A DNA stretch of 64,000 nucleotides from Tepidimonas alkaliphilus (GTDB lineage: Bacteria; Pseudomonadota; Gammaproteobacteria; Burkholderiales; Burkholderiaceae_C): assembly GCF_007556595.1 (NCBI RefSeq), contig NZ_VJNB01000005.1:62001-126000 (forward strand), read 5' to 3'. Below the pieces are notes generated by a model that worked only from the letters and a program-made list of their open reading frames with translations, ran no database searches and was not told where the DNA came from. The position numbers and the translations under genes were made by a program. This document shows positions 1-64,000 of the stretch, piece after piece (position 1 is the stretch's first letter; each line of letters begins with the position of its first letter).

Positions 1-822
1 GGCCGACAGCGCCGCACCGCTGTTGTTGTCGATGACCTTCTTCAGGTCCGGCGGCAGCGACTCGTACTTGGCCTTGTTCATCGAGAACGCGAACCCCATC
101 GTGTAAAGCGCCCGGTCACCAGCGAAGGTGGTGTGGTTCTTGACGATCTCGTGGATGCGCAGCGACGGGCCGACCTCCCACGGGATGGTGGTGCCGTCCA
201 GCACGCCCTTGGACAGCGCCTCGGTCACCTGCGGCACCGGCATGCCCACCGGCGTGGCGCCGAGCTTGACCAGCATGTTGTTGACGATGCGCGTGCCACC
301 GCGGATCTTCATGCCGCGCAGGCTCTCCAGCCCGGTGACGGGCTGCTTGGTGTGGATCAGGCCGGGGCCGTGCGTGTGCACGGCCAGCAGCTTGACGTCC
401 TTGAACTCCTCGGCGGCGAACTTCTGCGCGAAGTCCCACGCCGCCTTGGAGGTGACCTCGGCCGAGCGGTCGTGCGACGGCGCGATGAACGGAATCTCGA
501 ACACCTCCATGCGCTGGAAGCGCCCCGGCGTGTAGCCGAGCACGGTCCAGGTCACGTCGGCCACGCCGTCACGGGCCTGGTCGAACAGCTGCGCCGGCGA
601 GCCGCCCAGCTGCATCGCCGGGAAGATCTGCACCTTGATGCGGCCACCGGACTCGGCCTCGACCTTGCGCGCCCACGGCTCGATGGCCAGGCGCGGGATC
701 GCACTCTGCGCCGGCAGGAAATGGTGCACGCGCAGCGTGACCTGCTGCGCCCAGGCCGGGCTGCCCAGCAGCGTGGCGGCCGCAGCCGCCGCCAGGGCCT
801 TCAAGGTCGTACGCTTGTCCAT
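1..822 (-). CDS. TRAP transporter substrate-binding protein, DctP family (3' end outside window)
   Basis: Periplasmic solute receptor of a tripartite (TRAP) uptake system. The reading frame is open from an ATG at 822 to the left edge (274 codons). It begins with a Sec signal peptide: MDKR, then an alanine-rich core ending in SPAWAQ. The mature part shows DctP hallmarks: VTLRVHHFLP near residue 30, then a long lobe with GMKIRGGTRIVNNMLVKLG and GVLDGTTIPWEV, where the conserved Arg normally binds a carboxylate. The C-terminus is missing, and no membrane subunits (DctQ/DctM) are visible, so they may lie to the left. It follows the fumarylacetoacetase operon on the same strand after a 255-base gap, which suggests it imports that pathway's aromatic acid. 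The ligand is inferred. Confidence 0.85.
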   Translation of the reverse strand, partial: MDKRTTLKALAAAAAATLLGSPAWAQQVTLRVHHFLPAQSAIPRLAIEPWARKVEAESGGRIKVQIFPAMQLGGSPAQLFDQARDGVADVTWTVLGYTPGRFQRMEVFEIPFIAPSHDRSAEVTSKAAWDFAQKFAAEEFKDVKLLAVHTHGPGLIHTKQPVTGLESLRGMKIRGGTRIVNNMLVKLGATPVGMPVPQVTEALSKGVLDGTTIPWEVGPSLRIHEIVKNHTTFAGDRALYTMGFAFSMNKAKYESLPPDLKKVIDNNSGAALSA

Positions 823-1077
823 GTCGATCGTCTCCTTCGGGTGTGAGAGAAGCCGGGCCCGGCGTGGCAAGCCCGAACCGCTCAAACAATGAGCATACTG
901 ACGATTATCGGGGCAATCGAGGGGTGCCGGAACGCGCCCCCATTGGGGATTACCCCTAACCGCGGGGCGCGACATCCTGCCGCGCTCCCGCGCGGACACT
1001 GTAGGCCCCGCACCATCCGAACCGAACCGGGCCGCCGCTCAAGCTGCTATGCCTGATCGGCATGGCCGCTGCCTGGC

Positions 1078-2400
1078 TCAGACCGCCGGCGCCGGCAGCA
1101 CGGTGCCGGTGCAGCGGCCAAAGCCGATGCGCACCGCCCCCGGCGCCTCGCACCAGCCGCTCAGCGTCACCTCGTCGCCGTCCTCGAGGAAGGTGCGCCG
1201 CTCGCCGCCGGGCAGCTCCAGCGGCCGCTGGCCGCCCTCGGTCAGCTCGATCAGCGCGGCGGCCTGCTCGGGCGCCGGGCCGGAGAGCGTGCCGGTGCCG
1301 AGCAGATCGCCCGGCTGCAGGTTGCAGCCGTTGACGGTGTGGTGCGCCACCAGCTGCGCCGCCGTCCAGTAGGCGTGGCGGTAGTTGGTGCGCGCGATCG
1401 TCTGGGCCGGCAGCCCCTGCGCGCGCATGCGCGCGGTGCGCAGCGCCACCGCGAGCTCGATCGCCACCGCGCCGGCGCGGCGGTTGGCCTCGCCGTCCAG
1501 ATACGGCAGCGGCGCCGGGTCGCCGGCGGGCCGCTCCAGCGGCGCGCGAAACGGCGCCAGCGCCTCCCACGTCACCACCCACGGCGAGATCGTGGTGGCG
1601 AAATTTTTGGCCAGAAAGGGCCCGAGCGGCTGATATTCCCACGCCTGGATGTCGCGCGCCGACCAGTCGTTGAGCAGCACGACGCCGAACAGGTGCGCCT
1701 CGGCCTGCGGCAGCGGAATCGGCTCGCCCAGCGCGTTGCCGGGGCCGACGAACAGGCCCAGCTCCAGCTCGATGTCGAGCCGGCGGCTCGGCGCCACGAC
1801 CGGCTCGGCGACATCAGGCAGCTTGATCTGCCCGCACGGGCGGCGAAACGCCTGCGGCGAGACGGCCACGCTGGAGCTGCGGCCATGGTAGCCGATCGGC
1901 ACCCACTTGTAGTTCGGCAGCAGCGGGTTGTCGGGGCGGAACAGCCGGCCGATGTTGGTGGCGTGGTGGATCGAGGTGTAGAAATCGGTGTAGTCGCCGA
2001 TGCGCGCCGGCAGCGTCAGCTCCGCCGCGGCCTGCGGCACCAGACACGCCGCCACGGTGGCCTCGAGCGCACTGCCGCAGCGCAGCGCGCGCGACAGCGC
2101 CAGCCGCAGCGCGCTCCAGTGCGCCGGCCCCAGCGCCATCAGCGCGTTGAGCGTGGGGCCGGCGGCCGCCGCCAGCGCCTCGGCCGCCGCGCCGTCGAAC
2201 GGATGCGCGCGGTGCAGCGCCGCCAGGTCGATGATCTGGTCGCCGATGGCCACGCCGCCGCGCCATGGCTCGGCCGTGCCGGCGCGGCGGAACACCCCGA
2301 ACGGCAGGTTCTGGATCGGAAAGTCGGTGCCCGGCTCGTGGGCCGAGGCGACCCAGCAGCGCAGTGCCGGATCGTGGGTCTCGTTCAGCGTCGGGATCAT
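1078..2400 (-). CDS. fahA: Fumarylacetoacetase
   Basis: Hydrolyses fumarylacetoacetate to fumarate and acetoacetate, the last step of the homogentisate route, in the cytoplasm. The 440-residue length is normal for the family. The N-terminal SH3-like region carries PFGVFRR. The catalytic domain contains YTDFYTSIHHATNIGRLFRP with the metal-ligand Asp, the PIGYHGRSSS loop, a LDIELELGLFVG segment with the two ligand Glu residues, and LNDWSARDIQAWEYQPLGPF. It ends with the typical GTGTLSGP and DEVTLSGWCE segments. It lies downstream of a DUF2783 gene and an FAD hydroxylase on the same strand, 27 bases after the former, so it is probably cotranscribed with them. No homogentisate dioxygenase or maleylacetoacetate isomerase is present nearby. 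Confidence 0.95.
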   Translation of the reverse strand: MIPTLNETHDPALRCWVASAHEPGTDFPIQNLPFGVFRRAGTAEPWRGGVAIGDQIIDLAALHRAHPFDGAAAEALAAAAGPTLNALMALGPAHWSALRLALSRALRCGSALEATVAACLVPQAAAELTLPARIGDYTDFYTSIHHATNIGRLFRPDNPLLPNYKWVPIGYHGRSSSVAVSPQAFRRPCGQIKLPDVAEPVVAPSRRLDIELELGLFVGPGNALGEPIPLPQAEAHLFGVVLLNDWSARDIQAWEYQPLGPFLAKNFATTISPWVVTWEALAPFRAPLERPAGDPAPLPYLDGEANRRAGAVAIELAVALRTARMRAQGLPAQTIARTNYRHAYWTAAQLVAHHTVNGCNLQPGDLLGTGTLSGPAPEQAAALIELTEGGQRPLELPGGERRTFLEDGDEVTLSGWCEAPGAVRIGFGRCTGTVLPAPAV

Positions 2401-2427
2401 GCGGACAGGCCTCCGGCGGGCGGCGGC

Positions 2428-2634
2428 TCAGGGGCGCGCGGCCAGCGAGTTGTCGCGCGCCAGGCGGATCGCCTCGCTCAGGATGGCGCGGTCGCCGACG
2501 TGGTTGGCCAGGATCAGCGCCAGCTTGGCGACGAACATCTCGGCCTGCTCGTCGGTTAGGTCGCGCTGGGCGTCGATGAGCTCCTCGTAGAAGCCGTCGT
2601 GGTCGGGGATGTTGGGGGTGCGGATCAGCGGCAT
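2428..2634 (-). CDS. Small DUF2783-type protein
   Basis: A 68-residue acidic, helical protein starting MPLIRTPNIPDHDGFYEELI. The sequence resembles DUF2783 family proteins, which often accompany FAD-dependent aromatic hydroxylases; their function is not known. There is no signal peptide or membrane segment. It sits between the FAD hydroxylase (21 bases upstream) and fumarylacetoacetase (27 bases downstream) in a tight same-strand operon. An accessory or stabilising role for the hydroxylase is only a guess. The family assignment is from memory of the motif pattern. Confidence 0.75.
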   Translation of the reverse strand: MPLIRTPNIPDHDGFYEELIDAQRDLTDEQAEMFVAKLALILANHVGDRAILSEAIRLARDNSLAARP

Positions 2635-2655
2635 AGCGGCGTGCCTCCGGTCGGT

Positions 2656-4263
2656 TCAGTGCAGGGCCAGCGCGCGCGCCAGCGCCGCCTGCACGGCGGC
2701 GGCGTCGAAGCGGCGCCAGCGCGCGGCGACGTACTGGTCCGGGCGGAACAGGTACACGGTGCCGGGCTGGCCATCGTAGCGCTGCGTCAGCACGCCCAGG
2801 CGGTCGTGCAGGTCGCGTCCGACCTCCAGCACCGTCGCCTCCACGCCGCCGACGCGCACCGGCTGCGCGCCGGCCCCGAAGCTCAGCAGCACGAAGCCGC
2901 GGCCGAGCCGCTCCAGCAGCCAGCCCGGGCGGCCATCCACCTCCACCGGCGCGTCGGCGGCGAACATCCCCGGCGCCATGCGCCCGGCAAAGGTGTCCGC
3001 ATCCGGCGTGTTCAGCGGCGAGCCGACGTACGGCGTCGGGGTGGACAGCCGCCCGCTGTTGACGAGTGGCCGCGCGAACGGCTCGGTGCGCGCCAGCTCC
3101 AGCACCGCGTTGCGCAGCCGCAGCGACGTGCGGCTCTTGGGCGTGATGAAGTCGGTGGAGCGGGTGGAGTTGAGGATGTTGTCGTCCGCGGCCAGCGCCC
3201 GCTCCCAGTGGTAGCTGTCCAGCAGCGCCTCGGGCGCGTGACCCGCCAGCACCGCGGCCAGCTTCCAGCCCAGGTTGTCGGCGTCCTGCACGCCGCTGTT
3301 GGCGCCGCGCGCGCCGAACGGCGAGACCTGATGCGCCGCATCCCCGGCGAAGATCACCCGCCCGTGGCGGAAGCGGTCGATGCGCCGGCAGGCGAACTGG
3401 TACACCGATACCCACTCCAGCTCGAACGGCACGTCCGGCCCCAGCATCGCCTGGATGCGCGGGATGACGCGCTCGGGCTTCTTCTCCTCGTTGGGGTCGG
3501 CGTCCCAGCCGAGCTGGAAGTCGATGCGCCAGACGTTGTCGCACTGCTTGTGCAGCAGCACGCTCTGGCCGCGGTGGAACGGCGGGTCGAACCAGAACCA
3601 ACGCTCGGTCGGGAAGTCCGCCTTCATCACCACGTCGGCGATCAGGAAGCGGTCCTGGAAGAACTGGCCGGTGAACTCCGCCCCGACCATGCGCCGGATG
3701 TCGCTGTGCGCGCCGTCGCAGGCGATCAGCCACTCAGCCTCCATCTTGAAGATGCCGTCGGGGGTCTCCACCGTCAGCACCACGTGGTCAGGCTGCGGCT
3801 CCACCGCCAGCACCTTGTGCTTCCAGCGCAGGTCCACCCGCGGCGAGGCGTCGCAGGCGCGCACCAGCCGCTCCTCCAGGTAGTACTGCTGCAGGTTGAT
3901 CATCGCCGGCATCTTGTGGTGATCCTCCGGCAGCAGGTCGAACTGGTAGACCAGCTCGTCGCGGAAGAACACCTTGCCGACCTTCCACTGCACCCCCTGC
4001 GCGACCAGATCCTCGCCCAGCCCGAGGCGGTCCCAGATCTCCAGCGGGCGCTTGGCGTAACAGACCGCGCGCGAGCCGACGCTGACAGTGTTGTTGTCGT
4101 CCAGGATCACGGTGGGCACACCGCGGAAGGCCAGGTCCAGCGCCTGCGTCATGCCGACCGGCCCGGCGCCGACGACGACCACCGGATGGCGCACGCGCCG
4201 CCCCTCGGCCTGCTCAGGGCTGATGCGATAGGGGTATCGCGGGTAGGTGTAGGTGTGCAACAT
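2656..4263 (-). CDS. FAD-dependent aromatic-ring hydroxylase (MhpA/PheA-like monooxygenase)
   Basis: Predicted flavoprotein monooxygenase that hydroxylates a phenolic acid using NAD(P)H and oxygen. The 535-residue start (MLHTYTYPRYPY) was chosen because the ATG at 4263 follows a GAAGGA-type ribosome site; the frame stays open further upstream without coding character. Motifs: Rossmann GXGXXG as VVGAGPVGMTQALDLA near residue 30, ACDGAHSDIRRMVG (DG motif) near 185, and RVIFAGDAAHQVSPFGARG (GD motif) near 300, followed by the NSGVQDADNLGWKLA helix and a thioredoxin-like C-terminal domain. These features place it with MhpA-like hydroxylases. The substrate is unknown. Company with fumarylacetoacetase suggests it makes a 1,4-dihydroxylated ring such as homogentisate. 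Confidence 0.88.
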   Translation of the reverse strand: MLHTYTYPRYPYRISPEQAEGRRVRHPVVVVGAGPVGMTQALDLAFRGVPTVILDDNNTVSVGSRAVCYAKRPLEIWDRLGLGEDLVAQGVQWKVGKVFFRDELVYQFDLLPEDHHKMPAMINLQQYYLEERLVRACDASPRVDLRWKHKVLAVEPQPDHVVLTVETPDGIFKMEAEWLIACDGAHSDIRRMVGAEFTGQFFQDRFLIADVVMKADFPTERWFWFDPPFHRGQSVLLHKQCDNVWRIDFQLGWDADPNEEKKPERVIPRIQAMLGPDVPFELEWVSVYQFACRRIDRFRHGRVIFAGDAAHQVSPFGARGANSGVQDADNLGWKLAAVLAGHAPEALLDSYHWERALAADDNILNSTRSTDFITPKSRTSLRLRNAVLELARTEPFARPLVNSGRLSTPTPYVGSPLNTPDADTFAGRMAPGMFAADAPVEVDGRPGWLLERLGRGFVLLSFGAGAQPVRVGGVEATVLEVGRDLHDRLGVLTQRYDGQPGTVYLFRPDQYVAARWRRFDAAAVQAALARALALH

Positions 4264-4364
4264 CGCTCGTGTCCTTCGGACGGGGGCCGCGCCGCGGGCA
4301 CGCGGCGCACGGCCACCCCGGCCCGCAGCGGGCCGGGCCTGGCGCGCGCGGCGAGGCCAAGCCT

Positions 4365-4907
4365 TCAGCCGGCGGCGCCGAACTCCTTCTCGTGCATCCA
4401 GGCGGCGTGCTTGGGCGCGCGGCGCGTGCGCGCCCACTCTTCCAACATGTCCCACTTCACGGCGTCGAGCTTGGCATACATCTCGGGCGTGCCGACGTCG
4501 GCGGCCAGCTCGATGCGGTGGCCGTTGGGGTCGAAGAAGTAGATGCTCTTGAAGATCGTGTGGTCGGTGATGCCGACCACCGGGATGCCGGCGGCCTCCA
4601 GCCGCGCCTTGGTCTCCTCCAGCGTGCGCACGCTGTCGACCTTGAAGGCGATGTGCTGCACCCAGTCCGGCGTGTTGGGATCCTTGCCCATCGGCGGCGA
4701 CTTCGGCAGCTCGAAGAACGCCAGCACGTTGCCCTGCCCGGCGTCGAGGAAGACGTGCATGTACGGGTCGGGGGCCTTGGTGGAGGGCACCTGGTCCTCG
4801 GCGATGGCCAGCACGAACTTCATGTTCAGGTGCTTGACGTACCACTCCACCGTCTCCTTGGCGTCGCGGCAGCGGTAGGCGACGTGGTGAATGCGCTCGA
4901 TCTTCAT
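4365..4907 (-). CDS. VOC-family protein, extradiol-dioxygenase-like
   Basis: A 180-residue vicinal-oxygen-chelate protein with two beta-alpha-beta-beta-beta modules. A metal triad typical of type I extradiol dioxygenases and glyoxalases can be read: H8 (in RIHHVAYRC), H85 (in WVQHIAFKV) and E133 (in DPNGHRIELA). The last 35 residues form a charged helical tail. It is the second gene of the operon, after the MBL-fold gene and before the FAD hydroxylase. The order hydroxylase, VOC protein, fumarylacetoacetase would fit a ring-cleavage enzyme acting on the hydroxylated product. That role is inference; a glyoxalase-like or isomerase role is also possible. Confidence 0.82.
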   Translation of the reverse strand: MKIERIHHVAYRCRDAKETVEWYVKHLNMKFVLAIAEDQVPSTKAPDPYMHVFLDAGQGNVLAFFELPKSPPMGKDPNTPDWVQHIAFKVDSVRTLEETKARLEAAGIPVVGITDHTIFKSIYFFDPNGHRIELAADVGTPEMYAKLDAVKWDMLEEWARTRRAPKHAAWMHEKEFGAAG

Positions 4908-4953
4908 CGTGGGTCTCCTCTGCGAGGGTGCGGCGGCGCGGCCCGTCTGGCGT

Positions 4954-5910
4954 TCAGCCTTCCAGCGCCTCCCACATCTGGCGGTCGCGCTCGGCGGTCC
5001 AGATGCGCGGGTCGGGGTAGGCGGTCAGCTCGTCGTAGCAGCGCGTCACGTCAAACGGCATGCAGTGGTCGAAGATCACCCAGCGGCCATACTTGGGTTG
5101 CAGGCGCGCGTAGGTCTCTTTGTAGATGACGCGCAAGTCCTTGCCGGCGCGCACGCCCTCCTCCACCGCGGCGCGCACGTCCTCGATGAAGGCTTTGGTG
5201 CCGGCCAGCGCCTGCTGCACCTGCTCCGGCGTGGTCAGCGCCGCGCCGCGGCCCGGCACGAGCTTTTCGGGCTGAAGCGCCGCGAGGTTGTCCAGCGTCT
5301 GCGGCCAGTCGCGGAAATAGGCATCGCCGGCGTAGGGCGTGGCGTCGAACTCGACCAGGTCACCGCTGAAAAGGATGCGCTCCTGCGGCAGCCAGGCCAC
5401 CGTGTCGCCCTTGGTGTGGCCGCGGCCCAGCTGCAGCAGCTGCACCTCCAGCTTGCCCAGCCAAATCGTCATCTTGCCGGTGAACGTGAGGGTGGGCCAG
5501 GTCAGCCCCGGCGGAATCGACTCCACCGCCCGGAACAGGCGCGGGAAGCGGCCGATCTCGCTGGCCTTGTCCTGCTCGCCGCGCTCGACGATCAGGTCGT
5601 AGGTGTCCTGGCTGGCGATGATGTGCTGCGCGCCATACGCGCTGGCGCCCAGCACGCGCACCGCGTGGTAGTGGCTCAGCACCACGTACTGGATCGGCTT
5701 GTCGGTGACCTCGCGGATGCGGCGGATCACGTCCTGCGCCATCACGGGCGTGGCCTGGGTGTCGATCACCATCACGGCGTTATCGCCAATGATGACGCCG
5801 GTGTTGGGATCGCCCTCGGCGGTGTAGGCGTAGGCGTGGTCGGACAGCTTGGTGAAGCTGACCTGCTTGTCCTGCAGGTCGGCCTGGCTGGCGAAGGCTT
5901 TGGTGCTCAT
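4954..5910 (-). CDS. MBL-fold protein with degenerate metal motif
   Basis: Metallo-beta-lactamase-fold protein, 318 residues from the ATG at 5910; an in-frame ATG at 5940 would give 328, and neither start has a strong ribosome site. The usual HxHxDH motif reads HYHAVR in VVLSHYHAVRVLGAS, so the Asp and last His of site 2 are replaced. The later motifs GRGHTKGDT and LFSGDLVEF are kept, and a further FDHCMPFDV occurs near the C-terminus. The protein is therefore either a single-metal enzyme or has lost hydrolase activity. It is the first gene of the minus-strand aromatic operon, divergent from the IclR gene. A role in thioester or lactone hydrolysis is speculative. Confidence 0.8.
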   Translation of the reverse strand: MSTKAFASQADLQDKQVSFTKLSDHAYAYTAEGDPNTGVIIGDNAVMVIDTQATPVMAQDVIRRIREVTDKPIQYVVLSHYHAVRVLGASAYGAQHIIASQDTYDLIVERGEQDKASEIGRFPRLFRAVESIPPGLTWPTLTFTGKMTIWLGKLEVQLLQLGRGHTKGDTVAWLPQERILFSGDLVEFDATPYAGDAYFRDWPQTLDNLAALQPEKLVPGRGAALTTPEQVQQALAGTKAFIEDVRAAVEEGVRAGKDLRVIYKETYARLQPKYGRWVIFDHCMPFDVTRCYDELTAYPDPRIWTAERDRQMWEALEG

Positions 5911-5956
5911 GGTCCGGTTTTCGTCGGGCGAACGCGGCATGGAGATTCAACCATGC

Positions 5957-6027
5957 CAAACGCATTTGTCTTATGTGGCGCAATGGTAGGCGATCAGGTT
6001 GTACGATGTCAAACGCGTTCGCATAAG
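5957..6027. promoter_or_regulatory. Paired repeats in the MBL-IclR divergent promoter region
   Basis: Two related elements lie between the divergent genes. One starts CAAACGCATTTG at 5957. The other starts CAAACGCGTTCG at 6010 and contains the palindrome AACGCGTT (6012-6019). Each is followed within a few bases by a TTATG or CATAA block. The position fits an operator for the divergent IclR protein, but this is inferred from location and symmetry only. Confidence 0.4.
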
Positions 6028-6077
6028 TGAAAACCCCGAGATCGCCAGCGCGGAGGCAGGCGAGCCGCGCGGCGACA

Positions 6078-6899
6078 ATGATGCGCATGCACACTCTGCC
6101 CCCGGACCACCACGCAACGGACAGCACGGCCGGCGACGACGGCCCGCTGCGCCGCCCCCGCGGCATCCAGAGCATCGAGGTCGGCGGCCAGCTGCTCAAG
6201 GCGCTGGCTCGCGCCGGCCGCGCGCTGCCGCTGAAGGAGTTGGCGCGCGCCGCCGGCATGGGCGCCGCCAAGGCCCACCCCTACTTGGTCAGCTTCGGCA
6301 AGCTCGGACTGGTGGAACAGGATCCGGTCAGCGGCCACTATGGGCTGGGGCCGCTGGCGCTGCAACTCGGCCTGATCGGGCTGCAGCAGGTCGACCCCGT
6401 GCGGCTGGCGGTGGCCGAGCTGCCGGCACTGGCACGCACGCTCGGCTGCACGGTCTCGGCCGCCGTGTGGGGGCCGGTGGGGCCGATCATCGTGCACGTG
6501 GAGCTGGCCCCCACGCCGGTGCACGTGGCGATGCGCCACGGCATGCCGGCCTCGCTGCGCCACACCGGCACTGGCAAGATCTTCGCCGCCTTCGGCGAGC
6601 CGCAGGCAGTGGCCGCGGCGCTGGCGCGCGAGGGCGAGGCCGAGGCGCTGCGCGATCCGGCCTTCGCCGAGGAGCTGGCAGCGATCCGCCGCGAGGGCCT
6701 GAGCCGCGTACGCGATGAACTGCTGCCGGGCATCAGCGCGCTGGCGGTGCCGGTGTTCGATGGCTTCGGGCGCGTGGTGCTGGCGCTGGCCGCCATCGCC
6801 CCCAGCGCGCTGCTGGATCTGCGTGCCGAAGGCGCCCAGGCGCAGGCCCTCATCGCCGCCGGAAGGCGGCTGACGCAACGCTTGGGCACGGGCGGCTGA
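6078..6899 (+). CDS. IclR-family transcriptional regulator
   Basis: Predicted ligand-responsive repressor or activator of the divergent aromatic operon. About 273 residues from the ATG at 6078; ATGs at 6081 and 6087 are equally possible and none has a clear ribosome site. The N-terminal winged helix (GIQSIEVGGQLLKALA, LPLKELARAAGMGAAKAHPYLVSF) is standard IclR. The effector domain follows, with GTGKIFAAFG near residue 170 and the ISALAVPVFDGFGRVVLALA segment near the end. Its 5' end faces the MBL gene across about 170 bases containing repeats. The effector is probably an aromatic intermediate, by inference from context. Confidence 0.9.
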   Translation: MMRMHTLPPDHHATDSTAGDDGPLRRPRGIQSIEVGGQLLKALARAGRALPLKELARAAGMGAAKAHPYLVSFGKLGLVEQDPVSGHYGLGPLALQLGLIGLQQVDPVRLAVAELPALARTLGCTVSAAVWGPVGPIIVHVELAPTPVHVAMRHGMPASLRHTGTGKIFAAFGEPQAVAAALAREGEAEALRDPAFAEELAAIRREGLSRVRDELLPGISALAVPVFDGFGRVVLALAAIAPSALLDLRAEGAQAQALIAAGRRLTQRLGTGG

Positions 6900-6908
6900 G
6901 CCGCCGCT

Positions 6909-7483
6909 TCAGGCCCCGCGGAACACCGGCGCCCGGCGCGCCCGCACCGCCGCGATGCCCTCGGCGAAGTCGGCGCTGGCGTGCGTGGCCAGCTCGCGCT
7001 GGCGCCACACCGCGGGTTCATCCGTACCCTCGGCCAGTTCGCGCAGCGTGCACTTCATCCCCTGCACGGCCGGCGGCGCCAGCGCCTCCAACGCCGCGCC
7101 GCGCCGCCGCACCTCCTCCTCCAGCGCCGCGCAAGCCACGCACGCATCGAGGAAGCCGCACGCCCGCAGCGCCGTCGCATCGAGCGGCTCGGCGGCGAGG
7201 AACAGCTGCCGAGCCGCCGGCAGGCCCAGCGTCGCCACCGCGCGGCGCAGCCCGGCGGTGTAGTAGTGCAGACCGATCGCGGCGGCCGGCACGCGCGCCG
7301 TCACCACCAGCACGCGCACCGCCGGGTCGGCGTCCACCGCGCGCACGTGACGCACCAGCGCCTGCAGGTCGGCGGCCTCCAGCCGGTTGCGGTGGCGCGG
7401 GCGGTTCAGCGTGATCGTGTGGCCACGCCGGCCTCGACGCTCAACTGGGGCTTGGAGCCGGAATCAACCATGTCGACGTGCAT
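6909..7483 (-). pseudogene. Decayed enoyl-CoA hydratase/isomerase (frameshift plus internal deletion)
   Basis: A crotonase-family remnant. The start can be read at 7483 (MHVDMVDSGSKPQLSVEAGVA), but the frame is then broken. Around 7416-7424 the minus strand reads GCCACACG where GCCACG would keep the frame, so two extra bases or one missing base separate this from ITLNRPRHRNRLEAADLQAL in the next frame. A second lesion lies near 7290: the sequence passes from VRVLVVTAR directly to PAAAIGLHYY, skipping roughly 90 residues that normally hold the oxyanion-hole glycines and central helices. The C-terminal third (to APVFRGA) is intact. The total of about 190 codons compares with about 260 in the family. 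It lies just after the IclR gene and divergent from an intact hydratase. Confidence 0.82.
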
Positions 7484-7509
7484 GCCCGCAGTATGCCGCG
7501 CCGCGCGCC

Positions 7510-7565
7510 TGCGGGAAAACCCGCATGGCCACCACCACCAGACCACGCTACCCTTTTCGATATCG
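7510..7565 (+). promoter_or_regulatory. Upstream region of the hydroxycinnamate operon: hairpin and CGATATCG palindrome
   Basis: Two symmetrical elements precede the intact hydratase gene. A perfect hairpin TGCGGG-AAAA-CCCGCA occupies 7510-7525. The 8-base palindrome CGATATCG occupies 7558-7565, 18 bases before the ATG, in an AT-rich patch. The latter resembles the symmetric sites of MarR-type repressors and could be the target of the MarR gene at 15454. No clear -35/-10 pair was found. Confidence 0.4.
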
Positions 7566-7583
7566 TTATTTTTTGTAACCATC

Positions 7584-8372
7584 ATGACCACCGCCCCTTC
7601 CCTCGACGAGCTGGACTGCACCTTGGACGGCCCCGTCGCGATCGTGCGGCTGCGCCGGCCGGCCAAGCGCAACGCGCTCTCCGACGGCCTGATCCTGGCC
7701 CTGCGGCAGACCTTCGACCAGCTGCCTGCCGAGGCGCGCGCGGCCGTGATCTGCGGCGAAGGCGAGCATTTCTGCGCCGGGCTGGATCTGGCGGAGCTGC
7801 GCGAGCGCGACGCGGTGGAGGGCCTGCACCACTCGCGGCTGTGGCACGCCGCCTTCGACGCCATCGAGCGTGGACGCGTGCCGGTGGTGGCGGCGCTGCA
7901 CGGTGCGGTGGTCGGCGGCGGGCTGGAGCTGGCCAGCGCCTGCCACGTGCGCGTGGCCGACGACAGCGCCTACTTCGCGCTGCCGGAGGGCACGCGCGGC
8001 ATCTTCGTTGGCGGCAGCGGTGCGGTGCGCATCCCGCGCCTGATCGGCGTGGCGCGCATGATGGACATGATGCTGACCGGCCGCGTGCTCGGCGCCGACG
8101 AGGCCGAGCGCGCCGGGCTGGTGCAGTACCGCGTGCCGGCCGGCCAGGCGCTGGCCAAGGCACTGGAGCTGGCGCGGCGCATCGCCGCCAACGCGCCGAT
8201 GACCAACTACGCGCTGATGCACGCGCTGCCGCGCATCGCCGAGCAGGCCAGCGACCACGGGCTGTTCACCGAGGCGCTGATCTCCGCGATCGCCCAGGCC
8301 GCCCCCGAGGCCAAGGCGCGCCTGCGCGACTTTCTGGAGGGGCGCGCCGCCAAGGTGCGCCCGGGCGGCTGA
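7584..8372 (+). CDS. Enoyl-CoA hydratase/isomerase family protein
   Basis: Crotonase-fold enzyme, 262 residues, expected to hydrate the side-chain double bond of an aryl-acrylyl-CoA. The N-terminus reads VAIVRLRRPAKRNALSDGL. The first oxyanion-hole segment is GEGEHFCAGLDLAELRER near residue 60, and the second is GAVVGGGLELASACHVRVAD near 105. The catalytic region contains LPEGTRGIFVGGSGAVRIPRLIG, where an acidic residue sits in the position used by hydratases. It starts at the ATG at 7584 with no visible ribosome site, so translation may be weak or leaderless. It is 56 bases ahead of the CoA ligase and probably the first gene of the operon. A hydratase-lyase (vanillin-forming) activity cannot be excluded. 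Confidence 0.88.
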   Translation: MTTAPSLDELDCTLDGPVAIVRLRRPAKRNALSDGLILALRQTFDQLPAEARAAVICGEGEHFCAGLDLAELRERDAVEGLHHSRLWHAAFDAIERGRVPVVAALHGAVVGGGLELASACHVRVADDSAYFALPEGTRGIFVGGSGAVRIPRLIGVARMMDMMLTGRVLGADEAERAGLVQYRVPAGQALAKALELARRIAANAPMTNYALMHALPRIAEQASDHGLFTEALISAIAQAAPEAKARLRDFLEGRAAKVRPGG

Positions 8373-8428
8373 CCCAGGCGGGCACCGCCCGCCCCTCATC
8401 TGACGAGAACCACGAGGGCCGAGGAGAC

Positions 8429-10363
8429 ATGAATCGCGAACCGCACCTTCCCCCCGAGGTGGCGCAGGCGCCGTTTCGCCCGCTGCGCTTCGGCGTGACA
8501 CGCGTGCACGTGCGTGACGGCCCCGCCGGGGTGCACTACCTGCGCGCCGAGCAGGCCTTGCAACCCTACCCGGCGCGCATGACCGACCGGCTGCGCCATT
8601 GGGCGCACGAGCGTGGGCAGCGCACGCTGTTCGCGCGCCGGCGCCGCCACGTTGCGGCCGACGGCACGGTGACGCTCACCGACTGGGAACACGTCACCTG
8701 GGCCCAGGCCTGGGCCACGGCGCGCGCGCTGGCGCAGGCGCTGCTGCAGCGCGATCTGTCGGCCGAACGCCCGGTACTGATCCTGAGCGAGAACAGCCTG
8801 GAGCATGCGCTGCTGGCGCTGGGCTGCATGGTGGCCGGCGTGCCGTGGGCGCCGGTCTCGCCCGCCTACTCGCTGCTGAGCAGCGATTTCGCCAAGCTGC
8901 GCCACGTGTGGGTGACGCTGACGCCGGGCCTGGTGTTCGCGCAGGATGCGCGCTACGCGCGCGCCATCGGGGCGGTGGTGCCGCCCCAGGTGGAGGTGGT
9001 GCTGGCCGAGGGCGCCCTGCCCGACCGCGCGGTGACGCCGTACGCGGCGCTGGCGGCCACCGAGCCGACCGCGGCGGTGGAGGCCGCCATCGAGGCCACC
9101 GGGCCGGACACCATCGTCAAGTTTCTCTTCACCAGCGGCTCGACCAAGGCGCCCAAGGCCGTCATCAACACGCACCGCATGTGGTGCGCCAACCAGCAGC
9201 AGATGACGCAGTCGATGCCGGTGCTGGCCGAGGAGGATCTGGTGCTGGTCGACTGGCTGCCGTGGAACCACACCTTCGGCGGCAACCACAACGTCGGCAT
9301 GGTGCTCTACCACGGCGGCACGCTCTACCTCGACGACGGCAAGCCCACCCCGGCGCTGATCGGCGAGACGCTGCGCAACCTGCGCGAGATCGCGCCGACC
9401 GTGTATTTCAACGTGCCGGTGGGCTTCGAGGCGATCGCGCAGGCGATGCAGACCGACGCGGCGCTGCGGCGCACGCTGCTGTCGCGCGTGCGCATGTTCT
9501 TCTACGCCGGCGCGTCGCTGGCCCAGCCGGTATGGGACAGCCTCTACGCCAGCGCGGTGCGCGAGCTCGGCTTGCGCATCCCGATGACCTCGGGCCTGGG
9601 CATGACCGAGACCGCGCCGTTTGCGCTGTTCGTCACCAGCCCCGAGGTGCGCGCCGGCGACCTGGGCCTGCCGACGCCGGGGCTGGAGATCAAGCTGGTC
9701 GACGTCGACGGCAAGACCGAGGTGCGCTACCGCGGCCCCAACGTCACGCCCGGCTACTGGCGCAACCCCGAGGAGACCGCCGCCGCCTTCGACGAGGAAG
9801 GCTTCTTCCGCTCGGGCGACGCGGTGCGCTGGATCGACGAGACCGACGTGCACCGCGGCCTGCGCTTCGACGGCCGCATCGCCGAGGACTTCAAGCTCGC
9901 CACCGGCACCTTCGTCAGCGTCGGCCCGTTGCGCGCACGCCTGATCGCGGCCGGCGCGCCCTACGTGCAGGACGCGGTGATCACGGGTCTGAACCGCCAT
10001 GAGGTCGGCGCCCTGGTCTTCCCGACGCCGCGCGTGCGCGAGCTGTGCCCGCTGCCGCCCGAGGCCTCGCTGCACGAGGTGGTGGAGCATCCGGCGGTGC
10101 TGGCGCACTTCCAGCGCGTAGTCGACGAGCTAGCGCGGCAGGCCACCGGCAGCGCCAACCGCATCGCCCGGCTGGTGCTGCTGGCCGACCCGCCGAGCCT
10201 CGACCGTGGCGAGATCACCGACAAGGGCTCGATCAACCAGCGCGCGGTGCTCACGCACCGGGCCGACACGGTGGACAAACTCTACGAGGATGCGCTGCAC
10301 CCCATCGTCAAGCCCACGGTCCAGCCCCCGACCGACACCCTTTCCACGAGGACCTTGCCATGA
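8429..10363 (+). CDS. fcs: Feruloyl-CoA synthase (hydroxycinnamate-CoA ligase)
   Basis: Adenylate-forming ligase that activates ferulate, p-coumarate or caffeate with ATP and CoA. 644 residues, the longer feruloyl-CoA synthase type. The ATG at 8429 follows GAGGAGAC. The P-loop FLFTSGSTKAPKAVINTHRM near residue 232 is characteristic of this subfamily, followed by LPWNHTFGGNHN, MTSGLGMTETAPF and the DIT-like segment FRSGDAVRWID. The C-terminal LARQATGSANRIARLVLL and the final ITDKGSINQRAVL lysine region are in place. The stop overlaps the start of the thiolase gene (ATGA). With the neighbouring hydratase, dehydrogenase, thiolase and thioesterase it fits a CoA-dependent beta-oxidation route for phenylpropanoids. 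Confidence 0.92.
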   Translation: MNREPHLPPEVAQAPFRPLRFGVTRVHVRDGPAGVHYLRAEQALQPYPARMTDRLRHWAHERGQRTLFARRRRHVAADGTVTLTDWEHVTWAQAWATARALAQALLQRDLSAERPVLILSENSLEHALLALGCMVAGVPWAPVSPAYSLLSSDFAKLRHVWVTLTPGLVFAQDARYARAIGAVVPPQVEVVLAEGALPDRAVTPYAALAATEPTAAVEAAIEATGPDTIVKFLFTSGSTKAPKAVINTHRMWCANQQQMTQSMPVLAEEDLVLVDWLPWNHTFGGNHNVGMVLYHGGTLYLDDGKPTPALIGETLRNLREIAPTVYFNVPVGFEAIAQAMQTDAALRRTLLSRVRMFFYAGASLAQPVWDSLYASAVRELGLRIPMTSGLGMTETAPFALFVTSPEVRAGDLGLPTPGLEIKLVDVDGKTEVRYRGPNVTPGYWRNPEETAAAFDEEGFFRSGDAVRWIDETDVHRGLRFDGRIAEDFKLATGTFVSVGPLRARLIAAGAPYVQDAVITGLNRHEVGALVFPTPRVRELCPLPPEASLHEVVEHPAVLAHFQRVVDELARQATGSANRIARLVLLADPPSLDRGEITDKGSINQRAVLTHRADTVDKLYEDALHPIVKPTVQPPTDTLSTRTLP

Positions 10364-11643
10364 CCGACCCCCTGCGCCAGCCGCGCGGCCTGTTCAACCG
10401 GTTCGAAGACTGCTGGATCCTGGACGGCGCGCGCACGCCGATGGTGGACTACTGCGGTGCCTTCGGTGCGATCTCCCCCACCGACCTGGGCATCCACGCC
10501 GCGCGCGCGGCGCTGCGCCGCGCCGGCGTCGCGCCGGAGGCCGTCGGCGCCGTGCTGGCCGGCAACATGGCCCCCGGCGACAGCTTCCAGTACATGCTGC
10601 CGCGCCACGTCGGCCTGTACGCCGGCGTGCCGATCGACGTGCCGGCGCTGATGGTGCAGCGCATCTGCGGCACCGGCTTCGAGCTGTTCCGCCAGGCCGG
10701 GCTGCATCTGCGCGACGGCGTCGAGGTGGCGCTGGTGACGGGCACCGAGAGCATGACGCGCAACCCCATCGCCGCTTTCGAGCACCGCACCGGCTTCAAG
10801 CTCGGGGCGCCGGTCCGGTTCGAGGACTTCATGTGGGAGGCGCTGAAGGACCCGGCCGCCGGCGTCGACATGATCGGCACCGCCGAGAACCTGGCGCGCC
10901 GCTACGGCATCACCCGCGCCGAGGTGGACGCCTGGGCGGCGCGTTCGTTCGAGCGGGCGCTGGCGGCGCAGGCCAGTGGCTTTCTGGCCGGCGAGATCGA
11001 GCCCGTCACCCCCACCACCTTCGAGCGCGAGGGCTACGCGCCGCGCGCGCTGCGCCTGCCGCCGAAGGTGGAGCGCGTGGAGGCCGACACCCACCCGCGC
11101 CCCTCGCCGCCGGAGGCGCTGGCGCGCCTGCGCCCGGTGCACGCCGGGGGCGTGCAGACGGCCGGCAACAGCTCGGCGCTGGTGGATGGGGCCGCGGCCG
11201 CGGTCGTGGCGGGCGGCGCGTTCGCGCGCGACTGGCGCGCGCGCACCGGACGCTCGCCGCTGGCGCGCGTGGTGGCCGCGGCGGTGGTCGGCGTGCCGCC
11301 GGAGATCATGGGCATCGGCCCGGCGCCGGCGATCCGCCTGCTGCTGCAGCGCGCGGGGCTGACGCTGGAGGCCATCGACCGCTTCGAGATCAACGAGGCG
11401 CAGGGCGCGCAGGTGCTGGCGGTGGTGCGCGAACTGGGGCTGGACGAGGCGCGCCTGAACGTGCATGGCGGGGCCATTGCACTGGGGCATCCGCTGGCGG
11501 CCACCGGCGTGCGGCTGACGCTGACCTGCGCGCGCGCGCTGCGCGCCTGCGGCGGGCGCTGGGGCGTGGCCTCGGCCTGCATCGGCGGCGGTCAGGGCAT
11601 CGCGCTGCTGCTGGAAAACCCCGACGCCGAGACCGCCGTCTGA
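10360..11643 (+). CDS. Thiolase family protein (acetyl-CoA acetyltransferase-like)
   Basis: Cleaves a 3-ketoacyl-CoA with CoA; here probably an aryl-beta-ketopropionyl-CoA giving an aroyl-CoA and acetyl-CoA. 427 residues, starting at the ATG overlapping the ligase stop. The nucleophilic cysteine is C103 in MVQRICGTGFELF. The catalytic base region is GGAIALGHPLAATG (H377) and the second cysteine is C407 in SACIGGGQG. The oxyanion NEAF block reads NEAQ (EINEAQGAQVLA), a variation from biosynthetic thiolases that may reflect the bulky aryl substrate. Translational coupling with the ligase supports a shared pathway. The exact substrate is inferred. Confidence 0.9.
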   Translation: MTDPLRQPRGLFNRFEDCWILDGARTPMVDYCGAFGAISPTDLGIHAARAALRRAGVAPEAVGAVLAGNMAPGDSFQYMLPRHVGLYAGVPIDVPALMVQRICGTGFELFRQAGLHLRDGVEVALVTGTESMTRNPIAAFEHRTGFKLGAPVRFEDFMWEALKDPAAGVDMIGTAENLARRYGITRAEVDAWAARSFERALAAQASGFLAGEIEPVTPTTFEREGYAPRALRLPPKVERVEADTHPRPSPPEALARLRPVHAGGVQTAGNSSALVDGAAAAVVAGGAFARDWRARTGRSPLARVVAAAVVGVPPEIMGIGPAPAIRLLLQRAGLTLEAIDRFEINEAQGAQVLAVVRELGLDEARLNVHGGAIALGHPLAATGVRLTLTCARALRACGGRWGVASACIGGGQGIALLLENPDAETAV

Positions 11644-11699
11644 TCCACAACCCCTACCCCAACACCGGGCCACTTCCCGAGGCCCGCAAGGAGACCCCG

Positions 11700-12485
11700 A
11701 TGCAGATCAAAGGACAAACCGCCCTGGTCACCGGCGCCGGCTCCGGCCTCGGCGAAGCCACGGCGCGCGAGCTGGCCACGCGTGGCGCACGCGTGGCCGT
11801 CATCGACCTCAACGGCGAGGCCGCCGCGCGCGTCGCCGCCGACTTGAACGCCAGGCATGGCGCCGGCACGGCGCTGGCGCTGGCTGCCGACGTGGCCAGC
11901 GCCGACGGCCTGCGCGACGCCTTTGCCCAGGCCGCCGCCGCGCTCGGCCCGGCGCGCATCCTGATGCACGTGGCCGGCATCGGCACCGCGCGGCGCATCG
12001 TCGGCAAGGACGGCCAGCCCGCACCGCTGGAGGACTTCGAGCGCGTCGTGCGCGTCAACCTGATCGGCACCTACAACGCCGCGCGCCTGTTCGCCGCCGC
12101 CTGCGCCGCCCTGCCCCCGCTGGAGGGTGGCGAGCGTGGCGTGATGGTGTTCACCGCCTCCGTGGCGGCCTTCGACGGCCAGGTCGGCCAGCAGGCCTAC
12201 AGTGCCTCCAAGGGCGGCGTGGTCGGCATGACGCTGCCCATGGCGCGCGACCTGGCGCAGCATGGGATCCGGGTCTGCACCATCGCGCCCGGGCTGTTCG
12301 ACACGCCGCTGATGCGCACCCTGCCCGAGGCGGTGCAGCAGTCGCTGGCGGCCAGCATCCCGTTTCCGTCCCGGCTGGGCCGGCCACAGGAGTTTGCCGA
12401 TCTAGCCTGCCACATCGTCACCAACGGCCACCTCAACGGCGAGGTGGTCCGCCTGGACGGGGCGCTGCGCCTGCCCCCGCGCTGA
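11700..12485 (+). CDS. SDR-family 3-hydroxyacyl-CoA dehydrogenase
   Basis: Short-chain dehydrogenase of 261 residues resembling type II (HSD10-like) 3-hydroxyacyl-CoA dehydrogenases. It should oxidise the 3-hydroxy-aryl-propionyl-CoA made by the hydratase, using NAD+. Motifs: TGXXXGXG as [13 protein letters not shown] near residue 12; Asp after beta-2 (VAVIDLNGE), which favours NAD+; HVAGIG near 90; catalytic Ser in [23 protein letters not shown] with Tyr and Lys as YSASK near 165; and [13 protein letters not shown]. The ATG at 11700 follows AAGGAGACCCCG. It sits between thiolase and thioesterase in the same operon. Confidence 0.92.
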
Positions 12486-12501
12486 TCCCGACGGAAGCCC
12501 C

Positions 12502-12924
12502 ATGAGCAAGACCACGGTTTACGAGGTGGAGGTGATGTTCGGCGACTGCGATCCGGCCGGCATCGTCTTTTTTCCCAACTTCAGCAAGTGGATGGATGCG
12601 GCGTCGCTGCACTTCTTCGTGCAGTGCGGCGTGCCGCCCTGGCGCGAGCTGGTCAAGACGCGCGGCATCATCGGCACGCCGCTGCTGGAGATCCACACCC
12701 GCTTCCTCAAGCCCGCCACCTACGGCGAGCGCCTACAGGTGCACACGCGGGTGGAGGAATGGCGCGAGAAGGTCTTCATCCAGCATCACGTGGTGCGCCG
12801 CGGCGACGACGTACTGTGCGAGGGACGCGAGACGCGTGCCTTCTGCATCCGCCACCCGGACGACCCGGACCGCATCAAAGCGATCCCGATCCCCGCGGAC
12901 ATCCGCGCGCTGTGCGGAGGTTGA
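12502..12924 (+). CDS. 4-hydroxybenzoyl-CoA thioesterase-family protein
   Basis: Hot-dog fold acyl-CoA thioesterase, 140 residues. It is likely to release the free hydroxybenzoate or vanillate from the aroyl-CoA produced by the thiolase. The signature VMFGDCDPAGIVFFPNFSKWMDAAS near residue 12 contains the catalytic Asp in the DPAGIVFFPNF context used by 4HBT enzymes, followed by GTPLLEIHTRFLKPATYGE, the strand that lines the CoA site. It is encoded 16 bases after the dehydrogenase stop and 4 bases before the acyl-CoA dehydrogenase start, so it is cotranscribed. Substrate preference is inferred from context. Confidence 0.9.
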   Translation: MSKTTVYEVEVMFGDCDPAGIVFFPNFSKWMDAASLHFFVQCGVPPWRELVKTRGIIGTPLLEIHTRFLKPATYGERLQVHTRVEEWREKVFIQHHVVRRGDDVLCEGRETRAFCIRHPDDPDRIKAIPIPADIRALCGG

Positions 12925-12928
12925 GGCG

Positions 12929-14611
12929 ATGACGCAGCCCTATCGCCCCGACGCGGCGCTGTCCGCGCGCTGGCTGCTGGACGTGCTGGATGCCCCGGCC
13001 ACCTGGCGCGAGCTGCCGGCGCTGGCCGAACACGCCGACGCCGACCTCGCGCGCCAGGTGCTGGAGGAAGCCGCCACCTTCGTGCACGAGGTGGTGGCGC
13101 CGCTGAACCGCAGCGGTGACGAGATCGGTGCCCGCTGGCACGACGGCGCGGTGACGATGCCGCCGGGCTTTCGTGACGCCTACCAGGCGTTCTGGCGCGC
13201 CGGCTGGCCGGCGCTGTCGGCCCCCACAGCGCTGGGCGGCCAGGGCCTGCCGGTGGCGCTGGAGTTCGTGCTGTACGAATGGCTGAGCGCCGCCAACCAC
13301 GGCTGGACCATGGCGCCGGGCCTGCTGCACGGCGCGGTGGAGTGCCTGCGCCACCACGCCGGCCCCGCGCTGCAGGCGCGCTACCTGCCCAGGCTGGTCA
13401 GCGGCGAGTGGCTGGCCACCATGGCGCTGACCGAGCCGCACGCCGGCAGCGACCTGGGCCTGGTGCGCACGCGCGCCACGCCGGCGGGCGACGATGGTTA
13501 CCGGATCGAGGGGACGAAGATCTTCATCTCCGGCGGCGAGCACGACCTGACCGACAACATCGTGCACCTGGTGCTGGCACGGCTGCCCGAGGCCCCGCCG
13601 GGGCCGAAGGGCCTGAGCCTGCTTCTGGTACCGAAATGGCTGCCGGACGGCCGGCGCAACGCCATCGTCTGCGAGCGCATCGAGGTCAAGATGGGCCTGC
13701 ACGCCAGCCCCACCTGCGTGCTGCGCTTCGATGGCGCCGAGGGGTGGCTGGTCGGCGCACCGCACCAGGGGCTTGCGGCGATGTTCGTGATGATGAACGC
13801 GGCGCGGCTGCACGTGGCGCTGCAGGGCATCGGCCTGCTGGACGCCGCATGGCAGAAGGCGCACGCCTACGCGCACGAGCGGCGCCAGATGCGCGCGCCG
13901 CAGCGGCGCGACCCGACGCAGCCGGCCGACCCGATCATCGACCACCCGGCGGTGCGGCGGCTGCTGGACACGCAGCGCGCCTGGATCGACACCGGCCGGC
14001 TGCTGGCCTACCGCACGGCGCTGGCGCTGGACGTGGCCCACCACCACCCGGACGGCGCGCGCCGCCAGGCCGCGCAGCGCTGGTGCGCACTGATCACCCC
14101 AGTGCTGAAGGCCGCGTGGACCGAGCAGGCCTTTCACGGCGCCAGCGACTGCCTGCAGGTCTTCGGCGGCCACGGCTACGTACGCGAGTGGGGCATCGAG
14201 CAGATCGTGCGCGACGCGCGCGTGACGATGATCTACGAGGGCACCAACGAGATCCAGGCGCAGGATCTGCTGCTGCGCAAGACGCTGCCGGATGGCGGCG
14301 CAGCGCTGGCCGCGCTGTTGCGCGGGCTGCAGAACGACGGGCCCGCCGACGCCGCCTGGCACGCCGGCGCGCAGCGGCTGCACGCGCTGCTCGGCCGGCT
14401 GGCGGCGGCCGCCGAAGCGCAGCGAACGGCGTTGCTCCCCGTTGCAGGGGACTTCCTGCGCGCGGTGGCGCTGACGCTGATGGGCTGGGCGCGCGCGCGG
14501 CTGGGTCGGCACGATGCCGCATGGGACAGCGCGGTCGGCGCGGCCTTCGACCGCTGGGTCTGGCCGGAGCAGGCCTGGCGCTGCGAGATGGTCGAGCGCG
14601 CGCTCGGCTAG
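12929..14611 (+). CDS. Acyl-CoA dehydrogenase, long DmdC-like type
   Basis: FAD enzyme introducing an alpha-beta double bond into an acyl-CoA. 560 residues, longer than the 380-residue standard type. The ATG at 12929 follows GGAGG, which overlaps the end of the thioesterase gene. The flavin-binding segment is MALTEPHAGSDLGLVRTRA near residue 168, then IEGTKIFISGGEHDLTDN. The catalytic Glu lies in MIYEGTNEIQAQDLLLRKTL near residue 435. A C-terminal extension (about 100 residues, helical) matches DmdC-like or FadE-type enzymes. It might saturate-desaturate dihydroferulate or phenylpropionate side chains so that they enter the same pathway. The stop codon overlaps the convergent GATase stop as CTAG. 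Confidence 0.9.
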   Translation: MTQPYRPDAALSARWLLDVLDAPATWRELPALAEHADADLARQVLEEAATFVHEVVAPLNRSGDEIGARWHDGAVTMPPGFRDAYQAFWRAGWPALSAPTALGGQGLPVALEFVLYEWLSAANHGWTMAPGLLHGAVECLRHHAGPALQARYLPRLVSGEWLATMALTEPHAGSDLGLVRTRATPAGDDGYRIEGTKIFISGGEHDLTDNIVHLVLARLPEAPPGPKGLSLLLVPKWLPDGRRNAIVCERIEVKMGLHASPTCVLRFDGAEGWLVGAPHQGLAAMFVMMNAARLHVALQGIGLLDAAWQKAHAYAHERRQMRAPQRRDPTQPADPIIDHPAVRRLLDTQRAWIDTGRLLAYRTALALDVAHHHPDGARRQAAQRWCALITPVLKAAWTEQAFHGASDCLQVFGGHGYVREWGIEQIVRDARVTMIYEGTNEIQAQDLLLRKTLPDGGAALAALLRGLQNDGPADAAWHAGAQRLHALLGRLAAAAEAQRTALLPVAGDFLRAVALTLMGWARARLGRHDAAWDSAVGAAFDRWVWPEQAWRCEMVERALG

Positions 14612-15351
14612 GCCGCACGCCAGCGCCGCCGCCAGGCACCGTAGATGCGGTCGGCCAGGCGGTAGCTCGCCGCCTGGTGGGTGGCGGTGGCGGCGCGCAT
14701 CGCCGCCGGCGCCTGCACCGTCTGCGGGTGCGCGCCGACCGCGCCCGGGTACACCTCGCCGGGGCTGGCCAGCCAGCTCTCGATCTTCAGCGGCGTGATC
14801 TCGATGTGGAACTGCATGCCCAGATGCGGCCCGAGCGCAAACGCCTGCACCGCGCAGGCGTCCGACGCCGCGAGCACCGCCGAGCCCGACGGTAGCGCCA
14901 CCACGCCGTCGTAGTGCCACTGATAGACCACCGGGGCGGGCTCTTCGCCCAACCATTCGCGCGCCGCGGCGCTGCCGTCGTGCCGGATCGGCAGCCAGCC
15001 AATTTCCGGCTGCGGCAGGCGCTCGACCCGGCCCCCCAACGCACGCGCCATCAGCTGCGCGCCCAGGCAATGCCCCAACACCGGGATGCCGCGCGCGTCG
15101 GCCTCGCGGATCAGCGCCTCGGCGTGGCGCAGGCTGGCGCGCTCGTCGTTGGCGCTCCACTCCCCGCCCAGCACCGCCAGCGCCCGGTAGCCAGCCACCG
15201 AGTCCGGATACGCCTGTCCGGCCTCGGCGCAGAATACGTCCCAGCGCGCACCGACCGCATCCAGCCACGTGGCCAAGTAGCCGGGCGGATCCTCCAGCGT
15301 GTGCTGCAGCACCAGCACGTCGGGAAGCGGAACGGGGACGGCGGCGGACAT
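14608..15351 (-). CDS. Type 1 glutamine amidotransferase-like protein
   Basis: Class I GATase domain protein, 247 residues, related to GMP-synthase glutaminase subunits and gamma-glutamyl hydrolases. The nucleophile elbow is PVLGHCLGAQLMARALGG near residue 92, and the His-Glu pair is in LGMQFHIEITP near residue 180. No synthetase domain is attached. Family members of this stand-alone type are often of unknown function; some hydrolyse gamma-glutamyl amides. It is convergent with the acyl-CoA dehydrogenase (stops overlapping by four bases) and divergent from the MarR gene. Confidence 0.85.
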   Translation of the reverse strand: MSAAVPVPLPDVLVLQHTLEDPPGYLATWLDAVGARWDVFCAEAGQAYPDSVAGYRALAVLGGEWSANDERASLRHAEALIREADARGIPVLGHCLGAQLMARALGGRVERLPQPEIGWLPIRHDGSAAAREWLGEEPAPVVYQWHYDGVVALPSGSAVLAASDACAVQAFALGPHLGMQFHIEITPLKIESWLASPGEVYPGAVGAHPQTVQAPAAMRAATATHQAASYRLADRIYGAWRRRWRAA

Positions 15352-15453
15352 GGTGCGCCGATGCTAGCCTGTGCGGCACCGGGAAGGGAGCCATTGCGCC
15401 ACCACTGCGGCGGGCCACCGCGCCACGGCGCCGGTCCCCCGCCTTCGCGCACA

Positions 15454-15951
15454 ATGCGGGGCGTGAACGCCCGCTGCCCGCCCCGTGCTGCTTCCGGCGC
15501 CGCGCCGCCGGACACCTCGTTCCTCGAGTCCCTGATCGGCTACAACGCGCGCCGCGCCGCGCTGGCCATCATCGCCCGGGTGCTGCCGACCCTGCAGCCG
15601 CACGACCTGCGCGTGGTGGAGTTCTCGGTGCTGACGGTGATCGCGCACAACCCCGGCATCACCTCGCGTCAGGTGTGCGCGGCGCTGGACATCCTGCCGC
15701 CCAACCTGGTGGGACTGCTGCGCCGGCTGGAGCGGCGCGGCCTGGTGGAAAAGCGCGCCCACCCCGGCGACCGGCGCGCGCAGAGCCTCTACGTCACCGC
15801 GCTAGGCGCGCAGGTGCAGCGACAGGCCCAGGACGCGGTGGCCGCCGTCGAGACCGACGAGGCGACCCATCTGAGCGCCGCCGAGCGCGCCACCCTGATC
15901 GCGCTGCTGCGCCGCATCTATCAAGGCAACGGCGCCGGCACCACGCGCTGA
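15454..15951 (+). CDS. MarR-family transcriptional regulator
   Basis: Winged-helix dimeric regulator, 165 residues from the ATG at 15454; upstream frame extension lacks coding character. The DNA-binding core is VLTVIAHNPGITSRQVCAALDILPPNLVGLLRRLERRG, where the recognition helix is followed by the wing KRAHPGDRRAQSLYVTALG (DXRXXXLXLT-like). Flanking helices supply the dimer interface. MarR proteins near feruloyl-CoA synthase genes commonly repress them until a hydroxycinnamoyl-CoA binds, so it is a candidate repressor of the operon starting at 7584. The 3' end overlaps the convergent FAH-family gene by 31 bases. Confidence 0.9.
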   Translation: MRGVNARCPPRAASGAAPPDTSFLESLIGYNARRAALAIIARVLPTLQPHDLRVVEFSVLTVIAHNPGITSRQVCAALDILPPNLVGLLRRLERRGLVEKRAHPGDRRAQSLYVTALGAQVQRQAQDAVAAVETDEATHLSAAERATLIALLRRIYQGNGAGTTR

Positions 15952-16772
15952 CGCTGCCGCCCCAGCACGTCGCAGCCGAGCTCCATCACATCGCCGGCCT
16001 GCAGGAAGCGCGGCGGCTTGTGCCCCATGCCCACCCCCGGGGGCGTGCCGGTGAGGATCACGTCGCCGGGCAGCAGTCGCATGAAGCGGCTGAGGTAGGC
16101 GATCAGCGCGGCCACGCCGAACACCATCGTGCGCGTGCTACCGCGCTGGCACGGCTGGCCGTTGACGTCCAGCCACAGCTCCAGAGCCTGGGGATCGGGC
16201 ACCTCGTCGGCGGTGACGAGCCAGGGGCCCAGCGGACAGTGCGTCGGGTAGCTCTTGCCCTTGATCCACTGGCCGTCCATCTCCAGCTGATGCGCGCGCT
16301 CGGAAATGTCGTTGGCCAGGCAGTAGCCGGCCACGTGCGCCAGCGCGTCGGCCTCGGTCACGTGCCAAGCCGCGCGCCCGATCACCACCGCCAGCTCCAC
16401 CTCCCAGTCGAGCTTGACCGCCCCCGGCGGCAGCCAGACGTCGTCGTCGGGGCCGCAGACCGCCGCCGTGTGTTTGCTGAAAACAATCGGCTGGCGCGGC
16501 AGCGGCAGGCCGGCCTCGGCGGCGTGCTCGGCATCATTGAGACCGATGGCGATGACGTTGCCGATCTGCCCCACCGGCGGCCCCAGCCGCGCGGCCGGGT
16601 CCACCTCCGGCAGACGGGACGGATCCAGCCGCGCCAGCCGCGCCAGCGCGTCTGGCCCCAGCGTGTGCGGCGTCAAGTCCCCGACCACGCCAGAAAGATC
16701 ACGGCGCACCCCGCGGACATCGAGCAGGCCGGGACGCTCATCGCCCGGTGGGCCATAGCGAAAAAGTCTCAT
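15921..16772 (-). CDS. Fumarylacetoacetate hydrolase (FAH)-family protein
   Basis: Metal-dependent hydrolase or isomerase, 283 residues, of the FahD/HpcE type and not a true fumarylacetoacetase. The conserved core begins IGNVIAIGLNDAEHAAEAG near residue 68. Metal ligands are supplied by the segment LDWEVELAVVIGR (two Glu) and by AGYCLANDISERAHQ (Asp). TGTPPGVGMGHKPPRFLQAGD near the C-terminus is diagnostic. Possible reactions include 2-hydroxyhepta-2,4-diene-1,7-dioate isomerisation, acylpyruvate hydrolysis or oxaloacetate decarboxylation. The neighbours do not decide between these. It has its own short upstream region next to the heat-shock operon. Confidence 0.85.
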   Translation of the reverse strand: MRLFRYGPPGDERPGLLDVRGVRRDLSGVVGDLTPHTLGPDALARLARLDPSRLPEVDPAARLGPPVGQIGNVIAIGLNDAEHAAEAGLPLPRQPIVFSKHTAAVCGPDDDVWLPPGAVKLDWEVELAVVIGRAAWHVTEADALAHVAGYCLANDISERAHQLEMDGQWIKGKSYPTHCPLGPWLVTADEVPDPQALELWLDVNGQPCQRGSTRTMVFGVAALIAYLSRFMRLLPGDVILTGTPPGVGMGHKPPRFLQAGDVMELGCDVLGRQRQRVVPAPLP

Positions 16773-16814
16773 GGCGTCTCACCTGTCAACGCAGTCGCAT
16801 TGTGGCATGGCAGA

Positions 16815-16840
16815 CTTGAAAGTGGCGGGTTTGCCCCAAG
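16815..16840 (+). promoter_or_regulatory. Sigma-32 (RpoH) heat-shock promoter
   Basis: CTTGAAA at 16815-16821 and CCCCAAG at 16834-16840, separated by 12 bases, closely match the sigma-32 consensus (CTTGAAA, 11-16 bases, CCCCATNT). The site is 72 bases ahead of the grpE ATG and in the right orientation to drive grpE-dnaK-dnaJ. A perfect dyad TTCGTT-TG-AACGAA at 16871-16884 lies in the leader and could form an mRNA hairpin or bind a protein. Confidence 0.8.
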
Positions 16841-16912
16841 TTAACGGCAGTTGAATCCATCGTTCGATCGTTCGTTTGAACGAAGCTTGTCCTGCCTTTT
16901 GCCCTCGACACC

Positions 16913-17506
16913 ATGACCGAGCACACCCACTCCGATTCGACCCCCGCGCCCGAGCAAGCCGAACAAGCTTGCCCGCCAGCGCCGCAGACCGATGGCGCCA
17001 CGCCGACGGCCGCTGCCCAGGCGGAAACGCCGCCGCCAGCCGAGGCAGCTCACGCGGAATTGGCGGCGCTGCGGCAACGCGTGGCCGAACTTAACGACCA
17101 GCTGCTGCGCGCGCTGGCCGACGCCGACAACACGCGCCGCCGCGCCGAGGAGGAAATGGCCAAGGCGCGCAAGTTCGCGGTGGAGCAGTTGGCCGAAAGC
17201 TTGCTGCCGGTGGTGGACAGCTTGGAGGCCGGCCTCAACGTGCAAGAGGCCACGCTTGAGCAATTGCGCGAAGGCATGCAGGCCACGCTGCGGCAGCTGG
17301 TGAGCGCCCTGCAGCGGCACAAAATCACGCCGATTGCGCCGGCGGCGGGCGAGCGCTTCGACCCGCATCAGCACCAAGCCATCAGCATGGTGCCGGCCGA
17401 GCAGCCGGCCAACACCGTGGTGGCCACGCTGCAGAAGGGCTACCTGATCCATGAGCGCGTACTGCGCCCGGCGCTGGTCACGGTGGCCGCGCCGGCCAGC
17501 GCGTGA
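16913..17506 (+). CDS. grpE: Nucleotide exchange factor GrpE
   Basis: Cochaperone that releases ADP from DnaK. 197 residues, normal length. A disordered, Pro/Ala/Glu-rich N-terminus (to about residue 45) precedes the long coiled-coil helix with [41 protein letters not shown], the family signature. The C-terminal beta wing contains [14 protein letters not shown] and [23 protein letters not shown]. It is first of the grpE-dnaK-dnaJ operon behind a sigma-32 promoter. Confidence 0.97.
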
Positions 17507-17602
17507 CCTCTTGAAACCCGCGCGCGCGGCCACCAGATACGCGGCAGACCGTAACGCAAGCGCGGTGGCCCGCCACCGCATCCAGCAAGGAGCATTCGCA
17601 TC

Positions 17603-19531
<1,929 letters not shown>

Positions 19532-19562
19532 GCGCAGCGCCGGCTTTCGACCCTGATGCAAC

Positions 19563-19599
19563 GCCGCGCGGGGGCGCACAAGCACCCGGCGCGGCTTTT
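19563..19599 (+). terminator. Intrinsic terminator/attenuator between dnaK and dnaJ
   Basis: A GC-rich stem, GCCGCGC (19563-19569) against GCGCGGC (19589-19595), is followed directly by TTTTG. The inner loop can add further G-C pairs (GGGG with CCC). The short T run suggests partial termination, lowering dnaJ transcript relative to dnaK. Confidence 0.6.
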
Positions 19600-19628
19600 G
19601 TCCACCTCGCGACGCACCGACAACTCCC

Positions 19629-20762
19629 ATGGCCAAGCGCGACTACTACGACGTTCTGGGTGTGCCCCGCAACGCCAGCGACGACGACATCAAAAAAGCC
19701 TATCGCAAGCTGGCGATGAAGTACCACCCGGACCGCAACCAGGGTGAGGCCGCCAAGACTGCCGAAGAAAAATTCAAAGAAGTCAAAGAGGCTTACGAAA
19801 TCTTGTCCGACCCCGACAAGCGCGCGGCTTACGACCGCTACGGTCACGCCGGGGTCGATCCGACCATGCGCGCCAGCGCCGGCGCCAGCGACGGCTTTGC
19901 CGGCTTCACCGAAGCGTTCGGCGATATCTTCGGCGATCTGTTTGGCGCTGCGCGCGGCGGACGCGGACGCCAGGTGTATCGCGGCGCCGATCTCTCTTAC
20001 ACCCTCGAAATCACGCTGGAGGAAGCCGCCCGCGGCAAAGAGGCGCAAATTCGCGTGCCCAGTTGGGACACCTGCGACACCTGCGGCGGCAGCGGCGCCA
20101 AGCCCGGCACCAGCGTCAAAACCTGCCCGACCTGCCACGGGCACGGCGTGGTGCAAATCCGTCAGGGCTTCTTTAGCGTGCAGCAGACCTGCCCGCACTG
20201 CCGCGGCAGCGGCAAGATCATCCCCGAGCCCTGCCCCACCTGCCACGGCGAGGGGCGCGTCAAGCGCCACAAGACGCTGGAAATCAAAATCCCGGCTGGC
20301 ATCGACGACGGCATGCGCATCCGCTCCAGCGGCAACGGCGAGCCGGGCCGCAACGGCGGCCCGCCCGGCGACCTCTACATCGAAATCCGGGTGCGGCGGC
20401 ACGACATTTTCGAGCGCGACGGCGACGACCTGCACGTGCAGGTGCCGGTCAGCATCACCACCGCAGCGCTGGGCGGCGAGGTGGAAATTCCGACGCTGGA
20501 CGGGCAAAAAGCCGTGATCGAGATTCCGGAAGGCACGCAAACGGGCAAGACCTTCCGCCTGCGCGGTCGCGGCATCAAAGGCGTGCGCTCCAGCTACCCT
20601 GGCGACCTCTACGCGCACATCGTGGTGGAAACCCCGGTCAAGCTCACCGAGCACCAGCGCCGGCTGCTGCGCGAGCTGGATGAGTCGTTCCGCAAAGGCG
20701 GCACGCGCCACAGCCCGCACGAAAAAAGCTGGTTCGAAAAAGCGCGCGATTTTTTCTCTTGA
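19629..20762 (+). CDS. dnaJ: Chaperone protein DnaJ (Hsp40)
   Basis: Class A J-domain cochaperone, 377 residues. The J domain (residues 1-70) holds the HPD motif in [12 protein letters not shown] Gly/Phe-rich linker follows ([21 protein letters not shown]). The zinc-finger region has four CXXCXGXG repeats: [24 protein letters not shown] and CPTCHGEG. The C-terminal peptide-binding domain includes [22 protein letters not shown]. It stimulates DnaK ATPase and delivers substrates, and is the last gene of the operon, 97 bases after dnaK with an attenuator between. Confidence 0.98.
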
Positions 20763-20763
20763 T

Positions 20764-20811
20764 GGGCAGGCGGTGGCGGCGCTGAGAAGCGCGCAGCCGG
20801 CTGCCCGCTTT
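20764..20811 (+). terminator. Possible terminator after dnaJ
   Basis: GGGCAG (20764-20769) can pair with CTGCCC (20801-20806), with an inner GCGC-TGAGAA-GCGC stem, followed by the weak T tract GCTTTCC. It is located immediately past the dnaJ stop and before a convergent gene. The T run is short, so efficiency is uncertain. Confidence 0.4.
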
Positions 20812-20889
20812 CCAAGCCTGCGCTGCCAGGGCAAGCCAGCCGTCCATCAGGCCGCGTGCGTTGCCCCCCCCGCGTCAAAAAGCCCCCGC

Positions 20890-21687
20890 TTAAAGCGCGG
20901 CTTGCTGCGCCCAATACGAAGGCAGCCGCAGATGGTATTCCGCGGAGCTGGCATCCGTGACAAAAAAGCCGTGCAGCCCCTGCTGGCGCACGAAATCGTA
21001 CACGGGGCGCAGCGCCTCGGGCGGCGCTGAATACACGATCAAATGGCTGCGCGCGCGCCAGGGCCGCAGCGCATCCGGGAAGCGATACGCCGAAAACGCC
21101 GTCCAGCGGTCTTCAAACACCACGATTTCCACCGCCGGGTCGAGCCGAAAATAACCTGCATCCGGCGTCGTGCCCGGATTGAGCACGATCAAACCGCCCG
21201 GCTGCAGCCGCCGCCAGCCGGCGATCAAATCGGCGTAATACGCCAAACCGCTGGGCTGCGCAGCCACTTCATCGACAAACAGATGGCGCACGCCGTAAAG
21301 CTGATCCCAGCGCGCCGCCGCATCCAGCACCGCAGCCAGCGGCACGCGGGTGTAATCAGTGGCCACATAACCCAACACTTCGTGCCCGCCCTGGCGCGCC
21401 AGCGCGATCGAGCTGGCCAAGGTCTCATCGCGGCGGCTGCCGGGGCCGCTGGCGGCGTTGGCGATGATCCAGTGCGCCGGATCGCGCGGGGCGCTCACCG
21501 CGGCCCACAGCGCGGCGTCGCGGAAATACGCCGGCACCAGCAGCCGCGGTCGCACGATCGCAGGCGCCGGCGCCTCATCGCCGCCGCCACAACCGGTCAA
21601 TCCGCCGGCCGCCCAACCCAAGCCGGCGGCCAGCAAGCCACGACGTTTCAAACCAGGAACGAATTCGACCTTTTGGCGCCGCATCAT
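20890..21687 (-). CDS. Spherulation-specific family 4 (spherulin-4-like) lipoprotein
   Basis: Predicted outer- or inner-membrane lipoprotein of 265 residues. The N-terminus has a lipobox, GGLTGCGGGDEAPAP, with the lipidated Cys near residue 33. The body is a TIM-barrel-like domain recognisable by RLLVPAYFRD, HWIIANAASGPGSRRDETLASSI, LFVDEVAAQPSGLAYY, GLIVLNPGTTPDAGYF and VEIVVFEDRW. This is the spherulin-4 pattern, related to alpha-1,4-galactosaminidase-type glycoside hydrolases. The acidic residues in DEVA and FED are candidate catalytic groups. It is divergent from pelA across 158 bases, so it may be a surface hydrolase acting on the Pel polymer. This is inference. Confidence 0.8.
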   Translation of the reverse strand: MMRRQKVEFVPGLKRRGLLAAGLGWAAGGLTGCGGGDEAPAPAIVRPRLLVPAYFRDAALWAAVSAPRDPAHWIIANAASGPGSRRDETLASSIALARQGGHEVLGYVATDYTRVPLAAVLDAAARWDQLYGVRHLFVDEVAAQPSGLAYYADLIAGWRRLQPGGLIVLNPGTTPDAGYFRLDPAVEIVVFEDRWTAFSAYRFPDALRPWRARSHLIVYSAPPEALRPVYDFVRQQGLHGFFVTDASSAEYHLRLPSYWAQQAAL

Positions 21688-21845
21688 CGGAATGCCCTTT
21701 TTGAAGAGGGATCAACTGCCCAACCGCAATTATCCTGCTCTATTGTCACGAAACCATCGTAACCCAAGCCATCGCCGCGCGTTGATGAAAAGCAATCAAA
21801 CTTGACTGACGCTGAGGCAATTTTCTGGATAAGATAATAGGTTTT

Positions 21846-24581
21846 ATGTTCGCGAACTTTATTCGGCTAAGCCTCAGCTTGCTGACGCTGCTGGCCCCCT
21901 TCGGCGGCTGGGCGCAGGCGCCGTCGGTGGCGTTCTACTACGGCGCGGCTTGGCGCCCCGAGCTGGCGGCGTTCGACATCGTGGTGCTGGAGCCCGCTCA
22001 CGGCCACGATCCGCAACGCCTGCGCGCGCCGGGGATGGAGCCGTTCGCTTATGTCAGCGTAGGGGAGCTGCCCGACAGCCATCCCGCCGCCGCGCAGGCC
22101 TCGGCGGGTTGCCTGTCGGCGGTGCGCAACCCGCACTGGGGCGGACGGATCTGGAGCCATGCCGAGGCGGCGTGCCGCGGGTTCTGGATCGAGCAGGTTT
22201 TTACGCCGCTGTGGCAGCGCGGCTGGCGCGGATTTTTCCTTGACACGCTGGACAGCTTCCGGCTCGACCCGCAACTGGACCCCCTCCAGCAGCAAGCCGG
22301 GCTGGTGGAACTCATCCGCGCCATCAAGCAACGCGCCCCGCAGGCGCGCCTGATGCTCAACCGCGGCTTTGAGCTGTTGCCGCAGGTGGCCGACGCGGTG
22401 GAGCTGGTGGCGGCGGAATCGCTGCTGCACCGCTTTGACGCCGCCCGCGGCGCCTACGGCCCCACCACCGAGGCCGACCAGCAATGGCTGCTGCAGCAGC
22501 TGCGCCAAGTGCAGCAGCGCCATGGCAAGCCGGTGGTGGTGATCGACTATGTTGCGCCCACCGAACGCGCGCAAGCCCGCGAGCTGGCCGCCCGCATCGA
22601 GCAGCTGGGCTTCATCCCCTACGTCACCGACGGGCTGTTGCAAGGCGTCGGCGTTGGACGGGTGGAAAGCCTGCCGCGCACGCTGCTGATCCTGCTGGAT
22701 CGCCAGCGCCACCCCGATCTGCAGACCACGCCGATGCTGCGCTGGCTCGACATGCCGGCTCAGTATCTGGGTTACCGCACCGAAGTGGTGTCGCTGCAGG
22801 GTCCGTATCCGCAAGAGCCGCTGAGCGGTCATGTGGCCGGCATCATCGTTTGGGGTCAGGGCGCCGTGAATGACCCCACGGGTCTGCAAACCTTCCTGCG
22901 CCGCGCGCGCGCCCAGGGGTTGCCGATCTTGGTGCTGAACGATTGGGCATTCGATCCACGTGTGCTGGATCCTGCCCTGCGCACGGTGCGCATCGCGGCG
23001 CAAACTCCGCTGCAGCACGAGCGGCTCGGTGTCGAAACGCGCCCGCCGGCCCGGCTGCCGGGGCCGGTCACAGGTCTGGCTGGCCCTGATCTGCGCCGCT
23101 GGGCCTGGGCGGGGCCGGGAACGCTGGTGGGCACCGCGCCGTGGGGCGGCTTTGCGCTGCAGCCCGCGCTGCTGGATTTTGTGCCCGGTTTCAAGCAGAT
23201 GCGCTGGCTGGTCGATCCGTTTGCGCTGCTGACCGAGGCGCTGCGGCTGCCGCCGATGCCGGTGCCGGATGTCACCACCGAAAGCGGTCGGCGGCTGCTG
23301 ACCATTCACATCGACGGCGACGGCTTCGTCAACCGCGGCGAGTGGCCCGAGCGTCCCTTGGCCGGCGAGGTGTTGCGGCGCTTTATCGAGCGGCACCCTT
23401 GGCCGCACAGCATGTCGCTGATCGAAGCCGAGCTTTCCCCGCAAGGCCCTTACCCTGAAACGGCCGAAGAGGCGCAACGCATCGCGCGCCGCCTGTTCGA
23501 GCTGCCATGGGTGGAAGCCGCCACCCACACCTTCAGCCACCCTTACCGCTGGCAGCCGCTCGAACAAGCCGCGCGCAACGATGAGGATGTCACTGAGCTG
23601 AACTACAACCTGATCATCCCCGGCTACCAATTCGACCTGCAGCGCGAGGTCGAAGGCAGCGCCGCTTTCATTCGTCGCCTGCTGCCGCCGGGCAAGGACG
23701 TGCGGCTGCTGTTCTGGTCGGGCGACTGCAACCCGAGCGCCGCCCAGATCGCCCACGTGCGCCGCGCCGGCCTGCTCAACCTCAACGGCGGCGACACCCT
23801 CAAAAGCCAGCAATGCCCAAGCCTGACCTGCGTGGCGCCCATGGGCATCGTCAAGGACGGGCAGTTGCAGGTCTATGCCCCGCTGGCCAACGAAAACCTC
23901 TACACCAACCTGTGGACCGGGCCGTTCTGGGGCTATCAACGCGTCATCGAAACGCTGGAGCTGACCGAGTTGCCCCGCCGTCTGAAGCCCGCAAGCATTT
24001 ACTACCACACCTACTCCGCCTCCAAACCCGCCTCGCTGCAGGCGCTGGAAAAGGTTTATGCCTGGGCGCGCACGCAGCCGCTGCATCCGCAGCCGGTCAG
24101 CGCTTACGTGCGCAAGGTCGAGGATTTCTTTGAGCATTTCGCGGTGGCGCGGCTGCCCGACGGCCGCTGGCTGCTCAAGGGCCGTGGCGACGTGCGCACC
24201 GTGCGCCTGCCAACCGGCAGCCGCCCCGACTGGGCGCGCAGCGCGGGTGTGGCCGGCTACACCGATCACCCGTCCGGCACTTACCTGCATCTGGCCGCGC
24301 TGCCGGCCCAACTGGCGCTGCGCGAGGCCACCGACGCCGACGACATGCCGTATCTCATCAGCGCCAACGCCGCGATCGGTCAGCCCCAAGCGGTGGCAGG
24401 GCAGCGCTGGCGCTGGACGCTGCAAGGCCACGTCCCCGTTGAAGCCGAATGGCACCTGCCAGACGGCTGTCGCCTCCATCCCGCCACCCCTGCCACAGCG
24501 ACCTCATCCGCGGGTCGCCTCGTCCGCGTCACAAGCCCCCATGCCACGGTCACCCTGGACATCGACTGCCCGCGCCGCTGA
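21846..24581 (+). CDS. pelA: Pel polysaccharide deacetylase/hydrolase PelA
   Basis: Periplasmic enzyme that partially deacetylates, and can cleave, the GalNAc-rich Pel polymer during export. 911 residues with a Sec signal ending GGWAQA. The N-terminal hydrolase domain (GH166-like) contains VAFYYGAAWRPELAAFD and a likely catalytic Glu191 in ELVAAESLL. A middle Rossmann-like domain follows. The deacetylase domain (CE18-like) carries HIDGDGF with D490/D492 and the zinc motif HTFSH with H561 and H565. A C-terminal beta domain completes it. The ATG at 21846 is preceded by an AT-rich GATAAT stretch. pelB begins within its last codons, in another frame. Confidence 0.9.
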   Translation: MFANFIRLSLSLLTLLAPFGGWAQAPSVAFYYGAAWRPELAAFDIVVLEPAHGHDPQRLRAPGMEPFAYVSVGELPDSHPAAAQASAGCLSAVRNPHWGGRIWSHAEAACRGFWIEQVFTPLWQRGWRGFFLDTLDSFRLDPQLDPLQQQAGLVELIRAIKQRAPQARLMLNRGFELLPQVADAVELVAAESLLHRFDAARGAYGPTTEADQQWLLQQLRQVQQRHGKPVVVIDYVAPTERAQARELAARIEQLGFIPYVTDGLLQGVGVGRVESLPRTLLILLDRQRHPDLQTTPMLRWLDMPAQYLGYRTEVVSLQGPYPQEPLSGHVAGIIVWGQGAVNDPTGLQTFLRRARAQGLPILVLNDWAFDPRVLDPALRTVRIAAQTPLQHERLGVETRPPARLPGPVTGLAGPDLRRWAWAGPGTLVGTAPWGGFALQPALLDFVPGFKQMRWLVDPFALLTEALRLPPMPVPDVTTESGRRLLTIHIDGDGFVNRGEWPERPLAGEVLRRFIERHPWPHSMSLIEAELSPQGPYPETAEEAQRIARRLFELPWVEAATHTFSHPYRWQPLEQAARNDEDVTELNYNLIIPGYQFDLQREVEGSAAFIRRLLPPGKDVRLLFWSGDCNPSAAQIAHVRRAGLLNLNGGDTLKSQQCPSLTCVAPMGIVKDGQLQVYAPLANENLYTNLWTGPFWGYQRVIETLELTELPRRLKPASIYYHTYSASKPASLQALEKVYAWARTQPLHPQPVSAYVRKVEDFFEHFAVARLPDGRWLLKGRGDVRTVRLPTGSRPDWARSAGVAGYTDHPSGTYLHLAALPAQLALREATDADDMPYLISANAAIGQPQAVAGQRWRWTLQGHVPVEAEWHLPDGCRLHPATPATATSSAGRLVRVTSPHATVTLDIDCPRR

Positions 24582-27500
24582 GCGCCCGGCGCGCGCCGTG
24601 CCGCCCTGGGGCATCGCTTTGCTGGTGCTCGGGGTGGTGGCGGCGCTGGCGGCGCTGCAGTGGCGGCAACACGCTGGCGACTCCAACCGCCAGATTCAGG
24701 CATTGGATCGCCTCGTGCAAGCGGCCGCCTCGGAAGACCCGCGTTCGGACCCAGTGGCCCTGATGGCCGAAGTCGAACGCCTTTTGCAGGAACGCCGCCC
24801 GGCTGAGGCGCTGGCGCTGCTGACGGCGCTGCAAACTCAAGGCAGCCCGGATCAGCAAGCGTGGGCGCGGCAGCGCGCCTGGTACGCGCGCTGGCAGCTT
24901 TGGCACGCGCAGGGCTGCGCCGCCCCGAACATCCACGCGGCGGCGGAATGTGAGGCCGACGCCGACGCGCTCACCGCCGACGCTTGGCCCTTGCTGCGCG
25001 AGTCCGAAACCAGGCTGCCTGCCGCCATGCGCGAACTGTTGCAGCAATGGCTGTGGCAGCGCGCGCCGCTGGCCCAGCTGCAAGCGCACGCGTCAGCGCT
25101 CACCGCTGCCGACCCCGCGGCCGCGCCGCTGCCGCAGGCGTTGAGCCGCGCCGCCCAGGCCGCGCTGGCGGCAGGTCTGCAGCGGCGCAGCGCGGAGCTG
25201 TGGCTTTGGGCCGCTGAAGCCAGCCCACCCGGCGCAGCGCGGTTGCACGCCTGGGGCCAGGCGTTGCGCGCACTGGAAAGCGCCGGGCAATGGCCGCTGC
25301 TGCTGCGCTGGCTGCAAGACCACGAAGATTGGTTTGTCCACGACCGCCAAGGCTTGCTCGAGGCGGTGCGGCTCAGCCGCGCCGCGGGTCAACCGCAGTT
25401 GGCGTTGCGCTACGTCAACAAGTTGCTGGCCCTCACCGAGCGGACGGCCCCCGCGCCGACACCGCCGGCAGCCCGCTTGAGCGACGCTACCGCCCTGCCC
25501 GGATCGGCGCTGGGCCCACGGCTGTGGGCATGGCAGCGCGCGCAGGCGCACGCCGGCGCCTGGCCCGGCGGCTGGCGGCGCGCCGCCTGGCCGGCATCGG
25601 GGCCGACGTCGGAAACGGCGCCCTCTTCTCGGTCTGCGCCTAACGTCAAGCCGAGCCTCGACTTGGAGGTGATGGAGCTGGCCTACCAAGTCTTCCTGGA
25701 AAACCGCAAGCTCGACGACGCGCTGGCGCTGGCGCAGCGCGTCGCGCAGCAGCGCCCTGACGACCTGCGCTGGCAGCGCCGGCTGGCGCAAGTGGCGGAA
25801 TGGAACCAACGCCCCGAGCTGGCGCTGGATGCGTGGTGGCAGGCGGCGCGCTTAAGCGACGAACCCGCCGCCTGGGAAGCCGTGCGACGCCTCTCGATCG
25901 GCCTGTTGCGCGACGACGCCTACGTCGCCTACCTGCAGCAGCGGCTGCAGCGTCAACCTTCGGAAACCGCCACCTGGCTGGAGCTGGCCAGCGTGCAGGA
26001 ACGCTTGGGCGACCCGGAGGCCGCCTGGCAAACGCTGCAGCGCGGCTGGCAGCAGCTGCCCGATGCGGCGCTGGCGCGCGCCTTGGCCGAACTGGCCGAA
26101 CGACTGGGCCGCACGCGTGAGGCCATCGTCTGGTGGAACCGCAGTGCGGCGCCTCCATGGCCGGCGGAGCTGGCGCAGCGCGTGGCGTTGCTGCACCTGC
26201 TGCTCGACGAACGCGAGCAAGCGCTGGCCGTGCTGCGTCAGGCGCTGGAGCCGCAGACCGACACCCCTGAAGCCGACGACTACCGCCGGCTGCGTGCCGA
26301 GCTGGCGCTGGAAAGCGGCGACGCCGACGATGCCAGCCGCCAACTGCGCGCCTTGGCCGAGCGGCCCCAAGCCAGCGCGCAAGACCTGGCCGACTGGGAA
26401 TACGCCCTTGAGGTGGCCGGGCGCGAACTGGAAGCCGCGCAGGCCGCAGCCCTGCTATGGCACCGTCATCAGCAGGAAGAGGCGCTGATACGCGCCCTCA
26501 CCCGCTGGCAAAACCACGCCCGGCTGGATGCAGCGCAAACGCTGCTGGCCTCGCTGACCGAAGGGCAACGCGCCCAGCTGGAGCGCAACCCGCGCTACCT
26601 GGTGGCCGCCGCACGCCAAGCGTGGCAAACCGGTCAATGGCCCGAGGCGCGCCGCCTCTACGGCCTGGCGCTGCAACGCGCGCCGCAAGACGCCGACATC
26701 GTCGAGGCCGCCCTTTGGTTCACCCTCGACACCCAGGACGTGGCTGCGGTGCGCCGCCACTGGAGCCGCCACGGCGCCGTGGTGCAAGACCGGCTGGAGC
26801 TGCGCGTGGCGGTGGCCCTCACGCTGGGCGACGTGGCCGAAGCGTGGCGCCTGACCGCCCCCACCCTGCGCGAGCGGCGCCACGACCCACTGTGGCTGAC
26901 TCAGGCCGCCGACATCCTGCAAGCGCTGGATCGGCACGACGAAGCCTGGCAACTGCGGCTGCACACCTGGCGCCAACTGCGCCGCCAGCCGCTGGCGCCG
27001 CAGACCATGCTGCCGATCCTGCGCGCGCGGCTGAGCGCCTTTTTGCAGCCCGGCGACGCCGAATGGGCCGCGCTGCGCGAGGTGGCGGCGCTGCCCGATA
27101 CCGCGGCAGCCCGCAGCGTGCTGCTCGCGCAGTGGATTCAGCGCGGCCAATACTCGGCGGCGCGCGCCTGGATGCTGCGCCATGTCGCGCCAGGTCTGGC
27201 CCAGCCCGGCTGGGCTGAGCTGGCGGTTGCGCTGGCCGAGGACGACCGCGAGGCCCTGCAGCGCCTGCTGGAGGACCCGCGCCCGCTGCCGCGGCGCGAC
27301 GTGGTGCAAGCCGCCCGACGGCTGGACGAAGCGCAAGCCGCCACGCTGGCCGCCGAGGGGCTGGAGCGCTACCCCGACGACGACCTGCTGCACGAGCAAT
27401 GGGTGGCCCTCACGCGCAGCCAACGCAACCGTTTCAGCGTGGAGCTGCAACGCACCGAGCGGCCCGCCTGGGACGAGCTGCAAACGTTGCTGCATTGGCA

Positions 27501-28347
27501 AGCGCTGCTGACCCCGCACCTGCGCTTCAGCGTCAACCTGCAGCGCTTCGAGCGCTCGCTGCAGCGGCCCGACTTGCTGGCCGCGGTGCCAGACGAACGC
27601 CAGCTGCAGCTGCGTCTGGACGCCGGCGACGCGCGCGAATCCTGGCAGTGGCGCTTGGGCTGGCTGGAAGCGCTGGGCACGCACGCCTCGCTGGGCTTGC
27701 GCTGGCAGCGCCGCTGGGATCGCCTGCAGCTCGGCTTGGAAGCCGGCTGGGCCGAGCCGGCCAGCGCCAGCGACAACCTGCGCCTGATCGGGCTGCAAGA
27801 CTGGCTCGGCGCCGACCTGGTCTGGCCGCTGCAGCCCACGCTGGCGCTCAACGTGCGCGCCAGCGCCGCGCGCTGGCGGGCGCAGCCTGGCGGGGTCACG
27901 CTTGGCCGCGGCCAGCGTCTGGACGCGATCCTGAGCTGGCAGGCCGAAGCCAACCCGCACGGCCTGCGCATCGATCTGGGCTGGAACCGCCAGCGCTACC
28001 GCGCCGCCGACCCCAACGACCTGCCGGCGCTGCGCGCGCTGCTGCCAGCTGGCGCCACGCTGTTTGCGCCGGACGCCTTCGTGCCGCGCAGCCGCACGCA
28101 GTGGGCGCTGACCGTCAGCCACGGGCTGACGTTGCAGGCCGAGCCGCGCCGCGGCTGGCTGCCGTATGCGGCGCTGACCTGGTCCACCGACAGCGAACTC
28201 GGCGCCGGCGTTGGCGGCCAATTCGGCCTTGCGGGCAGCGTGCTGGGCCATGATCGCGGCCTGATCGGGCTGCAGCTCGACCGCAACCTCGGCGCCAACC
28301 CCGGCCTGACCCGCCGCCTGCTGCTGCGCTATTGGGCCGACCTCTGA
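24541..28347 (+). CDS. pelB: Pel export outer-membrane porin/TPR scaffold PelB
   Basis: Large protein that anchors in the inner membrane, spans the periplasm with TPR helices and forms the outer-membrane export barrel. From the ATG at 24541 it has 1268 residues and overlaps pelA by 41 bases; a GTG at 24598 would give 1249. One transmembrane helix (WGIALLVLGVVAALAALQW) is followed by about 900 residues of Ala/Leu-rich helical repeats, such as WLELASVQERLGDPEAAWQTL. The last 280 residues alternate polar and aromatic positions like a beta barrel (LQLRLDAGDARESWQWRLGWL) and end LLLRYWADL. Length and order match PelB of Pseudomonas. The start codon remains uncertain. Confidence 0.87.
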   Translation: MPRSPWTSTARAAERPARAVPPWGIALLVLGVVAALAALQWRQHAGDSNRQIQALDRLVQAAASEDPRSDPVALMAEVERLLQERRPAEALALLTALQTQGSPDQQAWARQRAWYARWQLWHAQGCAAPNIHAAAECEADADALTADAWPLLRESETRLPAAMRELLQQWLWQRAPLAQLQAHASALTAADPAAAPLPQALSRAAQAALAAGLQRRSAELWLWAAEASPPGAARLHAWGQALRALESAGQWPLLLRWLQDHEDWFVHDRQGLLEAVRLSRAAGQPQLALRYVNKLLALTERTAPAPTPPAARLSDATALPGSALGPRLWAWQRAQAHAGAWPGGWRRAAWPASGPTSETAPSSRSAPNVKPSLDLEVMELAYQVFLENRKLDDALALAQRVAQQRPDDLRWQRRLAQVAEWNQRPELALDAWWQAARLSDEPAAWEAVRRLSIGLLRDDAYVAYLQQRLQRQPSETATWLELASVQERLGDPEAAWQTLQRGWQQLPDAALARALAELAERLGRTREAIVWWNRSAAPPWPAELAQRVALLHLLLDEREQALAVLRQALEPQTDTPEADDYRRLRAELALESGDADDASRQLRALAERPQASAQDLADWEYALEVAGRELEAAQAAALLWHRHQQEEALIRALTRWQNHARLDAAQTLLASLTEGQRAQLERNPRYLVAAARQAWQTGQWPEARRLYGLALQRAPQDADIVEAALWFTLDTQDVAAVRRHWSRHGAVVQDRLELRVAVALTLGDVAEAWRLTAPTLRERRHDPLWLTQAADILQALDRHDEAWQLRLHTWRQLRRQPLAPQTMLPILRARLSAFLQPGDAEWAALREVAALPDTAAARSVLLAQWIQRGQYSAARAWMLRHVAPGLAQPGWAELAVALAEDDREALQRLLEDPRPLPRRDVVQAARRLDEAQAATLAAEGLERYPDDDLLHEQWVALTRSQRNRFSVELQRTERPAWDELQTLLHWQALLTPHLRFSVNLQRFERSLQRPDLLAAVPDERQLQLRLDAGDARESWQWRLGWLEALGTHASLGLRWQRRWDRLQLGLEAGWAEPASASDNLRLIGLQDWLGADLVWPLQPTLALNVRASAARWRAQPGGVTLGRGQRLDAILSWQAEANPHGLRIDLGWNRQRYRAADPNDLPALRALLPAGATLFAPDAFVPRSRTQWALTVSHGLTLQAEPRRGWLPYAALTWSTDSELGAGVGGQFGLAGSVLGHDRGLIGLQLDRNLGANPGLTRRLLLRYWADL

Positions 28348-28387
28348 CTTGGACTTGACCTCGATGAGACTCTATAAGGAACCCGCC

Positions 28388-28909
28388 ATGCAACGACGCC
28401 GCTTGCTGTTCGCCACTGCCGCCGTGCTCGCCCTGAGCGCCTGCTCCACGGTGCAGCGCTCCAGCCGCCCCACGCTGCAGCCCAACGCCGTGTGGGCCGT
28501 GGCCCCTTTTGCCAACCATACTGAAACCCCGATGGCCGGGCGGCGCGCCCAGAGCATCGTCGCCGAATGGCTGGCCGCCGCGGTGTCCCCGTCGGTGGTC
28601 ACCCCGCCGGTCGAATGGCTGGATGAAAGCCTGTTTGAAAAAGGCCAACTGCGCAGCACGCCCGAGCTGCTGCAGTGGGCCAAGTCCGCCGGGGCGCGCT
28701 ACCTGGTCATCGGTCAGGTCTCGGAATGGCGCTACAAGGTGGGCGTCGATGGCGAGCCCGCCGTGGGCCTGGCGCTGACGGTGCTGGATGTTGGCAGCGG
28801 GCAGCGCGTCTATAGCGCCGTTGGCGGCAAGAGCGGCTTTTCGCGCGAGTCCCTGGCCGGCGTGGCGCAAAAGCTGGTGCGCGAGCTGCTGGGGCCGCTG
28901 GCGCCATGA
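28388..28909 (+). CDS. pelC: Pel export lipoprotein PelC
   Basis: Outer-membrane lipoprotein thought to form the periplasmic ring below PelB. 173 residues from the ATG at 28388, which follows AAGGA. The signal peptide ends at a lipobox, LALSACSTVQ, with the lipidated Cys near residue 18. The mature domain is NAVWAVAPFANHTETPMAGRRAQSIVAEWL and LLQWAKSAGARYLVIGQVSEWRYKVG, the fold shared by PelC proteins. The stop overlaps the pelD start (ATGA), as in canonical pel operons. Confidence 0.9.
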   Translation: MQRRRLLFATAAVLALSACSTVQRSSRPTLQPNAVWAVAPFANHTETPMAGRRAQSIVAEWLAAAVSPSVVTPPVEWLDESLFEKGQLRSTPELLQWAKSAGARYLVIGQVSEWRYKVGVDGEPAVGLALTVLDVGSGQRVYSAVGGKSGFSRESLAGVAQKLVRELLGPLAP

Positions 28910-30207
28910 CGTCGCTGGCCTTGCGTGCCAGCCCCACGCTGGCGCAGCGTTGGGATCACGTCCAGCCCCGCCCGTGGGCGCTGATCGAAGCCGTGGCGCT
29001 GCCGCTGCTGGCAGGGCTGCTGGCCGCGGTGTTGGGCAACACGGGTTGGCTCAGCGGCGAGCCGGGCTTCCCATGGGCGTGGCTGGCGCCGTGGATCGTC
29101 ACGCTGCGCTACGGCACGCTGGCCGGCGCTCTAGCCGCAGCGGCGCTGACCGCCTTCGGCGTGATTTGGCTGGGCGCCAGCTTTGCGCAGGCCGACTGGA
29201 CGGGTTGGGCCGGGGGGTGGATCGTCACCCTGATCCTGGGCGAATTCGCCGACCGCTGGATCGATCGGGTGCGCCGACATCAAATCGAGCGCGATTACGC
29301 CCATGATCAACTGCAGCGCTTGAGCCGCCAGCACTACACCCTGCGTCTGTCGCACGACCGCCTGGAACAGGAGCTGCTGCACCAGCCGCTGACGCTGCGC
29401 GCGGCGCTGGAGCAGCTGCGCCGCTTGGGGCCGGATACCTCCGACGCCGAGGCCGGCCGCCTGCTGTTGCAACTGCTCGCCGGCTTTGCCAAGGTGCAGC
29501 AGGCCACGCTGCACCGGCTCGACGAAGCAGGCCGGCCCGAGCCCGCGCCGCTGGCGCACCTGGGCCCGCCGCAGCCGTTGGACCCCAACGATCCCATGGT
29601 GATGCAGGCGCTGAGAAGACGCCGGCTCGCGCATGCGCGCGACGTGGAAGAGCTGGTCGCTTCGCGCTACCGGGCGGTGCTGCCATTCGGCCCCGATGAG
29701 CAACCGCAATGGCTGCTGGTGGTGCATCACCTGCCGTTTCTGGCGCTGCACGATGGCACCCTGGTGGCGCTGCAGGTGCTGTGCGATGACTTTGCGGCGC
29801 TGCGTCAAGCGCGCCTGAGCGCAGCCGACGTGCTGCGCGAGCAGCCCGGCTGCGCGGCGGACTTCGCGCTGGAGCTGCAGCGCCTGCACCGATTGCAACA
29901 GCGCTGGAGCCTGCCCTCCACGCTGGGCGTGCTGCACGCTGACAGCACCCCAGCGGCGCACTGGTTGCCGCGGATTGCCGCGCAGCTGCGCTCGCTTGAC
30001 CTCAGCTGCGAACCGGCCCCAGGCCGCCTGTTAGTGGTGTTGCCGCTGACGCATGGGGCGGGCAGCGAAGGCTTCTTGCAACGCATCGAGCAGTGGCTGC
30101 AGCGTCAAGGAGCGGGCGGCTTGGCCGAGGCCGGCTTGCGCTGGCGCGCCCGCACGCTGGATGCACCACCCGCTGCGCTGCTGCGCTGGGGCATGGAGGA
30201 CGCATGA
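28906..30207 (+). CDS. pelD: Cyclic-di-GMP receptor PelD
   Basis: Inner-membrane regulator that switches on Pel synthesis when it binds c-di-GMP. 433 residues. The N-terminal hydrophobic helices cover about residues 25-110, followed by a coiled-coil stalk (RRHQIERDYAHDQLQRLSRQH). A GAF domain occupies about 150-300, followed by a degenerate GGDEF domain without a GGDEF active site. The inhibitory-site motif RXXD is kept as RSLD with R362 and D365, close to R367/D370 in Pseudomonas PelD. A further arginine in PAPGRLLVVLPLTHG could complete the site. The gene overlaps pelC and pelE by four bases each. Confidence 0.9.
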   Translation: MTSLALRASPTLAQRWDHVQPRPWALIEAVALPLLAGLLAAVLGNTGWLSGEPGFPWAWLAPWIVTLRYGTLAGALAAAALTAFGVIWLGASFAQADWTGWAGGWIVTLILGEFADRWIDRVRRHQIERDYAHDQLQRLSRQHYTLRLSHDRLEQELLHQPLTLRAALEQLRRLGPDTSDAEAGRLLLQLLAGFAKVQQATLHRLDEAGRPEPAPLAHLGPPQPLDPNDPMVMQALRRRRLAHARDVEELVASRYRAVLPFGPDEQPQWLLVVHHLPFLALHDGTLVALQVLCDDFAALRQARLSAADVLREQPGCAADFALELQRLHRLQQRWSLPSTLGVLHADSTPAAHWLPRIAAQLRSLDLSCEPAPGRLLVVLPLTHGAGSEGFLQRIEQWLQRQGAGGLAEAGLRWRARTLDAPPAALLRWGMEDA

Positions 30208-31214
30208 GACGGCTGCCGCGAGGCGCCATGGCGCTGCTGCTTGGCTTGCTCGGCGTGGCCCTGGAACTGGCAGCCGCGACCGCCTGGCTGGCCCAAGGTC
30301 TGGATCGGACGTTGCTACCCGCATTTTGGGCTACGCACGCGGTGGCCAGCGTGCTCATGGCCAGCGCTCTGGTGTGGGGCTTGGCCCGTGCGCGACATCA
30401 GCGCCGTCCTCGGGTCGTGATGCTGGTGACTGCGCTGTTGATGGCCTGGCCGCTGCTGGGCTGGGTGCTGCTGCCGCTGGCGCTGGGGCAGCTGCGCCGC
30501 CTGCAGCCCGGGCCGGCACGCCAACGCTTTGGTGAAGTGCACTTACCAGCGCTCGAGCGCATCGAACCCCGGCGCCTGGCGCGTCGCGTGGCGGGGCTAG
30601 GGACGCAGGTGGCGCGCGGCGCTGCGCCGCTGCCGCTGCAGCAGCAAGTGCTGACCTTGCTGACGCAACGCCCCTCGGCCGTTGGTAACCAAACCTTGGC
30701 AGCGCTGCGCGAAACCGGCCAGCTGGAGGACGTGCGGCTGCTGGCCTACGGCGTGCTCGACCGCCAGCAGCAGCGCCTGCAGCACTGGATCGATCAGGCG
30801 CGCGCGGCGCTGCCCACCGCCGCCGATCCGGCGCGGCTGCTGGCGCTGTTGGCCGAGCTGCACTGGGAGCTGGCGCACCAAGGGCTCGCCAGCGATGACC
30901 TGCGGCAGCACGCGCTGCAACAAACCCTTCACTGGCTGCAGGCGCTGCAGCAACGGCAAAGCCAGCTCGCGCCCCCGCAACGGTTGTTGCGGCTGCGGAC
31001 GTGGCTGGCCTTGGGCCAGCACGACGCCGCCCGCGCCGAGGTGGAGGTGATGGCCCGCGAACCCCGCCCCGATCCGGCCTGGCTGCCCTACATGGCCGAG
31101 TGGGCCTACGAAGCCAACCAACTTGATCGGTGCCGGCACTGGCTCGGCCAGCTGCCCGCCGCGCTGCTGAGCGACAAAGTGCAACCCGTGGTTCGTTATT
31201 GGACGCGCGCATGA
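30204..31214 (+). CDS. pelE: Pel synthesis inner-membrane protein PelE
   Basis: Membrane protein of the Pel synthase complex, with TPR-like cytoplasmic helices. 336 residues. Transmembrane segments are visible at ALLLGLLGVALELAAATAWLA (about 9-29), at FWATHAVASVLMASALVWGLA and at VVMLVTALLMAWPLLGWVLLPLAL. The rest is helical, with repeated Leu/Gln-rich motifs, including LLALLAELHWELAHQGLASDD. It is short on strict motifs, so the call rests on topology and on the fixed position between pelD and pelF, with ATGA overlaps at both ends. Confidence 0.85.
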   Translation: MRRLPRGAMALLLGLLGVALELAAATAWLAQGLDRTLLPAFWATHAVASVLMASALVWGLARARHQRRPRVVMLVTALLMAWPLLGWVLLPLALGQLRRLQPGPARQRFGEVHLPALERIEPRRLARRVAGLGTQVARGAAPLPLQQQVLTLLTQRPSAVGNQTLAALRETGQLEDVRLLAYGVLDRQQQRLQHWIDQARAALPTAADPARLLALLAELHWELAHQGLASDDLRQHALQQTLHWLQALQQRQSQLAPPQRLLRLRTWLALGQHDAARAEVEVMAREPRPDPAWLPYMAEWAYEANQLDRCRHWLGQLPAALLSDKVQPVVRYWTRA

Positions 31215-32725
31215 ACGCCGATGTGATGCTGCTGCTGGAAGGGACCTACCCCTACACTCGCGGCGGGGTGGCGGCATGGGTCGATCAACTCGTGCGCGCT
31301 CACCCGCAGCTGCGCTTTCATGCGGTTTATATCGGCGCGCGTGCCCGCGACGCCGGCGCGCCGGTCTATATCCCACCACCCCAGGTGGTGGCCTTGGACA
31401 CCATCTGGCTGTTCGAGCCGCAGGAGCTGCAATCCCCACCCGATGTGCGGCGCCGCCTGCATGAGCCCGCAACACCTTGGCAAGCCGCCGTGCAGCGCTG
31501 GCACGACGTCTTCCTCGGCATCCAGCCGGCCCCCACCACGCTCGGAGCTGAAGTGGCCGAGGCGCTGCTACGCGACGACGGGCTGCAAGCCCGGCACTAC
31601 CTGCATTCGGACTTCAGCTGGACGATGATCTGCGAGCGCTACCAGCGCCACTGCACCGACCCTTCGTTTGTCGATTATTTCTGGACCAGCCGCACGCTGC
31701 ACGCGCCGCTGTGGACGCTGGCGCGCTGGGCACGGCAGTTGCCGCCGGCGCGGGTGTATCACAGCATCTCCACCGGCTACGCGGGGTTTCTGGGCGCGCT
31801 GCTGAGCCATCGTGACCGCCGCCCGCTGATCCTCACCGAACACGGCATCTACACCAAGGAACGGCAAATCGATCTGGCGCTGGCCACCTGGGTGCCCGAC
31901 AACCGCCATCCGCTGTTGCGCGACGACACCGAAACGCCTTACCTGCGCGGGATGTGGACCCGCTTCTTTGAATGGCTGGGCCGCTTCTGCTACGAGCGCG
32001 CCGACCCGATCGTGTCGCTCTACGAAGCCAACCGGCAACGCCAAATCCGCGACGGCGCCGCGCCGCAGCGCACGCGCGTCATTCCCAACGGCATCGACGT
32101 GGAGGCGCTGGCGGCGGCGCGCCGTCCCGCCGGGGCTGCCATCCCGCGCGTGGTGGCGCTGATCGGTCGCGTGGTAGCGATCAAAGATATCAAAACCTTC
32201 ATCCGCGCGATGCGCCGTGTGGCCAACCTGCGACCCGATATCGAGGGCTGGATCGTCGGCCCCACCGACGAAGACCCCGACTACGCCGCCGAGTGCCGTA
32301 CGTTGATCGAGCAGCTCGGGCTGCAGGATCGCGTCAAGATGCTGGGCCTGCAGCGCACGCCGGAGGTGCTGCCGCGCGTCGGCGTCACCGTGCTGTCCTC
32401 CATCAGCGAGGCGCTGCCGTTGGTGGTGCTGGAAAGCTTGGCCGCAGGCATCCCGGTCATCAGCACCGATGTCGGCGCCTGCCGCGAGCTCATCGAGGGC
32501 TGTCCGACGGATGCGGACGACGTGGCGCTGGGCGCCGCGGGGGTGGTGGTGCCGCCGGCGCAGCCCACGGCGCTGGCCGACGCCATCGTGGCGCTGCTGG
32601 ACGACCCGCCACGCTGGCACGCCATGGCCGAGCGTGGCCTGGCGCGCGTGCGACGGCGCTACCGCGACCGCGACATGCACGCCGCTTACCGGCAACTTTA
32701 CGCCGATGCCCTGGAGCGCGCCTGA
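31211..32725 (+). CDS. pelF: Pel glycosyltransferase PelF
   Basis: Cytoplasmic GT4-family retaining glycosyltransferase that polymerises the Pel sugar from UDP-activated precursors. 504 residues. The N-terminal domain starts VMLLLEGTYPYTRGGVAAWV with the GG donor loop, and has the LILTEHGIYTKERQIDL acceptor region near 205. The C-terminal domain has RVIPNGIDVEAL, VALIGRVVAIKDIKTFIRA and the EX7E motif in SISEALPLVVLESLAAGIPV near residue 405. This is the standard PelF layout. It is translationally coupled to pelE (ATGA overlap) and two bases before pelG. Confidence 0.95.
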   Translation: MNADVMLLLEGTYPYTRGGVAAWVDQLVRAHPQLRFHAVYIGARARDAGAPVYIPPPQVVALDTIWLFEPQELQSPPDVRRRLHEPATPWQAAVQRWHDVFLGIQPAPTTLGAEVAEALLRDDGLQARHYLHSDFSWTMICERYQRHCTDPSFVDYFWTSRTLHAPLWTLARWARQLPPARVYHSISTGYAGFLGALLSHRDRRPLILTEHGIYTKERQIDLALATWVPDNRHPLLRDDTETPYLRGMWTRFFEWLGRFCYERADPIVSLYEANRQRQIRDGAAPQRTRVIPNGIDVEALAAARRPAGAAIPRVVALIGRVVAIKDIKTFIRAMRRVANLRPDIEGWIVGPTDEDPDYAAECRTLIEQLGLQDRVKMLGLQRTPEVLPRVGVTVLSSISEALPLVVLESLAAGIPVISTDVGACRELIEGCPTDADDVALGAAGVVVPPAQPTALADAIVALLDDPPRWHAMAERGLARVRRRYRDRDMHAAYRQLYADALERA

Positions 32726-32727
32726 TC

Positions 32728-34104
32728 ATGGCTGGCATCGGCTTTGAACTGCGCAAGCTGCTGGATCGCGGCACGTTTTGGAGCGGGGCACGCGCCTACG
32801 CTTACGCTGGGCTGATCGGCTCGGGGCCGTGGGTGCTGTCGATTCTGGGCATGCTGCTGGTCGGCATCCTGTGCGCCAGCATCGTGGTGCCACCGTCGCT
32901 GGTGACGCAATTTCAAACCACCATCACCTACCTGGTGGCCGGCAGCCTCATTGCCAGCGGCGGGCTGCAGCTGGTGCTGACGCGCTACTGCGCCGACCGG
33001 CTGTTTGAGCGCCGCCCGCAGCGCGTGCTGCCCGCGCTGCATGGCACGCTGGCGGTGCTGCTGCCGCTGGCCACGCTGGTTGGCATGGGGGTGGCGCTGT
33101 GGCTGCCAGAGGTCGGCGGGCTTTACCTCGCGCTGACACTGGCGTGCTGGGTGGCGCTGTGCGCGGTATGGATGCTGGCGGTGCTGCTGTCGGGCCTGAA
33201 GCGCTACCGCGCTCTGGTGGTCATGTTCGCCGCCGGCTACGGTAGCACGGTGCTGCTGGCGTATCCATTTTCGCTGCTGGGCTGGGGACTGGAGGGGCTG
33301 CTGGCGGCGTTTTTGATCGGGCAGCTGATCCTGCTGGCCGGCCTGTGGCAGGTTGTCGTGCGCGGCTACCCGTCCGCCCACTGGGTGGGGCTGGACTGGT
33401 TGCGTCGCTCCCGCTTCTACCCCAGCCTGATGCTGGCCGGCACCGCCTTCAATCTGGCGGTGTGGGCCGACAAGTTCATCTTTTGGTTGAACCCCAGCAC
33501 CTCGGTGGAAGTCATCAGCGTGCTGCGCAGCAGCCCGGTGTATGACGTGCCGGTGTTTCTGGCCTACCTGGCCATCGTGCCCGGCATGGCCATCTTTCTG
33601 GTGCGTATCGAAACCGATTTCGTCGAGTATTACGACAAGTATTACGACGCCGTGCGCGGCGGCGGCAGCCTGGCGCATATCCAAACCCTGCGTGACGAAA
33701 TGATTCTGACCGTGCGCACGGGGCTGGCCGAAATCGGCAAGTGGCAGGCGATTGCCACCCTGCTGGCGCTGCTGGCGGGTCCTGCCTCGTTTGAGCTGCT
33801 GGGGCTGGATGCAGCGCTGCTGCCGCTCTTTTATGTGCAGGTCATCGGCGCCGGGCTGCAGGTGATGGTGCTGGCGCTGATCAATGTGCTGTATTACTTC
33901 GACCGGCGGCGCGACGTGGCGCTGCTGACGGTCGTGTTCCTCGTCGCCAACGTGGCGCTGACGCTGCTAAGCCTTGTCCTGGGGCCGTCCTACTACGGCT
34001 ACGGCTTTGCCGCCGCCGCGCTGCTGACGGTGGCGCTGGGGCTGGTGCAGCTGGATCGGTGCTTGGGCCGCATTGACTTCGACACCTTCATGAAGCAGCC
34101 CTGA
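32728..34104 (+). CDS. pelG: Pel polysaccharide Wzx-like membrane protein PelG
   Basis: Multi-spanning inner-membrane protein of the MOP/Wzx flippase class, required for Pel transport with PelF and PelD. 458 residues with about twelve hydrophobic segments. The start MAGIGFELRKLLDRGTFWSGARAYAYAGLIGSGPW is strongly PelG-like, as are TAFNLAVWADKFIFWLNPST and IVPGMAIFLVRIETDFVEYYDKYYDAV. It is the last gene of the pel operon. No terminator was found in the 78 bases before the next gene, so readthrough is possible. Confidence 0.95.
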   Translation: MAGIGFELRKLLDRGTFWSGARAYAYAGLIGSGPWVLSILGMLLVGILCASIVVPPSLVTQFQTTITYLVAGSLIASGGLQLVLTRYCADRLFERRPQRVLPALHGTLAVLLPLATLVGMGVALWLPEVGGLYLALTLACWVALCAVWMLAVLLSGLKRYRALVVMFAAGYGSTVLLAYPFSLLGWGLEGLLAAFLIGQLILLAGLWQVVVRGYPSAHWVGLDWLRRSRFYPSLMLAGTAFNLAVWADKFIFWLNPSTSVEVISVLRSSPVYDVPVFLAYLAIVPGMAIFLVRIETDFVEYYDKYYDAVRGGGSLAHIQTLRDEMILTVRTGLAEIGKWQAIATLLALLAGPASFELLGLDAALLPLFYVQVIGAGLQVMVLALINVLYYFDRRRDVALLTVVFLVANVALTLLSLVLGPSYYGYGFAAAALLTVALGLVQLDRCLGRIDFDTFMKQP

Positions 34105-34182
34105 AAATCCGCGCTGACGAATGCAGCCACGCCTCGCCGGGCTGTCGCGCCTGGCCCCAGCGTTCTGGCGTAGGATGGCCCC

Positions 34183-35550
34183 ATGACCGTCACCATCCAG
34201 TTTCTCGGCGGGGCCGGCACCGTCACCGGCTCCAAGTATCTGGTGCGCCACGGCAGCCAGCAGCTGCTGGTCGATTGCGGCCTGTTCCAGGGCTACAAGG
34301 CGCTGCGGCTGCGCAACCGCGCGCCGCTGCCCGTGGCGTCAGCGCAGATCGGCGCGGTGGTGCTGACGCACGCGCACCTGGACCACAGCGGCCACCTGCC
34401 GCTGCTGGTGCGCGAGGGCTTTCGCGGCCAAGTCTGGTGCACGCACGCCACGCGCGACCTGTGCGAAATTCTGCTGCCCGACAGCGCCCACCTGCAAGAG
34501 GAAGACGCCGCCCACGCCAATCGGCACGGCTACTCCCGGCACCACCCGGCGCTGCCGCTTTACACCGTTGCCGACGCGCGCAAGGCGCTGAGTCACCTGC
34601 GCGCGCAGCCGTTCGGCCAGCCATGGGAGCCGCTGCCGGGCTGGCGCGTGCAGCTCTTCCGTGCCGGGCACATCCTGGGGGCGGCACAGGTGCTGGTGGA
34701 AGTTGGCGGGCGGCGCATCCTGTTTTCCGGCGACCTCGGCCGCGCCGACGACCTGATGATGCGGCCGCCCGACCCGCCGCCGCAGGCCGACGCGGTGGTG
34801 GTCGAATCCACCTACGGCAACCGACAGCACCCGGACACCGACCTGATCGAAGAGCTGGCGCCGCTGCTGGCTCGCGTGGCCGCGCGCGGCGGCACGGCGG
34901 TGGTGCCGGTGTTCGCGGTGGGCCGCGCGCAGGCGCTGCTGCACGCCATCGCCCAACTCAAGCGCCAGCGCCGACTGCCGGCGGCGCTGCCGGTGTACCT
35001 GGACAGCCCGATGGCGATCCACGCCACCGCACTGCTGGAGCGCCATCTGGAGGAGCACCGACTTAGCCTCGAGGCCATCCACGCGATGACGCGCGACGTC
35101 ACCGCCGTGATGTCACCCGAAGATTCCCAGGCGATCGCGCACCAGCGCGGGCCCAAGGTCATTTTGGCCGGCAGCGGCATGGCCACCGGCGGACGGGTGC
35201 TGCACCACCTCAAGCTCTACCTGGGCGACCGCCGCCACATGGTGATCCTGACCGGCTACCAGGCCCCCGGCACGCGCGGCGATGCGCTGCAGCGCGGGGC
35301 CGCCAGCCTGCGCATCCACGGCGAGGACTGGCCGGTGCGCGCCGAAGTCGCGCAGCTGCGCTCGGCCTCCGCTCACGCCGACGCCGAAGGACTGCTCGCG
35401 TGGCAGCGCACGATCCCGAACCCGCCGCGCCAGACCTTCGTCGTGCACGGGGAGCCGGATGCCGCCGACGCGCTGCGCTGCCGCATCGAGCGCGAGCTGA
35501 AGCGCACCGCCCTCGTGCCGGAGCACGGGGCGGTGTGGGAGGTCGCTTAA
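34183..35550 (+). CDS. Beta-CASP MBL-fold exoribonuclease-like protein (YSH1/CPSF family)
   Basis: Zinc-dependent nuclease of the RNA-processing metallo-beta-lactamase group. 455 residues. The first motif is VLTHAHLDHSGHLP (HXHXDH) near residue 65. FRAGHILGAAQV and LFSGDLGR give the next ligands, and VVESTYGNRQH starts the beta-CASP domain near residue 205. The beta-CASP motifs GTAVVPVFAVGRAQ, LDSPMAI, GSGMATGGRVLHHL and SAHADAEGLLAW are all present, as is RQTFVVHGEPDA. The substrate RNA is unknown. It follows pelG in the same direction by 78 bases and may have its own promoter. Confidence 0.92.
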   Translation: MTVTIQFLGGAGTVTGSKYLVRHGSQQLLVDCGLFQGYKALRLRNRAPLPVASAQIGAVVLTHAHLDHSGHLPLLVREGFRGQVWCTHATRDLCEILLPDSAHLQEEDAAHANRHGYSRHHPALPLYTVADARKALSHLRAQPFGQPWEPLPGWRVQLFRAGHILGAAQVLVEVGGRRILFSGDLGRADDLMMRPPDPPPQADAVVVESTYGNRQHPDTDLIEELAPLLARVAARGGTAVVPVFAVGRAQALLHAIAQLKRQRRLPAALPVYLDSPMAIHATALLERHLEEHRLSLEAIHAMTRDVTAVMSPEDSQAIAHQRGPKVILAGSGMATGGRVLHHLKLYLGDRRHMVILTGYQAPGTRGDALQRGAASLRIHGEDWPVRAEVAQLRSASAHADAEGLLAWQRTIPNPPRQTFVVHGEPDAADALRCRIERELKRTALVPEHGAVWEVA

Positions 35551-35567
35551 CGCGGCACCGCTTGGGT

Positions 35568-37688
35568 TTAGCCGCCAATCACGCCGCCGTCAACGCGGCG
35601 AATCACCACCGTCGCCGAGCGCGGCCGCACCCCCTGGGTCGGCCATTGCGAGAAGCGGGTCGGATCGCGCGCGATTTGATTGTCGCTCCACGTCGAACCA
35701 TCGGGGTTCTTAGGGCGGTTCGGATGGCTGCCCAGCTCGCCGGGGTGCTGGATGTTGACGAACATCGTCTTGCGGTCCGGGGTCCACGTCACGCCGGTCA
35801 CCTCGCAGCCGGACGGACCGACGAGGAAGCGGCGGATCTCCTTCGTCACCGGATCGGCGGCCAGCATCTGGTTGTTGCCCATGCCGGCGTAGTCACCGGT
35901 GTTGCTGAACGAGCCGTCGGTCTGGATCCACAAGCGGCCGAAGCCGTCGAACATCAGGCCGTCGGGGCTGTTGAACAGGTTGTTGGCGTTGATGTTGCTG
36001 CTCGGCGCACGCTCCCCGGTGATCGACGGCTGTCCGGCCAGCACGAAGATGTCCCACGTGAACGTGGTCGCCGCGGGGTCGTTGCCGGCCTCGGTCCAGC
36101 GCACGATGTGGCCCCACAGGTTGTTGGTGCGCGGGTTGGCCTCGTCGACCGGCGGGCGGGCCGAGCCGGCGCTCGAGGATCCATCCGGGTTGTTGGACGA
36201 CGCCGGCGTCGTGCCGCGGCGGTTGTTGTTGGTCAACGTCACATAAACGTTGCCCGGGTTCTTCGGGTTGACGGTGATCCACTCCGGACGATCCATCATC
36301 GTGGCGCCGACCGCATCAGCTGCTTGGCGCGTTTTGATCATGATCAGCGCCAGCACCTCGGCGTCGGTGGGGGCGGCAAAGTTGGGGTTTTCGCGCAGGG
36401 GCTTGCCATCCACGCCCACCGTGCTGGGCAGCAACGGAATCCACACGCCGGTCCCCATCCGGTCGCCGGCCACCGGCCCCGCGTCAAACCGCGCCACATA
36501 CAACGTGCCCTGTTCCAGCAGGCGGCGGTTGGCGGCGCTGGTGGGGTTGGCGGCGTCGAACTTGCCGCTGGAGACGAACTTGTAGATGTACTCGTTGCGC
36601 TCGTCGCAGCCCATGTAGACCACGACACGGCCGTCCGGGCCGATCGACACCGCCGCGTTCTCGTGCTTGAAGCGGCCCAGCGCCGTGCGCTTGACCGGGC
36701 GCGCGTTCGGGTCGAATGGGTCGATCTCCACCACCCAGCCAAAGCGGTTCGGCTCGTTCGGATTGGCGTTGACGTCGAAGCGCGGATCGACGGTGTGCCA
36801 GAGGTAGCCGAACCCGTCCTTGGTGATGCCGTAGCGGCGCTCCAGCGCGGTCGGCGTGCGGTCGCCGTTCCAGCCAAAGTAGCCGTTGAAGTTTTCCTCG
36901 CAGGTCAGGTAGGTGCCCCACGGCGTACGGCCGGATCCGCAGTTGTTGAGCGTGCCCAGCACCATCGTGCCGGCCGGATCGGCCGCCGTGCGCATCAGCG
37001 GATGGCCCGCCGCCGGCCCCTGGATGCTGACCGGCGTGTTGCCGTGGATGCGGCGGTTGTACGGCGAGGTCTTGACGTGCTCCCACATGCCGTCGGCTCG
37101 GCGGCGGATGTGGGCGATCGTGACGCCGTGGCCGGCCTGACCCTTGCGGGCCTTCTCCAGCGTGAACGGCAGCAGCCAGTTCTCGGAGTCCGAGCCGGGA
37201 GCGTAGAAGTACTCGGGGTTGATGTACTCGTGGTTGAAGACCAGCAGGCCTTCGTCGCTGCGGTTGCCAAAGCCGTTGCCGGCGGCGTTGAAGCCGAAGA
37301 ACTCGATGCCGTCGTGGTTGTCGCCGACCTGCAGCTCCTGCTCAGCCGCGGTGTTGCTGGCGTCGGGCTTCCACGCCGGCGCGCTGGCGTTGATCGGCTC
37401 CCCCCAAGGCAAAAACGCGGTTGCCACATAACCCGCAGGCACGAGCACGCTGTCGCCGGTGGCCGCCGGGATGCCCTGAAAGCCCAGCATCTGCTCCACG
37501 GGGTCGTCGCCGCCGCCCAAACAGCCCGACAGCATGCCAAGGAACGGCAGCGAGGCGGCGCCGAGGCCGGCCTTCATCAGCCGGCGGCGCGTCGGATCAT
37601 GGCCAATGGCCTGCTCGACCACTTCTTGCAGATGGCGGTTGCCGGAAACGTTGGAAACGCCGTCATCGTCACGGATGCTCTGTGCCAC
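35568..37688 (-). CDS. phoX: PhoX-family alkaline phosphatase
   Basis: Periplasmic calcium/iron phosphatase that releases phosphate from organic esters. 706 residues from a GTG at 37688, chosen because AGGAGCACCAAC precedes it; upstream ORF sequence overlaps the promoter. A twin-arginine signal, DPTRRRLMKAGLGAASLP near residue 32, indicates Tat export; LSGC at its end could be a lipobox. The mature protein shows the PhoX pattern: DNHDGIEFFGFN, LLVFNHEYINPEYFY, WGTYLTCEENFNGYFGWN, RFKHENAAVSIGPDGRVVVYMGCDERNEYIYKFV and PDGLMFDGFGRLWIQTDG. It is convergent with the beta-CASP gene, and its Pho box implies phosphate-starvation control. Confidence 0.92.
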   Translation of the reverse strand: MAQSIRDDDGVSNVSGNRHLQEVVEQAIGHDPTRRRLMKAGLGAASLPFLGMLSGCLGGGDDPVEQMLGFQGIPAATGDSVLVPAGYVATAFLPWGEPINASAPAWKPDASNTAAEQELQVGDNHDGIEFFGFNAAGNGFGNRSDEGLLVFNHEYINPEYFYAPGSDSENWLLPFTLEKARKGQAGHGVTIAHIRRRADGMWEHVKTSPYNRRIHGNTPVSIQGPAAGHPLMRTAADPAGTMVLGTLNNCGSGRTPWGTYLTCEENFNGYFGWNGDRTPTALERRYGITKDGFGYLWHTVDPRFDVNANPNEPNRFGWVVEIDPFDPNARPVKRTALGRFKHENAAVSIGPDGRVVVYMGCDERNEYIYKFVSSGKFDAANPTSAANRRLLEQGTLYVARFDAGPVAGDRMGTGVWIPLLPSTVGVDGKPLRENPNFAAPTDAEVLALIMIKTRQAADAVGATMMDRPEWITVNPKNPGNVYVTLTNNNRRGTTPASSNNPDGSSSAGSARPPVDEANPRTNNLWGHIVRWTEAGNDPAATTFTWDIFVLAGQPSITGERAPSSNINANNLFNSPDGLMFDGFGRLWIQTDGSFSNTGDYAGMGNNQMLAADPVTKEIRRFLVGPSGCEVTGVTWTPDRKTMFVNIQHPGELGSHPNRPKNPDGSTWSDNQIARDPTRFSQWPTQGVRPRSATVVIRRVDGGVIGG

Positions 37689-37742
37689 GTTGGTGCTCCT
37701 GGTGGTGTTGCGGGTAAGCGCCGCGCACTGTGGCGCAGCCCC

Positions 37743-37760
37743 GTGACGGAGCCATGACAG
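37743..37760 (-). promoter_or_regulatory. Pho box upstream of phoX
   Basis: On the minus strand CTGTCAT, four bases, then CCGTCAC gives two PhoB half-sites with the standard 11-base repeat. The match to the CTGTCAT consensus is perfect in the first half and one or two off in the second. It lies 55 bases before the phoX start, suitable for PhoB activation under phosphate limitation. A third degenerate repeat (CTGCGCC) follows with the same spacing. Confidence 0.7.
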
Positions 37761-37777
37761 CGGCCGGCCGCTGTCGC

Positions 37778-39187
37778 CTAGCGGACAGCGCACGTCCCTG
37801 CGGTAGCCGAAACGAGGAACGACCACAGCGCCTCGTCGTCGCAAAACGCCACGTTGAAGCGCAGCCAGGGGCTGGGCGCCAGATCCAGGCCGAACAGGTG
37901 CCCGGGGCCGAGCAGGATGTCGTGCTCGGCGGCCTGGTAGGCCAGCGTCGAGGCGTTGTCGATCGCCGGGTGGCGCGCCCACAGGAACATGCCGGCGCCG
38001 GGCTGGGCGAACAGCTCAAAGCCCAGCCGCTGCAGCCGCTCGGCGGCGGCCTGCTGCGCCGCGGCCAGGCGCTGGCGCAGGCTGCGCAGGTGCTTGCGCC
38101 AGCGCCCGTCGGTCAGCGCCCCGAACGTGAGGCGCTCAGCGAATTCGGACGACGTCAGGCCGGAGATCATCTTCAGCTGCGCCAGATCCTCCAGCACCTC
38201 GGGATGCGCGGCGACAAAGCCGACACGCAGGTTCGGCGAGACGGTCTTGGAGAAGCTGCCGATGTAAACCACCCGCTGCAACTGGTCGAGGCTGGCGAGC
38301 GAGGGCCGCGGCTCCGGGTCGAGGTCGGCGTAGATGTCGTTTTCGACGATGCGCAGGCCGTGCCGTTCGGCCAGCTGCAGCAGCCGGTGCAGCTGCGCCA
38401 GATTGGCCACCGACCCGGTGGGGCTGTGCAGCCGCGGCTGGGTGAACAGCACCTTCGGCGCATGTTCGGCGATACGCGCCTCCAGCGTCGCCAGATCCCA
38501 GCCCCACGGGGTGCGCGGCACGCCGATCAGACGCGCCCCCAGGAAGCGCAGCGAAAACAACAGGTTCGGGTAGCCCGGCTCGTCCACCAGCACCGCATCG
38601 CCCGGGCGCACCAGGCGGCGCGCCACCAGGTCCATCGCCTGGCTGGAGCCGTGCGTCAGCAGCACCTGATCGCGGCTGAGCGCAATTTCTTGCTCGGCCA
38701 ACAGGTCGCGCACCAGCTGGCGCAGCGGCGTGTAGCCCTTGGGCTCGCCGTAGCCGCCTAAATCGACCTCCTGCGCCGCCAGCGCGCGCAGGCTGCGCCG
38801 CACGCCGTCGCCAAACAGCCAGTCGTGCGGCAACCAGCCGCAGCCAGGCTTCAAGCGCAGGTTGCGGTTTTCGAACACGCGCCGCAAATACCACATCGAG
38901 TCAAAGTGATACTGCGACGGACTGCCCGAGGTTGCCAGCGTCGGCGCGTCCTCACGGTGCCGAACAAAAAAGCCAAGTTGGGGGCGCGACACCAAATAAC
39001 CCAGCGCCACCAGTCGGTCATAGGCATCGACCACCGTGTAAACGCTGACCCCGTGCGCGTGCGCGAACTGCCGGATCGACGGCACCTTGGCGCCGGGACG
39101 CAGCACGCCGGCGCGGATCAGCTCGCGAAAGCCTTCCACGATCTGCTGCACCAGCGGGATCGGGCTTTGGGCGTCGAGCGCAAACAT
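37778..39187 (-). CDS. MocR-family (GntR/aminotransferase fusion) regulator, GabR-like
   Basis: PLP-dependent transcription factor, 469 residues. The GntR winged helix (residues 5-75) reads PLVQQIVEGFRELIRAGVLRPGAKVPSIRQFAHAHGVSVYTVVDAYDRL. A linker leads to a fold-type I aminotransferase domain. The PLP lysine is K314 in VYIGSFSKTVSPNLRVGFVAAH, and GSSQAMDLVARRLVRPGDAVLVDEPGYPNLL is also present. It is divergent from gabT, whose intergenic region has a dyad beginning 13 bases from this gene's start. By analogy with GabR it should sense GABA or a related omega-amino acid as an aldimine, and it probably controls gabT and itself. The same operator recurs upstream of the ABC operon and gabD. Confidence 0.93.
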   Translation of the reverse strand: MFALDAQSPIPLVQQIVEGFRELIRAGVLRPGAKVPSIRQFAHAHGVSVYTVVDAYDRLVALGYLVSRPQLGFFVRHREDAPTLATSGSPSQYHFDSMWYLRRVFENRNLRLKPGCGWLPHDWLFGDGVRRSLRALAAQEVDLGGYGEPKGYTPLRQLVRDLLAEQEIALSRDQVLLTHGSSQAMDLVARRLVRPGDAVLVDEPGYPNLLFSLRFLGARLIGVPRTPWGWDLATLEARIAEHAPKVLFTQPRLHSPTGSVANLAQLHRLLQLAERHGLRIVENDIYADLDPEPRPSLASLDQLQRVVYIGSFSKTVSPNLRVGFVAAHPEVLEDLAQLKMISGLTSSEFAERLTFGALTDGRWRKHLRSLRQRLAAAQQAAAERLQRLGFELFAQPGAGMFLWARHPAIDNASTLAYQAAEHDILLGPGHLFGLDLAPSPWLRFNVAFCDDEALWSFLVSATAGTCAVR

Positions 39188-39200
39188 CCAAGGGGTTTTT

Positions 39201-39226
39201 CTGTATCGGTCTGCCGGGCGCTACAG
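39201..39226. promoter_or_regulatory. Putative MocR operator between mocR and gabT
   Basis: Inverted 10-base arms CTGTATCGGT (39201-39210) and GGCGCTACAG (39217-39226) are separated by six bases. The right arm is the left half of a perfect dyad GGCGCT-AC-AGCGCC (to 39230). The same arm sequence and spacing occur at 45486-45511 and, degenerately, at 50808-50833. It lies 13 bases from the mocR start codon and about 120 bases ahead of gabT. Confidence 0.6.
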
Positions 39227-39299
39227 CGCCTTGTGCCGCTGCTCAGGCTTGTATATGGTAGCGCTTGCCCGCCAGCGCCATGATCGGTGTGCGAACGCT

Positions 39300-39318
39300 T
39301 GGCGCCCTCCGGGCGCCA
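39300..39318 (+). repeat. Perfect inverted repeat in the gabT leader
   Basis: TGGCGCCC-TCC-GGGCGCCA forms a perfect 8-base stem with a 3-base loop, 30 bases before the gabT start and ahead of its ribosome site (GGAGA). No T run follows closely, so it is not an evident terminator. It may stabilise the mRNA or bind a protein. Confidence 0.6.
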
Positions 39319-39348
39319 GTCCGCCTGTCATTTTTGGAGACCTGCACC

Positions 39349-40659
39349 ATGCACCGCGACCCGCACGTACCCCCCGCCACCCGCAGCAACGCCGCCCTGA
39401 TGGCGCGCCGCCGCGCTGCCCTGCCCGCCGGCCTGGGCCAGACGCACGAAGTGTTCGCCGAGCGGGCCGAAGGCGCTGAAGTGTGGGACGTCGAGGGCCG
39501 CCGCTACATCGATTTCGCCGGCGGTATCGCGGTGCTCAACACTGGCCACCGCCATCCGAAGATCGTCGAAGCCGTCAAGGCGCAGCTCGACAAGCTGCAC
39601 CACACCTGCTTCCAGGTGCTGGCCTACGAGCCCTACGTCGAGCTGGCCGAGCGCCTGATCGCCAAAATGCCCGGCGACTTCGCCAAGAAGGCGTTTTTCC
39701 TTTCTACCGGCGCCGAGGCGGTGGAAAACGCCATCAAGATCGCGCGCGCCGCCACCGGCCGGCAGGGCGTCATCGCCTTCGGCGGCGGCTTTCATGGCCG
39801 CACGCTGCTGGGCATGGCGCTGACCGGCAAGGTCGCCCCCTACAAAGCGGGCTTTGGGCCGTTTCCGGCCGAGGTTTATCACGCCGAATACCCCAACGCG
39901 CTGCACGGCGTGACGGTGGACGACGCGCTGCGCAGTCTGCAACATTTGTTCAAATACGACATCGAGCCACAGCGCGTCGCCGCCCTCATCCTGGAGCCGG
40001 TGCAGGGTGAGGGGGGCTTCTACGTCGCCCCGTTCGAGTTCGCGCGCGCGCTGCGCCGGCTGTGCGACGAGCACGGCATCGTCTTCATCGCTGACGAGGT
40101 GCAGACCGGCGCCGGCCGCACCGGCACCTGGTTGGCCTGCGAGCAGTGGGGCGTGGCGCCGGACCTGGTCACGATGGCCAAGAGCATGGCAGGGGGTTTT
40201 CCGATCTCCGCCGTCATCGGGCGCGCCGAGCTGATGGACAAGGTGCCGCCGGGGGGGCTCGGCGGCACCTACGCCGGGCATCCGCTGGCGTGCGCCGCGG
40301 CGCTGGCGGTGCTGGACGTGTTCGAGGAGGAGCGGCTGCTGGAGCGCAGCCGCGCCATCGGCGAGCGGCTGCGCGCGGGGCTGACCGCCATGATGGCGCG
40401 CCACGCCGAGATCCGCGACGTGCGGGGCTTGGGCGCCATGGTGGCCATCGAGCTGTTCGAAGGCGGCGACCTCACCCGCCCCGCCGCCGAGCTGACGCGG
40501 CGCCTGTGCGCCGAGGCGCTGCAGCGCGGGCTGGTGCTGCTGTCGTGCGGCCTCTACGGCAACGTGATCCGCATCCTGGTGCCGCTGACCGCCAGCGACG
40601 CGCTGCTCGACGAAGGGCTGGCGATCATGGAGGCGGCGCTGGTGGCGGCGAAGGGTTGA
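39349..40659 (+). CDS. gabT: 4-aminobutyrate (or 5-aminovalerate) aminotransferase
   Basis: PLP-dependent class III aminotransferase moving the omega-amino group of GABA (or 5-aminovalerate) to 2-oxoglutarate. 436 residues; the ATG at 39349 follows TTTTTGGAGACC. Motifs: FAGGIAVLNTGHRHPKIVEAV near residue 52, FFLSTGAEAVENAIKIAR near 115, FHGRTLLGMALTGK, ILEPVQGEGGFYV near 215, VFIADEVQTGAGRTG near 245 with the PLP Asp, and the Schiff-base lysine K278 in TMAKSMAGGFPIS. Divergent from the MocR gene and probably controlled by it. It could act with the dehydrogenase at 50928 and, for 5-aminovalerate, with the glutarate genes at 43-45 kb. Confidence 0.94.
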   Translation: MHRDPHVPPATRSNAALMARRRAALPAGLGQTHEVFAERAEGAEVWDVEGRRYIDFAGGIAVLNTGHRHPKIVEAVKAQLDKLHHTCFQVLAYEPYVELAERLIAKMPGDFAKKAFFLSTGAEAVENAIKIARAATGRQGVIAFGGGFHGRTLLGMALTGKVAPYKAGFGPFPAEVYHAEYPNALHGVTVDDALRSLQHLFKYDIEPQRVAALILEPVQGEGGFYVAPFEFARALRRLCDEHGIVFIADEVQTGAGRTGTWLACEQWGVAPDLVTMAKSMAGGFPISAVIGRAELMDKVPPGGLGGTYAGHPLACAAALAVLDVFEEERLLERSRAIGERLRAGLTAMMARHAEIRDVRGLGAMVAIELFEGGDLTRPAAELTRRLCAEALQRGLVLLSCGLYGNVIRILVPLTASDALLDEGLAIMEAALVAAKG

Positions 40660-40686
40660 ACAACACGTCTTGGCGCGGGGGCTGGG

Positions 40687-41865
40687 TCATTCGCCCGGGT
40701 CACGGTCAGCCAACAGCCGCACGGCTTCGGGCAGCGGCAACGCCTCCACGCCCGGGGCCAGCGCGAAGCGCTCGTTTCCGGCATACACCACCCAGGCCCG
40801 CTCGGGTTGCACGGTCTGCAGTCCGGCATAAAACCCTCGCTCCAGTTTCGGCGCCGAACTGCGCTTGATTTCAACAGCCCATGGCGCTGCATGGCTTGGC
40901 AGCTCCAGCAGCAAGTCGATTTCCGCCCCCGCCGCGGTGCGGAAAAACGACGCCTGCGTGCCCGCGGGGGCGGCCGCCAACAGGGACTCGATGACCATGC
41001 CCTCCCAACTCGCCCCGGCCACGGGGTGCGCCAGCAGCGCCTCGTGGTCGGCAATGCCCAGCAGCGCGTGCACCAATCCGCTGTCGCGCACATACACCTT
41101 GGGTGACTTGACCAGGCGCTTGCCCACGTTGTGCGACCACGGCGGCAGTCGCCGCACCAGCAGCAGATCCACCAGCAGGTCGAGGTAGCGCGCCACGGTC
41201 TTGCCATCGACCGCCAAGGCGCGCGCCAACGCGGCCGCGTTGAGCAACGCCCCTTGCTGGTGGGCCAGCATGGTCCAGAAACGGCGCAGGGTCTCCGCCG
41301 GAATGCGCGGGCCCAGCTGCGGGATGTCGCGCTCCAGGTAGGTGCGAATAAAGTCGAGCCGCCAGCGCAGGCTGGCCGCATCGGAGGCCGCCAGCAGGCT
41401 TAAAGGAAAGCCCCCACGCAGCCAAAGGGCTTGCAACCGCCCCGCCCCCACCTCCCCTGCGTCCAGCGGCCCGAGTTCCAGGTAGCGGATCCGCCCGGCC
41501 AGCGACTCGCTGGATTGCCGAAGCAGCTCAATCGAGGCCGAGCCCAACACCAGAAAGCGCCCCGTCCCTTGGCCCCGGCGTCGCCCCTGATCGATCAGAC
41601 CGCGCAGCGTGCGAAACAGCTCGGGAGCACGTTGCACCTCATCCAGAATGACCAACTTGTCCTCGTGAGCCGACAGGTAGAGCGCCGGATCGCTCAGCTT
41701 GGCCCGATCGACCTCCGACTCTAAATCGAGATACACCGCCGGTCGGCGCGCCGCCACCTCCAGCGCCAAGGTGGTCTTCCCCGCCTGCCTTGGCCCCAGC
41801 AAGGCCACCGCCGGGACCTCATCCAGCGCCAACAACACTTCACGCAACAGCCGTCGCTCAATCAT
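40687..41865 (-). CDS. AAA ATPase with DUF4143 domain
   Basis: ATP-binding protein of 392 residues in the widespread DUF4143 group, often linked to mobile or addiction-like genes but of unknown function. Walker A is AVALLGPRQAGKTTLALEVA near residue 20, and Walker B is LVILDEVQRAPELF near 70. The sensor region is GRFLVLGSAS. The C-terminal half has a winged-helix segment (LARALAVDGKTVARYLDLLVDLLLV) and a nuclease-like region, FFRTAAGAEIDLLLEL and WAVEIKRSS, with an E-X-K pattern. It stands alone among metabolic genes, and a long dyad covers its start. It is convergent with gabT. Confidence 0.88.
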   Translation of the reverse strand: MIERRLLREVLLALDEVPAVALLGPRQAGKTTLALEVAARRPAVYLDLESEVDRAKLSDPALYLSAHEDKLVILDEVQRAPELFRTLRGLIDQGRRRGQGTGRFLVLGSASIELLRQSSESLAGRIRYLELGPLDAGEVGAGRLQALWLRGGFPLSLLAASDAASLRWRLDFIRTYLERDIPQLGPRIPAETLRRFWTMLAHQQGALLNAAALARALAVDGKTVARYLDLLVDLLLVRRLPPWSHNVGKRLVKSPKVYVRDSGLVHALLGIADHEALLAHPVAGASWEGMVIESLLAAAPAGTQASFFRTAAGAEIDLLLELPSHAAPWAVEIKRSSAPKLERGFYAGLQTVQPERAWVVYAGNERFALAPGVEALPLPEAVRLLADRDPGE

Positions 41866-41905
41866 CCTTGCAATTATGGAGAAAAACTCCAGATTTGCAA
41901 GGATG
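41863..41905. promoter_or_regulatory. 43-base dyad over the start codon of the DUF4143 ATPase gene
   Basis: Arms CATCCTTGCAA (41863-41873) and TTGCAAGGATG (41895-41905) are exact reverse complements. Inside them TGGAG (41877-41881) and CTCCA (41887-41891) flank AAAAA. All share one centre at 41884. The start codon lies inside the left arm, so the site could act as an autoregulatory operator or mRNA hairpin. Confidence 0.65.
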
Positions 41906-41910
41906 CCAGG

Positions 41911-42828
41911 TCACCCCGGCGGCAAGGAGGCCGCGGCGGCGCACTCCTCCACCAGCCACGCGCGCAGGCGCGCCAGCGCCTCGCGCTCGGGCCCGTCGGG
42001 CTGCACGAGGTAGTAGGCGCGCTCGCCGCGCAGCGGCGCGGCGCACGCCACCGCCAGCTCGCCGCGGGCCAGCTCCTGCTGCACCAGCAGGGTCGGCATC
42101 AGCGCCACGCCCAGCCCGGCGATCGCCGCTGCGGCCTGCATGGAGAACAGCTCGTAGCGCGGCCCGGCCATCGCGTGCGGCGCCTCCACGCCCTGCGCCT
42201 CGAACCAGCGCCGCCACGCGTCGGGCCGGGTGGACTGCTGCAGCAGCGGCAGGCTCGCCAGCGCCGCCGCCGGCACCGGCCGGCCCTGCGGCAGCAGCCG
42301 CGGGCTGCACACCGGCAGCACCTCCTCCTCCAGCAGGCGCGTGGCGCGCGTACCGGGCCATTGGCGCAGCTGCTCGGGCGTGCCGGCCCACAGCGCCGCC
42401 TCCAGCCCGCTGTCGGGGAAGAGAAACGGGCGCGTGCGCGTCTCCAGGTGCACCAGCAGCTGCGGGTGGCGCGCCGCCAGCCGCGGCAGGCGCGGGATCA
42501 GCCAGCGCGTGGCAAAGGTGGGCACCGTGGCCAGCGTGACGCTGTCGCCCTGCCCGCGGCGCCCCATCAGATCGACGGTGTCGCGCTCCAGCGCCTCCAG
42601 CCGGCGGCTCACCTGGCGCGCGTAGTCGGCCCCAGCGGGGGTGAGCGCCATGCCGTGCGGCGTGCGGCGGAACAGCTTGACGCCGAGGAACCCCTCCAGC
42701 GCCGCCACCTGACGCGACACCGCCCCCTGCGTCAGCGCCAGCTCCTGCGCCGCGCGGGAAAAGCTCTGGTGGCGCGCGGCGGCCTCGAAGCATTGCAGGG
42801 CCTGCAGGGTGGGAAGGCGGCGGCGCAT
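41911..42828 (-). CDS. LysR-family regulator (GcvA/GcdR-like)
   Basis: 305-residue LysR-type transcription factor. The start MRRRLPTLQALQCFEAAARHQSFSRAAQELALTQGAVSRQVAALEGFLGVKLFRR is the GcvA-like winged helix. The effector domain has LATVPTFATRWLIPRLPRLAARHPQLLVHLETR near residue 98, and LLQQSTRPDAWRRWF. It is divergent from glutaryl-CoA dehydrogenase, and a perfect dyad in between is ideally placed for it, so it probably activates gcdH in response to glutarate or glutaryl-CoA. The role follows from family and context; the ligand is inferred. Confidence 0.92.
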   Translation of the reverse strand: MRRRLPTLQALQCFEAAARHQSFSRAAQELALTQGAVSRQVAALEGFLGVKLFRRTPHGMALTPAGADYARQVSRRLEALERDTVDLMGRRGQGDSVTLATVPTFATRWLIPRLPRLAARHPQLLVHLETRTRPFLFPDSGLEAALWAGTPEQLRQWPGTRATRLLEEEVLPVCSPRLLPQGRPVPAAALASLPLLQQSTRPDAWRRWFEAQGVEAPHAMAGPRYELFSMQAAAAIAGLGVALMPTLLVQQELARGELAVACAAPLRGERAYYLVQPDGPEREALARLRAWLVEECAAAASLPPG

Positions 42829-42837
42829 GGAGCAAGC

Positions 42838-42862
42838 AAAATATAACTGACAGTTATATTTT
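42838..42862. promoter_or_regulatory. Perfect LysR-type operator in the gcdH divergent promoter
   Basis: AAAATATAACTG (42838-42849), a central A, and CAGTTATATTTT (42851-42862) make a perfect 12-base dyad within high-GC surroundings. It contains the T-N11-A signature of LysR-type sites and starts ten bases from the LysR start codon. It is the strongest regulatory symmetry in the window. Confidence 0.75.
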
Positions 42863-43020
42863 ACGCCTACCGTGCATACGGTATGCGTTTCGCTCATATC
42901 GGCAACACAAAAAATCGTTTGCCCCCGGGCAACCGTCTCCCTACGATTCCGACACGGCATCCCTGCGGCGCATGCCCCGAGGGTGCCACCCCGCTTCCCT
43001 CGATCGCTTCCACTCGCGCC

Positions 43021-44208
43021 ATGAGCCAGACCAAGACTGCCTTCGACTGGGCCGACCCGTTCTTCCTCGACGACCAGCTGCTGCCGGAGGAGCGCGCCGT
43101 GCGCGACGCCGCGCGCGCCTACTGCCAGGACAAGCTGCTGCCGCGCGTGCAGCAGGCGTTCCGCCACGAGCGGACCGACCGCGCCATCTTCCGCGAGATG
43201 GGCGAGCTGGGGCTGCTGGGCCCCACCATCCCCGAGCCCTACGGTGGCGCCGGCCTCAACTACGTCAGCTACGGTCTGATCGCGCGCGAGGTCGAGCGCA
43301 TCGACAGCGGCTACCGCAGCATGATGAGCGTGCAGAGCTCGCTGGTGATGGTGCCGATCTTCGAATTCGGCACCGAGGCGCAGCGGCAAAAATACCTGCC
43401 CAAGCTCGCCCGCGGCGAGTGGGTGGGGTGCTTTGGCCTGACAGAGCCGAACCACGGCTCCGATCCGGGCAGCATGACGACGCGCGCGCGCAAGGTGCCG
43501 GGGGGCTGGCGCTTGAGCGGCGCCAAGATGTGGATCACCAACGCGCCGATCGCCGACGTGTTCGTCGTCTGGGCCAAGGACGACGACGGCCAGATCCGCG
43601 GCTTCGTGCTGGAAAAGGGCTGGGCGGGCCTGTCGGCCCCGGCCATCCACGGCAAGGTGGGCTTGCGCACCTCCATCACCGGCGAAATCGTCATGGACGA
43701 CGTCTTCTGCCCCGAGGAGAACGCCTTCCCCGAGATCCGCGGCCTGAAAGGCCCCTTCACGTGCCTGAACAGCGCGCGCTACGGCATCGCGTGGGGGGCG
43801 CTCGGCGCGGCGGAAGACTGCTACCTGCGCGCGCGCCAGTATGTGCTGGATCGGCGCCAGTTCGGCCGGCCGCTGGCGGCCAACCAGCTGATCCAGAAGA
43901 AGCTTGCGGACATGCTGACCGAGATCGGCATCGGCCTGCAGGCGTGCCTGCGGCTGGGGCGGCTCAAGGACGAGGGGCGCGCGCCGGTGGAGCTCACCAG
44001 CGTCTGCAAGCGCAACAGCTGCGGCAAGGCGCTGGAGATCGCCCGCATGGCGCGCGACATGATGGGCGGCAACGGCATCAGCGACGAATACGGCGTGGCG
44101 CGCCACCTGGTCAACCTGGAGGTCGTCAACACCTACGAAGGCACGCACGACATCCACGCGCTGATCCTGGGCCGCGCCATCACCGGCATCGCGGCGTTCG
44201 CCAACTGA
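43021..44208 (+). CDS. gcdH: Glutaryl-CoA dehydrogenase
   Basis: FAD enzyme that dehydrogenates and decarboxylates glutaryl-CoA to crotonyl-CoA. 395 residues, typical. The N-terminus reads [36 protein letters not shown]. Key segments: [81 protein letters not shown] and [10 protein letters not shown]. The catalytic base is E373 in [20 protein letters not shown]. The start was chosen at 43021 since the upstream frame (138 bases) lacks coding character. It is followed 14 bases later by the CoA transferase gene. Confidence 0.96.
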
Positions 44209-44222
44209 ACAGGGGGCGGCCG

Positions 44223-45395
44223 ATGGATGCCTCCACCCCTCCCCCGTCCGCTGCCCCGGCCCCGCCCCGGCCGCTGGAGGGCGTGCGGGTGCTGGACCTG
44301 TCACGCGTGCTGGCCGGCCCGTGGGCCAGCCAGATCCTGGCCGACTACGGCGCCGACGTGCTCAAGGTCGAGCGCCCCGGCAGCGGCGACGACACCCGCG
44401 CCTGGGGCCCGCCGTGGTGGGGCGAGGGCGCAGCGCGCCAGTCCGCCTACTTCATCTGCGCCAACCGCGGCAAGCGCTCGGTGGCGCTGGACCTCACCCA
44501 CCCCGACGGCATCGCGCAGGTGCGGCGCCTGGCCGCCGAAGCTGACGTGCTGCTGGAAAACTACAAGGTCGGCCAGCTGGCCAAGTTTGGGCTGGATGCC
44601 GCAAGCCTCACACGCCTAAACCCGCGCCTGATCTACTGCTCCATCACCGGCTACGGCCAGAGCGGGCCGCTGGCGTCCAAGCCCGGCTACGACTTCGCCA
44701 TCCAGGCCGAGGCGGGCCTGATGAGCATCACCGGCGAGCCTGACGGCGAGCCGCTGAAGGTCGGCGTCGCGGTGGTCGATCTGATGACCGGCCTCTACGC
44801 CGCCACGGCGATCCTGGCCGCCCTGCACGAACGCGCCCGCACCGGCCGCGGGCGCGTGCTGGACGTGGCGCTGTTCGACGTCGCGGTGGCGATGCTGGCC
44901 AACCAGGCCGCCAACCAGCTGATCGGCGGCGCCACGCCCCGGCGCCTGGGCAACGCCCACCCCAACATCGTGCCGTACCAAGCCTTTGCCACCGCCGACG
45001 GGCACCTGGTGCTGGCGGTCGGCAACGACGCGCAGTTCGCCCGCTTCTGCGAGGCAGCCGGCCACCCCGAGGTGGCGCGCGACCCGCGCTACGCCACCAA
45101 CCCGGCGCGCGTGCAGCACCGCGGCGAACTGGTGCCGCGCATCGCCGACTGGCTGCGCACGCGCCCCACCGCCGAATGGGTGCAGACGCTCGAAGCCGCC
45201 GGCGTGCCGTGCGCCCCGATCCACGACCTGGCGCAGGTGATGGCCCACCCGCACACCCGTGCGCGCGGCCTCGTGCTGCCGGCCCGACAGAACCGCCCAC
45301 CGATGGTGGCGCACCCGGTGCGCTTCGACGGGCAACGCCCGATGGCCCATCTGCCGCCGCCGGGGTTGGGAACGGCGCCGGCGACATGGGAATAA
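44223..45395 (+). CDS. CaiB/BaiF-family CoA transferase (glutarate-CoA transferase candidate)
   Basis: Family III CoA transferase, 390 residues, likely to move CoA from succinyl-CoA to glutarate, giving glutaryl-CoA for GcdH. The N-terminus reads PLEGVRVLDLSRVLAGPWASQILADYGADVLKVERPGSGDDTR. The catalytic aspartate is D157 in SKPGYDFAIQAEAGLMSITGEPDGEP, with the LIYCSITGYGQSGP strand before it. The SUGCT-type pairing with glutaryl-CoA dehydrogenase is widespread. It is expressed with gcdH from the LysR-controlled promoter. The donor and acceptor are inferred from gene context. Confidence 0.9.
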   Translation: MDASTPPPSAAPAPPRPLEGVRVLDLSRVLAGPWASQILADYGADVLKVERPGSGDDTRAWGPPWWGEGAARQSAYFICANRGKRSVALDLTHPDGIAQVRRLAAEADVLLENYKVGQLAKFGLDAASLTRLNPRLIYCSITGYGQSGPLASKPGYDFAIQAEAGLMSITGEPDGEPLKVGVAVVDLMTGLYAATAILAALHERARTGRGRVLDVALFDVAVAMLANQAANQLIGGATPRRLGNAHPNIVPYQAFATADGHLVLAVGNDAQFARFCEAAGHPEVARDPRYATNPARVQHRGELVPRIADWLRTRPTAEWVQTLEAAGVPCAPIHDLAQVMAHPHTRARGLVLPARQNRPPMVAHPVRFDGQRPMAHLPPPGLGTAPATWE

Positions 45396-45485
45396 AGCCA
45401 TCCGTGCAGCAGGATATCCCCATGTTGGCGCATCGGACGTCCCCATGGAGGTGCCGGATGCACCGTCACAGGCCTCCGGGAATCC

Positions 45486-45543
45486 ATGTACCGGCCCGCG
45501 CGGCGGTACAGCGCCCGCGTAGGGCGGCGCCAACTGTACCGGC
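45486..45543. promoter_or_regulatory. Putative MocR operator ahead of the ABC transporter operon
   Basis: Arms ATGTACCGGC (45486-45495) and GGCGGTACAG (45502-45511) form an inverted pair with a six-base spacer, matching the mocR-gabT site in sequence and geometry. A third copy, CTGTACCGGC, lies at 45534-45543. The region 45396-45593 contains no convincing gene. Confidence 0.6.
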
Positions 45544-45593
45544 CGAATGCCCCGTCGTTGGCTAGAGTGTCGATCATCGTCCGACCCAGTCCC

Positions 45594-46667
45594 ATGGCCG
45601 CCAACCCCCTCGTCACCTTCGACGCCGTCCAGAAGACCTACGATGGCAAACACCTCGTCGTGCGCAACCTGCACCTGACGATCGAGACGGGGGAGTTCAT
45701 CTCGCTGCTGGGGCCGTCCGGATCGGGCAAGACCACCACGCTGATGATGCTGGCTGGTTTCGAGACGCCGACGGCCGGCCGCATCCTGCTGCGCGAGCGC
45801 GACATCACCCACACCCCGCCACACAAGCGCCACTTCGGCATGGTGTTCCAGGACTACGCGCTGTTTCCGCACATGACGGTGGCGGAAAACATCGCTTATC
45901 CGCTGACGGTGCGTCGCCTCGACCGCGCCGAACGGGAGCGGCGGATCCGGCGCGCGCTGGACATGGTGCAGATGACGGCCTTGGCCGACCGGTATCCGGC
46001 GCAGCTGTCGGGCGGGCAGCGCCAGCGCGTCGCGCTGGCGCGAGCGCTGGTCTTCGACCCACAGCTGGTGCTGATGGACGAACCGCTCGGGGCGCTGGAC
46101 AAGCAGCTGCGCGAACACATGCAGCTGGAGCTCAAGGCCCTGCACCGCCGCCTCGGCCTGACGTTCGTCTACGTGACGCACGACCAGTCCGAGGCCCTGA
46201 CGATGTCCGATCGGGTGGCCGTGTTCAACGACGGCATCATCCAGCAGATCGACCCGGTCGAACGCCTCTATGAGACCCCCGTCAACCGCTTCGTCGCCAC
46301 CTTCGTCGGCGACAGCACCAACCTGCCCGGCACGGTGGCTGCCGTCCAGGAGGGGGGTGTGATTGTCGATGTCGGCGGCGTCCGCCTGACCGCGGTCAAC
46401 GTCAACGCCGCCGGCCCCGGCACCCCGGTGACCTGCTGCATCCGCCCGGAGCGCATCGGCGTGCTGGCCGACGACGAGACCGCCAGCGACAACGTCCTGA
46501 CGGCCACGGTCGAGGACGTGATCTATTTCGGCGACCACGTCAGGCTGCGCTGTCGCCATGCGCAACATGAAATCACGGTTAAGCGGCCACTGGTAGCCGC
46601 TCCCGTCCAGCCCGGGCAACCGATCCGGCTGCACCTGCCCGCGCAACACCTGCGCGCCTACCGATGA
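45594..46667 (+). CDS. Polyamine/guanidino-type ABC transporter ATP-binding protein (PotA-like)
   Basis: Cytoplasmic ATPase of a PotABCD-type importer, 357 residues. Walker A LLGPSGSGKTTTLMMLAGFE near residue 40, Q-loop MVFQDYALFPHMTVAENIAYPL, signature LSGGQRQRVALARALVFDP near 143, Walker B LVLMDEPLGALD, and H-loop VTHDQSEAL. The C-terminal TOBE domain (from about residue 240) reads GDSTNLPGTVAAV and CIRPERIGVLAD. The ATG at 45594 lacks a strong ribosome site. It is the first gene of the five-gene transport and ureohydrolase operon. Confidence 0.9.
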   Translation: MAANPLVTFDAVQKTYDGKHLVVRNLHLTIETGEFISLLGPSGSGKTTTLMMLAGFETPTAGRILLRERDITHTPPHKRHFGMVFQDYALFPHMTVAENIAYPLTVRRLDRAERERRIRRALDMVQMTALADRYPAQLSGGQRQRVALARALVFDPQLVLMDEPLGALDKQLREHMQLELKALHRRLGLTFVYVTHDQSEALTMSDRVAVFNDGIIQQIDPVERLYETPVNRFVATFVGDSTNLPGTVAAVQEGGVIVDVGGVRLTAVNVNAAGPGTPVTCCIRPERIGVLADDETASDNVLTATVEDVIYFGDHVRLRCRHAQHEITVKRPLVAAPVQPGQPIRLHLPAQHLRAYR

Positions 46668-46695
46668 CGTCTTCCACCACCAGAGGAGATCCTCG

Positions 46696-47739
46696 ATGAA
46701 ACGTGCTGCCATCCCCGCTGCCATCGCTGCCGCCATCGCGCTGACCGCCTGGACGGCCTACGCGCAACAGGCCACGCTGACGGTCGTCAACTTTGGCGGT
46801 GCCAACGGTGCCGCCCAGAAGAAGGCCTACATCGAGCCCTTCGAGAAGGCGGCCAACGTGCGGGTGACTGCCGTCGAGTACAACGGCGAGCAGGCGCGCA
46901 TCAAGGCCATGGTCGAGGCCCGGCGTGTCACGTGGGACGTGGTCGAGGTCGAAAGCCCGGATGTCAGCCGCGGCTGCGACGAGGGGCTGTTCGAAAAGCT
47001 GGACTGGTCCAAGATCGGCAACAAGGCCGACTTCATGCCCGACGCCGTGCACGACTGCGGAGTCGGTACGTTCGTGTGGTCGACGGTGCTGGCCTACAAC
47101 GGCGACCGACTGAAGGACGCCCCGAAGAGCTGGGCCGATTTCTGGGACGTAAAGAAATATCCGGGCAAGCGCGGCATGCGCAAGGGAGCTCGCTACAACC
47201 TGGAGTTCGCCCTGATGGCCGACGGCGTCAAGCCGGCCGACGTCTACAAGGTGCTGGCCACCAAGGAAGGCGCCGACCGGGCCTTCCGCAAGCTGACCGA
47301 GCTCAAGCCCCACATCCAGTGGTGGGAGGCTGGCGCCCAGCCGCCCCAGTTCCTCGTCGCCGGCGACGTCGTCATGACCACCGCCTACAACGGCCGCATC
47401 GACGCTGCCCAGCGCGAAGGTCGCAACCTCAAGATTACTTGGACAGGTGGCATCTATGACCTCGACTACTGGGTCATCCCGAAGGGTTCGCCGAACCGGG
47501 ATCTGGCGCACCGGTTCATCGCGCTGGCCAGCACCCCCGAGGCACAAGCCGAATACGCCCGCCTGATCTCCTACGGCCCCACCAACACGAAGGCGATCGC
47601 CCGTCTGGATGCGAAGGTGCTGGAGCAGCTGCCCACGTCGCCGGCCAACAGCCGCGAGGCACTGCGCTTCAACATCCAGTTCTGGGCCGACCAGGGTGAG
47701 GCCCTGGAGAAGCGCTTCGCGGCATGGGCGGCACAGTGA
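46696..47739 (+). CDS. ABC transporter periplasmic binding protein (PotD-like)
   Basis: Type 2 periplasmic receptor, 347 residues, with a Sec signal peptide ending TAYAQQ. The ATG follows AGAGGAGATCCTCG. The mature N-terminus LTVVNFGGANGAAQKKAYIEPFEK and the segments WDVVEVESPDVSRGCDEGLFEKLDW and VMTTAYNGRIDAAQREG follow the spermidine/putrescine-type pattern. The acidic residues that bind a cationic ligand in this family lie in these segments. The ligand is probably a guanidino or amino acid, such as 4-guanidinobutyrate or agmatine, by inference from the ureohydrolase downstream. Confidence 0.9.
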   Translation: MKRAAIPAAIAAAIALTAWTAYAQQATLTVVNFGGANGAAQKKAYIEPFEKAANVRVTAVEYNGEQARIKAMVEARRVTWDVVEVESPDVSRGCDEGLFEKLDWSKIGNKADFMPDAVHDCGVGTFVWSTVLAYNGDRLKDAPKSWADFWDVKKYPGKRGMRKGARYNLEFALMADGVKPADVYKVLATKEGADRAFRKLTELKPHIQWWEAGAQPPQFLVAGDVVMTTAYNGRIDAAQREGRNLKITWTGGIYDLDYWVIPKGSPNRDLAHRFIALASTPEAQAEYARLISYGPTNTKAIARLDAKVLEQLPTSPANSREALRFNIQFWADQGEALEKRFAAWAAQ

Positions 47740-48977
47740 CCCCAGCCACCATGGGCGTAGCTGGGCGCGAGCTCGTGCGGCGCCTGCGGCGCGCCCAGCG
47801 GCGCCAGCAGTGGCGTGCGGCGGCCCTGACCGCCCCGCTGCTGCTGTTCCTGCTGGTGTTCTTTTTGGTGCCGCTGGGCGCGATGCTGCTGCGCGGCGTC
47901 GAGAACCCCGAGGTCGCCGACGCCCTGCCCGCCACCGCCCGTGCCCTGCAGCACTGGGACAGACACCACGCCCCGCCGGATGCAGCTTACGCGGCCGTCG
48001 TGGCCGACCTGTACGCCATCGAGGAGCCGGCCCAGGCCGGTGCGCTGGCGCGGCGGCTTAACAGCGAGGTGCCCGGGGCGCGCTCGCTGATCATGGGCAC
48101 CTACCGTGCCGTCCGCTCGGCCCCGCCGCCTCCCGAGAAGGCCCGCGCGGCGCTGCTGGAGCTCGACGTGCGCTGGGCCGAACTCGAATACTGGCGCGCC
48201 ATCGCCAAGAACACGCGGCGCTGGACCCTGGACTATCTGCTGTCGGCGGTCGACCTGCGCCGCGACGTCGACGGCGGGTTGCACCGGCTGCCGCCGGAGG
48301 AGGCCGTCTTCGGCGATATCCTGCTGCGCACCTTCGGCATCAGCGCCACCGTGACGGTCGTGGCGCTGCTGATGGCCTACCCGCTGTCGTTCTGGCTCTC
48401 GACGCTGCCGGAACGACGTGCCAACCTGCTGCTGATCCTGGTGTTGCTGCCGTTCTGGACTTCGGTGCTGGTGCGCATCGCGGCCTGGATCGTGCTGTTG
48501 CAGAGCAACGGCCTGATCAACCGAGGATTGCAGGCGCTGGGCCTCATCGACGCGCCGCTGCCTTTGCTGTTCAACCGCACTGGCGTGATCATCGCCATGG
48601 TGCACATCCTGCTGCCGTTCATGATCCTGCCGCTGTACAGCGTGATGAGGAGCGTGCCGGCGAACTACCTGCGCGCCGCCGTCTCCCTCGGAAGCCACCC
48701 GCTGGCCGCCTTTTTCCGCGTCTACGTGCCGCAGACCTATCCGGGCGTGGCCGCGGGCTGCCTGCTGGTGTTCATCACGTCGATCGGCTACTACGTGACC
48801 CCCGCGCTGCTGGGCGGGGCCGGTGACCAGATGCTGAGTTACTACATCGCCCAGTACACCAACGTGGAGGTCAACTGGGGCATGGCGTGCGCCCTCGGCG
48901 GGGTGCTGCTCGCCGCCACGCTGGTGTTGTTCGGCTTCTACCGTCGCGTCGCGCGCGGCGGTCTCAGTCTGGGGTGA
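47724..48977 (+). CDS. ABC transporter permease (PotB-like), long periplasmic insert
   Basis: Inner-membrane permease of 417 residues; its start overlaps the binding-protein stop by 16 bases, and an in-frame ATG at 47751 is an alternative. One membrane helix near residue 35 (LTAPLLLFLLVFFLVPLGAMLL) is followed by about 140 residues of soluble sequence, and then the core domain from about 205 (TFGISATVTVVALLMAYPLSFWL). The EAA-like loop is YLRAAVSLGSHPLAAFFRVYVPQTYPGV. The soluble insert makes it longer than PotB (about 285) and is typical of one subgroup of this importer. Confidence 0.9.
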   Translation: MGGTVTPATMGVAGRELVRRLRRAQRRQQWRAAALTAPLLLFLLVFFLVPLGAMLLRGVENPEVADALPATARALQHWDRHHAPPDAAYAAVVADLYAIEEPAQAGALARRLNSEVPGARSLIMGTYRAVRSAPPPPEKARAALLELDVRWAELEYWRAIAKNTRRWTLDYLLSAVDLRRDVDGGLHRLPPEEAVFGDILLRTFGISATVTVVALLMAYPLSFWLSTLPERRANLLLILVLLPFWTSVLVRIAAWIVLLQSNGLINRGLQALGLIDAPLPLLFNRTGVIIAMVHILLPFMILPLYSVMRSVPANYLRAAVSLGSHPLAAFFRVYVPQTYPGVAAGCLLVFITSIGYYVTPALLGGAGDQMLSYYIAQYTNVEVNWGMACALGGVLLAATLVLFGFYRRVARGGLSLG

Positions 48978-48981
48978 CTGC

Positions 48982-49812
48982 ATGAACGGGTTGCGACTTC
49001 GACCGGACCTGCCCGCCCACTACCGCTGGCCGGACATCCTGGGCTGGTGGGCGCTGCGGCTGATGGCGTCTCTGGTGCTGGTGTTCCTGCTGCTGCCGAT
49101 CCTGGCGATCGTGCCGCTGTCGTTCAGTGACAGTACGTTCCTCGCGTATCCAATCGAAGGCTGGTCGCTGCGCTGGTATCGCGAGATGGCCTCGACACCG
49201 GAGTGGGCGCGCGCCGCCCGCAACAGCTTCATCGTCGCCCCCGCTGCGACGCTGATCGCCACCGTGCTGGGCACGCTGGCGGCTATGGGACTGGCGCGCT
49301 CGCGCTTCCCGGGCAAGGAGCTGGTCAACAGCCTCATCCTGCTGCCGATGGTGGTGCCGGTGATCGTGGTGGCGGTCGGCACCTACCTCTATTTCGCCCG
49401 CCTCGGCCTCAACGACTCCTACCTCGGCCTGATCCTAGCTCACGCGGCGCTGGGCGCGCCGTTCGTCGTCACCACCGTCACCGCCACGCTGCAGAACTTC
49501 AACCAGAACCTCGTGCGCGCCAGCCTCAGCCTTGGCGCCAGCCCCTTGGAGACATTCCGCCGCGTCACGCTGCCGGTGATCGCTCCCGGCGTGCTGTCCG
49601 GCGCGCTGTTCGCCTTTGCCACCTCCTTCGACGAGGTCGTGGTCACACTCTTCCTGGCCGGCCCCGACCAGGTGACGCTGCCCCGACAGATGTTCACCGG
49701 CATTCGTGAAAACATCTCCCCGACGATCGCCGCGGTGGCGACGCTGCTGACGCTTTTCACCACGGCCCTGATGCTGACCCTGGAGTGGCTGCGCGGAAGG
49801 ACCCGGCGATGA
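48982..49812 (+). CDS. ABC transporter permease (PotC-like)
   Basis: Second permease, 276 residues with about six membrane helices, starting with the segment MASLVLVFLLLPILAIVPLSFSD. The EAA loop reads LVRASLSLGASPLETFRRVTLPVIAPGVLSGALFAFATSFDEVVVTLFLAGP, the typical PotC pattern. It begins four bases after the PotB-like gene and overlaps the ureohydrolase gene by four bases (ATGA). Confidence 0.93.
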   Translation: MNGLRLRPDLPAHYRWPDILGWWALRLMASLVLVFLLLPILAIVPLSFSDSTFLAYPIEGWSLRWYREMASTPEWARAARNSFIVAPAATLIATVLGTLAAMGLARSRFPGKELVNSLILLPMVVPVIVVAVGTYLYFARLGLNDSYLGLILAHAALGAPFVVTTVTATLQNFNQNLVRASLSLGASPLETFRRVTLPVIAPGVLSGALFAFATSFDEVVVTLFLAGPDQVTLPRQMFTGIRENISPTIAAVATLLTLFTTALMLTLEWLRGRTRR

Positions 49813-50780
49813 ACGAACCGGTCCAACCCATCCCGCCGCGCAACCAGCCGCTCGGCGGCAACGAGATGCCCCGCTTCGGCGGGCCGGCGACGATGATGCG
49901 CCTGCCGGCGGCCGACACCCCGCACGGCCTCGACGCCGCATTCATCGGCGTGCCGCTGGACATCGGCACCAGCCACCGCCCCGGCGCCCGCTTCGGTCCG
50001 CGCCAGATCCGCGCCGAGTCGGCTCTGCTGCGGCCCTACAACATGGCCACGGGTGCCGCACCGTTCGACACGCTGCAGGTAGCCGATCTCGGCGACGTGC
50101 CGATCAATCCTTACCACCTGCCGAAATCGGTCGACATCATCGAGCGCCACTACCGCCCGATCATCGACGCCGGCTGCATTCCGCTGACGCTGGGCGGAGA
50201 CCATACCCTCGTGCTGCCGATCCTGCGCGCGGTGGCCGCCCGACATGGCCCGGTGGCGCTGATCCACGTCGATGCCCACGCGGACGTCAATGACACCATG
50301 TTCGGCGAACCGCTGGCCCATGGCACGCCTTTCCGGCGGGCGGTCGAGGAAGGGCTGCTTCAGAGGAACAAGGTCTGGCAGATCGGGCTACGGGGGACGG
50401 GTTACGCCATCGACGACTTCGACTGGCCGCGCCACCAAGGATTTCACCTCGTGCCTGCCCACGAGGTCTGGGGACAAACGCTGGCACCGCTGATGGATGA
50501 GATTCGTCAGCAGATCGGGCCGCAGACCCCGACCTACCTCAGCTTCGACATCGACGGCATCGACCCCGCCTACGCCGGAGGAACGGGCACCCCGGAAATC
50601 GGGGGGCTGACGGTCCCGCAGGCCCTGGAAATCGTGCGCGGCTGCCGTGGCCTGCGGCTGGTGGGGTGTGACCTCGTCGAAGTCTCCCCTCCGTACGACC
50701 CGAGCGGCAACACCGCGCTGCTCGGCGCCAACCTGCTGTACGAGATGCTGTGCGTGCTGCCGGGCGTGCGGTATCGCTGA
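49809..50780 (+). CDS. Agmatinase/guanidinobutyrase-family ureohydrolase
   Basis: Manganese ureohydrolase removing urea from a guanidino compound. 323 residues. Metal-binding motifs: LGGDHTLVLPI near residue 133, ALIHVDAHADVNDTMFGEPLAHG near 155, and YLSFDIDGIDPAYAGGTGTPEIGGLT near 243. The HGTPFRRAVEEGLL segment is common to agmatinase and guanidinobutyrase. Its translational coupling to a polyamine-type importer and its position beside a GABA/semialdehyde dehydrogenase suggest 4-guanidinobutyrate giving GABA and urea. Agmatine giving putrescine, or guanidinopropionate, are alternatives not decided by sequence. Confidence 0.9.
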   Translation: MNEPVQPIPPRNQPLGGNEMPRFGGPATMMRLPAADTPHGLDAAFIGVPLDIGTSHRPGARFGPRQIRAESALLRPYNMATGAAPFDTLQVADLGDVPINPYHLPKSVDIIERHYRPIIDAGCIPLTLGGDHTLVLPILRAVAARHGPVALIHVDAHADVNDTMFGEPLAHGTPFRRAVEEGLLQRNKVWQIGLRGTGYAIDDFDWPRHQGFHLVPAHEVWGQTLAPLMDEIRQQIGPQTPTYLSFDIDGIDPAYAGGTGTPEIGGLTVPQALEIVRGCRGLRLVGCDLVEVSPPYDPSGNTALLGANLLYEMLCVLPGVRYR

Positions 50781-50807
50781 CGACGCCGACAGCCGACGCC
50801 CGCGCAG

Positions 50808-50864
50808 CTGTATCGGCCCACAGCCCGGCACAACGGCGTGCAGGCTGTCGCGCGCTGTACCGCC
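50808..50864. promoter_or_regulatory. Putative MocR operators ahead of gabD
   Basis: CTGTATCGGC at 50808-50817 is followed after six bases by a degenerate right arm, CCCGGCACAA (50824-50833, one base off CGGTACA). A further CTGTACCGCC is at 50855-50864, with a GGGCTACAG arm near 50880. This repeats the element of the gabT and ABC promoters and is about 65-120 bases ahead of the dehydrogenase start. Confidence 0.55.
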
Positions 50865-50927
50865 ACGCGCACGCCAGCCGGGCTACAGTACCGCGATCAT
50901 CGGAGCCTGGATGGATGGAGTTTCTCG

Positions 50928-52406
50928 ATGGACATGCCGACCTCGCCGCTTGCCCTGCTGCGTGATCCCACGCTGCTGAAGACCGACGCGCTGATCGACG
51001 GCCGCTGGGTGGCCGGCCCGGCGCGCTTTGCCGTGCACGACCCAGCCACCGGGGCCAGGCTCGCGGAGGTGGCCCGGCTCGGGCCTGCCGAGGCCGAAGC
51101 CGCCATCGCCGCGGCCAACGCCGCCTGGCCGGCTTGGCGCCACCGCACGGCCAAGGAACGCGCCAACCTCCTGCGCCGGTGGTACGAACTGCTCATGGCC
51201 CACCAGGACGATCTGGCGCGGCTGATGACCGCCGAGCAGGGCAAGCCGCTGCCGGAGGCCAAGGGCGAAGTGGCCTACGGCGCCAGTTTCGTCGAGTGGT
51301 TCGCCGAGGAGGCCAAGCGCGTCAACGGCGAGACGCTGCCGCCCTTCGACATGAACCGCCGGCTGCTGGTGCTCAGGCAACCGATCGGCGTCTGCGCGGC
51401 CATCACGCCGTGGAATTTTCCGCTGGCGATGATCACGCGCAAGGTGGCCCCGGCGCTGGCCGCCGGCTGCACGGTGGTGATCAAGCCCGCGGAGCAGACG
51501 CCGCTGACGGCGCTGGCGGCGGCGGAGCTCGCCATGCGCGCCGGCATCCCAGCCGGCGTGCTCAACGTGCTGACCAGCGACGGCCCCGGCAGCGTCGAGA
51601 TCGGCCAGGTGCTGTGCGCCAGCCCCGTGGTGCGGCACCTGAGCTTCACCGGCTCCACCGAGGTCGGCCGCATCCTGATGGCGCAAAGCGCCCCGACGAT
51701 CAAGAAGCTGTCGCTGGAGCTGGGCGGCAACGCGCCGTTCATCGTCTTCGACGACGCCGACATCGACAGCGCGGTGGAAGGGGCGTTTGCCAGCAAGTAC
51801 CGCAACGCCGGCCAGACCTGCGTCTGCTCCAACCGCATCTACGTGCAGGAGGGGGTGTACGAGGCGTTCGTGCAGAAGTTCGCCGCCAAGGTGGCCACCG
51901 CCAAGGTCGGCAACGGCTTCGAGGAGGGCGTCAACCAGGGCCCGCTGATCGAGGAGGCCGCGGTGGAGAAGGTGCAGCGCCACGTGGACGACGCGCTGGC
52001 CAAGGGCGCGCGGCTGCTGACCGGCGGGCGGCGGCTGGGCGGGCTGTTTTATGCGCCCACGGTGGTGGCCGACGCCACGCCCGACATGCTGTGCGCCCGG
52101 GAGGAGACCTTCGGGCCGTTTGCGCCGGTGTTCCGCTTCCGCACCGAGGACGAGGTGATCCGCATGGCCAACGACACCGAATACGGCCTGGCGGGCTACT
52201 TCTACAGCCGCGACGTGGGACGCATCTTCCGTGTCGCCGAGGCGCTGGAGTACGGCATGGTCGGCGTCAACGTCGGCATCCTGGCCACCGAGCACGTGCC
52301 GTTCGGCGGCGTCAAGCAGTCGGGCCTGGGCCGCGAAGGCTCGCACCACGGCATCGACGAATACCTGGAGCTGAAATACATCTGCATCGGGGACGTGCTC
52401 AAGTGA
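50928..52406 (+). CDS. gabD: Succinate-semialdehyde (or glutarate-semialdehyde) dehydrogenase
   Basis: NAD(P)-dependent aldehyde dehydrogenase of 492 residues. The ATG at 50928 follows ATGGAG. ITPWNFPLAMITRKVAPALAAGCTVVIKPAEQTPL near residue 157 is the GabD-like coenzyme motif. FTGSTEVGRIL and LELGGNAPFIVFDDAD follow near 230-280. The nucleophile is C298 in RNAGQTCVCSN, where the second Cys is typical of GabD. It oxidises succinate semialdehyde to succinate, or glutarate semialdehyde to glutarate. Separated from gabT by the glutarate genes and transporter, but its promoter carries the same operator. Confidence 0.94.
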   Translation: MDMPTSPLALLRDPTLLKTDALIDGRWVAGPARFAVHDPATGARLAEVARLGPAEAEAAIAAANAAWPAWRHRTAKERANLLRRWYELLMAHQDDLARLMTAEQGKPLPEAKGEVAYGASFVEWFAEEAKRVNGETLPPFDMNRRLLVLRQPIGVCAAITPWNFPLAMITRKVAPALAAGCTVVIKPAEQTPLTALAAAELAMRAGIPAGVLNVLTSDGPGSVEIGQVLCASPVVRHLSFTGSTEVGRILMAQSAPTIKKLSLELGGNAPFIVFDDADIDSAVEGAFASKYRNAGQTCVCSNRIYVQEGVYEAFVQKFAAKVATAKVGNGFEEGVNQGPLIEEAAVEKVQRHVDDALAKGARLLTGGRRLGGLFYAPTVVADATPDMLCAREETFGPFAPVFRFRTEDEVIRMANDTEYGLAGYFYSRDVGRIFRVAEALEYGMVGVNVGILATEHVPFGGVKQSGLGREGSHHGIDEYLELKYICIGDVLK

Positions 52407-52516
52407 ACGGCAGCGCGCGGCAGGTGGTCGCAACGTGAATGGAAGGCCCCGCGCCCACCCTCCCCGCCGAGCGGCGGCGGCGATCCGGTGGGGGTGACCG
52501 TGCTACCCTTGGCGGC

Positions 52517-54151
52517 ATGAACCGGGTCACGCCCACCCGCCGCAAACTGCCGATCGGCATCCAGACCCTGCGCGACATCCGCGAGGGCGGCTACTACTAC
52601 GTGGACAAGACGCCGCTCGTCGCGCGCCTGGCGGACAGCGGCAAGTTCTACTTTCTCTCCCGCCCGCGCCGCTTCGGCAAGAGCCTGCTGCTGGACACCA
52701 TCGCCTGCGCGTTCGAGGGCAAGCGGCAGCTGTTCGATGCGCACGACGGCGCGGATGGCACGGCGCCGCGAGAGAAGCTCTTCCTGGCCGACCACTGGGA
52801 CTGGGTCAAGCCCCACCCGGTGATTCGGCTGAGCTTTGCCGCCGGGCGGCTGCAGCGGCGCGAACAGCTGGAAGAGCACATCCACGCGCAGCTGGAGGCC
52901 AACGCCCGTCATCTGGGCGTGGAGCTTCCGCCGCCGCAGACCGACATCCCGCTGCGCTTCGATGCGCTGATCGAGCGCGCCGCTGAGACCCACCACCGCC
53001 AGGCCGTGGTGCTGGTCGATGAATACGACAAGCCGATCCTCGACAACCTCGAAGCCCCTGAGATCGCCCGCGCCATGCGCGAGGGCTTGCGCAACCTCTA
53101 CAGCGTCATCAAGGGAAGAGACGCCGACCTGCGCTTCGTGCTGCTGACGGGGGTGTCCAAATTCAGCAAGGTCTCGATCTTCTCAGGGCTCAACAACCTC
53201 AACGACATCACGCTGGACGAGCGCTACGGCACGCTGTGCGGCTACACCGAGGAGGACATCGACACGGTGTTTGCGCCGGAGCTGGAGGCTGCCAAGCAAG
53301 AGGGCCAGCCGCTGGACCGCGAGGAGATCCGGCGCTGGTACAACGGCTACCGCTGGGGCCCGGTGAGCGTTTACAACCCGTTCGACGTGCTGTTGCTGCT
53401 GGACAAGCGGCAGTTTCGCGCGCACTGGTTTGAGACCGGCACGCCGACGTTTCTCGTGGAGTGGCTGCGCGGCAAGGGGTTCTTCACCCCGCAGCTGGAG
53501 CGGCTCTACGCCAGCGAGCAGCTGCTCTCCACCTTTGACGTGGAGCGTATCGAGCCCGAGGCGCTGCTGTGGCAGACGGGGTATTTGACCATCGACGGCC
53601 AGCAGCGCAAGGGCGCTGCCACGGTCTACACGCTGCGCGTGCCCAACCTCGAGGTGCGCAGCGCCCTCAACGAGGCGCTGCTGCTGGGCGGGTGGCTGCC
53701 GGGCGGCACCCCGCTGTCGCAACTGACCCTGCGGCTGTACGACCTGCTCACCGATGGCGATGCGCAAGCCCTGCGCGCGCACTTCGAGCGGCTCTACGCC
53801 AGCATCCCGCACGATTGGGTGCGCGCCAACCCGATTGCGCAGTATGAAGGCTATTACGCCAGCGTCTTCTACAGCCACTTGGCAAGCCTGGGCCTGGACA
53901 TCGTGCCGGAGGAGGTCTCCAACCCGGGCCAGTGCGACCTCGTCATCCGCCATGCGGGCCGCGCGTGGGTGATCGAGTTCAAGGTGATCGACGGCGACGC
54001 CCCCACCGGCGAGGCGATGCGCCAGCTCAAGGCCAAGGATTACGCCGCCAAGCACCGCGGCGCGCCGGGCATTGAGGAGGTGATCGAACTCGGCGTGGAG
54101 TTCAGCCCCACGAAGCGCCAGATCGTCGGGTGGGAGGTGGCGCGCGGTTGA
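52517..54151 (+). CDS. AAA-ATPase/PD-(D/E)XK nuclease-like protein
   Basis: 544-residue protein with an N-terminal AAA-type domain and a C-terminal nuclease-like domain (DUF1703/PF08011-like). The ATP-binding region is YYYVDKTPLVARL and SRPRRFGKSLLLDTIACAFEG near residue 55. VVLVDEYDKPILDN near 167 is a Walker B. The C-terminal segment GQCDLVIRHAGRAWVIEFKVIDG near residue 475 carries a D...EXK nuclease core. The start MNRVTPTRRKLPIGIQTLRDIREGG at 52517 is typical of the family. These genes are sporadically distributed and of unknown function. It stands between gabD and the tRNA gene. Confidence 0.85.
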   Translation: MNRVTPTRRKLPIGIQTLRDIREGGYYYVDKTPLVARLADSGKFYFLSRPRRFGKSLLLDTIACAFEGKRQLFDAHDGADGTAPREKLFLADHWDWVKPHPVIRLSFAAGRLQRREQLEEHIHAQLEANARHLGVELPPPQTDIPLRFDALIERAAETHHRQAVVLVDEYDKPILDNLEAPEIARAMREGLRNLYSVIKGRDADLRFVLLTGVSKFSKVSIFSGLNNLNDITLDERYGTLCGYTEEDIDTVFAPELEAAKQEGQPLDREEIRRWYNGYRWGPVSVYNPFDVLLLLDKRQFRAHWFETGTPTFLVEWLRGKGFFTPQLERLYASEQLLSTFDVERIEPEALLWQTGYLTIDGQQRKGAATVYTLRVPNLEVRSALNEALLLGGWLPGGTPLSQLTLRLYDLLTDGDAQALRAHFERLYASIPHDWVRANPIAQYEGYYASVFYSHLASLGLDIVPEEVSNPGQCDLVIRHAGRAWVIEFKVIDGDAPTGEAMRQLKAKDYAAKHRGAPGIEEVIELGVEFSPTKRQIVGWEVARG

Positions 54152-54250
54152 ACCAGCCTTGCGGCCGCCTCCCCCACGACCGGAAGCCGGCTCGCGCGCG
54201 AGCCGACGGTCGAGGCGGGTGCGCGGGAATTCGCTAAAATAGCGTTCCGT

Positions 54251-54324
54251 GCGGCTGTCGTTCAATGGTAGGACCTGAGCTTCCCAAGCTCAAGACGTGG
54301 GTTCGATTCCCATCAGCCGCTCCA
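54251..54324 (+). tRNA. tRNA-Gly (anticodon CCC)
   Basis: A 74-base cloverleaf. The acceptor arms GCGGCTG and CAGCCGC pair over seven bases. The anticodon stem TGAGC/GCTCA encloses the loop TTCCCAA with anticodon CCC. The T arm is TGGGT-TCGATTC-CCATC. Discriminator T and CCA are encoded. A TAAAAT box at 54235-54240 could be the -10 element. A terminator follows eleven bases after the CCA. Confidence 0.95.
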
Positions 54325-54334
54325 GAACCGAACC

Positions 54335-54357
54335 GGCCCCGCTCGCGGGGCCTTTTT
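54335..54357 (+). terminator. Intrinsic terminator of the tRNA-Gly gene
   Basis: GGCCCCGC-TC-GCGGGGCC forms a perfect 8-base stem (54335-54352) followed by TTTTT at 54353-54357. This is the strongest intrinsic terminator in the window. Confidence 0.9.
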
Positions 54358-54421
54358 GTTGGCCGCACCCGGCGGGCCTGAGGGGGCCACCGCCGCGCGC
54401 GGCCACAGGGAAACCGGGCTG

Positions 54422-55315
54422 ATGTTCAAGAACCTGACCGTGCTTCGCGTGGCCGAGGCGCCGGCGCTGGAGCTGGAGGCGATCGAGGAGGCGCTGCGGC
54501 GGCGCCCCTTCGTGCCGTGCGGGCCGACGCAGGCCGAAAGCCTGGGCTGGGTGCCGCCGCGCGACGATGCGCACGCGCCGCTGGTGGAGGCGGTGGCCGG
54601 GCACCGGCTGATGCGGCTGCGGCTGGAGCACAAGCGCGTGCCGGCGGCGGCGGTGCGGCGCGAACTGGAGGCGCGCTGCGCGCGGATCGAGGCCGCCGAA
54701 GGCCGCCAGCCGGGCCGGCGCGAGCAGCGCGAGCTGAAGGAGGCGATCCAGCAGGAGCTGCTGCCGCGGGCGTTCGCCAGCACGGCGGACGTGTGGGTCT
54801 GGTGGGACGTGCGCGCCGGCCGGCTGCTGCTGGACACCACGACCGCGCGGCGCGTGGACGCCGCCACCACCGCGCTGGTGGAGGCGCTGCCGGGCTGGCG
54901 CGCCGAGCCGCTGGCCACCGCCACCTCCCCGGCCAGCGCCATGGCGGCCTGGCTGGGGAGCCGCACCGAGGACTGGCCGGCGCCCTTCGCACCGGGGCGC
55001 GAGGTGGAGCTCAAGGGCGACGGCGACAGCCCGCCGGTGGTGCGCTTCGCGCGCCACGTGCTGCACGCCGAGGCGATGCGCGAGCACTTGGCGCAGGGCA
55101 AGCGGCCGACGCGGCTGGCGCTGGACTGGCGCGGGCGCGTGCAGCTCGTGCTGACCGAGGCGCTGCAGCTGCGCCGCATCGCCTTCGACGACGGCGCGTT
55201 CGAGGCCAGCGACCACGGCGAGGCCGACCGCTTCGACGCCGATGCGGCGATCGCCACCGGCGAGCTGTCCAGCCTGCTGGACGACCTGATCGCCGCGCTC
55301 GGCGGGCCGCTTTAG
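54422..55315 (+). CDS. rdgC: Recombination-associated protein RdgC
   Basis: DNA-binding protein that forms a ring around double-stranded DNA and modulates RecA activity. 297 residues, within the range of the family. The start MFKNLTVLRV at 54422 is conserved in RdgC. FVPCGPTQAESLGWVPPR near residue 32, RLMRLRLEHKRVPAAAVRRELEAR, and GRREQRELKEAIQQELLPRAF near 100 match the family, as does AMAAWL near 178 and the C-terminal LALDWRGRVQLVLTEALQLRRIAF. The stop overlaps the convergent OsmC gene by four bases. Confidence 0.95.
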   Translation: MFKNLTVLRVAEAPALELEAIEEALRRRPFVPCGPTQAESLGWVPPRDDAHAPLVEAVAGHRLMRLRLEHKRVPAAAVRRELEARCARIEAAEGRQPGRREQRELKEAIQQELLPRAFASTADVWVWWDVRAGRLLLDTTTARRVDAATTALVEALPGWRAEPLATATSPASAMAAWLGSRTEDWPAPFAPGREVELKGDGDSPPVVRFARHVLHAEAMREHLAQGKRPTRLALDWRGRVQLVLTEALQLRRIAFDDGAFEASDHGEADRFDADAAIATGELSSLLDDLIAALGGPL

Positions 55316-55758
55316 CCCTTGAGCCGCTGACCGGCGCCGTCCAGCACGCGGATGTCGATCGGCACCCCCTGGCGCACGCTCATCGAGACGGTGCAGAACT
55401 CCTCGAACTGCGCCAGGATGCGGTCGAGGTGCTCGTAGTCGGCGCCGGGGCGCTCCAGCTGGATGTCCACCTCGATGCGCTGGATGCGCAGCCGGCCTTG
55501 CTCGTTGCGATCCACGGTGGAGCGCGCCACCGCGCGCAGCGTGCCGGGGTCGTTCTTGAACTTGGTCAGCGCAAACGTCAGGCTGGCCGACAGGCAGTTG
55601 GCCACCGCCGCCAGCAGCAGGTGGTTGGGCGTGGGGCCCTGCCCGTGGCCGAGCGGGGCCGGCTCGTCGCTGAACAGGTGCGGCCAGCCGGTGCCGAAGT
55701 CGATGTCGAACTGGTAGCCGCTGCGGCGGGTCAAGGTGACGGTGGCTTGGGAGGCCAT
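55312..55758 (-). CDS. OsmC-family peroxidase-like protein
   Basis: 148-residue OsmC-fold thiol protein. One Cys is in LLLAAVANCLSASLTFAL near residue 54 and the second is in EEFCTVSMSVRQG near 122, the paired positions used by OsmC/Ohr peroxidases. Members reduce organic hydroperoxides or act on sulfur compounds; the neighbouring sulfide oxidase-like gene makes a sulfur or persulfide link attractive but unproven. It is divergent from that gene. Confidence 0.88.
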   Translation of the reverse strand: MASQATVTLTRRSGYQFDIDFGTGWPHLFSDEPAPLGHGQGPTPNHLLLAAVANCLSASLTFALTKFKNDPGTLRAVARSTVDRNEQGRLRIQRIEVDIQLERPGADYEHLDRILAQFEEFCTVSMSVRQGVPIDIRVLDGAGQRLKG

Positions 55759-55833
55759 ATGCGGGAAACTCCTAGGCTAGACGAGCCCGATCGATTGAGA
55801 AATATCAAATGAACTGGACCACGTGTTTTTGAT

Positions 55834-55855
55834 CATACAAACTCCCGAGAGTATG
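55834..55855. promoter_or_regulatory. CATAC/GTATG dyad upstream of the SQR-like gene
   Basis: CATAC (55834-55838) and GTATG (55851-55855) are separated by 12 bases, 18 bases before the flavoprotein ATG. It may be an operator for an ArsR-type sulfide sensor or another regulator, inferred from symmetry and position only. A sigma-54 promoter was looked for and not found. Confidence 0.35.
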
Positions 55856-55872
55856 AAACGAGGACGCAGAGG

Positions 55873-57210
55873 ATGAACGACCATCATGTTGACCGTCGCG
55901 CCGCGCTGCGCCGGCTGGCCATGCTGGCTGGCGGCGGCGTGGCGCTGGCCGGCGTCGGCGCCACCACCACCCCCGCACGCGCGGCCACCGAGCCGGTGCG
56001 CACCCAGGCCCGCATCGCCATCGTCGGCGCCGGCGCCGCCGGCCTGGCGGCGGCCTCGCGCCTGTCGCAGCGGCTGCAGGGCGCGCAGATCACGCTGATC
56101 GACGCCCGGCGCGAGCACTACTACCAACCCGGCTACACGCTGGTCGGCGCGGGCATCAAGCCGGCCAGTTATGTCGTCTCCACCACGCAGGAATACATCC
56201 CGCGCGGCGTGGAGTGGGTGCAGGAAGCCGCCGCCGAGCTCGACCCCGACGCACGCAAGGTCGTCACCGCCAGCGGGCGCGCGGTGCCGTATGACTTTTT
56301 GATCGTGGCCTGCGGGCTGGAGCTGAACTACGGCGGCATCGAGGGCATGGACCCCGGCCTGATCGGCCGCGAGGGCATCGGCAGCGTTTATTACGGCCCG
56401 CAGGCTGCCGCTGAAACGTGGAAGACGATGGCCGCCTTCGCGCAAAAAGGCGGCGTGGCGCTGATGGGCCGCCCTCATACCGACATGAAGTGCGCCGGCG
56501 CGCCGCTCAAATACACCTTCATCACCGACGACCGGCTGCGCCGCGCCGGCACGCGCGGCAAGGCCGAACTTCACTATTTTGCGCCGCAAAAAACGCTGTT
56601 TTCGGTGCCGATTGTGGCCGAAAAGGTGCGCATGCTGTTCCAAGATCGCGGCGTCAAGACGCACCTGGAGCACCGGTTGGTGGCCATCGATGCGGGGCGG
56701 CGCATCGCCACTTACGAGTCGCCGGCGGGCCGCACCGAGATGCAGTGGGACTTCATCCACGTGGTGCCGCCGATGCGCGCGCCAGAGGTGGTGCGCAACA
56801 GCCCGCTGCCTTGGCAGGACGGGCCGTTTGCCCGCGAGAGCTGGCTGGAGGTGGACCGCGAGACGCTGCGCCACAAACGCTACGCCAATGTGTTCGGCGT
56901 CGGCGACATCGCTGGCGTGCCCAAGGGCAAGACCGCCGCCAGCGTCAAATGGCAGGTGCCGGTGGCGGTGGACCACCTGATCGGCGACATCACCGGCAAG
57001 CCCTCCAGCGAAACCTACAACGGCTACACCTCTTGCCCGCTGATCACCCGGCTGGGCCGCGCGATGCTGATCGAGTTTGACTATCACGACAACCTCTACC
57101 AATCGTTCCCGGGGTTCATCGCGCCACTGGAGGAGCTGTGGGTCAGCTGGGTGATGAAGACGATGGCGCTCAAGCCCACTTACCTTAGCATGCTGCGCGG
57201 ACGCGCCTGA
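55873..57210 (+). CDS. Sulfide:quinone oxidoreductase-like flavoprotein (type II-like)
   Basis: FAD-dependent oxidoreductase of 445 residues. The N-terminus MNDHHVDRRAALRRLAMLAGGGVALAG resembles a twin-arginine signal, suggesting a periplasmic position. The FAD motif is RIAIVGAGAAGLAAASRLS near residue 47. The redox cysteines expected of SQR are present: C207 in DMKCAGAPLKYTF and C388 in YNGYTSCPLITRLG, the pair used to hold bridging sulfur. FGVGDIAGVPKGKTAASV supplies the second FAD contact. KTMALKPTYLSML at the end may help membrane attachment. Sulfide oxidation to persulfide/sulfur with quinone is likely; a related flavocytochrome-like role is possible. It is followed by a small membrane protein. 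Confidence 0.85.
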   Translation: MNDHHVDRRAALRRLAMLAGGGVALAGVGATTTPARAATEPVRTQARIAIVGAGAAGLAAASRLSQRLQGAQITLIDARREHYYQPGYTLVGAGIKPASYVVSTTQEYIPRGVEWVQEAAAELDPDARKVVTASGRAVPYDFLIVACGLELNYGGIEGMDPGLIGREGIGSVYYGPQAAAETWKTMAAFAQKGGVALMGRPHTDMKCAGAPLKYTFITDDRLRRAGTRGKAELHYFAPQKTLFSVPIVAEKVRMLFQDRGVKTHLEHRLVAIDAGRRIATYESPAGRTEMQWDFIHVVPPMRAPEVVRNSPLPWQDGPFARESWLEVDRETLRHKRYANVFGVGDIAGVPKGKTAASVKWQVPVAVDHLIGDITGKPSSETYNGYTSCPLITRLGRAMLIEFDYHDNLYQSFPGFIAPLEELWVSWVMKTMALKPTYLSMLRGRA

Positions 57211-57237
57211 GCCCATTCAACAAGTAGCGAGGAGACG

Positions 57238-57603
57238 ATGAAGGACTACGATCCGATGGTGTTTCTGGCGGTGTTCCAGGAAATGCTGGGGCCGCTGCTG
57301 TGGATTCTGCCGCTGCTGGCGCTGGCGGCGGTGGCGGGCTTCGTGTGGGTATGGCGACGCGAAGGCGGCTTGGTGTCGCGCCGGCTAGTGCGCGCCGAGC
57401 TGCTGGGCCTGCTGGGCGGCGGCCTGGCGCTGGTGATCATGGCGGCGGTGTCGTCGTCGGGCTTCACCGACGCCGCAGGTCCCGCCGACTGGTTCTTGAT
57501 CATGATCGTCTATGGCGTCGGGTTTGTGGCCACCACCGTGCTGGCCTACACGGTGCTGGGGCTGCTGTGGCCCCGGCAACCCACAGCCAAACCCGCCACC
57601 TAA
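57238..57603 (+). CDS. Small three-helix membrane protein (DUF5368-like)
   Basis: 121 residues with three hydrophobic segments: MLGPLLWILPLLALAAVAGFVWVW, LLGLLGGGLALVIMAAVSSSGF and WFLIMIVYGVGFVATTVLAYTVLGLLW. The sequence resembles DUF5368 proteins, but this is from memory. The ATG follows GAGGAGACG. It lies 27 bases after the SQR-like gene and probably belongs with it, possibly as a membrane anchor or quinone-site partner. Function is unknown. Confidence 0.7.
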   Translation: MKDYDPMVFLAVFQEMLGPLLWILPLLALAAVAGFVWVWRREGGLVSRRLVRAELLGLLGGGLALVIMAAVSSSGFTDAAGPADWFLIMIVYGVGFVATTVLAYTVLGLLWPRQPTAKPAT

Positions 57604-57679
57604 CGCCGCGGCGCAAGCAAACCATCCCACGGCGGCTGGCGGCTGAGGGTTGTGACGCTGTCAAAACCGCCCCGTCGCC

Positions 57680-57931
57680 TCAACCGCCGGCCACCGGCGG
57701 CCAGATGGCCAGCACGTCGCCTTCTTGCAGACGGCGCTCAGGGCGCTGCGGCGGGGCCACATACACGCCGTTGACCAGCACCAGGTGCACGAGCTGAGGC
57801 GGCAGGTTGAGGCGGTCGATCGCCTGTTGCACCGTGGTGCCGTCGGGCAGCGGCAGAGTGATGGAGTTGCCGTGGCCTGCGGCGGGCAAATGATCCGACA
57901 GCGTCGCAAACAATTTGAGCGTGACGTTCAT
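57680..57931 (-). CDS. MoaD/ThiS-family sulfur carrier in the aor operon
   Basis: 83-residue ubiquitin-like protein ending in the Gly-Gly tail (IWPPVAGG) whose last residue is normally converted to a thiocarboxylate. The fold is visible in VTLKLFATLSDHLP, LPDGTTVQQAIDRLNL and VLVNGVYVAPPQR, then LQEGDVLAIWPPVAGG. The ATG at 57931 is four bases after the aorC stop. Its position suggests it supplies sulfur for the tungstopterin dithiolene of the neighbouring aldehyde oxidoreductase, although a thiamine or molybdopterin role in general metabolism is possible. Confidence 0.88.
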   Translation of the reverse strand: MNVTLKLFATLSDHLPAAGHGNSITLPLPDGTTVQQAIDRLNLPPQLVHLVLVNGVYVAPPQRPERRLQEGDVLAIWPPVAGG

Positions 57932-57935
57932 CGCC

Positions 57936-59249
57936 TCATCGTAACGCGGCTTCGGCTGGGCTGCCAGGGCGCCCACGGCGGCGCGCGTCCCCCGGCCCAG
58001 CCCAATCCGCTTGCCCCTGGGCGCAGGCCAAATAGGCGCTCATGAACTGGGTCGGATCGCGTCGTAGCGTCTCTTTCCACGGCCCGAGGCGCACCTGCCC
58101 CTCGACCAAGCCGCGCAACGCGCCGATGTGCGCCGTCCAGCCAACCGTATTGCTGCCGATCAGGCGGTCGCCGTCGAACGCCAGGCTGATCATGCGCGGG
58201 CGCGCTTCGTCCACCCACTCGACGTGCTCGCCGCCTGGCACGCCCTGCCACTGGCCAAAGCTGCTGGAAATCAACCCGAGCGTGTCCAGCACGTTGATCT
58301 GCGTGACGCCGCGCAGCTCGGCGGCTCGGCCGGCCATGTTGAGCGCCGCCACGCGCGCCTGCTCCGCCGCGTTGGGCTGGATGGCGCTGACGATGGAGCG
58401 GGCGCTGACCTTGTCGAACGCCTCGGCGCAGTCGCCGGCGGCGTAGATGCCCGGCACGTTGGTCTGCATGCGCTCATCCGTCAGCACGCCCTGCAGGCAG
58501 CGGATGCCGCTGCCCTCCAGAAACCCGATCGCCGGGCGCACGCCGGCGGCGATGATGACGAGGTCGGCGGCCACGCGCTCGCCGTTGGACAGCCGCGCCT
58601 GCAACGGGGCCGCATGCTCAATGGCCTCGATGCGCGTGCCGGTCAGCACGCGCACGCCTTGCTGCTCGCACCAGCGGCGGATCATGCCGCCCGCAGTCGG
58701 GCCCATCATGCGCGGCACCATGCGGTCGCCCATCTCGACCACCGTCAGCTGCACGCCGCGCTGCTTGAGCGCCTCCATGATGATGCAGCCGATGAAGCCG
58801 GCCCCCAGCTGCAGCACGCGCGCGCCGGGCGTGGCGCGCTGCAGGATGGCGCGGGCGTCGGCCAGCGTCCAGCAGTGGTGCACGCCAGGCAGGTCGATGC
58901 CGCGGATCGGGGGCTTGAGCGGCTGCGAGCCGGTGGCGATCAGCAGCCGGTCGAACGCCAGCGTGGCGCCATCGGCCAACTGCACGGTGCGGCTTTCGGC
59001 GTCCACCGCCACCGCTCGCCCTTGCACGCGCTCGATGCGCAGCGCCTCGTAATGCCCCGGCGACTTGCGCAGCCACGTGCCGTCCTCGCCGATCTGGCCG
59101 ATCAGCAGGTAGGGGATCGCCATGCGCGAATACGGCGGCTCGGGCTCGTCGCCGACCAAGGTGATGCGGTCGGCTGGGGCGTGCTTGCGGATCGTCTCCG
59201 CGGCGATGACGCCGGCCGGGCCGGCGCCGAGGATCACGTGGTGCGTCAT
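57936..59249 (-). CDS. aorC: Aldehyde oxidoreductase FAD subunit (AorC-like)
   Basis: NAD(P)H-binding flavoprotein of 437 residues from the ATG at 59249 (MTHHVILGAGPAGVIAAETI). It passes electrons between NAD(H) and the iron-sulfur subunit of the tungsten enzyme. FAD motif GAGPAG near residue 10, NAD motif GARVLQLGAGFIGCIIMEAL near 150, and the FAD contact VPGIYAAGDCAEAF near 275. The family is the pyridine nucleotide-disulfide oxidoreductase type but without a CXXXXC pair, as in Aromatoleum AorC and NADH-dependent nitrite reductase-like proteins. It is 94 bases downstream of aorB, coupled to the MoaD-like gene. Confidence 0.88.
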   Translation of the reverse strand: MTHHVILGAGPAGVIAAETIRKHAPADRITLVGDEPEPPYSRMAIPYLLIGQIGEDGTWLRKSPGHYEALRIERVQGRAVAVDAESRTVQLADGATLAFDRLLIATGSQPLKPPIRGIDLPGVHHCWTLADARAILQRATPGARVLQLGAGFIGCIIMEALKQRGVQLTVVEMGDRMVPRMMGPTAGGMIRRWCEQQGVRVLTGTRIEAIEHAAPLQARLSNGERVAADLVIIAAGVRPAIGFLEGSGIRCLQGVLTDERMQTNVPGIYAAGDCAEAFDKVSARSIVSAIQPNAAEQARVAALNMAGRAAELRGVTQINVLDTLGLISSSFGQWQGVPGGEHVEWVDEARPRMISLAFDGDRLIGSNTVGWTAHIGALRGLVEGQVRLGPWKETLRRDPTQFMSAYLACAQGQADWAGPGDARRRGRPGSPAEAALR

Positions 59250-59343
59250 CAGCAAGGCTCCCATCCGCGGGAAGGGCCCCGCGCCGGGCCCAGCCGGCCA
59301 TCCTCAGCCGGCCGGGGCGCGGGAGCAAAAGCGCACAGGCCAC

Positions 59344-61191
59344 TCACAGCCCAAGGCGGGCCTTGGTCTGCGGCGTCGGGCGGCCCTGCTCGTCCCAGCC
59401 GCGCACTTGGTAATACTTTGGCAGCATCTGCGGCAGCCTGTTGACGAGTCCCTTGGCCGGGCCGGTCTTGGCCGGCTCGGTCAGCAGGCGCGGCGGCAGC
59501 GTGTCGTCTTTGGCCGTGAAGCCCGCCGCCAGGTTGAACTCGCGCTCCAGGTTCCAGATGCGCTCGCCGATGCGCTCCAGCTCCTGCACGGTGAACTCCT
59601 CGCCGCACGCCGCCGCCACCTGCGGCGCCACGTCCGCCAGCGTCCAGGCAAAGCTCGTGAAGATGCAGATGCCCGCCGAGTCGAACGCCGCCGTGGCGTC
59701 CTGGAACGCCTTGACGAGCTCGGGCTTGCCCTCGGTGGTCAGCGGATCGGTCTTGACCGGGATGCCCAGCACCTCCGAAGCAACCGTGTAGCCGCGCAGG
59801 TGGCAGGCGCCGCGGTTGCTGGTGGCGTAGGCCAGCCCCATGCCCTGGATGCCGCGGCTGTCGTAGGCCGGGAATTCCTGCCCCTTGACGCTCATCGACA
59901 GCTCCGGGTGGCCATACTTTTCGCACAGGCGCTTGCTGCCCAGGCCGATTTCCTTGCCGAAGCCGATGCCCAGCGCGGTCATCTCAGCCAGCTCGCACAG
60001 CGCGCGCGCCGAGCCGAACGGCGCCTCCAGCCCGATCTGCTCCCGGGTCAGCACGCCCATCTCATACAGCTCCATCACCGCGCCGACGGTGGCGCCGAAG
60101 CTGATCGGGTCCATGCCGTGCTCGTTGCAGATCAGGTTGGCGTACTGCAGCGCCTCCAGGTCGCGCACCCCGTTGGCGGCCCCCAGCGCCCAGGCCGCCT
60201 CGTACTCCAGCCCGCCGCTGGCGCCCCAATACTGCGGCTTGTTCTGCACGCTGAAGTGCGTCTCGTCGATCTTGCTGATGCGCCCGCAGGCGATCGTGCA
60301 GCCGAAGCACGCCTGGTTCGTCACGAGGTGCGTTTTGCCGTCGGTCGGGCGCGGCCGCAGCATGGCCTCGGCGGAAATGTCGTCCGCGCCTTCGAACTGC
60401 ACGTCGCGGTGGTTGCGCGTCGGCAGCGCGCCGACTTCATTGATGACGTTCATCAGCACCTGCGTGCCGTACTTTGGCAGGCCCTGGCCGGTGACGGCGT
60501 TGTCCGCGAGCACCTTCTTGGCCGCCCGCGTGGCCGCCATGAACGCCTTCGGATCGCGCAGGTTGCCCACCCCCTTGGTGCCACGCACGGCGATGGCCTT
60601 GAGGTTTTTGCTGCCGGCCACCGCGCCGACACCGGAGCGCCCGGCGGCGCGGTGCAGGTCGTTGACGACGCAGGCGAACAGCACCTGGTTCTCACCCGCG
60701 CGGCCGATGCTGGAGATGCGCAGCAGCGGATCCTGCAGCGTGGTCTTGAGCGTCTCCTCGGTCTCCCAGACGCTTTTGCCCCACAGGTGCGAGGCGTCGC
60801 GCAGCTCGGCCACGTCGTCGTGGATGTAGAGATAGACCGGCTTGGGCGCGCGGCCCTCGAAGATGATCATGTCCCAGCCGGCCATCTTCAGCTCCGCGCC
60901 CCAGTAGCCGCCGGAGTTGGAGCAGGCGATCGCCCCGGTCAGCGGCCCCTTGGTGATGACGGTGTAGCGCCCGCCGGTGGAGGCCATCGTGCCGGTCAGC
61001 GGGCCGGTGGCCCAGATGATCTTGTTGTCCGGCGACAGCGGATCGACCTTGGGGTCGATCTCCTCCACCAGGTACTTGGTGCCCAGCCCCCGCGAACCCA
61101 GGTACTGGCGCGCCCAGTCCATGTTCAGCGGCTCCGGCGTGCAGGTGCCCGCGGTGAGGTTGACGCGCAGAATCTTGCCAGCCCATGCCAT
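59344..61191 (-). CDS. aorB: Tungsten-containing aldehyde:ferredoxin oxidoreductase, catalytic subunit
   Basis: Oxidises aldehydes to carboxylates (and may run in reverse) at a bis-tungstopterin centre with one 4Fe-4S cluster. 615 residues, the expected length. The ATG at 61191 follows AACGAGGAGACC. The N-terminus MAWAGKILRVNLTAGTCTPEPL is diagnostic, as is SRGLGTKYLVEEID. The cluster cysteines are C295, C298, C302 (QACFGCTIACGRI) and C509 (DSAGICIF), in the same arrangement as the Pyrococcus AOR C288/C291/C295/C494. Other conserved segments include SGGYWGAELKMAGWDMIIFEG, AAGRSGVGAVAGSKNLKAIAVRG and SNRGACHLRGYT. The substrate is probably an aromatic or aliphatic aldehyde; context does not decide. 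Confidence 0.95.
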   Translation of the reverse strand: MAWAGKILRVNLTAGTCTPEPLNMDWARQYLGSRGLGTKYLVEEIDPKVDPLSPDNKIIWATGPLTGTMASTGGRYTVITKGPLTGAIACSNSGGYWGAELKMAGWDMIIFEGRAPKPVYLYIHDDVAELRDASHLWGKSVWETEETLKTTLQDPLLRISSIGRAGENQVLFACVVNDLHRAAGRSGVGAVAGSKNLKAIAVRGTKGVGNLRDPKAFMAATRAAKKVLADNAVTGQGLPKYGTQVLMNVINEVGALPTRNHRDVQFEGADDISAEAMLRPRPTDGKTHLVTNQACFGCTIACGRISKIDETHFSVQNKPQYWGASGGLEYEAAWALGAANGVRDLEALQYANLICNEHGMDPISFGATVGAVMELYEMGVLTREQIGLEAPFGSARALCELAEMTALGIGFGKEIGLGSKRLCEKYGHPELSMSVKGQEFPAYDSRGIQGMGLAYATSNRGACHLRGYTVASEVLGIPVKTDPLTTEGKPELVKAFQDATAAFDSAGICIFTSFAWTLADVAPQVAAACGEEFTVQELERIGERIWNLEREFNLAAGFTAKDDTLPPRLLTEPAKTGPAKGLVNRLPQMLPKYYQVRGWDEQGRPTPQTKARLGL

Positions 61192-61223
61192 GGTCGGTCT
61201 CCTCGTTGTCGGATGCGCGGGGG

Positions 61224-61706
61224 TCAGGCCGCCGCCGGGGCGCTCTGGTTGCCGAGCTTGTCGGCCCACTGCTGCATGCGCGCCAGGCCCGTCCAGTTGG
61301 CGTCGATGTAGGTGATGGCCCCGGTCGGGCAGGCCTCGGCGCAGGCCGGCTGGCCGCCGCACAGGTCGCACTTCTGTACCTTGCCGGTCTCGGCCACGTA
61401 GTTGATGGTGCCGAACGGGCAGGCGATGGTGCAGACCTTGCAGCCGACGCAGGTGGCTTCGCTGACGACCTTGGCGCCGGTGACCTTGTCCACGGTGATG
61501 GCCTCCACCGGGCAGGCGTGCAGGCACCAAGCCTCGTCGCACTGGGTGCAGGTGTAGGGCACCTTGCGGCCAGTATGGTGAAAGTCAAACACCTTGATGC
61601 GCGATTTGGACGTCGCAAAGACGCCAAAATGCTCGTAAGAACAAGCCATCTCACACGACAAGCATCCGGTGCACTTGGCCGGATCGATGTGCAGCACCTT
61701 GTGCAT
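61224..61706 (-). CDS. aorA: Four-cluster ferredoxin-type subunit (AorA-like)
   Basis: 160-residue polyferredoxin. The ATG at 61706 follows CCAGGAGACCGCGCC; an upstream start at 61739 is less likely. Sixteen cysteines form four 4Fe-4S motifs: CTGCLSCEMAC; CTQCDEAWCLHACP; CVGCKVCTIACP; and CDLCGGQPACAEACP. This resembles the DMSO-reductase/AOR electron-transfer type. It probably wires the tungsten subunit AorB to the FAD subunit AorC. It is first of the minus-strand aorA-aorB-aorC-moaD operon, 32 bases ahead of aorB. Confidence 0.92.
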   Translation of the reverse strand: MHKVLHIDPAKCTGCLSCEMACSYEHFGVFATSKSRIKVFDFHHTGRKVPYTCTQCDEAWCLHACPVEAITVDKVTGAKVVSEATCVGCKVCTIACPFGTINYVAETGKVQKCDLCGGQPACAEACPTGAITYIDANWTGLARMQQWADKLGNQSAPAAA

Positions 61707-61793
61707 GGCGCGGTCTCCTGGAACATGCCCGGGCATCACCCCTGCCCGCGGGAAGCTTTTTCGGCTATTCTTGACGCCAAGGCACCGATCCGC

Positions 61794-61837
61794 TTTCGGG
61801 TTTTCCCCGAAAAACCGTCGAAATTCTCAAAATGAGA
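61794..61837. promoter_or_regulatory. Inverted repeats in the aorA-regulator divergent region
   Basis: TTTCGGG-TTTTC-CCCGAAA (61794-61812) and TCTCA-AAA-TGAGA (61825-61837) are perfect inverted repeats between the divergent operons. The second is the more plausible operator, being 51 bases before the regulator start and about 120 before aorA. A GG-N10-GC sigma-54 box was searched for and not found. Confidence 0.45.
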
Positions 61838-61887
61838 CAGGCCCGATCCGAAAGCCCGGACGGCGCCCGTCCGCCAGGAGACCGCGG

Positions 61888-62970
61888 ATGCCGCTCACCG
61901 AACCTGCTTCAGCGCGGCTGCAGGCCATTGAGCTCGCGCGTCGGCTTTGGCTCGACGAGCGGCGCGAAGACCCGACCGTGCTGCCCGACTGGATTGCCGC
62001 CTCGTGGCGGCGTTGCTTGGCCCGCGGTCGCCAGCCCTATGAACGCTTGACGTTCGATCAAGTCGGCGCATCGGCCCAGCGCTGCGCGCTGGAGCGCAAC
62101 GCCGCTTTGCGCCGCGTGGCCACGCCGATCATCGAAAGCAGCCTGGCTCAGGCCATGCGGGATACGGGCTACTTTGCGCTGCTGACCGACGCGCACGGGG
62201 TGGTCATCGGGGTGCACGGCCCCGCCGACCTGGCCAACCCGCATGTGCAGGCGATTGCCCGCATCGGCGTGGACTTGTCGGAAGCTGCGGTCGGCACCAC
62301 CGCCATTGGCGCGGCTTTGGGCGAGCGCATGCCGGTGTGGCTGCATCGCGGCGAACACTTTTTCGAAGACACGGCGGTTTATTCCTGCGCCGGGGCCCCG
62401 TTGTTTGGCCCGGATGGCGCATGCATCGGCATGCTTGACCTGACCGGCGTGCTGGCACCCGAGCGCCGTGCGCTCAAGCACTTGGTGGCGGCCACCGCGC
62501 GCCGCATCGAACACGCCCTGGTGGCGGCGGCGCCCCATGCGCTGAGCCTGCGCTTGGCTTGGCCGGGCCGCCTGCCGGGCGATGACGCGGATGGCATCTT
62601 GGCGTTGGACGGCGACGGAGCGATCGTGGCGGCCAACCGCGCCGCCGCCGAGATGCTCGACCTGCAACCGCCGTGGCCCCACATTGAAGCGGCGCTGGCC
62701 TTGCCCGCCTCGGCGCTGTTTGACGCCGCGCGGCGGCAACGCCCGCCTTGGGAAGCACCTACTTGGGCTGGGCTGCGGGTGATGCTGCTGGCGCAATTGG
62801 CCAGCCAAGAGCCGCCCGCAGGCGCATCGGCCACGGCGCTGCCGCTGCGCCACCGCCAGACAGCCCTGATCCGCCAGGCCGTGGCCGAAGCCGGCGGCAA
62901 CGTCGCCGAGGCTGCGCGGCGGTTGGGCATCAGCCGCGCAACGGTTTACCGCAAGCTGCAGTCGCCATGA
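61888..62970 (+). CDS. AcoR/Fis-type transcriptional regulator lacking the AAA+ domain
   Basis: 360 residues from an ATG at 61888, which follows CCAGGAGACCGCGG. The N-terminus (LPDWIAASWRRCLARG, YERLTFDQV) is the AcoR-type start, followed by a GAF domain near residues 80-200 (SEAAVGTTAIGAALGERMPVWLHRGEHFFEDTAVYSCAGAPLFGPDG). The end is a Fis-type helix-turn-helix: ALIRQAVAEAGGNVAEAARRLGISRATVYRKLQS. The sigma-54-interacting AAA+ module (GAFTGA and Walker motifs) is absent, so the protein cannot activate sigma-54 promoters in the usual way. It is divergent from the aor operon, which it probably controls. The ligand is likely an aldehyde or alcohol, by inference. Confidence 0.88.
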   Translation: MPLTEPASARLQAIELARRLWLDERREDPTVLPDWIAASWRRCLARGRQPYERLTFDQVGASAQRCALERNAALRRVATPIIESSLAQAMRDTGYFALLTDAHGVVIGVHGPADLANPHVQAIARIGVDLSEAAVGTTAIGAALGERMPVWLHRGEHFFEDTAVYSCAGAPLFGPDGACIGMLDLTGVLAPERRALKHLVAATARRIEHALVAAAPHALSLRLAWPGRLPGDDADGILALDGDGAIVAANRAAAEMLDLQPPWPHIEAALALPASALFDAARRQRPPWEAPTWAGLRVMLLAQLASQEPPAGASATALPLRHRQTALIRQAVAEAGGNVAEAARRLGISRATVYRKLQSP

Positions 62971-62981
62971 CGTCAGCCGGC

Positions 62982-63800
62982 CTAGGGGCTAGCGGCCACT
63001 GGCTGAAACACCATCTCGCCGTGAAGACGGAACGCCGCGATCGCCGCTTGGCCTCGCGGCCCGGCCAGCCAGTCGGCCACCCGCTGCGCCCACTCCGCTT
63101 GCACGTGCGGATGGCGGCGCGGGTTCGTGACCACCACCGCGTAGGGGTTGCGCAGCCGCGCATCGCCCTGCACCAGCACGGTCAGCTCGGCACGGTGGCG
63201 AAAACTTGCCCATGTGGCGCGATCGGCCAACGTGTAGGCCGCCAGCGCCGCCGCCATTTGCAGCGCAGGCCCCATGCCGCAGCCGCAGGCGCGGTGTCCG
63301 CGACCGATGGGGCCCCGACCGCCAGCCAGCGCCCACAGCCGCTGCTCGGCCATGTGGGTGCCGCTGCGATCCGCGCGGGAAATCCACGGCGCGCCCGCCG
63401 CCGCGATGCGCTGCAACGCCTGCACCGCATCCCCGCCGCGCGCGCCTGCGGGGTCATGGCGCGGCCCCACCATCAGCAAATCGTTGACCATCACTTCGAT
63501 GCGTCGCAACCCATGGCCCTGCGCCACCAGGGCGGTTTCCGCCTGCGCATCGTGCCCCAGCAACAAGTCGGCATCGCCGCGGCGCACCAGCTCGACCGCC
63601 TGCCCGGTACCGACGGCCACCACCCGCAGCTCGATGCCGGTGTCTTGGCGCAAGCGCGCTCGCAAATGGGCCATCAGCCCAGAATGCTCCACCGACGTGG
63701 TGGTGGCCAACACAACCGTCGGCGCCGCTGCCCACCCGCGGCGCGCCGGCCCGACGCAGCCAACCGCCGCGGTTGCCAGCAACCAGCCGCGACGCCTCAT
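62982..63800 (-). CDS. tupA: Tungstate ABC transporter binding protein TupA
   Basis: Periplasmic oxyanion receptor of 272 residues with a signal peptide ending GWAAAP. TupA signatures are present: VVLATTTSVEHSGL near residue 30 (TTTS motif), ISRADRSGTHMAEQRLWALAG near 135 (SRGDXSGTH-like), and an AVVVTNPRRHP region near the C-terminus. These distinguish tungstate-specific TupA from ModA. It is expressed with tupC (ATGA overlap with the partial gene to the right) and convergent with the AcoR-like gene. It fits supply of tungsten for the adjacent aldehyde oxidoreductase. A permease (TupB) is not in this window. Confidence 0.88.
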   Translation of the reverse strand: MRRRGWLLATAAVGCVGPARRGWAAAPTVVLATTTSVEHSGLMAHLRARLRQDTGIELRVVAVGTGQAVELVRRGDADLLLGHDAQAETALVAQGHGLRRIEVMVNDLLMVGPRHDPAGARGGDAVQALQRIAAAGAPWISRADRSGTHMAEQRLWALAGGRGPIGRGHRACGCGMGPALQMAAALAAYTLADRATWASFRHRAELTVLVQGDARLRNPYAVVVTNPRRHPHVQAEWAQRVADWLAGPRGQAAIAAFRLHGEMVFQPVAASP

Positions 63801-64000
63801 GGCAAGGGTTCTTGGCTCACACGCAGGGCTGCTGGGTCATGAGCCGCCGGCTGGACCCGATCCCAGAAGGCGTCCACCGGCTCGTCCCACTTCAGACAAC
63901 CGCCCTGCACCCACCACACCCGGGTGGCCAGGCGGCGCACCTGGCCCCAATCGTGGCTGCTGAACACCAACGTGCGCGGCCCCCCCTGTGCGGCCCCCGC
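63797..64000 (-). CDS. tupC: Tungstate ABC transporter ATP-binding protein, C-terminal part (5' end outside window)
   Basis: The frame is open from the right edge to a TGA at 63797 and shares four bases with the tupA start. 67 residues remain: LVFSSHDWGQVRRLATRVWWVQGG with the H-loop His of an ABC ATPase, then KWDEPVDAFW, and a short tail. The Walker and signature motifs lie outside the window. The assignment rests on the H-loop and on coupling to tupA. Confidence 0.75.
   Translation of the reverse strand, partial: AGAAQGGPRTLVFSSHDWGQVRRLATRVWWVQGGCLKWDEPVDAFWDRVQPAAHDPAALRVSQEPLP

Follow-up and report, generated by a model that had tools for sequence, protein, structure and literature searches.

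A single-domain VOC protein as the predicted homogentisate ring-cleaving enzyme of an aromatic operon in Tepidimonas alkaliphilus

Introduction

In Pseudomonas putida U and Burkholderia xenovorans LB400, the MhaAB and HmgABC proteins constitute a system in which a FAD hydroxylase with a small coupling protein (MhaB, 60 residues) feeds the homogentisate pathway, leading from homogentisate to the hydrolysis of fumarylacetoacetate, as described in PMC3053370. The ring-cleaving enzyme of those systems is HmgA, a cupin represented by a model of 429 positions (TIGR01015). Ring cleavage is also carried out by the type I extradiol dioxygenases, such as catechol 2,3-dioxygenase and BphC, which have the VOC fold and chains of about 290–300 residues, and for which a 2-His-1-Glu triad is typical. 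A VOC-type protein named as an enzyme acting on homogentisate is already present in the structure databank, where entry 9u42 holds a protein of 182 residues with the title 'Crystal Structure of Homogentisate 1,2-Dioxygenase from Acinetobacter in Complex with Zn ion', yet this type of protein, though encoded in many bacterial genomes, is barely named there. The chain of that entry is labelled 'Glyoxalase', and the crystal contained Zn.

Here we describe an operon within a stretch of 64 000 nucleotides (the window) from Tepidimonas alkaliphilus. Judging from its sequence, the operon very probably belongs to a homogentisate pathway in which a single-domain VOC protein of the type I extradiol fold, rather than a cupin HmgA, is the ring-cleaving enzyme.

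Results

Five genes on the minus strand make up the operon, in the order MBL, VOC, FAD hydroxylase, DUF2783 and FahA, exactly as an earlier note on this DNA had listed them. The MBL-fold protein has two possible starts (4954–5910 or 4954–5940; PF00753, 48 bits) and is followed, after 46 bp, by the VOC protein of 180 residues (4365–4907; PF00903, 73 bits) and, after another 101 bp, by a FAD aromatic hydroxylase (2656–4263; PF01494, and NF006002 with 843 bits as scored for a 525-residue form), for which an ATG at 4263 with GAAGGA upstream gives a length of 535 residues. Gaps of 21 and 27 bp then separate this gene from that of a DUF2783 protein of 68 residues (2428–2634; PF10932, 89 bits, cut-off 25) and the latter from the gene for fumarylacetoacetase, FahA, of 440 residues (1078–2400; TIGR01266, 530 bits, cut-off 375), which is the sole match of that family in the whole genome. 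Divergent from the operon, on the plus strand, lies an IclR-family regulator (6027–6899; PF09339 and PF01614), which also adjoins the MBL gene in relatives such as L006, L007, L013, L019 and L020 and which probably regulates the operon.

The FAD hydroxylase followed by a small coupling-type protein repeats the MhaAB arrangement, and the two are probably a MhaA-type 3-hydroxyphenylacetate 6-hydroxylase and a MhaB-type coupling protein of a flavin hydroxylase, respectively. A FAD hydroxylase was found beside DUF2783 in 29 of 30 fetched DUF2783 loci (the exception being L101), and in the nine fetched loci having DUF2783 beside hmgA this neighbor was 55–61% identical. Compared by description with the MhaAB and HmgABC systems of PMC3053370, the present operon shares a FAD hydroxylase and a small coupling protein feeding a homogentisate pathway, but it has a VOC protein in place of HmgA, an extra MBL gene, and MaiA encoded elsewhere in the genome.

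The genome, of 2.46 Mb and 99.99% complete, was analyzed for the other steps of the pathway. Neither HmgA nor MaiA is found among the operon genes within the 64-kb window, in agreement with the earlier note, which had claimed the absence of both. For HmgA this absence extends to the whole genome, with no match at E ≤ 0.001 using the PF04209 and TIGR01015 profiles, but the genome-wide search for hmgA and maiA that the note had proposed did reveal the latter (contig C23, 185507–186172; 252 bits, cut-off 171), so the statement that MaiA is lacking is true for the operon only, and of the two genes whose joint presence elsewhere the note had named as counting against its idea, just maiA occurs. Genes for HPPD, as identified by profile search, and for phenylalanine hydroxylase, PhhA, were also found elsewhere in the genome, and among the Phe/Tyr degradation steps searched, the ring-cleaving enzyme was the sole gap.

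We next compared the VOC protein with known proteins. A phmmer search gave 9u42_A with an E-value of 7e-76 and 256.9 bits, and 115 of 175 residues (66%) were identical between the two proteins, which are of about the same length and stem from different organisms; for 9u42, a Zn structure, the dioxygenase function is that given in its entry title. Residues H8, H85, H116, Y123, H130 and E133 are common to both. The H8-H85-E133 triad pointed out in the earlier note indeed proved invariant across an alignment of 29 VOC sequences as well as being present in 9u42, and these three residues are likely to be the metal ligands. At 180 residues, the VOC protein is considerably shorter than the type I extradiol dioxygenases with which it has the fold in common, and with the catechol 2,3-dioxygenase profile (TIGR03211) it scored 43 bits, far under the cut-off of 320. 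All of its listed Pfam and NCBIfam matches (for NCBIfam the best 25 of 35) were generic or under cut-off, and the HmgA family was not among them. The structural model of the protein was only fair (pLDDT 75.6, pTM 0.67) and its superposition on 9u42 was poor (TM 0.42, rmsd 16.6). In the comparison with type I extradiol dioxygenases, 3vb0_A was matched with a VIA-align Z of 10.3 and an rmsd of 3.0 over 133 aligned residues. That 9u42 was not among the 50 entries listed in the structure search is probably due to this single-chain model superposing badly on it. A literature search at the level of titles gave no publication on a VOC-type homogentisate dioxygenase, on DUF2783 or on 9u42; the string 'homogentis' is absent from the main text of PMC9007349, and nothing on the VOC protein was found in the accessible part of PMC10913395.

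A survey of the two cleaver types then covered 250 genomes from the order; a marker, defined as HPPD or DUF2783, was carried by 80. HmgA or an HmgA-like protein alone was present in 44 of these 80, VOC alone in 23, both in eight, and a VOC paralogue instead in five. Here, true HmgA comprises 38 genomes above cut-off together with the partial, below cut-off matches of G211 and G052, while HmgA-like refers to 16 genomes with scores of 66–95 bits. Two matches counted as VOC, in G052 and G285, contain stop codons. When only the genomes with HPPD above cut-off were considered (65 of the 92 with any match), 20 had VOC only, 34 HmgA or HmgA-like only, six both and five neither (Fisher p 2e-7, ignoring kinship among genomes), and all of those five carry a VOC paralogue of 43–47% identity. 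A similar pattern was seen in 44 further HPPD-containing genomes of the phylum, with VOC only in six, Hmg only in 33, both in four and neither in one (p 2e-4), a fragmentary HmgA match in G396, weak at 30 bits and with one stop, being left out of the HmgA-like class. One genome with HPPD in this phylum set, G401, is without a known cleaver.

All 31 genomes of the order with a VOC orthologue contained HPPD or DUF2783, although for ten of the 31 VOC genes neither of these was encoded nearby. HmgA also occurs in eight of these 31 genomes, and in L013, L047 and L062 both proteins are encoded within one cluster, showing that VOC is not strictly exclusive. For these three clusters, the search took in the genome of the window together with the genomes belonging to 29 out of 80 loci. 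No clustered VOC gene was assigned in L012, L038 and L071. At the level of single genes, the cleaver within 5 kb of DUF2783 was VOC in 12 cases, hmgA in 11, HmgA-like in six, a VOC paralogue in three and none in 11, and never two, among 43 genes (48 matches minus the five weakest, at <30 bits). For the 65 HPPD genes the corresponding numbers were hmgA 10, HmgA-like 10, VOC nine and none 36, again never two. In tyrosine clusters the VOC gene occupies the position of hmgA, as in G058 (HPPD-VOC-FahA-MaiA) and in G061 (FAH-HPPD-VOC-MaiA, with FAH assigned by resemblance).

In a tree of the FAD hydroxylases, built from the 29 loci mentioned above (L101 gave no FAD protein), 12 loci picked by hand from a set of 80 and the window, the neighbor switches between VOC and hmgA or HmgA-like at least two times; L109 and L110 were here labelled 'none' despite a nearby VOC paralogue. 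An initial count of five exchanges was rejected, having mixed in rows labelled 'both' and 'none', without which two remain.

Discussion

The title of the closely related 9u42, the complementarity with HmgA across genomes and the HmgA position in tyrosine clusters together support the suggestion of the earlier note that the VOC protein may replace HmgA, an unrelated protein with the same proposed reaction and the same place in the pathway and in gene clusters. The note had regarded the substrate as unknown, a view that should now be revised, as homogentisate is best taken as the substrate. It could be formed from 3-hydroxyphenylacetate, O2 and NAD(P)H by the FAD hydroxylase and DUF2783 in a reaction of the MhaAB type, or from Phe and Tyr through PhhA, transamination and HPPD, the PhhA and HPPD genes having been seen in the genome. 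The VOC protein would then convert homogentisate and O2 to maleylacetoacetate, presumably with Fe(II) bound to H8, H85 and E133, whereupon MaiA would produce fumarylacetoacetate and FahA, a clear member of its family, would yield fumarate and acetoacetate in the last step.

It is improbable that the VOC protein instead cleaves a further hydroxylated ring, such as a trihydroxyphenylacetate that the FAD hydroxylase would generate from homogentisate. The adjacency of the FAD hydroxylase and VOC genes and the three clusters with both HmgA and VOC would fit such a substrate, but in the order there are nine VOC genes with HPPD, the product of which is homogentisate, no more than 5 kb away, and none of those nine has DUF2783 within that distance. 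The FAD/DUF2783 pair is moreover also found beside hmgA, at 11 of 43 DUF2783 loci, and the operon encodes a true FahA.

Isomerases occur among the glyoxalase-fold enzymes, and the operon is without MaiA, which could suggest that the VOC protein serves as a cis-trans isomerase in place of MaiA while another protein cleaves the ring. This seems very unlikely, since MaiA was found above cut-off in the own genome as well as in 23 of 23 VOC-only genomes of the order, where it is HmgA that is missing, making VOC hardly a replacement for MaiA; VOC and MaiA are even encoded about 3 kb apart or less in G058, G061, G105, G112, G151 and G188, and the title of 9u42 says dioxygenase. Equally slight is the chance that a gentisate-type cupin (contig C31, 104242–105258) cleaves the ring with VOC doing another job, for although this gene exists about 13 kb from HPPD (TIGR02272, 234 bits, below the cut-off of 442), its flanking genes, for a 3-hydroxybenzoate 6-monooxygenase (697 bits, cut-off 459) and a FAH-family hydrolase (126 bits, under 201), make it read as a self-contained gentisate route, and the VOC/HmgA complementarity would be left unexplained. 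Gentisate was rejected as substrate of the operon on account of this separate 3-hydroxybenzoate/gentisate cluster, and the idea of a flavonoid-type (fde) cluster was dropped once HmgA and HPPD appeared as neighbors.

With VOC as the predicted homogentisate cleaver, a step at which tyrosine and hydroxyphenylacetate breakdown seems broken could be accounted for in many genomes (in the order, 23 of the 80 with a marker, and five more having only a VOC paralogue), and a clear name for the protein would fill this apparent gap. A VOC cleaver could also help to explain pyomelanin pigment phenotypes of bacteria lacking HmgA. The system furthermore offers a countable case of one enzyme replacing an unrelated enzyme at the same gene place.

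More speculatively, and with considerable doubt as to the whole, the homogentisate cleaver of Pseudomonadota might be an exchangeable part, with HPPD or MhaAB combined with one of three enzymes, namely HmgA itself, VOC or a divergent cupin that resembles HmgA and has about 375 residues, swapped more than once, and with the three-histidine MBL protein adding an undescribed step in the 3-hydroxyphenylacetate form, for example opening of homogentisate lactone. The structure match of the MBL protein to 8d2z_A (Z 42.4, rmsd 1.7, 302 aligned residues) did not reveal its function, that entry being titled only as a superfamily protein. The usual motif of the standard two-metal metallo-beta-lactamase site is HxHxDH, instead of which the MBL protein has HYHAVR at residues 90–95, and its H90, H92, H175 and D194 are invariant with 17 relatives.

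Gene layout of the operon

The gene order proposed in the earlier note was found in the window as described, with closely packed genes on the minus strand encoding the MBL-fold protein (4954-5940), the VOC protein (4365-4907), the FAD hydroxylase (2656-4263), DUF2783 (2428-2634) and FahA (1078-2400), the last scoring over the curated fumarylacetoacetase cut-off. The intergenic gaps are 46 bp (MBL/VOC), 101 bp (VOC/FAD), 21 bp (FAD/DUF2783) and 27 bp (DUF2783/FahA), purine-rich sites lie upstream of the VOC, FAD, DUF2783 and FahA genes, and an IclR regulator gene (6027-6899) is transcribed away from the operon. The nearest among 80 VOC loci, that of Tepidimonas sediminis, has an identical gene order and a VOC protein 99% identical. 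Adjoining the operon, a single plus-strand run (7584-14611) of enoyl-CoA hydratase, acyl-CoA ligase-like (NF009232 match, slightly below cut-off), thiolase, SDR-like and acyl-CoA-dehydrogenase-like genes is a cluster for CoA side-chain shortening.

The VOC protein as a probable homogentisate cleaver

The best solved-structure match of the VOC protein was 9u42_A (E 7e-76; runner-up 6e-7), with 115 of 175 residues identical and the previously noted H8-H85-E133 triad in common. That entry, released 2025-07-23, is titled 'Crystal Structure of Homogentisate 1,2-Dioxygenase from Acinetobacter in Complex with Zn ion', and its dioxygenase name comes from this title, no article describing it having been found in the open-licence literature. 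Among the best 25 of 35 NCBIfam matches none was over cut-off, the top one being catechol 2,3-dioxygenase (43 bits versus 320). The predicted VOC structure was only fair and superposed poorly on 9u42 (TM 0.42), perhaps owing to a differing arrangement of the two halves in the model. On grounds of sequence, genome content and gene place, rather than fold or assay, we consider it very probable that the VOC protein cleaves homogentisate; the suggestion that it stands in for the missing dioxygenase is supported, as a predicted activity, by its kinship to 9u42 and by the same genomic evidence. Our account of the operon as a whole, on these grounds, is highly likely, if a shade less so.

Pathway genes in the genome

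The genome of the window (G000; 2,462,879 bases, 33 contigs, completeness 99.99%) gave no HmgA match with either PF04209 or TIGR01015. It encodes HPPD (C31:90262-91299, 375 bits) followed by phenylalanine 4-monooxygenase (inside locus L121:5609-6637, 341 bits versus cut-off 265), as well as MaiA (C23:185507-186172, 252 bits), so that the ring-cleaver is the sole gap among the Phe/Tyr steps searched. The absence of hmgA noted for the operon thus extends to the genome, whereas that of maiA does not. Genes for a 3-hydroxybenzoate 6-monooxygenase, a gentisate-dioxygenase-like cupin (scoring under its family cut-off) and an FAH-family hydrolase at G000:C31:102923-106069 (= L127:6924-10070) appear to form a gentisate route of their own, apart from the operon.

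Distribution of VOC and HmgA

One set of 250 genomes of the order was searched for DUF2783, HmgA, VOC, FahA, MaiA and HPPD. HmgA was found in 40 genomes (38 above cut-off, 2 partial), a divergent HmgA-like protein alone in 16, and a VOC orthologue (identity at least 69%) in 31, all of which have HPPD or DUF2783. The 80 HPPD- or DUF2783-bearing genomes comprised 44 with HmgA or HmgA-like only, 23 with VOC only, 8 with both and 5 with a VOC paralogue (43-47% identity). Every VOC-only genome (23 of 23) encodes MaiA, and 10 encode long FahA; PF18288, a second FAH family, replaces long FahA in at least one VOC cluster (L067). A second sample, 150 genomes of the phylum, held 44 HPPD-positive genomes not in the order set: 6 VOC only (counting G285, although its VOC match has stop codons), 33 Hmg only, 4 both and 1 with none (G401). 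Fisher tests of complementarity gave 2e-7 (order) and 2e-4 (phylum), values that ignore relatedness and serve as a guide only. Among 30 VOC-bearing genomes (our own and those of 29 of the 80 VOC loci), 18 were without HmgA and 11 had HmgA above cut-off. In the remaining one, Polaromonas sp. P2-4 (L068), the hmgA match is split into two pieces in different frames (G272:C1:651510-652773), which may reflect either decay of the gene or an error in the sequence.

Genomic neighbourhoods of the cleavers

Within 5 kb of 43 DUF2783 genes we found VOC (12), hmgA (11), HmgA-like (6), a VOC paralogue (3) or none (11), and within 5 kb of 65 HPPD genes hmgA (10), HmgA-like (10), VOC (9) or none (36), contig ends being scored as 'none'; two cleavers never occurred near one gene (0/43 and 0/65). 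Gene order is HPPD-VOC-FahA-MaiA in G058, to be compared with HPPD-HmgA-FahA in G023, and FAH-HPPD-VOC-MaiA in G061 (FAH called by resemblance). Counting against strict exclusion, three loci (L013, L047 and L062, all from metagenome assemblies) combine VOC and full-length HmgA in one cluster. When 42 FAD hydroxylases were placed on a tree, at least two changes of neighbour between VOC and hmgA or HmgA-like were needed, which argues that one kind of hydroxylase is served by differing cleavers and that the cleaver was exchanged more than once on that tree.

The hydroxylase pair

According to PMC3053370, the 3-hydroxyphenylacetate 6-hydroxylase of P. putida U consists of a flavoprotein, MhaA (566 aa), and a coupling protein, MhaB (60 aa), and in LB400 the pair adjoins hmgABC. 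The window pair is of 535 aa (FAD hydroxylase) and 68 aa (DUF2783), and DUF2783 relatives likewise adjoin hmgA in 11 of 43 loci. The pair is probably a 3-hydroxyphenylacetate 6-hydroxylase, a substrate assignment made by likening it to MhaA by description. In L033 (2163-2381; 73 aa) and L077, a small protein at the DUF2783 position, beside a 36-39% identical FAD relative, is possibly a diverged coupling protein; that of L033 had no Pfam match at E<=0.001.

Other candidate cleavers

The HmgA-like protein, with a length of about 375 aa and a TIGR01015 score of 66-95 bits (far under cut-off), fills the place of HmgA by HPPD and is a candidate third kind of homogentisate cleaver. It does so in G120 (L128:2338-3465), where by eye its gene also adjoins MaiA and an FAH-like gene, and in G032, G077, G021, G013, G249, G117, G192, G092 and G235. 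VOC paralogues of 43-47% identity were found in G049 (L129:7547-8158; H8, H85 and E133 all retained), G093, G133, G137, G175 and G204, those of G049, G137 and G175 within 5 kb of DUF2783. For pigmented Acinetobacter baumannii, PMC11945678 describes an insertion element upstream of fumarylacetoacetase in 2 of 9 sequenced isolates and an hmgA reference of 633 nt, which is too short for HmgA; judging from the 9u42 title, the Acinetobacter cleaver may be of the VOC type.

The MBL protein

The predicted MBL structure was good (pLDDT 83.6, pTM 0.86) and matched 8d2z_A from Burkholderia cenocepacia over 302 aligned positions (Z 42.4, rmsd 1.7) and the chlorothalonil dehalogenase 6uxu_A over 277 (Z 29.6, rmsd 2.7). 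Three histidines and one aspartate are retained, and the D-H of HxHxDH is missing. An MBL relative was present in 25 of 80 VOC loci, some of which end early, and the protein therefore looks dispensable for the core route.
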